Source of the DNA: an uncultured bacterium
Lineage (GTDB): Bacteria > Planctomycetota > UBA1135 > GCA-002686595
Reading direction: 5' to 3'
Assembly: GCA_902826945.1 (NCBI GenBank)
Contig: CADEGS010000280.1
Location: forward strand, 1 to 5,203
DNA: 5,203 nt
The number at the start of each line of letters is the position of its first letter. Position 1 is the stretch's first letter. Position numbers and translations under genes: made by a program. The notes beneath the pieces were generated by a model. That model searched no databases. It was not told where the DNA came from and worked only from the letters and a program-made list of their open reading frames with translations. This document shows, piece after piece, positions 1-5,203 of this stretch.

Positions 1-2
1 CC

Positions 3-818
3 TACGGCCTGATCTGCGCCGAGGCGCGCGCGCGCGGCGTGATCGTGCTGCTCTCGGGCGAGGGCGCCGACGAGCTCTTCGGGGGCTACGCCTGGAGCTA
101 CCAGCGCGCGCGCCGCATGGCCCGGCTGCAGCGCCTCCTGGCCCACGTGCCGCGCCGGCTGCGGCGCGCCCTGGAGCTCGCCGGCTACGCCAGCGCCGGG
201 CTGCCGGTCACCGCCCACCGCGTGCTCGAGCTCCTGCCGCAGGCCGTCGGCTGGATCGACCGGCACGCGCGATCGAGCTGGCGCGAGCGCTGCACGGAGG
301 CCTACGCCTTCGTGCGCGACCCGGGCGAGCGCGCGCTGCTCGGCCAGATGCTCGCGGACCTGAACGGCTTCCTGACGCCGCTCCTGCGCCGGCTCGACCG
401 CACCAGCATGCTGCACTCGACCGAGTGCCGCGTGCCGTTCCTCGACCACCGGCTGGTCGAGCAGGCGCTGCACCTGCCGCTCGGCGTGCGCGTCGGCCGC
501 GGCGGCAAGCGCGTGCTCAAGCGCATCGCCGCGCGCTGGCTGCCGGCGCGCATCGCCGCGCGGCGCAAGGTGGGCTTCCCGCTGCCGCTCGCCGACTACG
601 TCGCGCCGCTCGTGCGGCCCGAGCTGTTCGGCGGCGTGTGCGCGGAGCTCTTCGGTCTCACGCCCGCCGGGCTGCGCACGGAGCTCGCCCGCGCGCCGAC
701 CAACCCGCTGGGCTTCCTGAACCTCGTCTCGTGGGAGATCTGGGGGCGCCTCGTGCTGCGCGGCGAGCCCGTCGCGGCGGTCGAGGCGCTGGTGGCGGAG
801 CTCGCGGGCGACGGCTGA
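3..818 (+). CDS. asnB: Asparagine synthase (glutamine-hydrolysing), C-terminal part, 5' end outside window
   Basis: The visible 271 residues belong to the ATP-dependent amidotransferase domain that adenylates the aspartate side chain and transfers ammonia to it. The reading frame is open from base 3 with no start, so the glutaminase domain and the first ATP-binding loop (SGGxDS) lie upstream of the window. Diagnostic motifs are SGEGADELFGGY (visible residues 18-29, bases 54-89); an LRRLDRTSMLHS block running into ECRVPFLDHRLVE (bases 384-461), which matches the family's DRxSMxxSxExRVPFLDxxLV signature; and the RRKVGFPLPL segment that matches the RKKxGFxxP lid. The stop is TGA at 816-818. Members with this Cys-for-Val/Ala substitution and a divergent C-terminus often sit in surface-polysaccharide or natural-product clusters and amidate other substrates, so a housekeeping role is not certain. 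The family call is firm; the exact substrate and the asnB symbol are less so. Confidence 0.93.
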   Translation, partial: YGLICAEARARGVIVLLSGEGADELFGGYAWSYQRARRMARLQRLLAHVPRRLRRALELAGYASAGLPVTAHRVLELLPQAVGWIDRHARSSWRERCTEAYAFVRDPGERALLGQMLADLNGFLTPLLRRLDRTSMLHSTECRVPFLDHRLVEQALHLPLGVRVGRGGKRVLKRIAARWLPARIAARRKVGFPLPLADYVAPLVRPELFGGVCAELFGLTPAGLRTELARAPTNPLGFLNLVSWEIWGRLVLRGEPVAAVEALVAELAGDG

Positions 819-820
819 GC

Positions 821-853
821 GCCGCCGCGCTTTCCCGCGCGCGGAGCGGCGGC
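821..853 (+). terminator. Weak GC hairpin just after asnB stop
   Basis: GCCGCCGC (821-828) can pair with GCGGCGGC (846-853) around a 17-nt loop, three bases after the asnB stop codon. There is no T-tract behind it, so it is at most a Rho-assisted or 3'-end-protecting structure. In DNA this rich in G+C, such stems arise by chance. Confidence 0.25.
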
Positions 854-874
854 CCTGGCGGGCCTGGCGGCCCT
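848..874 (+). repeat. Three 9-bp tandem repeats
   Basis: GGCGGCCCT (848-856), GGCGGGCCT (857-865) and GGCGGCCCT (866-874) lie head to tail. The outer copies are identical and the middle one differs by one base. They lie in non-coding DNA and overlap the right arm of the hairpin after asnB. This is probably a small slippage product; no function is apparent. Confidence 0.5.
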
Positions 875-1193
875 CGCGCACGGGAAACCCGCCCCCCTGG
901 AAGGCCCTGGGAATCCGCGCCAGAATACGCTCGACTGCGGTCGTGGCCCCGCGCGGCGGCTCGGACGCACGGAGACCCCGTACGAAGACCAGGACCCACG
1001 CCGCTCGCATGCACCTCCCTGTGGCGCTCGGGCGAGGCCGCGACCATCCCGCCGCCTCGCTCCAAGGCTCGAACCAGGCGCGGCCGATCAAGGCCGCCCG
1101 CGGCCCGCGACGACAAGGGAGGAGCCGCGACGGCCGCCCATCGCCTGCCCCAGGCCCGGATCCGCTGGCGACCGCGAGCGGTGCTTCCCCGTC
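875..1193. other. Gene-free spacer upstream of the membrane protein gene
   Basis: I see no convincing gene here. A GTG-started frame at 943-1197 would encode 84 residues dominated by Arg, Pro, Ala and Gly with no recognisable motif. It ends by overlapping the next ATG (ATGA at 1194-1197), but composition argues for a chance open frame. A strong Shine-Dalgarno-like AAGGGAGGAG lies at 1115-1124 with no ATG, GTG or TTG at normal spacing. I found no clear -35/-10 pair; the AT-richer patch around 911-928 (GAATCCGCGCCAGAATACG) is the only promoter-like spot and is weak. Confidence 0.5.
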
Positions 1194-2675
1194 ATGAGCT
1201 CGTCGTCCCCCACGACCCGCTGGCCGCTGACCGTCTTCGCGCTCGCCCTGGCGCTCTTGACCGCCTTCGGCGCGCTGCACGAGGTGCCGGCGCCGCTCGT
1301 GCACGACGAGTACGCCTACCTGCTCAGCGCCGACACGTTCGTCCACGGCCGCCTGACGAACCCGCCGCACCCGCTCGCCATTCACTTCGAGACCTTCCAC
1401 GTCTTCTTCGAGCCGACCTACCAGGCGAAGTACCCGCCGGCCCAGGGCCTGACGCTGGCGCTCGGCCAGGTGATCGGCCATCCGATCTTCGGCGTGTGGC
1501 TCTCCTGGGCCGCCGCCCTGGCCGCGGTCACCTGGATGCTCGGCGCGCTCTTGCCCGCGCGCTGGGCGCTGCTCGGAGCGGGCCTGTTGCTCTTCAACCC
1601 CTACCTCTTCTTCGTGTGGGGGCAGTCCTACTGGGGCGGAGCCCTGGCGGCGGCCGGCGGCGCGCTGCTCTTCGGCGGCCTGCTGCACGCGCGCCGGCGC
1701 AGCGCGCTGTGCGACGGCCTGGCGCTGGCGGCCGGCATCTTCCTGCTCGGGAACTCGCGGCCCTTCGAGGGCATCCTGACCGGCGTGTTCGCGCTGGGCC
1801 TGTTGCTGCTCCTGGCGCGCGAGCGGCTGATCGACGGCGGCTGGAACGAGCTCGCGCGGCGCGTGCTGGCGCCGGCCGCTCTCGGGCTCGCGCTCCTGAT
1901 CGCGTGGACGCTGTACTACGACTGGCGCCTGACGGGGAACCCGTTCCAGCTCCCCTACTTCGCCTACCATCCCGAGCTCTCGCCGCACGAGGAGATCCGC
2001 TCCTACACGGGCTCGCCCGCGCGCTCGTTCGCCGGCAAGAGCCTGCGCCTGGTCGACGGCCTGCTCGGGCTGCCGCTGGCCTTCGCCTTCCCCTTCCTGC
2101 TGCGCCGGCACCGCGATGCTTTCGTGCTGCCGGCGGCCGTCGCGAGCTACCTCGTCGCGCTGGCGGTGCTGCTGGGCTCGCGCGCCTGGCCGCACTACGT
2201 CGCTCCGGTCACCGGCCTGCTCGCCTTCCTGGGCGTGACCAGCCTGCGCGGCCTGGCGAGCCTGCGCCTGCAGGGCTGGCGGGTGGGGCGCGCGGGGGTC
2301 GTGCTGGTGCTCCTTCTGCACGCCGGGCTGTGGCTGTACGCCACCGGCGAGCGCATCGCGCGCGGGCCGCTCGCGAGCTGGGCGCGCGATCGGATCGACA
2401 TGATCGCGAGCCTCGAGGCGCGCGGCGGCAAGCACCTGGTGCTCGTGCGCTACGGCCCCGAGCGCGAGCGCAACAAGGAGTGGATCTACAACGCCGCGGA
2501 CATCGACGCGGCCAGCGTGGTCTGGGCGCGCGACCTCGGCCCGGAGGGGAACCGGGCGCTGCTCGAGTACTACCCCGACCGCAGCCTGTGGATGGTCGAG
2601 GTGCCGCCCTACCGTCCGCTGCTGCGCGCCTACGTTCCGCAGGCGCCCGAGACCGTCTCCACGCGCGAGCACTGA
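1194..2675 (+). CDS. Polytopic membrane GT-C-like glycosyltransferase (PMT_2/ArnT-like) with soluble C-terminal domain
   Basis: This is a 493-residue inner-membrane protein. Hydrophobic segments are visible near residues 11-29, 97-120, 122-141, 147-165, 174-207, 224-241, 288-303, 308-328, 335-353 and 366-384. After the first segment comes VHDEYAYLL (36-44); an acidic pair in the first periplasmic loop is the hallmark of GT-C enzymes, which take sugars from polyprenyl-phosphate donors. A KYPPAQG motif (79-85) and NSRPFEG (187-193) follow. Residues about 385-493 form a hydrophilic tail with EWIYNAADID (429-438), VVWARD (442-447) and DRSLWMVE (462-469); by recollection, similar tails occur in unnamed large-membrane-protein families. 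The ATG at 1194 is the first usual start in this frame and the hydrophobic N-terminus supports it, although no Shine-Dalgarno sequence precedes it closely. Acceptor and donor cannot be read from sequence. It could instead be a non-catalytic member of the superfamily. Confidence 0.75.
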   Translation: MSSSSPTTRWPLTVFALALALLTAFGALHEVPAPLVHDEYAYLLSADTFVHGRLTNPPHPLAIHFETFHVFFEPTYQAKYPPAQGLTLALGQVIGHPIFGVWLSWAAALAAVTWMLGALLPARWALLGAGLLLFNPYLFFVWGQSYWGGALAAAGGALLFGGLLHARRRSALCDGLALAAGIFLLGNSRPFEGILTGVFALGLLLLLARERLIDGGWNELARRVLAPAALGLALLIAWTLYYDWRLTGNPFQLPYFAYHPELSPHEEIRSYTGSPARSFAGKSLRLVDGLLGLPLAFAFPFLLRRHRDAFVLPAAVASYLVALAVLLGSRAWPHYVAPVTGLLAFLGVTSLRGLASLRLQGWRVGRAGVVLVLLLHAGLWLYATGERIARGPLASWARDRIDMIASLEARGGKHLVLVRYGPERERNKEWIYNAADIDAASVVWARDLGPEGNRALLEYYPDRSLWMVEVPPYRPLLRAYVPQAPETVSTREH

Positions 2676-2676
2676 G

Positions 2677-2706
2677 CGCGCGGGCGCTTCGCGCTTGCGC
2701 CGCGCG
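2677..2706 (+). terminator. GC-rich hairpin in the 55-bp intergenic gap
   Basis: Directly after the stop of the membrane protein gene, CGCGCGGGCGC (2677-2687) pairs with GCGCCGCGCG (2697-2706). This gives ten base pairs with one bulged G (2682) and a 9-nt loop. No T-run follows, so it is not a classical intrinsic terminator. It may mark the 3' end of the upstream transcript or attenuate read-through. It overlaps the candidate -35 element of the next gene, so only one of the two readings may be functional. Confidence 0.35.
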
Positions 2707-2722
2707 GGCCACGGCCTAGCTT
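2695..2722 (+). promoter_or_regulatory. Candidate promoter giving a nearly leaderless transcript
   Basis: TTGCGC (2695-2700) and TAGCTT (2717-2722) are separated by 16 bp and resemble -35 and -10 elements. A start point about 7 bases past the -10 would fall on or next to the ATG at 2731, which lacks any Shine-Dalgarno sequence. A leaderless mRNA is therefore possible. Both hexamers are imperfect, so this is tentative. Confidence 0.3.
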
Positions 2723-2730
2723 TGGGCGCC

Positions 2731-3807
2731 ATGGGCGCGCCGGTGCGGGTCACGATCCTCGGCAACAGCTTCGCCGCGCGCGTGCAGCTCCCGGCCCTGC
2801 GCTGGGCCGCGGGGAACCGCGTCGTGGCGCTCGCGGGTCACGACGCCGAGAAGGCGCAAGCGACCGCCCGCGAGTGGCAGATCCCCTTCGCGACCGGCGA
2901 CTGGCGCGCGGCGCTCGAGCAGGATACGGACCTCGTCCTGGTGGCGACGCCCGTCGACCTGCACCGGCCGATGGCGCTCGCGGCGCTCGAGCGCGGCGCG
3001 GCGGTGCTGTGCGAGAAGCCCTTCGCGCTCGACGCCGGCGAGGCGCGCACGCTCGTGGCGCGCGCCGCCGGCCGCCCGGCCTGGATCGACCACGAGCTGC
3101 GCTGGAGCCCGCACCTGCGCGAGCTGCGCCGGCGCTTGCAGTCCGGCGCCGCCGGCGAGCCGCGGCACGTCGCGATCGAGATGTTCCTGCCGCCCGCCAA
3201 CCACGCCGAGCGCCCCTGGAGCTGGTGGTTCGACGCGCGCCGCGGCGGCGGCGTGCTGGGCGCGCTCGGCTCCCATCTCATCGATCTCCTGCGCTGGATC
3301 CTGGGCGAGATCAGCGAGGTGCGCGCCAGCCTGGCGCACTTCCAGGACGAGCGCCGCGACGGCGCGGGCGCGCTGCGCGAGGTGACGGCCGACGACTACG
3401 CCGCGCTCGCGCTGCGCTTCCGCAACGGGTGCCTCGGCACGCTCGAGACCTCGATCGCGATCCCGAGCGAGCGCTTCTTCCGCCTGCAGGTGACGGGCTC
3501 GGAGGAAACGCTGCGCGTCGTGAAGGGCGACGAGCTGTGGGCCGGCCCGAGCACCGGCACGCTGGCGCCGGTGGCCGTCCAGCCGCCGCTCCCGACCTGC
3601 GCGGAGCTCGGCCTGCCCGAGTACGGCATCTTCGGCCGCTGCCTGCCGCTCTTCCTGCGCGATCTCGTCGCCGCCGTCGGCGAGCAGCGCGGCGCCTGCG
3701 ACGGCGCCGCCACGTTCCAGGACGGCCTCGCAACACAGCAGGTGCTCGACGCCGCGCGCGCCTCCGCGGCCTCGCGCGGCGGCTGGGTGGCCTGCAACGC
3801 GCGATGA
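2731..3807 (+). CDS. Gfo/Idh/MocA-family NAD(P)-dependent oxidoreductase
   Basis: This 358-residue protein has the length and two-domain order of the family. An N-terminal Rossmann fold (about 1-120) begins VRVTILGNSFAARVQLPAL (residues 6-24). It carries the VATPVDLHRPMALAALERG helix region (71-89) and the family signature CEKPFAL (94-100), whose Lys96 is normally the catalytic/cofactor residue. The C-terminal alpha/beta domain contains GGGVLGALGSHLID (172-185), where His182 and Asp185 correspond to the conserved active-site pair. Two deviations are visible: the second Gly of the dinucleotide-binding loop is Ser (GNSF), and the Asp usually found at 178 is Ala. The ATG at 2731 is chosen because the Rossmann strand starts six residues later; a TTG at 2695 would add 12 residues lying in the intergenic hairpin. 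These enzymes oxidise or reduce sugars, inositols or related compounds; the substrate is unknown. The stop overlaps the next ATG by four bases (ATGA, 3804-3807), suggesting coupled translation. Confidence 0.9.
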   Translation: MGAPVRVTILGNSFAARVQLPALRWAAGNRVVALAGHDAEKAQATAREWQIPFATGDWRAALEQDTDLVLVATPVDLHRPMALAALERGAAVLCEKPFALDAGEARTLVARAAGRPAWIDHELRWSPHLRELRRRLQSGAAGEPRHVAIEMFLPPANHAERPWSWWFDARRGGGVLGALGSHLIDLLRWILGEISEVRASLAHFQDERRDGAGALREVTADDYAALALRFRNGCLGTLETSIAIPSERFFRLQVTGSEETLRVVKGDELWAGPSTGTLAPVAVQPPLPTCAELGLPEYGIFGRCLPLFLRDLVAAVGEQRGACDGAATFQDGLATQQVLDAARASAASRGGWVACNAR

Positions 3808-4061
3808 GCCCGCCGCTCCCCGAGCGCTTCGCCCCCGGCCCCCCCGAGCGCTTCCCCAGTCCAGTCGGGGGCTTCGCGCCCAGTCCAGTCGGGGGCTTCC
3901 CGCCCAGTCCAATCGGGGGCTTCCCGCCCAGTCCAATCGGCGGCTTCCCGCCCAGTCCAATCGGCGGCTTCCCGCCCAGTCCAATCGGGGGCCTTGCCCC
4001 CAGGTCAACCGGGGGCCTCGCCCCAGCTCAACCGGGGGCTTCGCTCCCAGTCCTCCTGTGA
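3804..4061 (+). CDS. 85-aa repeat ORF, probably the frameshifted original 5' end of gluQ
   Basis: From the ATG at 3804 the translation starts MSPPLPERFAPGPPERF and continues with SPVGG, FAPSPVGG and four FPPSPIGG units. It then degrades (LAPRSTGG, LAPAQPGA) and stops at TGA 4059-4061. The ATG overlaps the oxidoreductase stop (ATGA) and the TGA overlaps the GTG of gluQ (GTGA), so ribosomes could pass along all three frames. Two readings are possible. First, it is a short Pro/Gly-rich peptide, probably disordered, acting mainly as a coupling leader. Second, which I favour, it is the N-terminus of GluQ-RS separated from the enzyme by a single missing base in the 23-bp unit at 4014-4036. PERFAPGP at its start resembles the usual RFAPSPTG beginning of GluQ-RS proteins. 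No other family is recognisable. Confidence 0.45.
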   Translation: MSPPLPERFAPGPPERFPSPVGGFAPSPVGGFPPSPIGGFPPSPIGGFPPSPIGGFPPSPIGGLAPRSTGGLAPAQPGASLPVLL

Positions 4062-4084
4062 GCCTCGCCCCCACTCCAATCGGC
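3822..4084 (+). repeat. 24-bp tandem repeat array derived from the gluQ signature motif
   Basis: Eleven units lie head to tail, starting at 3822, 3846, 3870, 3894, 3918, 3942, 3966, 3990, 4014, 4037 and 4061. The cognate sequence inside gluQ (4085-4108) would be a twelfth. All are 24 bp except the one at 4014-4036, which is 23 bp. The four central units (3894-3989) share GGCTTCCCGCCCAGTCCAAT and differ only in their last base (G or C), while flanking units diverge progressively; this pattern indicates recent central expansion. Each unit encodes an 8-residue motif of the form (F/L)(A/P)PSP(I/V/T)G(G/R), the same as LAPSPTGR of GluQ-RS. At two junctions (3939-3952 and 3963-3976) GGCGG-CTTC-CCGCC can form a small hairpin. 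There are no unique spacers, so it is not a CRISPR array. Confidence 0.93.
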
Positions 4085-5026
4085 CGCCTCGCGCCCAGCC
4101 CCACCGGACGCCTGCACGTCGGCCACGCGCGCAGCTTCCTCGCCGCCTGGTGGAGCGTGCGCGCGCGCGGCGGCCGCATCGTGCTGCGCCTCGAGGACCT
4201 CGACCTGCAGCGCGCGCGCGCCGAGCACACGGCCGGAGTGCTCGCGGACCTGCGCTGGCTCGGCCTCGACTGGGACGGCGAGCCCTTCGTGCAGAGCGCG
4301 CACACGGATTCGCTCGAGAAGGCACTCCTGCACCTCGTCCTGCGCTCGCTCGCCTATCCCTGCGTGTGCTCGCGCAAGGACCAGCGCAGCGCGCTCGGCG
4401 CCCCGCACGCCGCGGAAGAGACGGGCGCGAGCGCCGCCGAGCTCCGCTACCCCGGCACGTGCCGCGACCACTACCTCTCCCTGGGCCAGGCCGAGACGCT
4501 GCGCCACCAGCAGGCCGGCCTGCGCCTGCGCGTGCCGCCCGGCGTCGTGCGCATCGCGGACGCCCTCGCCGGAGCGTACGCCGAGGACGTCTCCGCCGCC
4601 GTCGGCGACTTCCTGCTCGCGCGCCGCGACGGCGCCGTCGCCTACCAGCTCGCGGTCGTCGTGCACGACGCCGAGCAAGGCGTGAGCGAGGTCGTGCGCG
4701 GCGACGACCTGCTCGCGAGCACCCCGCGCCAGTGGCTGCTGCAAGAAGCGCTCGGCCTCTCGCACCCCCGCTGGCTGCACCTGCCGCTGGTCCTGGACGA
4801 GACCGGCGAGCGCCTCGCCAAGCGCAACGGCGGCGCGACGCTCGCCACCCTGCGCGAGCGCGGCGCCGACCCCCGCCGCCTGGTCGCCTGGGCCGCCCGC
4901 AGCCTGGGCATGGACGTGCCCGCCGCCATCACGCCCGCCGAGGCCAGCCCCGCCTTCGACCCCGCGCGCATCCCACGCACGCCGGTGCGCTTCACAAGCG
5001 CGGAGGAGCGCGGGCTGGTTGGTTGA
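4058..5026 (+). CDS. gluQ: Glutamyl-Q tRNA(Asp) synthetase
   Basis: This GluRS paralogue, without the anticodon-binding domain, activates glutamate and attaches it to queuosine at position 34 of tRNA-Asp in the cytoplasm. The 322 residues match the short family length. Visible are the class I signature APSPTGRLHVGH (12-23), LRLEDLD (43-49), LGLDWDG (68-74), the zinc site C102-V-C104 with Y131-PGT-C135, YQLAVVVHDAEQGVSEVVRG (196-215), the STPRQ segment (221-225) and LAKRNGG (253-259) replacing KMSKS. The CxC...Yx3C site and short length separate it from full GluRS. GTG at 4058 is the only usual start between the frame break and the signature; it lies within a diverged repeat, has no Shine-Dalgarno sequence and overlaps the upstream stop (GTGA), implying translational coupling. 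Residues 2-9 (SLAPTPIG) are themselves a repeat copy. If the 23-bp unit is a sequencing error, the gene starts at ATG 3804 and encodes 407 residues. Confidence 0.93.
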   Translation: MSLAPTPIGRLAPSPTGRLHVGHARSFLAAWWSVRARGGRIVLRLEDLDLQRARAEHTAGVLADLRWLGLDWDGEPFVQSAHTDSLEKALLHLVLRSLAYPCVCSRKDQRSALGAPHAAEETGASAAELRYPGTCRDHYLSLGQAETLRHQQAGLRLRVPPGVVRIADALAGAYAEDVSAAVGDFLLARRDGAVAYQLAVVVHDAEQGVSEVVRGDDLLASTPRQWLLQEALGLSHPRWLHLPLVLDETGERLAKRNGGATLATLRERGADPRRLVAWAARSLGMDVPAAITPAEASPAFDPARIPRTPVRFTSAEERGLVG

Positions 5027-5053
5027 GGCTCCCGGGCCCGCGCGCGCCGAGCC
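5027..5053 (+). terminator. Short hairpin after gluQ stop
   Basis: GGCTC (5027-5031) can pair with GAGCC (5049-5053) immediately after the gluQ stop. The stem is only 5 bp and no T-tract follows, so it is a poor terminator candidate. It is the only structure I see between the gene and the tRNA promoter at a usual terminator position. Confidence 0.2.
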
Positions 5054-5098
5054 CTGCCCGCGACCGCGCAGCGCAGCGCTCCGCCCCCCTGGCCTCCC

Positions 5099-5112
5099 CC
5101 GGGTCCACCCGG
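5099..5112. other. Palindrome abutting the tRNA promoter
   Basis: CCGGGTCCACCCGG has 6-bp arms (CCGGGT/ACCCGG) around a 2-bp centre and ends one base before the -35 hexamer. As RNA it would be a 5-bp stem with a TCCA loop. It could be a protein-binding site upstream of the tRNA promoter, the remnant of a terminator for gluQ, or chance. Confidence 0.3.
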
Positions 5113-5113
5113 C

Positions 5114-5141
5114 TTGACTACCCTCCCCCCCGCGCTACCCT
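5114..5141 (+). promoter_or_regulatory. Sigma-70-type promoter of the tRNA-Asn gene
   Basis: TTGACT (5114-5119) matches five of six bases of the -35 consensus. TACCCT (5136-5141) is a fair -10, with a 16-bp spacer between them. Transcription would begin near 5148, a few bases before the mature tRNA end at 5154. The GC-rich stretch after the -10 (TCGCGG) resembles the discriminators of stringently controlled stable-RNA promoters. Confidence 0.65.
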
Positions 5142-5153
5142 TCGCGGAAGCGT

Positions 5154-5203
5154 TCCCCGATAGCTCAGTCGGTAGAGCAACCGGCTGTTAACCGGTTTGT
5201 CGT
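5154..5203 (+). tRNA. tRNA-Asn (anticodon GTT), 3' end outside window
   Basis: The first 50 nt of a tRNA are visible. The 5' acceptor strand is TCCCCGA (5154-5160), followed by TA at positions 8-9. The D-stem is GCTC (5163-5166) with GAGC (5175-5178) around an AGTCGGTA loop. The anticodon stem ACCGG (5180-5184) pairs perfectly with CCGGT (5192-5196) around the 7-nt loop CTGTTAA. The anticodon GTT at 5187-5189 reads Asn codons. The window ends at the start of the T-stem, so the T-arm and acceptor 3' strand (expected TCGGGGA) cannot be checked. G34 makes this a normal queuosine-target tRNA, although GluQ-RS acts on tRNA-Asp. Confidence 0.96.

Follow-up and report, generated by a model that had tools for sequence, protein, structure and literature searches.

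A tandem array of 24-bp units was found directly 5' of gluQ, which is predicted to encode the tRNA glutamyl-Q(34) synthetase (GluQ-RS), in a stretch of DNA of 5,203 nucleotides (hereafter the window) from one contig, the source of all evidence on the array. Sequence comparisons support a derivation of the array units from the ATP-site block of gluQ itself. The explanation favored here, at a probability of roughly 0.58, is that a private and neutral minisatellite arose within the 5' part of gluQ and that the gene survives by a restart within the array, at the GTG at 4058. The locus gives the impression of a housekeeping gene in which a repeat arose, and not of a novel type of enzyme.

TRF located the array at 3855-4053 (8.3 copies, score 263) and, in a second row, at 3854-4107 (10.6 copies, score 200); a period of 72 bp was also reported within it. 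Delimited by hand, the array consisted of eleven extra units (U1 to U11) at 3828-4087, of which nine are 24 bp, one is 21 bp, and one is 23 bp long. With the two short units allowed for, the 24-bp units follow a single register from the ATG at 3804 to the real motif, where the end of U11 (4087) adjoins the LAPSPTGR block of gluQ (4088-4111), the start of the genuine class I signature that continues into LHVGH (4088-4126). The original prediction for this locus had described an array at 3822-4108 with a period of exactly eight codons. The span was close to that of the units and the real copy, while the period had two exceptions, at 3852-3872 (21 bp) and 4017-4039 (23 bp).

All units lie on the + strand, where the array reading frame runs for 85 codons from the ATG at 3804 to a TGA at 4059-4061. 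The first octad of this frame, U0 (MSPPLPER, 3804-3827), has only 11/24 identities to the real block, is no clear unit copy, and is probably a remnant of the native N-terminus. It is followed by U1 (FAPGPPER, 24 bp, 3828-3851) and by U2 (FPSPVGG, 21 bp, 3852-3872), which has an in-frame loss of three bases. The core of the array, U3 to U7 (3873-3992), includes one FAPSPVGG and four FPPSPIGG octads and is nearly identical throughout (21-24/24 identity between units). Downstream of the core are U8 (LAPRSTGG, 3993-4016), the best matches of which were mostly gluQ motifs, U9 (23 bp, 4017-4039), where the loss of a single base shifts the frame, and U10 (4040-4063), which reads FAPSPPVS in the GluQ-RS frame and contains the GTG at 4058 at its 3' end. 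The last unit, U11 (LAPTPIGR, 4064-4087), is the sole extra octad within the predicted enzyme. At the 5' border of the array (3818-3857 of the window), there are two copies of CCCCGAGCGCTTC, 24 bp apart.

The identity to the real block was 18/24 for U1, 14/21 for U2, 17/24 for each of U3 to U8, 18/23 for U9, 15/24 for U10, and 18/24 for U11. The edge units were far less alike than U3 to U7, and a near-identical middle with diverged edges is the usual pattern of an array homogenized in its middle. The likeness was said to rise toward the enzyme, notably in the R and L positions, but no smooth gradient was observed from U1 to U10 and U11. The first-place L occurred in U8, U9, and U11 and was absent from U10, and the final R occurred in U1 and U11 only. 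In contrast, the peptides predicted ahead of the genuine LAPSPTGR-LHVGH (FAPSPVGG, FPPSPIGG, and LAPTPIGR) were all present. As a whole, the original observation held for the array and its peptides, and not for the exact period, the frame, and the gradient. An array of this kind is not expected by chance. In fetched loci totaling 377,442 bases, part of which overlap, tandem rows with scores of at least 150 were found in two loci, and one locus (L010, with a 63-bp unit) combined a period of 20 or more with four or more copies.

The enzyme adjoining the array is, on its model scores, a GluQ-RS (YadB family), and hence a predicted tRNA-modification enzyme that would glutamylate queuosine-34 of tRNA-Asp. 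Its gene (4058-5026, + strand, GTG start) encodes 322 amino acids with the HIGH-type motif HVGH at 4115-4126 and with PF00749 as the sole Pfam domain, that is, a catalytic domain without an anticodon-binding domain. It scored 283.3 bits against TIGR03838 (cut-off 276.7), by which its membership was assigned. Among the other GluQRS models, it was above the cut-off for NF004315 and NF004314 and below it for NF004313 and NF004312, while the gltX_bact model remained below its own cut-off (194.6 of 289.95). The GluQ-RS structures 1nzj and 4a91 matched at an E-value of 7.8e-39, behind six better-scoring glutamyl-tRNA synthetases.

Upstream, the window includes the end part of an asparagine-synthase-like gene (3-818), an ORF of 493 amino acids (1194-2675) with no Pfam or NCBIfam match at E-values up to 0.001, which appeared hydrophobic by eye, and a Gfo/Idh/MocA-type oxidoreductase gene (2731-3807, + strand; PF01408, PF22725, and PF02894). 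The stop codon of the latter (TGA, 3805-3807) overlaps the ATG at 3804, forming an ATGA at 3804-3807. Downstream of gluQ, a tRNA represented by its first 50 bases (5154-5203, Rfam RF00005) was the sole match in an Rfam scan of the window, with nothing found on the array, and its anticodon was read by eye as GTT. Besides the 5154-5203 region of the window, a tRNA-Asn(GTT) was present at variable distance in 13 of 21 scanned gluQ loci of relatives (L001, L020, L024, L026-L031, L035-L037, and L048). The tRNA-Asn is itself a queuosine tRNA, and its pairing with gluQ may be meaningful.

A register test was applied to the origin of the units. If they descend from the gluQ block, units taken in back-steps of 24 should match the block of relatives best, while rotated units should not. 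For all seven full-length unit types, with the short U2 and U9 left out, U1 included, the unrotated unit matched the gluQ block in 86 relatives better than any other of the 24 rotations did. The mean scores were 13.3-15.1 of 24 for unrotated units and at most 12.1 for any of the 23 rotated versions. Of 5000 codon shuffles, 0 to 5 reached the unrotated score. Six sequences were also compared with the neighboring octads, where five units scored 13.3-15.1 against the block, 7.0-10.5 against the octad before it, and 7.2-7.9 against the octad after it. The sixth, U0, scored 10.0 versus 9.5, without a clear preference for the gluQ block.

A broader comparison covered 753,164 positions of fetched loci, which were mostly fetched for gluQ and in part overlapping, such that gluQ was over-represented while still making up a very small share. 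The best matches fell on gluQ motifs in seven of nine cases for U8 (all nine at 18 or more of 24), two of five for the core unit, and two of three for U3. Within the window, 232,704 comparisons over all rotations found no place that equaled the real block for the core unit, U8, or U11, and 20, 8, and 62 such places for U1, U3, and U10, respectively. In 2 to 14 of the 86 relatives, the block was no less similar to a unit than the real block of the window is. Since most units contain AGT and CCA where the real block has AGC and CCC, the source copy must have differed from the present one. The earlier proposal that the array expanded from inside the gene is therefore supported by the register of seven unit types, by the enrichment on gluQ motifs, and by the junction of the Gfo/Idh stop and the gluQ start, which is pushed apart in the window. 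The origin from gluQ was the part of that interpretation which held, while its other part, an enzyme with about eleven copies preceding the genuine block, did not.

The array appeared to be private to this locus among the relatives examined. The 86 relatives came from 91 loci, of which L023 duplicates L001 and four (L086, L092, L097, and L117) lacked a match to the motif pattern, and they represent 90 genomes out of the 154 in the class (30 plus 60 loci, L001 and L023 being the same genome). The best of them were about 60% identical in GluQ-RS, and the closest relatives, P0002 and P0003, were compared as proteins only. No TRF row of period 20-28 with a score of at least 30 was found within 450 bp 5' of the block in the 86 relatives, where the flank was shorter in L029 (214 bp), L046 (122 bp), and L082 (436 bp), and no tandem row with a score of 50 or more was found in the four loci without a motif match. 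In L094, a 15-bp repeat of 2.7 copies (score 61) was found in the stretch 5' of the block.

Similarly, among the best 120 of 7998 GluQ-RS proteins, no such octads were found in the 119 other than the window's own. The lead before LAPSPTG in these 120 proteins was 3-52 residues, the window's own included, and the leads of P0057, P0074, and P0087 each loosely matched the octad pattern once. A search with the array region returned 46 proteins at E-values up to 10, of which 45, including the window's own, contained PF00749. Of the five new proteins that were inspected, four were GluQ-RS with one block each, and P0135 was unrelated, with a stretch resembling PPSPTG. When used as a protein query, the array ORF matched none of 1142 candidates at E-values up to 10.

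Other irregularities were observed before the motif. P0012 and P0051 have low-complexity and partly repetitive leads before LAPSPTG (SPT-rich and TATGTTA-like, respectively) that are not made of this octad and may represent further expansions at this position. In L126, a small in-frame doubling (VVGRPVVGR) just before LAPSPTG is perhaps another trace of slippage at the site before the motif.

A gene related to the Gfo/Idh gene was found 5' of gluQ in 16 fetched relatives, with stops located by frame extension and with five of the 16 matches being weak (34-44% identity, and over 73 residues only in L037). In 14 of the 16, a possible in-frame gluQ start overlaps the Gfo/Idh gene, by exactly 4 nt in six relatives, and the exceptions were L001 and L093, where gluQ starts 60 bp and 4 bp after it. 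The distance from the Gfo/Idh stop to the R of GRLAPSPTG was 5-87 nt in the relatives versus 277 nt in the window. Because the junction is shared by 14 of 16 relatives and the ATGA is kept in the window, growth of the array probably took place within the 5' part of gluQ, and the ATG at 3804 was probably the original gluQ start, with the array grown between this start and the motif.

The vicinity of the block also offers a plausible natural seed for slippage. A near-repeat of period 24 was observed in part of the relatives, in which PxGRL precedes the block and PTGRL closes it. The 15-nt identity at a lag of 24 near the block averaged 7.4 in the 86 relatives versus 4.9 at other places of the same stretches, and it reached at least 11 in nine of the 86 versus 0.23% of background places. 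The window had a value of 11, while L020 (the best-scoring genome match) and L033 had 13. However, the R after SPTG, which completes the PTGR seed, was confined to 40 of the best 120 of 7998 GluQ-RS proteins.

An unlikely alternative to growth inside gluQ is that the GTG at 4058 is the native start and that the array grew in a spacer behind the Gfo/Idh stop, again with the gluQ block as the source of the copies. A start at this GTG leaves one extra octad, LAPTPIGR, at the position of the normal N-terminus of relatives, and the resulting MSLAPTPIGR aligns well with MSAPPVVGR, the ordinary N-terminus of an 84% relative. The GluQ-RS of S. flexneri has a similar short lead, its N-terminus having been measured as TDTQYIGRFAP after the Met (PMC3542578), and the 60-bp distance in L001 provides an example of a spacer. 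However, a spacer-free start is possible in 14 of the 16 relatives with the same gene order, the ATGA overlap remains in the window, and U0 and U1 (MSPPLPER-FAPGPPER) resemble a native start and block by eye, as U1 also does in the register test.

The reading frame bears on whether GluQ-RS carries the translated array as an extension of its N-terminus, as originally predicted, with the 23-bp unit being either a sequencing or assembly error or bypassed by frameshifting. This appears rather unlikely. The 21-bp U2 keeps the frame, which is open from the ATG at 3804, a site where relatives can start, through U8, and the loss of one C from a run of C in U9 would be a plausible error; if the 23-bp unit is an error, the translated reading revives. 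Nevertheless, the given sequence stops at 4059-4061, and all three frames are open across the array core, so that openness is uninformative. Such an extension was also missing from the best 120 of 7998 GluQ-RS proteins, and the codons and GC3 of the array differ from those of the window's genes. For example, AGT was found in 0 of 60 serine codons and CCA in 1 of 86 proline codons of the genes, versus 7 and 8 of the 11 units, respectively, and the GC3 of 3852-4016 was 0.745 versus 0.957-0.993. The differences between units, few in number, fell 14, 5, and 12 times on the first, second, and third codon positions. As positions 1 and 3 vary about equally, purifying selection is not favored.

As assembled, the octads before U9 are outside the GluQ-RS frame, and only U11 is inside the predicted enzyme if the 23-bp unit is real, in place of the roughly eleven decayed copies that had been proposed. 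In the GluQ-RS frame, the GTG at 4058 is the only ATG, GTG, or TTG between a stop at 3521 and the motif, besides the rare start candidates ATC at 3662 and 4079. No Shine-Dalgarno-like sequence was found before this GTG (2/6, versus 3-4/6 for three other starts). Judging from the frame, GluQ-RS is most likely made from the GTG at 4058. The stop of the array ORF overlaps this start (GTGA, 4058-4061), which is a weak coincidence of about one in three, because a start codon followed by A always yields such a stop.

A third alternative overlaps with the favored explanation and differs from it by claiming a function, namely that the array is a selected leader element, either a leader ORF or a structured RNA, that tunes the expression of gluQ. 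It would be in line with the ATGA and GTGA overlaps flanking the array ORF, with a GTG that lacks a Shine-Dalgarno sequence, and with the gluQ-rs of S. flexneri, the expression of which depends on the promoter of the upstream gene and on a terminator (PMC3542578). It appears quite improbable, considering that the RNA folding of the array (z of -1.53, with 9 of 200 shuffles as good) was not clearly better than that of shuffles, that zero promoters and zero terminators were predicted in 3600-5203, that a stop/start overlap would be only about a one-in-three event, and that leader-ORF conservation was missing, with no such array in the 86 relatives and no match to the array-ORF query. Most likely the array has no selected function, and its effect on the enzyme is probably small.

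A more speculative proposal, which we likewise consider quite doubtful, is that a signature-born minisatellite split gluQ into a coupled pair. Ribosomes would pass from the Gfo/Idh gene through the ATGA to the 85-codon array ORF and from there, via the GTGA, to GluQ-RS. The level of this queuosine-glutamylating enzyme would be set by how many 24-bp units there are and by their phase. If true, many GluQ-RS genes would contain, in the PxGRL-24 nt-PTGRL arrangement, an inherent hotspot of slippage.

Searches were also made for the array outside of gluQ. The exact unit pattern was found in none of the viral contigs and in 0 of 69 loci. With two mismatches, it gave 3, 2, and 1 matches in three genomes versus 12, 0, and 4 for the reversed pattern, being above this control in G002 only. 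A DNA search of the 154 genomes of the class, at an E-value of up to 10 that gives chance matches in 153 of them, revealed no array among the matches listed, with four candidates scored per genome. None of these matches exceeded 59 of 307 bases, and four of the six best were gluQ starts, which is explained in part by the 23 bases of the real block held in the query. The finding that would have refuted the original prediction, an array of the same unit at unrelated loci of relatives, was not made among the listed matches of the 154 genomes, in the three genomes searched by pattern, or in the 69 loci.

Two short and weak matches were found in a phage search with the array, and 12 records were found in a plasmid search. 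The best of the latter, out of 7.3 billion bases, was a hypothetical-protein gene of the Cellulomonas plasmid NZ_CP081863.1 (130 bases, 70.8%, E-value of 7e-8), which includes a 24-bp array of its own (7.2 copies at about 992-1164). The Cellulomonas unit matches U5/U6 at 18/24 in its best rotation, versus 17/24 for the real gluQ block, but the edge units U1, U8, U10, and U11 have 13-15 identities to it versus 15-18 to the real gluQ block. Since these units are closer to gluQ, the match was taken as convergence on the GC-rich core, and the plasmid array was set aside as a relative because it fits the core units only. A foreign or dispersed repeat that landed at this site, its likeness to the gluQ block being coincidence or convergence, is very improbable: the AGT and CCA codons and lower GC3 do look alien to the window's genes and the plasmid array is similar at the core, but the register of seven unit types, the edge units, a Cellulomonas unit only 15/24 identical to the gluQ block, and the outcome of the viral, locus, and genome searches all argue against it.

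The favored explanation, a neutral minisatellite born inside gluQ, may be outlined as follows. The native gluQ start would have been located on the Gfo/Idh stop codon, at the ATGA of 3804-3807. From the near-repeat of period 24 (PxGRL and PTGRL), slippage or unequal exchange may have duplicated the 24-bp LAPSPTGR block, after which the array would have grown in its middle, as the near-identical units suggest, while its edges aged. The three-base loss in U2 would have kept the frame, and the one-base loss in U9 would have broken it. GluQ-RS would then be made by a restart at the GTG at 4058, overlapping the TGA of the array ORF, possibly through reinitiation by ribosomes coming off that ORF.

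Minisatellites, or VNTRs, are tandem units of more than 10 nt in several copies, for which slippage or recombination are given as causes in a review (PMC3899988). The window shares with coding minisatellites a unit of this size in tandem (24 bp, with a TRF core of 8.3 copies and 11 units by hand). The latter are mostly in cell-surface genes according to the same review, while that of the window has a frame break and apparently arose from the catalytic signature of an enzyme with a housekeeping role. The enzyme itself belongs with known GluQ-RS (TIGR03838; PDB 1nzj and 4a91) by model score and motif, and its array had no counterpart in the 86 relatives or in the other 119 of the best 120 of 7998 proteins. 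The gluQ gene of Shigella flexneri, in the dksA-gluQ-rs operon, depends on the gene upstream of it, and the measured start of its GluQ-RS precedes GRFAP by a few residues and lacks an obvious Shine-Dalgarno sequence, a short lead as in the window. In contrast, its upstream gene is dksA with a terminator and no repeat array is mentioned in the available excerpt (PMC3542578), while gluQ in the window is preceded by the Gfo/Idh gene and the array. No open-access paper that treats both GluQ-RS and a tandem repeat was found.

In this locus, a tandem repeat has apparently been caught with its conserved source copy still in place, such that the seed, the register, and the ageing of the units can be read. 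It suggests that a housekeeping gene may survive the growth of a repeat through its start by moving the start codon inward.
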